Below the pieces are notes generated by a model. That model searched no databases and was not told the DNA's origin. It saw only the letters and a list, made by a program, of their open reading frames with translations. A stretch of DNA of 12,542 nucleotides. Source: Nitrospinae bacterium RIFCSPLOWO2_12_FULL_45_22. GTDB taxonomy: Bacteria > 2-12-FULL-45-22. The position numbers and the translations under genes are program-made. Positions 1 to 12,542 of this stretch are shown piece after piece; the first letter of the stretch is position 1; every line of letters starts with the position of its first letter. The stretch lies in contig MHDQ01000004.1 of NCBI GenBank assembly GCA_001803565.1, positions 445 through 12,986 of the forward strand, read 5' to 3'.

Positions 1-815
1 ATGTTGAACCAGGGAGTTACCCAGATATACTTAATGTTAAAGGCTAACCTAAGGAACATCTTCATCGGCAAGGCTAGCATAGTTAGAAAGAGAAAGGCTA
101 CAATGCTGTAGCGAACCAGCCCAAGGGCCTTTATGACGCGGGTGTTCCTTCTCCATATATAATATAAGACGCCAAGGAAGTACCATGCCCCAACGGCTAA
201 CATCCCAATGATCTCCACACCAAAAACCTTAGGATTCTCCAACCAGGAAATCTTTCTACCCAGCCAGCCAAAAGGGCCCCAGTAGGGCAAGTCCACATTG
301 GTCAGGGCTACTACCTTGTGGGGGTCCCATTTATCCCAGGGCCAGAAAAGGTTCCAGCCTGGCCCTCGAATGAATACTCCCACAATAATCAGCATAACCC
401 AAAGCACTACAAAACCAAAAAGGAAGGTTGATATCTCAAATATCCTATCTCTAAAACAGTAGTAACCGTTTCCTTTCGGATTGATGTCCACATAGGGGAT
501 TACCATCAGACCGATAATAATAAGGCTAGGAAGAACGACCCCTGCAATCCAGGGGTCAAAATAGACCAGCATTTCCTGAAGTCCCAAGAAATACCAGGGG
601 GCCTTTGATGGATTAGGGGTCTTGGTAGGGTCAGCTTGTTCCTCTAGTGGGGCATCAATGCCGATAGACCATACAGTCAAAATGATCATTACAATGAGCA
701 CACATAGGAACTCGAGTCTTGTCAGATAAGGCCAGGTATGAACCTTGTCTTGCTCCTTCTTAGGAATTACTTCCCCTCTTTTGACCGCTACTGGAGCGTC
801 TTGTTCCTTTTCCAT
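1..815 (-). CDS. Cytochrome b C-terminal subunit (subunit IV/PetD-like), 3' end beyond window
   Basis: Membrane subunit forming part of the quinol-oxidation (Qo) site of a Rieske/cytochrome b complex. It reads from ATG at 815 through 271 open codons to the left edge, so the C-terminus is missing. An AGAGGG-like ribosome site precedes the ATG. Hydrophobic segments appear at about residues 34-52, 90-107, 129-149, 196-221 and 234-257, more than the three of a classical PetD, and a Trp/Pro-rich loop lies at about 150-185. The Qo motif usually written PEWY or PDWY reads K71-A-P-W-Y75, so the acidic residue is replaced. Its partners, the N-terminal cytochrome b and the Rieske protein, lie just upstream on the same strand. 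A 236-bp repeat-filled gap separates it from the cytochrome b gene. Family assignment is firm; the lost C-terminus could hold extra helices or a heme c domain. Confidence 0.88.
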   Translation of the reverse strand, partial: MEKEQDAPVAVKRGEVIPKKEQDKVHTWPYLTRLEFLCVLIVMIILTVWSIGIDAPLEEQADPTKTPNPSKAPWYFLGLQEMLVYFDPWIAGVVLPSLIIIGLMVIPYVDINPKGNGYYCFRDRIFEISTFLFGFVVLWVMLIIVGVFIRGPGWNLFWPWDKWDPHKVVALTNVDLPYWGPFGWLGRKISWLENPKVFGVEIIGMLAVGAWYFLGVLYYIWRRNTRVIKALGLVRYSIVAFLFLTMLALPMKMFLRLAFNIKYIWVTPWFN

Positions 816-856
816 AGAAGATTCCCTCTGCTTACTTCCTTCATTGCAAAATTAAC

Positions 857-997
857 AATGCAAAATTAGCAATTAGCAATTAGAGAAACCAGGAGATTAA
901 GAGACTAAAAAGAGATTAGATATTTAGTCTCCTAGTCTCTATAAATCTCTTAATCTCAGATCTTTGATTTTGAAATGCTAATTGCTAATTTTGCATT
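857..997. repeat. Large imperfect inverted repeat between the two cytochrome b genes
   Basis: Outer arms 857-878 and 976-997 are perfect 22-bp complements; inner arms 893-904 and 946-957 are perfect 12-bp complements; a further pair 900-907 with 933-940 closes the middle. The element fills most of the 816-1051 gap. I find no ORF. It looks like a mobile-type intergenic palindrome or a stem-loop in the transcript, possibly affecting expression of the last gene relative to the others. Confidence 0.75.
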
Positions 998-1007
998 TTG
1001 CATTGAA
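963..1007. repeat. 45-bp dispersed repeat, copy 1 (identical to 1957-2001)
   Basis: Forty-five identical bases in the same orientation in two adjacent intergenic gaps, with mismatches immediately outside. It includes the right arm of the palindrome described here, so the two gaps probably hold related copies of one element. Confidence 0.92.
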
Positions 1008-1036
1008 TCCGTGTCTATCCCGGTTCATCCGTAGTT
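1007..1036. repeat. Three degenerate 10-bp tandem units
   Basis: Three consecutive decamers each begin ATCC (1007-1016, 1017-1026, 1027-1036), directly next to the 45-bp repeat and about 15 bases beyond the cytochrome b stop. On the minus strand they read as repeated (A)CGGAT-type words. No function is visible. Confidence 0.5.
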
Positions 1037-1051
1037 AAAATCCCAATCTAT

Positions 1052-1825
1052 TTATAAAGGGCCGGATATACCCCCGTCCTTCCTCACCCTCCAGAAATGG
1101 ACAATCATTAATATGCCAGCCATCAGGGGTATGGCGATACAATGAAGGACATAGAACCGTAAGAGTGCTGGTGGCCCCACCAGACTCCCCCCCAAGAGAA
1201 GGGAACGGGCATCGTACCGGGGCGTCATTCCCATCTCCAGACCAAAGGGCCCTTCATGGCCCAGAAAAGGTGTAGCCCGCGCCATATTGGTTCCTACAGT
1301 TACTGCCCACATGGATAATTGATCCCAGGGGAGCAGATAGCCGGTAAAGCTGAGTAATAGAGTAAGCACCAGCAGCATTACCCCCACCACCCAGTTAAAC
1401 TCCCTAGGGGGCTTATAAGAGCCGGTCATAAAGACCCGAAACATATGGAGCCAAACGGTTATTACCATGGCATGGGCCGCCCAGCGGTGCATATTCCTCA
1501 TGATCGGCCCAAAAGGAACATCAAACATGAGGTATTTCATATCAGCATAGGCATATTCCCCTACGGGGCGGTAGTAAAACATAAGCACTACACCCGTCAC
1601 CACCGTAACCAAAAATAAGAGAAAAGTAGTCCCACCCATACACCAGGTATAGCGCATCCTTACCCCATGGCGCCGTACCTTTGGTGGATGTAGGTGAAGA
1701 AATACATTGCTCACTACCTGGAGCACCCGGTTCCTGGGGATATCTTGATAACCATGTCGTAAAATGGATTTCCAGACCTGGCTCTCATAAATAATTTTTG
1801 CCAAATCCTTACTTTTTTTTAACAT
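1052..1825 (-). CDS. Cytochrome b, b6-like N-terminal subunit (diheme)
   Basis: This 257-residue integral membrane protein carries the two b hemes that move electrons across the membrane between the Qo and Qi sites. Four hydrophobic helices are visible at about residues 66-86, 116-135, 146-166 and 225-245. The heme ligand pairs are H113 with H127 in helix B and H228 with H243 in helix D; the 14-residue spacing of the second pair is the b6-type arrangement. The stretch HRWAAHAMV, the YKPPRE turn and the terminal [12 protein letters not shown] are strong cytochrome b6 signatures. C62 in the WCMGG segment sits where b6 proteins attach the extra high-spin heme ci/cn. The ATG at 1825 is preceded by AAGGAGGG eight bases away. 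It ends after helix D, so cytochrome b is split into two genes, the second being the downstream C-terminal subunit. Confidence 0.93.
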
Positions 1826-1865
1826 CTAGATATCCCTCCTTCGTACCTGAATAAACAATGTAGCC

Positions 1866-1920
1866 GCAGAGCTTGTCTCTGCCTTCAGCCGACTGTAGCA
1901 AAGGTAAGCTTTGCAGCTAC
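1866..1920. repeat. Two adjacent small hairpins between Rieske and cytochrome b genes
   Basis: The first stem is GCAGAG (1866-1871) with CTCTGC (1877-1882). The second is GCAAAG (1898-1903) with CTTTGC (1909-1914), extended by GTAGC/GCTAC with a small bulge. The two hairpins share a GTAGC/TAGCCGC style, suggesting degenerate copies of one intergenic unit. Neither has a T-tract, so I do not call a terminator. Confidence 0.5.
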
Positions 1921-1929
1921 TACAGCCAT

Positions 1930-2001
1930 TGCAAAATTAGCAATTAACAAGAAGGATTTGATTTTGAAATGCTAATTGCTAATTTTGCATTTTGCATTGA
2001 A
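1930..2001. repeat. Intergenic palindrome with 45-bp dispersed repeat, copy 2
   Basis: Left arm 1930-1945 is a perfect 16-bp complement of 1974-1989. Bases 1957-2001 are identical to 963-1007. This is a shorter relative of the element in the next gap: same arms, different and shorter loop. It ends 26 bases before the Rieske stop codon. Confidence 0.8.
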
Positions 2002-2027
2002 AATGGAGTGGGAGAACTCAGTTGGGC

Positions 2028-2555
2028 CTAAGCCTTCAGGATAGAACCTGGTTTTCCCCACTCACCCTTTTCGTAAAGATACTTCTTGCCCTTATCAATC
2101 AACAATTGACCATCCTCGGCCAAGGTAATCTTTAACCGCTCCAGTGGCCTGGGTGCAGGTCCTTCGAAATTTATCCCCTCTTTGGTAAACCCACTGCCGT
2201 GGCAGGGACATTTGAATTTATTCTCTGCCGTAAGCCACCGGGGGGTACAGCCCAGATGGGTACATATAGCTGAAAGGGCATAAAGGCCATCTTCATCACG
2301 AACGATCCAGACCCTTTGGGTGGCTTTAAATTTCTCACTCACCTCTCCGACGGAATAATCATTAGAATAACCTGCTTTGAAGACCGGGGAAGGTTCAAAC
2401 AGTACCCGGGGGAACATAAACCTTATTAGAGAAGCCCCCCAGATTCCAGAGACAGCTAAAATTCCCAACCAACCGCTTAGAGAAAAGAAATCTCTCCGAG
2501 ACCAGATATATTCCCCTTGTTTAATATCCTCGGCTCTTAGGGATTCTCCCACCAT
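2028..2555 (-). CDS. Rieske [2Fe-2S] protein of the cytochrome b complex
   Basis: This 175-residue protein takes one electron from quinol at the Qo site and passes it to a periplasmic c-type cytochrome. An N-terminal twin-arginine motif (S19-R-R-D-F-F24) runs into an uncleaved hydrophobic anchor at about 25-46, as is usual for Tat-exported Rieske proteins. The cluster motif is C98-T-H-L-G-C103 and C116-P-C-H-G-S121: ligands C98, H100, C116 and H119, with C103-C118 the expected disulfide. The position after GSG is Phe (F123) where high-potential Rieske proteins have Tyr, which suggests a lower midpoint potential and fits a menaquinone chain (inference). The start at 2555 is fixed by a perfect GGAGGT nine bases upstream, which lies inside a 94-bp repeat. 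The two cytochrome b genes follow. Confidence 0.95.
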   Translation of the reverse strand: MVGESLRAEDIKQGEYIWSRRDFFSLSGWLGILAVSGIWGASLIRFMFPRVLFEPSPVFKAGYSNDYSVGEVSEKFKATQRVWIVRDEDGLYALSAICTHLGCTPRWLTAENKFKCPCHGSGFTKEGINFEGPAPRPLERLKITLAEDGQLLIDKGKKYLYEKGEWGKPGSILKA

Positions 2556-2562
2556 TAAAACC

Positions 2563-2653
2563 TTACCTCCAATCTAGCTCATACCAGGTTGTTACCGCTT
2601 TTTGCCCATCTCGATCGCCTTTATTCCCATCCCATACAGCAAAAGCTATAGGT
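2563..2653 (-). pseudogene. Orphan 3' tail of the diheme c/heme b gamma-subunit gene
   Basis: Read on the minus strand, this stretch encodes the last 29 residues and the TAA stop of the fusion protein encoded at 8928-10508 (from P498 through AVWDG and RDGQK to LDWR), with identical DNA. An in-frame TGA lies immediately upstream and there is no start codon or upstream homology, so it cannot be a gene. It is the coding part of the 94-bp repeat copy at 2560-2653. Its stop codon overlaps the GGAGGT that serves the Rieske gene, which suggests a complete gamma gene once ended here and was followed directly by the Rieske gene. Confidence 0.85.
2565..2570 (-). promoter_or_regulatory. Shine-Dalgarno site of the Rieske gene, inside the 94-bp repeat
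   Basis: GGAGGT on the minus strand, nine bases before the Rieske ATG. It overlaps the TAA of the orphan gamma tail (GGAGGTAA). The same hexamer at the other repeat copy (8930-8935) has no start codon at a usable distance, so the site appears to make sense only at this location. Confidence 0.75.
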
Positions 2654-2662
2654 CACCACCAT

Positions 2663-2700
2663 ATAATTTAAACTGATCCCGATAATTCAAACTGATCCCG
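2663..2700. repeat. 19-bp tandem duplication across the chaperone stop codon
   Basis: Two head-to-tail 19-base units, 2663-2681 and 2682-2700, differ at one position (t2669 against c2688). On the minus strand the upstream unit reads through as coding sequence and the downstream unit, with the changed base, creates the TAA stop of the chaperone gene at 2668-2670. It lies about ten bases from the end of 94-bp repeat copy A, so the two may belong to the same rearrangement. Confidence 0.85.
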
Positions 2701-3369
2701 CTTGATCTCCTCAGGTTTGATACCCATTATCTTAGAATCTTGAGATACAAATTTATCGAGTAATTTGGTTATCTCGCAATAAAAACTTGAGTTACTATTT
2801 ACATTCACCTGCTCCTGAAAGGCCCTTGTCCATTGCCCCAAGTGATCTTGGAGAAATTTCCTTTGGGCTTCCCTACAGACCTTTAAATTCCTATGGTCTC
2901 CATTCTTCAGGGCAAATGCCTCCTTAAATGTCAAGAAATGCATAAATTCCAGTTCGACGGTTATATGATCAACTCTATCTTTGTTACCATCAGCTACTTG
3001 TAAACCAAAGGCCTTATAGAAGCCAGCTATGTCGGCAAGGTTTCCAGTATTCATAAAGAGCGGCCCTCGGGCTAGGTAGCTGAGTTCATAGGGTGAACAC
3101 TTAGGCTCCTGATCCTGGCCGAATAAATCAAGATATTCAGAAATGATAGTGGGGAAAATATTGTCCCCGTATCCTTTTATCGAGGTATTCAATAATTGTA
3201 TATGTCCTTTTATTATATGATAGCTGGGTAATTTTTTGGCGTTTTCAGTGAGTTGAGAGATAAATAAAGCACCCGATAGGCATGCCTTAAGCTCTTCTCC
3301 TGGGTAACCAAGAACCGTAGAAAACATTTTGTATATCTGGCTGCGGGCTAATGGTGTCTCTTCCTTCAT
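2668..3369 (-). CDS. TorD/NarJ-like molybdoenzyme chaperone (module 2 delta subunit)
   Basis: This 233-residue soluble all-helical protein has no signal peptide. Family members bind the Tat signal of the apo catalytic subunit and hold it in the cytoplasm until molybdopterin and Fe-S clusters are loaded. Family hallmarks are C91-S-P-Y-E94, the DIAGFYKAFGL segment at 113-123 and DHITVELEFM at 134-143, all mirrored in the other chaperone of this window. It follows the gamma gene by three bases (TAG-ACC-ATG); only a weak GAGGA precedes it, so translational coupling is likely. Its place after alpha, beta and gamma matches the ebdABCD arrangement, so its client is probably the 1161-residue alpha subunit. 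The C-terminus has been altered by a 19-bp tandem duplication. Residue-level function is inferred from the family. Confidence 0.87.
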   Translation of the reverse strand: MKEETPLARSQIYKMFSTVLGYPGEELKACLSGALFISQLTENAKKLPSYHIIKGHIQLLNTSIKGYGDNIFPTIISEYLDLFGQDQEPKCSPYELSYLARGPLFMNTGNLADIAGFYKAFGLQVADGNKDRVDHITVELEFMHFLTFKEAFALKNGDHRNLKVCREAQRKFLQDHLGQWTRAFQEQVNVNSNSSFYCEITKLLDKFVSQDSKIMGIKPEEIKRDQFELSGSV

Positions 3370-3372
3370 GGT

Positions 3373-4197
3373 CTACTTAGTATCCTCTATTTTCACATCT
3401 ACCCAATCTATTGACACCGATTTCTCCCCATCTCTGTTCTTATCCGCACCGTCCCATACCGAGAAGTTTATCTTGGAATCCATCCCCGGTTTAAACTGAG
3501 TGTCTAATTGGTCATTAGTCACCAAGGGTCTGACGAATGCAGCCCTCCATTTGCCTTTTTCGTAAACCCCTTTACCAGCAACGTCTTGCTGTTTCTGCCT
3601 TTCTAATGTGCCAAAGCCCTGGGCAACTAAATCTTCCACAGGAGAGTCTTTTATAAGTCTGCCTCCTTTGATCTCCTTTAGGAATACTTGCTTATCCTGG
3701 GGGAAGTAGTATCCCGGGTAGGGAGGATATTTGGTATCTAGGTATTCGGTGCCATCATCAAGGTCCCCTTGCCAATCGGCACGCCAGAACCAGATGTTTA
3801 CTAAGCCAGGACCACCCATGAAGGGGTCTGTCTCCTCTTTCAGGTTTATTGGAAACTGTAAGGCAGCTCCATCGGTAAAGGCATTTCCAGTCACCTTTGT
3901 ATCCCTGGTTGAATCAGCCCATTCGATGAGAAAGCCAATAGACTTGCCATTGTGCAGCCCTCTAACCTCAATAGGCAGATGCTTACCACCAAAAGGCTCA
4001 GTGATTTCTTGGTCAGTAAGTTCGATAATAATGGGCGTCGCATCATTCCAAACATCAGCGAACGGATCAGTTGCAATATCCTTCTGAGTGTATGCAATTT
4101 TTAGGATAGAAGAGTCTTGCGAATATCCTATTGGTACCAGTACCAAAGCCAAAAAAAATAGCGGTAACAGAACTATTGTTATCCGAACATATCTCAT
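3373..4197 (-). CDS. Heme b-binding gamma subunit, ethylbenzene-dehydrogenase type (module 2)
   Basis: Periplasmic electron-transfer subunit of a type II DMSO-reductase-family complex; relatives EbdC, ClrC and SerC hold one b heme by a Met and a Lys. I chose ATG 4197 (274 residues) because AGGAGGT at 4204-4210 sits six bases upstream and the product then starts directly with a Sec signal, MRYVRITIVLLPLFF, with likely cleavage near GYSQ. The frame extends to an ATG at 4221 that overlaps the beta gene and lacks such a site. Conserved blocks shared with the fused gamma at 8928-10508 include the IGFLIEW strand, TDGAA, VNIWFWRADW, QGFGTLERQK and SVWDG. Candidate heme ligands are the Met in DPFMGG (residue 127 from this start) and the Lys in DGEKSV (259). 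It has no CxxCH and no further helix, so it should be soluble. Ligand assignment is inference. Confidence 0.88.
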   Translation of the reverse strand: MRYVRITIVLLPLFFLALVLVPIGYSQDSSILKIAYTQKDIATDPFADVWNDATPIIIELTDQEITEPFGGKHLPIEVRGLHNGKSIGFLIEWADSTRDTKVTGNAFTDGAALQFPINLKEETDPFMGGPGLVNIWFWRADWQGDLDDGTEYLDTKYPPYPGYYFPQDKQVFLKEIKGGRLIKDSPVEDLVAQGFGTLERQKQQDVAGKGVYEKGKWRAAFVRPLVTNDQLDTQFKPGMDSKINFSVWDGADKNRDGEKSVSIDWVDVKIEDTK

Positions 4198-4203
4198 TTT
4201 ACA

Positions 4204-4210
4204 ACCTCCT
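4204..4210 (-). promoter_or_regulatory. Shine-Dalgarno site that decides the gamma-subunit start
   Basis: AGGAGGT on the minus strand, six bases before ATG 4197 and directly after the beta-subunit stop (4211-4213). It favours the shorter start over ATG 4221. Confidence 0.75.
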
Positions 4211-5344
4211 CTATGTAACATCCAACCTATAAACGTCCAGCCTCTTATCGTAGTGAGGTCTCACCACTGTGGGTTCTTTTATTGGAACCCTGGTAATCTC
4301 GTTCCCCTTCCTGTCATAACCAATTGCCTGGCCATTCTGTATCTTGAAAGACCCTATAAGCTTCTCGGTACTGCCTGTTAAGAGCAGCGCACCGATCAAC
4401 TTCTCGTCCTCTTTGGCATTCTTATATGTCTCTACCGCCTTCTTTGCCCCGGGCCCAAAGATCTGGGTAAGATAATCTAAGGGGACTTGCTTTGGTGGGA
4501 TGTAATATATGTTGGGCTCGGTGCCAAATTGGGGATACGATGGCAGAGCTACCTTCTTGATGTGGACAAGGAAATCCAGAGGATTTGCTGGGTCTGCCTT
4601 TTCCGGTGTATTTAAAAAACCTTGCATCCTTATCTTACCTATGCACATCTCAAAGCACTGACTTATTAGGCCCTGCTCAATCTTGGGATAACATCCTATG
4701 CACTTCTCACTGACCCTTGTGTTCACTCTGTACATAGTCTTTTTATAGGGGCAACCCTTAAGGCACTTCCTATAGCCCCGGCAGCGCTTCTGGTCGATAA
4801 GGACTACCCCATCTTCCTTCCGCTTATAAATGGCCTTTCTGGGACAGGCAGCCAGGCACCCCGGATAGGTACAGTGATTACATGTTCTGGGAAGATAGAA
4901 AAACCAAACTGGGTGAGGTAAATAATTTATGTACATACCCTGTGAGACAGGGCCCCCTGCTATCTCATCCTCCCCAATATTGGGATATGACCAGTCTTCA
5001 TCCTCTGGGGTAAATCCCACCATCTTCTCTCCGGCTTGCTTGGCCTCAAATATCGTCTTGCCCTGGTAAACACCATTGCCCCACTCTTGGGTCTCAAGCA
5101 TCTCAAGGAGCTTCACGTCCCATCCTAAGGGATAATACCCATAGGGCTTGGTCTCTACATTGTTCCAGAACATATACTCTTGACCTCTGCCGGTGGTCCA
5201 GGTGGTCTTGCATGCCAACGAGCAGGTCTGACATCCTATGCACTTGTTTATATCGAATACGCCAGCCCACTGTCGGTTTGATCTTGACTCTCCATAGGGA
5301 AACTCCATCTCCCTGCTTAATTGCCAGTTGTTAACCTTGGCCAA
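4211..5344 (-). CDS. Beta subunit with four Fe-S clusters (NarH/NxrB/EbdB-like), module 2
   Basis: Electron-transfer subunit relaying electrons between the alpha subunit and heme b in gamma. I prefer TTG 5344 (377 residues): GGGGGGT at 5352-5358 lies seven bases upstream, it follows the alpha stop by one base, and the product begins MAKVNNWQLSREM, matching the VYNWHLGRKM of the other beta subunit here. A GTG at 5374 would overlap alpha by 29 bases and has no ribosome site. Cluster motifs (TTG numbering) are C35/C38/C41/C45, C155/C158/C163/C167, C188/Y191/C194/C198 and C215/C218/C230/C234. Tyr in place of the second Cys in the third motif predicts one [3Fe-4S] besides three [4Fe-4S]. It has no signal peptide, as expected for a partner carried out through Tat with alpha. 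It lacks the roughly 30-residue insertion present in the other beta. Confidence 0.92.
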   Translation of the reverse strand: MAKVNNWQLSREMEFPYGESRSNRQWAGVFDINKCIGCQTCSLACKTTWTTGRGQEYMFWNNVETKPYGYYPLGWDVKLLEMLETQEWGNGVYQGKTIFEAKQAGEKMVGFTPEDEDWSYPNIGEDEIAGGPVSQGMYINYLPHPVWFFYLPRTCNHCTYPGCLAACPRKAIYKRKEDGVVLIDQKRCRGYRKCLKGCPYKKTMYRVNTRVSEKCIGCYPKIEQGLISQCFEMCIGKIRMQGFLNTPEKADPANPLDFLVHIKKVALPSYPQFGTEPNIYYIPPKQVPLDYLTQIFGPGAKKAVETYKNAKEDEKLIGALLLTGSTEKLIGSFKIQNGQAIGYDRKGNEITRVPIKEPTVVRPHYDKRLDVYRLDVT

Positions 5345-5345
5345 T

Positions 5346-8300
5346 TTATTTACCCCCCTTCGAGATGAAACCACCTTTTATATACTTCTTCATAGCTACA
5401 TTTTCATAACCAGTCCTGAACCCAAGAACTGCTGGACGCCATTTGCCCTTGCCACTCTCGCCCCCATCCTCTGCCCTGGTGAACTTAACAAATGATTCCC
5501 TTGGGGCACCGTTGGCGCAATGGACATCAGGCTCAAACCCTTTGCCTATCATCTGCCCCATAAGGTTCTTCCTCACAAGGGTATCGGTCAACAGTGTGGG
5601 CCGTAGCCAGCTTCTCGTCGAGCTTTGGTGGCCTCCATATCTGTACATCGATTGATAATTAGTATCGGGATTCCTGGCGAGACCGTCTTTTCTGCTCTCG
5701 TGTCCCCTCACACTGCCATGGGTAGCCTGATACATATTAAACCAAGTCCTGGTAATGCCTTTGGGCAGATTGGGATGGTATCTGGCCCGCAGGAGGCACC
5801 TTGCAACCTTGTAATCAGCCGGTTTATCCTGCCAGCCCTTAAATGGACGATCTTTAGGGTCCGGGTCTACCCAAATGTAATCCCCATCCTCTATTCCCAA
5901 CTCTCTCGCATCATCAGGATTGATCTCTACGTAACCCTCGTTCACCCAGGGTTTACGCTTATCTCGTCTATACATATCACCAAAGGGACCAAACCAGATA
6001 GAGAGGAGGTCCAGGTCAACACCAAAGGTATGAACTGCATGTCTGAACTTAGGTGTTAAGTATATATGAGTGAACCCTTCCTTCCGCAGGGGATGTTTGG
6101 TATTTAACAGCTCGTCCGGTGTATAGACGACATTACGCACCTGGCGGGTCTCTCCAGAGAGATCATCCATGGGCCAGCCATAATCGGTTGGCGTCTTTGG
6201 TTTTATCAATGGATGTCCTTTGGCGACTATCACGTTTGGCTCGTAAAAGGTGGCATCCACTGGTTCTCTGTGAACAGGTAGGTTCTCGCCATAGTCCAAG
6301 AACTCTGGTTCTTCTCTGTAAAACTCCAGCCTCCCGGTCTTATTGTACCATGGGGCAGACTCGACGCTCTGATCGTATCCTATGAACTTCGGGTAGGTCC
6401 TGCTCATCAATAGGGCCGGTATTCCGTCTTTGGCCTTGCTGATCAAATTATCAATCTGGTAGCCTTTCATGGTATTGGAATGGTCTATTATCCTTTGGAG
6501 GTAAGGTTTTGCCTTTCCATCGGCAATAAACCTCCAGTAATCCTTAAATCTACTATCACCAGTCAATTCACCAAGTTTTTCTGATACCCCAGCATAGGTC
6601 TCACTATCGCTCTTGGTATCCCATATCCTGCTAACCCCAGTTAGAGGCATAACCATAACAAAGGGATTGGTGACACTGGCCGTCATATCGTGCACATTGT
6701 ACTCGCCCCAACTGTCAGCCGGCAGCACTACATCGGCATATTCGCAGCTCGCTGACCACCACCACTCATTGACTACTACAGCCTCTATCTTCCTATTGCG
6801 CAGTAAGTTCATCACTACATCGTACATTCCTTTGGAGTTCCCCAGGATGGAGTTGGAAGCAGCAAACCAGAAGAATTTCGTAGGCGTAGGCATGTGGGTC
6901 TCACCATTAAAATATATATCATGAACCTTCAAGGGCGTATCACCATGGGCATAGAAGTGGGCTGACTGCATCTTGAAGTAAGGTTTAACCTTTGCCGGCT
7001 TAGTAGGATCAAGGATGATGTTGAAGGGGTCTTCGGCTATGTACTGGGGCATTCCATTGAATAATGCTGCTCGATAATTCCCTGCATAGCTGCCCACATT
7101 GCCCCCAAAAAACCCGACATTTCTTGTTAATGCTGCTACCAGAAATATGGCCCTGTCCTTCTGATCCGCGTTGAACAGCTGATTCGGACCCATGCCCACG
7201 GTAAAGAGCACCTTTTCCTTATTGGCCGCTATCTCCCTGGCAAGGTTTATTATCGCCTCTTTCGGTGCCCAGGTAATCTTGGAGGTGGAATCAACATTCC
7301 AGGTGTCTTCAAGATGTTGTTTAATAATATCGAATATCGGCCGAACCTTAATCTTTTCTCCATTAGTCAAAGAAATCTCAAACTCACCTTCGAGGGCGGG
7401 CTTGACCCCTTTATTTGTGAACCTTTCCCCGGTATCATCCCGGCTGACCGGAGTGGCTTTCTTAGCGTTACTATCCCATACGACAAAATCCCCCCACTCT
7501 TGTCGCATGTCACTACTAACTGCCGGCATACCAAGATTGGTTGCGAATGGAGGGGGAGGCTTTTCCTCTTTTTTTATAACTCTTGTATACTTTAGCTCCG
7601 CATTGTTATAGCCACTGATGATCTCGTGGGCCCGGAGAAGCTCTCGGGTATCCATCCGCACCAGAAACGGCAGATCGGTGAATCCCTCCACAAATTCCTC
7701 ATCGTATAGTCTCTCATTAATTATCACCTGAGCCAGGCCCAAGGCAAAAGCTGGATCCGTACCGGGCCGGATGATAACTATTTCATCGGCCTTGGAAGAG
7801 GTAGAGTTATAGTCAGTGGTTATGGTAACGACCTTTGCCCCTTTGAGCCTTGCTTCACTCAGCCAATGGCCATCCGGCATCTTAGTACATATCCAGTTCA
7901 TCCCCCAGCATAGGATAATGTTAGCGTATTCAGCATTGACGAGGTCAAAATCGATAGTCTGTTGTCCGGTAACCATAGGGTGTCCCGGAGGCAAATCGGT
8001 ATGCCAGGAATAATTATCGAATCCTATACCTCCAATAGCCTTGTCCGGCCCGACACCACGTATATAGGAGTCCAACAGTGCCATGGAATTAGCCATTCTA
8101 TATAACCCAAAGAGTTTTATTACACCCAATAGCGGCATCCCGCCCCTGAATTTCATCGCTTGTGTACCGGCACCCATCATCTTCTCTATCATCTTGGCAT
8201 CGTAACCCTGCTTCTGGAGCAACTCAGCTCCTTTAGTACCGCTATAAGTTTTAACTGTATCAATCATGCTTTGGGCAACTATAGTGTATGCCTCATCCCA

Positions 8301-8831
8301 GGAAACCTTCTCCCATTGGTCTTCTCCTCTCTTGAAATATTTTAAGGGTGGTTGGCCATTTTCATCCCTGGGAAAACCTTTTTCCACCCACTCTTTGAAG
8401 CCCTTCCTGACCGTAGGATATTTAACTCGCCTATCTCCATAAAACCTACCCACCATAGCCACGCCTTTATTGCATATCCTAGGGTCCCACCGGGCACTGG
8501 CCTTAGTCTCATAAATATCGGTGGCATCACGGTATCGCTGGCTCGGGCCAATGCGGGTAACAATCCCGTTCTTGATATATGCCCTGAGGTAGCAGTTGTG
8601 GGTATCATTTGGAGTGCAAGCGAAAATATAGGATGAATCCGGATTATATATATCCCTATATATCTTTTCCCATTCACGAGGTGGATAATGTTCCAGGGGA
8701 TTTTTTATCTCTGGAATAGGCTGGAGTTTCTCCAATGCCAGACCTATTGCGGGTTTGCTTACCAGAGCGGCCGTTGCAGTAGCCGCTAGTGTTTCCAGGA
8801 ATTGTCTTCTACTTACCCTATCGAATGACAT
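5346..8831 (-). CDS. Catalytic molybdopterin subunit, type II DMSO reductase family (NarG/NxrA/EbdA/PcrA-like)
   Basis: This 1161-residue catalytic subunit binds Mo-bis(molybdopterin) and one Fe-S cluster and probably acts in the periplasm. A Tat signal is clear: S7-R-R-Q-F-L12 followed by an Ala-rich hydrophobic stretch to about 32. The N-terminal cluster motif reads C72-x3-D76-x3-C80-x39-C120, with Asp where many relatives have Cys. RFYGDRRVK at about 129-137 is typical of the perchlorate/selenate/ethylbenzene branch. W276-H-T-D279-L-P-P with the GQQT that follows marks the type II site, D279 being the expected Mo ligand (as in NarG), and [15 protein letters not shown] at about 309-323 continues that domain. 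A late segment, [10 protein letters not shown], lies in the C-terminal dinucleotide-binding domain. ATG 8831 follows GGGGAG at good spacing. Full length, no frameshift. Substrate unknown: nitrite/nitrate, chlorate, selenate or hydrocarbons are all possible. Confidence 0.93.
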
Positions 8832-8885
8832 CTTAACTCCCCTTTCGGAAAAACTATAAAGGTATTTTCTAATTCGCGGAGGTTC

Positions 8886-8900
8886 ATCAAGACCCTTGAT
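8886..8900. promoter_or_regulatory. Short palindrome upstream of the alpha gene (possible operator)
   Basis: Perfect six-base arms (ATCAAG/CTTGAT) around a three-base centre, in the 96-bp gap between the fused gamma gene and the alpha gene, about 55 bases before the alpha ATG. A further ATCAAGG follows nearby. The stem is too short and lacks a T-tract for a terminator. I see no convincing -35/-10 pair, so a regulatory role is only a suggestion. Confidence 0.2.
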
Positions 8901-8924
8901 CTCTCTGTTCCTTGATAGCTAAAG

Positions 8925-9018
8925 ACCTTACCTCCAATCTAGCTCATACCAGGTTGTTACCGCTTTTTGCCCATCTCGATCGCCTTTATTCCCATCCCAT
9001 ACAGCAAAAGCTATAGGT
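8925..9018. repeat. 94-bp perfect direct repeat, copy B (identical to 2560-2653)
   Basis: This copy is the native 3' end of the fused cytochrome c/gamma gene: last 29 codons, TAA and three further bases. Its twin at 2560-2653 is identical. Same orientation, 6365 bp apart, with the whole alpha-beta-gamma-chaperone set between. Confidence 0.97.
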
Positions 9019-10508
9019 ACTTTGGTACCGGGATTCATGTTAAGATCATATGGCTCATTGGATTTCAAGCTTCGTTTGAAAATAACCTTCCAAAAACCAT
9101 TAGCCCATATCCCTTGTCCATCCACATTCTGCCCCTCGACTTTTTGGCTGGTCAATGTACCAAAGCCTTCAGCATTAAGGTCTTCTATTGCCGATGGTTT
9201 CTTCGGGTTAGAAGCATAGTTACCCGCACCCCAACCAGTCACATAGGTTCGGTTATGAGCAGGGGAAGGAGCCATAGGAAATTGCCTGCGGGATTCGGTC
9301 TTTTTAGGATGCCATCCTGAGGCAAATAAATAATCATCTGCCGCCATCTGGGGGTATACATCTTCCATATCCTGGAATTTTTTAAGATCTAACTGCCTAT
9401 CCATTCTCCAATACCATATATTTACCGGCTTACCTTTTGTCCCCATAGTAAAATGAGGTAGCTCCGGTGAGAGGGAAAACATGATGGCTGCCCCATCGGA
9501 AAAATCTTGATGCCGGGTGAAGCGACCAGCCGGCTCCATATCCTCCCACTCCAGGAGGAAGGCGATCTCTTTCTCATTATGAATAGCCTTTATCTTTGCT
9601 GACTCGATTACTTCATCCCTCTGCCAGAGGAGCATGAGGGGAATTTCTCCGGCTGCAACAGTTTCCCATACTGGACTGTTGGGGTCTGATACAATATCAC
9701 CTGTTATTTTTTGTGCCGTTATTTTGCCCGTGCTCGGTTGCTGGGCTACCTTTTGAGCAGCCAATGACTTTACATAACGAACTAAAGCCCAGCGCTCTTG
9801 CTCATTAGCTGAATCTTCATAGGAAGGCATAGGGGTTCCATCCATTCCGGTAGTGAACCTGAGATAGATATCAGAATCCTTGCCCCCACCTTTATAAACC
9901 CCCCGGGTGAAATTATTGGGGGGGGCAGGATAGCCCCAATCGTCCTTGAGGCCAGATACAGATGGGCCATCTCCCTTTCCCTCTTTACCATGGCATTCCC
10001 AGCATTTTAGTTTCTGATAGAGCGCCTTTCCCTGGGATACGAGCTCAGGAGCCGCACTAGATACAGCCGGTACTTTAATCATCCTTTCAGGCTCCCCTTC
10101 AATATTAGCCATTTTTTTTACATAATGAACCAGTGCCCAGCGATCTTGTTCTTGAATCGAGCTAAAACCAGACATAGCAGACCCGGGTAATCCTGTGGTT
10201 ATAGTATTAAATAGGTCCTGATCAGTAGGAGGTTCGCCGGATGGTGTAGAACGCACCTTAAAGACACCACTAGTGAAGTCCCTGGGTTTGGGAAAAAGGA
10301 GATAAGCGGCTGTCCCATCTCCCTTACCTTCCATACCATGGCATACACTACATTCTTGCTCGAAAAGGGTCTTGCCTCTCTGTAAAAGCTCCGGGTTAAC
10401 ATCCACCGCACCAGTATCCTGAGAGGCTAAGGGTAACACTAAGAAGGACAATAGAAGTGATACGAATAGATAACCTCTCCTCTCTCTCAAAAGCTTTACC
10501 CAGTTCAT
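8928..10508 (-). CDS. Diheme cytochrome c fused to a heme b gamma subunit (module 1)
   Basis: This 526-residue periplasmic electron-transfer protein begins with a Sec signal (hydrophobic residues about 13-28). Two class I-type cytochrome c domains follow: C53-S-V-C-H57 with likely sixth ligand M112, and C169-W-E-C-H173 with likely M227. Residues about 260-526 form an ethylbenzene-dehydrogenase-type heme b domain homologous to the gamma subunit at 3373-4197 (EIAFLLEW, DGAA, VNIWYWRMD, EGFGTL, AVWDG, RDGQK). Candidate b-heme ligands are M355 and K515. The predicted path is beta Fe-S clusters to heme b, then two c hemes, then a soluble carrier or the Rieske/b complex, or the reverse. ATG 10508 is preceded by AGGAGGT at five bases, and the gene follows its chaperone by 14 bases. 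The 3' end is one copy of the 94-bp repeat. Twice the length of an ordinary gamma subunit. Confidence 0.92.
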   Translation of the reverse strand: MNWVKLLRERRGYLFVSLLLSFLVLPLASQDTGAVDVNPELLQRGKTLFEQECSVCHGMEGKGDGTAAYLLFPKPRDFTSGVFKVRSTPSGEPPTDQDLFNTITTGLPGSAMSGFSSIQEQDRWALVHYVKKMANIEGEPERMIKVPAVSSAAPELVSQGKALYQKLKCWECHGKEGKGDGPSVSGLKDDWGYPAPPNNFTRGVYKGGGKDSDIYLRFTTGMDGTPMPSYEDSANEQERWALVRYVKSLAAQKVAQQPSTGKITAQKITGDIVSDPNSPVWETVAAGEIPLMLLWQRDEVIESAKIKAIHNEKEIAFLLEWEDMEPAGRFTRHQDFSDGAAIMFSLSPELPHFTMGTKGKPVNIWYWRMDRQLDLKKFQDMEDVYPQMAADDYLFASGWHPKKTESRRQFPMAPSPAHNRTYVTGWGAGNYASNPKKPSAIEDLNAEGFGTLTSQKVEGQNVDGQGIWANGFWKVIFKRSLKSNEPYDLNMNPGTKVPIAFAVWDGNKGDRDGQKAVTTWYELDWR

Positions 10509-10513
10509 ATATT

Positions 10514-10520
10514 ACCTCCT
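10514..10520 (-). promoter_or_regulatory. Strong Shine-Dalgarno site of the fused gamma gene
   Basis: AGGAGGT on the minus strand, five bases before ATG 10508, within the 14-bp gap after the chaperone stop. It is the strongest ribosome site in module 1 and supports the chosen start. Confidence 0.75.
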
Positions 10521-10522
10521 CC

Positions 10523-11266
10523 CTATAGTTTTTCTGAGTTGTTAACACAAGAAACGCAGGTATCATCAAACTCATATCTCTGCGGCTGGAGCTCTCCTAT
10601 TGGTTCAGGATGAACTTTAAAAAACCGCATTTCTGTCTTTAAAAATTCCTCGGTTAGAGCCCCCAGCCCATAATAGAAGCCGTTGGTTGCCTTATTCATC
10701 AAGAGTCGTAGGAATAAGGGCGCCCATCTCCCCAGGTTTTCTTTCAGAAATTTTTGCTGGGCATCTCGGCATATCTGGACTTTATCTTCGCCATGCCTCG
10801 CACTGGCATAGTATTCTTTGTATGCAAGAAACCCCATAAACTCCAGCTCAACACCGATATGGTCTAAACGCTCTCCCTGTTCCTGAGAAACCTCCAGTCC
10901 AAATGCCCTATAGAACCCAGAAATATCCGCTAAGGTTTGGGTCTGTTGAAAGACATGATGTACACCATATTCGGTCTCACAAGGAGGGCAGTCCTTGGAA
11001 ACAGAATGGCCCAAGACTCTTCCATATTCGAGCTTTAATTCTTCCAGGGAAAGTCCCTTGAAGGCGGCTCCTTGTTCTCTAAGCTTCTGTAAAAACCCAT
11101 TCTTTGGCCCATCTGGGAGAAATTCCCCCCATTCCCTCAGTTCTTCTATGAAGTAACCCTGGTGGAGTAAAGCAAAAAAATCATCACCTGGATAGAGAAA
11201 GGCACCCGATAGAAGCTGATAAATTCTACTTCGGGCAAAGGCTTGCTGAGGATCATACCCTTCCAT
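10523..11266 (-). CDS. TorD/NarJ-like molybdoenzyme chaperone (module 1)
   Basis: This 247-residue cytoplasmic helical protein is homologous to the chaperone at 2668-3369 (shared SRIYQLLS start region, DISGFYRAFGL at 114-124, DHIGVELEFM at 135-144, the CR-AQ-KFL segment at 166-174). The expected client is the alpha subunit of module 1, off the right edge. The family's central motif reads C93-P-P-C-E-T-E-Y100. A second CxxC (C237-V-S-C240) near the C-terminus is absent from its paralogue and could bind a metal or form a disulfide (inference). ATG 11266 follows GGGAGA, 13 bases after the beta stop. Its place between beta and the gamma fusion is the order of serABDC/clrABDC clusters, unlike module 2. 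Confidence 0.88.
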   Translation of the reverse strand: MEGYDPQQAFARSRIYQLLSGAFLYPGDDFFALLHQGYFIEELREWGEFLPDGPKNGFLQKLREQGAAFKGLSLEELKLEYGRVLGHSVSKDCPPCETEYGVHHVFQQTQTLADISGFYRAFGLEVSQEQGERLDHIGVELEFMGFLAYKEYYASARHGEDKVQICRDAQQKFLKENLGRWAPLFLRLLMNKATNGFYYGLGALTEEFLKTEMRFFKVHPEPIGELQPQRYEFDDTCVSCVNNSEKL

Positions 11267-11279
11267 TGTTATCTCCCAA

Positions 11280-12542
11280 TTAGATTGAGTTAAGATGCAA
11301 ATCCTTCCGGATATAGATAGGTTCTTCTACCGTAGTTCTAACTATTTCCTTCCCATCCCTTCCGTAGCCAATAACGGTATCATTATACATGGACCAGGTC
11401 TTGCCATTAATACTAGTCTCAAAGACCTTCTTACCTTCCTTGATCTCGTACCGGAAGATAATTTTTTGGGCGATACGGAAGAGTTGTAAGACAGCTAATA
11501 GCTCCCTGCTAGGGGCGAGGTATTTTTCTATTGCTTCATCCGCTCCGGGTCCAAACATCTGCCACAGATAGGGCCGGGGAACCGTCCTGGGTGGGATATA
11601 ATAACCGTTGGGCTGGGTGCCAAGCTGTGGATAGAGAGGAAGAGCAACTTTTTCGACCTTAACCATGTAATATAGGGGATTATATCTATCTTCGGCCCAG
11701 GAGCCATCCTCCTTGATCTTTACCAATCCCTGAAGTCTTATCTTCCCCACACAGGCAGCCATACAACGGGTCTCCATAGGATCGCCACCGCTCAGGGGGT
11801 CCTTACCCTCGATCCGGGGGTAGCAGGCAATACATTTTTCCGAGACCCTGCTAGTACCCCGGAACATTGGTTTCTTGTAGGGGCAAGCCTCCACGCATTT
11901 TCGGTACCCCCGGCAGCGGTTCTGATCTAACAGGACAATACCGTCTTCTGGCCGCTTATAAATGGCTTCCCTAGGACAGGCTGCCAGACAGGCCGGATAA
12001 GTACAGTGATTACAAAGTCTCTGGAGGTGAAAGAACCATGTTCTATGTTCTGGCAGGGAGACCCCTTTCTCATCCCAGACAAAATCTAACCCTTCTGTCC
12101 TAACTGGAGTATCTTCATAGATATTTGGAAATCGCCACTCTTCATCACCTGGGATGAACCCGATAGCCCGCTGCTGCCCTTCCGGGCCATATCTTTTCTG
12201 GGCCCCCTCAAAAATAGTTACCCCTTCATAAACTCCATAGGGTTTCTGCCCGCCATCTTTTTGGGCAAGGTTCCATACTTGCCCGCCAGGATTGGCCTCT
12301 TCGAGCATTTGCAAAATCCTGACATCCCAGAATTGAGGATATCCTCCATAGGGCTTTGTTTCTACGTTGTTCCACCACATATATTCTTGACCTTTAGAAA
12401 AGGTCCAGGTAGATTTACAGGCCATGGTGCAAGTTTGACAACCAATACAGCGATTTGTGTTGAAGACAAAGGCAAATTGTTGCTGTGGATGCTTTTCCTC
12501 ATAGGGATAAAGCATCTTTCTACCCAGGTGCCAGTTATAAAC
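11280..12542 (-). CDS. nxrB: Beta subunit with four Fe-S clusters, NxrB/periplasmic NarH-like, 5' end beyond window
   Basis: Electron-transfer subunit of module 1; 420 residues are visible. The frame stays open through the right edge with VYNWHLGRK before the first visible ATG (12515). Nitrite oxidoreductase beta subunits begin with an M-x-x-VYNWQLGR-like stretch, so only a few codons are probably missing. Counting from the first visible residue, cluster ligands are C32/C35/C38/C42, C177/C180/C185/C189, C210/Y213/C216/C220 and C237/C240/C260/C264, predicting three [4Fe-4S] and one [3Fe-4S]. From memory of the family, the EYMWWNNVETKPYGGYPQ block, the ELLAVLQLFR insertion, the MYNDTVIG segment and the terminal NSI resemble NxrB of Nitrospira and Kuenenia closely. 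NxrB and periplasmic NarH cannot be told apart by sequence alone, so read the symbol as nxrB-like. The direction of catalysis is unknown. Confidence 0.9.
   Translation of the reverse strand, partial: VYNWHLGRKMLYPYEEKHPQQQFAFVFNTNRCIGCQTCTMACKSTWTFSKGQEYMWWNNVETKPYGGYPQFWDVRILQMLEEANPGGQVWNLAQKDGGQKPYGVYEGVTIFEGAQKRYGPEGQQRAIGFIPGDEEWRFPNIYEDTPVRTEGLDFVWDEKGVSLPEHRTWFFHLQRLCNHCTYPACLAACPREAIYKRPEDGIVLLDQNRCRGYRKCVEACPYKKPMFRGTSRVSEKCIACYPRIEGKDPLSGGDPMETRCMAACVGKIRLQGLVKIKEDGSWAEDRYNPLYYMVKVEKVALPLYPQLGTQPNGYYIPPRTVPRPYLWQMFGPGADEAIEKYLAPSRELLAVLQLFRIAQKIIFRYEIKEGKKVFETSINGKTWSMYNDTVIGYGRDGKEIVRTTVEEPIYIRKDLHLNSI

Follow-up and report, generated by a model that had tools for sequence, protein, structure and literature searches.

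The window, i.e., the whole stretch of 12,542 nucleotides that was analysed, is the central, N-free part of scaffold C4 (13,584 bp) and is bounded by N gaps of 26 and 20 bases; the source MAG comprises 3.67 Mb in 321 contigs and is 85% complete. All genes in the window lie on the minus strand. Their order in the direction of transcription is alpha1 (outside the window), beta1, chaperone1, gamma1, copy B of a direct repeat, alpha2, beta2, gamma2, chaperone2, copy A of the repeat, and the bc genes Rieske, cytochrome bN, and cytochrome bC (Table 1). Module 1 is incomplete inside the window, with alpha1 lying past the scaffold gap: its C-terminus is encoded at C4:13276–13584 and its N-terminal part on contig C144. 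Each of these two contigs has a matching part of alpha1 at its end, and they are probably neighbours. Beyond the left gap begins a protein whose N-terminus resembles an 895-aa cytochrome c encoded beside the bc genes in genome G189. The Rfam search gave zero matches in the window or in contig C144.

Table 1. Features of the locus in window coordinates.
Feature	Position	Strand	Remarks
beta1	11280..12515	-	NxrB-type iron-sulfur subunit; PDB 7b04_A match
chaperone1	10523..11266	-	
gamma1	8928..10508	-	NxrC-like; fusion of an EB_dh heme-b domain with two cytochrome c domains
copy B	8925..9018	-	true end of gamma1 (its final 30 codons with the stop), followed by 3 bp
inserted segment	2654..8924	-	6271 bp between the repeats, alpha2-beta2-gamma2-chaperone2; insertion probable
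alpha2	5346..8831	-	molybdopterin catalytic subunit, sister clade to NxrA; best match PDB 7b04_B
beta2	4211..5374	-	iron-sulfur subunit
gamma2	3373..4221	-	heme-b (EB_dh) subunit
chaperone2	2668..3369	-	NarJ/TorD-like (DMSO reductase type II chaperone)
19-bp tandem duplication	2663..2700	not assigned	one mismatch; covers the stop codon of chaperone2, ~10 bp away from copy A
copy A	2560..2653	-	orphan gamma1 3′ end, non-coding, with the Rieske ribosome site
Rieske iron-sulfur protein	2028..2555	-	start codon 4 bp after copy A
cytochrome b, N-terminal half (bN)	1052..1825	-	86% identical in G001 (same order)
cytochrome b, C-terminal half (bC)	3..815	-	

The spacers between Rieske and cytochrome bN and between bN and bC contain copies of an intergenic element (positions 839–883, 963–1007, 1918–1959, and 1957–2001), often as inverted pairs, with the core TGCAAAATTAGCAATTAG. 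Genome-wide, this core has 37 matches at no more than one mismatch versus 0 for the reversed control, and the element is a dispersed REP-like or MITE-like family. Contig C144 (L087 in G000), on which alpha1 starts, shows a change in GC content from 0.36 to approximately 0.56–0.60 at its far end (about positions 5500–7150); a foreign segment, a mobile element, and a chimeric contig are candidate readings of this jump.

The alpha1 subunit matches NxrA of Kuenenia (PDB 7b04_B) over residues 1–907 with E = 0 and 1437 bits, NxrB and NxrC have their matches in beta1 and in the gamma1 C-terminal domain, and the Fe-S beta subunit, the heme-b gamma subunit, and a dedicated chaperone are encoded together, as in the Kuenenia NxrABC and other NXR loci of DMSO reductase type II. 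As judged from the sequences, module 1 is thus predicted to be of the nitrite-oxidoreductase (NXR) type within the DMSO reductase type II family. The locus differs from these systems in the two extra cytochrome c domains of gamma1 and in the presence of a second complete module inside the cluster, whose alpha subunit belongs to a sister clade with just 41–44% identity to alphas of the NxrA type.

The alpha2 subunit also matches NxrA (940 bits) and is about 41% identical in protein to alpha1, with 40–44% identity to module-1 alphas. In the tree, alpha1 pairs with the subunit from G189 and alpha2 with those from G058 and G225 (support of 100/100 in each case), in two deeply separated clades; alpha2 lies outside the NxrA-type clade, in a separate clade of 18 rows (100/100). 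Module 2 is therefore classified here, by its predicted proteins, as an NXR-like sister clade and not NXR proper. From the family, the enzymes would, as NXR-type enzymes, either oxidize nitrite or reduce nitrate in connection with a bc complex.

The complete module 2 is bracketed by two direct repeats, copies A and B, which are identical over 94 bp at a spacing of 6365 bp and extend to 97 bp with one mismatch, while in 30 first-order Markov simulations of the window the longest exact repeat was 15 bp. The flanks diverge sharply on either side, and our direct comparison confirmed the identity, the abrupt divergence, and the spacing given in the initial annotation. Paralogy of gamma1 and gamma2 was ruled out as the origin of the repeat, the C-terminus of gamma2 being only ~46% identical at the protein level.

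The two copies stand in different relations to their neighbours. Copy B is the genuine 3′ end of gamma1, as had been annotated, and the reading of copy A as an orphan tail without a gene also holds: in the gamma1 frame, a TGA codon lies directly upstream of it (TGG TGG TGA CCT ATA GCT) and closes the frame, so that copy A gives no gamma1-like product. Inside the repeat, the motif GGAGGT (2565–2570) lies 9 nt ahead of the Rieske ATG (2553–2555). When one copy and the block between the repeats are deleted in silico, gamma1 is followed directly by Rieske with a well-spaced ribosome site, in accordance with the original proposal. Because a non-coding gamma1 tail supplies the ribosome site of Rieske, copy A alone points to a former neighbourhood of gamma1 and Rieske.

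Between gamma1 and alpha2 and between chaperone2 and Rieske, no clear candidate for a promoter or a terminator was seen. A terminator-like site near copy B was rejected as a 5-bp palindrome within gamma1. The perfect 5-bp palindrome GGTAC-CAAA-GTACC (9016–9029) spans the 5′ edge of copy B and may form a hairpin at the breakpoint. The 19-bp tandem duplication, which provides the stop codon of chaperone2 beside the copy A junction, is possibly a slippage mark and would be compatible with an illegitimate join.

A long exact repeat in a short scaffold raises the question of the assembly. The true arrangement could be a chromosome with gamma1–Rieske and a separate or tandem circle that carries the block with a single copy of the repeat, or several strains could be mixed together, and we consider such an ambiguity unlikely. 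The repeat forms a two-in, two-out node (in from gamma1 and chaperone2, out to alpha2 and Rieske) and may exceed the k-mer length of the assembler; reads shorter than the repeat plus its flanks cannot separate the integrated form from gamma1–Rieske plus a circle, and the scaffold of only 13.6 kb has N gaps on both sides in a MAG that is incomplete and divided into many contigs. However, the four junctions lie in otherwise unique sequence, and real DNA with the 94 bp is needed at each end of the block, for gamma1–alpha2 as well as for chaperone2–Rieske. A plain graph chimera is also an unlikely source of copy A beside chaperone2, since there is no other shared sequence at position 2654.

We consider it probable that the module 2 operon was inserted recently at the gamma1/Rieske junction with a 94-bp target duplication. 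According to this model, module 1 would first have come to adjoin a resident bc operon, with gamma1 directly before Rieske, and a ready-made module 2 operon (6.27 kb) would then have joined in right after the gamma1 stop codon. The insertion would have duplicated the final 94 bp of the target, so that copy B ends gamma1 and copy A keeps the Rieske ribosome site; both neighbour genes are intact, and the new genes would enter the co-directional run from alpha1 to cytochrome b. As the mechanism, we think it most likely that the joining was illegitimate or was homologous on one side only (homology-facilitated), with a right-hand join that would lie 94 bp upstream of the left-hand join. The literature found on the joining mechanism, as on the alpha2 clade, gave general background only.

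Tyrosine-recombinase islands classically leave a duplicated gene 3′ end on each side of the inserted DNA. The locus resembles such islands in that the 3′ end of a gene is repeated directly at both edges with the gene restored, and the repeat stops 3 bp past the stop codon. That a genomic-island-like element integrated site-specifically at the gamma1 3′ end, with copy B as the restored end and copy A as the far attachment site, nevertheless appears very unlikely. The four enzyme genes are the only genes between the repeats, where neither an integrase nor a transposase was found, and they leave just 93 bp between copy B and alpha2 and 14 bp between chaperone2 and copy A; the locus thus differs from the known islands in having no integrase and no extra cargo beyond the enzyme operon. 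Further attachment copies are also absent, as a genome search with 91 of the repeat bases returned two copies only and no third, and the predicted fold of the repeat was no better than that of shuffles (z = −0.31).

Insertion by a transposon or IS was rejected: no inverted repeats were seen at the edges of the block, which contains no transposase, and a 94-bp duplication is far above the usual target-site lengths of such insertions. It is very unlikely that the block is a mobile, reversible respiratory cassette, in which recombination between the repeats would excise a 6365-bp circle with the whole second molybdoenzyme, restore the gamma1–Rieske operon, and let cells of the population alternate between having one enzyme and having two; since the block has neither an integrase nor a transposase, there is no support for mobility or reversibility.

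Comparison with other genomes characterizes module 2 as an independent unit. It usually forms its own operon elsewhere, and the order alpha2-beta2-gamma2-chaperone is kept in most of the other module-2 loci examined. Both modules occur in four other genomes and are never adjacent there: in G058, G061, and G363 they lie on different contigs, and in G153 they are ~75 kb apart. In G363 (L132, G363:C6), alpha2 is found as two overlapping pieces (7655–8647 and 8644–11097), which is either a frameshift or an assembly error. The annotated insertion of this four-gene block at the gamma1/Rieske junction has good support from the stand-alone operons, from the separate relatives of the two modules (G058/G225 versus G189), and from their separation in these four genomes.

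The older operon that had been proposed, with the fusion gene before Rieske, fared less well. The search for a gamma1–Rieske junction without the block covered the phylum (2 genomes), the phyla of G030 (3), G189 (4), and G363 (5), the class of G058 (1), and, for alpha2 and cytochrome b, a spread of 386 genomes; none was found among the genomes examined, of which the nearest relative, G001, is at the order level. A gamma1 search of the contigs returned only distant cytochrome c relatives with 26–35% identity. In G001, a stand-alone operon consists of Rieske, the two cytochrome b halves (bN and bC), and a 913-aa cytochrome c; this genome, which is 68% complete, has neither module, and no NXR-type alpha was found in it. 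G189 has related bc genes upstream of alpha1 (64% for Rieske, ~81% for cytochrome b), and its gamma1 is followed not by Rieske but by a 241-aa gene, which also follows gamma1 in G386. The gene upstream of alpha1 on C144 resembles, by eye, a 315-aa gene upstream of alpha1 in G189. Since the arrangements in G189, G386, and G001 differ, the gamma1–Rieske adjacency is not a general ancestral order and would be, at most, a lineage-specific feature, read here from copy A only.

Two further observations concern the neighbourhoods of these loci. The ~240-aa protein (L137, 3877–4602; homologues in L154, L175, and L179) is encoded after gamma1 in G189 and G386 and, in G355 and G365, after the cytochrome c of the bc locus, and is a recurrent partner of NXR and bc loci. 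In G174, G311, G025, and G101 (L117, L118, L119, and L126), module 2 has a distinct bc operon upstream, made up of Rieske, cytochrome bN, and bC; bc genes thus joined NXR-like modules on more than one occasion.

The adjacency found in no other sampled genome, and the fact that bc operons usually stand alone or before enzyme genes, would suit another order of building, in which the two NXR modules lay next to each other beforehand and Rieske later received, on its upstream side, a copy of a short gamma1 tail that gives it a ribosome site. We regard this order as distinctly unlikely: the extra copying event must by chance have its end just 4 bp ahead of the Rieske ATG, most of copy A would be useless and yet identical, and the adjacency of the modules would stay unexplained. 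Insertion of module 2 behind gamma1 is retained as the probable direction of events.

The composition of the locus was also compared, with codon use confined to the locus genes. Synonymous codon use differs between the block and module 1 (z = 6.5) and between the block and the bc genes (z = 2.4), while module 1 and the bc genes show no difference (z = 0.3). However, alpha2 and beta2 (z = 3.8) and alpha1 and gamma1 (z = 4.3) also differ, and the codon signal is weak because the genes within each module differ almost as much. No GC shift of note marks the block, the GC content being nearly even across the locus.

The age of the event can be estimated from the repeat itself. The 0 differences in 94 sites set a 95% upper bound of ~3% divergence, and one of the copies is mostly unconstrained, in agreement with the recent event originally suggested; compared with the ~41% protein identity of alpha1 and alpha2, the insertion would be recent relative to the enzymes. 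A length of 94 bp suffices for homologous recombination in bacteria, and an old insertion whose repeat copies were kept identical by gene conversion or frequent recombination would be compatible with all the data. A positive sign of such conversion is absent, the repeat being one lone pair whose copies diverge sharply on either side, and we consider this history extremely unlikely.

The insertion that we favour has known counterparts. Illegitimate or homology-facilitated insertions with a duplicated target likewise have direct repeats exactly at the edges of the segment, no mobility genes, and intact neighbours. Variable segments described earlier (PMC2884548) are mostly short, and ~10% of them are flanked by direct repeats; the block studied here is larger (6.3 kb) and contains a complete respiratory operon. 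The locus thus exemplifies, in a clean form, a known class of rearrangement scar and is not a new type of genetic element.

Taken together, our data give an unusually clean snapshot of a bacterium joining two distinct NXR-family enzymes and a bc complex in one run of genes, in an NXR-type cluster of an uncultivated lineage. The duplicated gene end would indicate the place, the order, and the rough recency of the insertion, and the locus suggests that the NXR-like sister clade represented by module 2 acts as a transferable unit.
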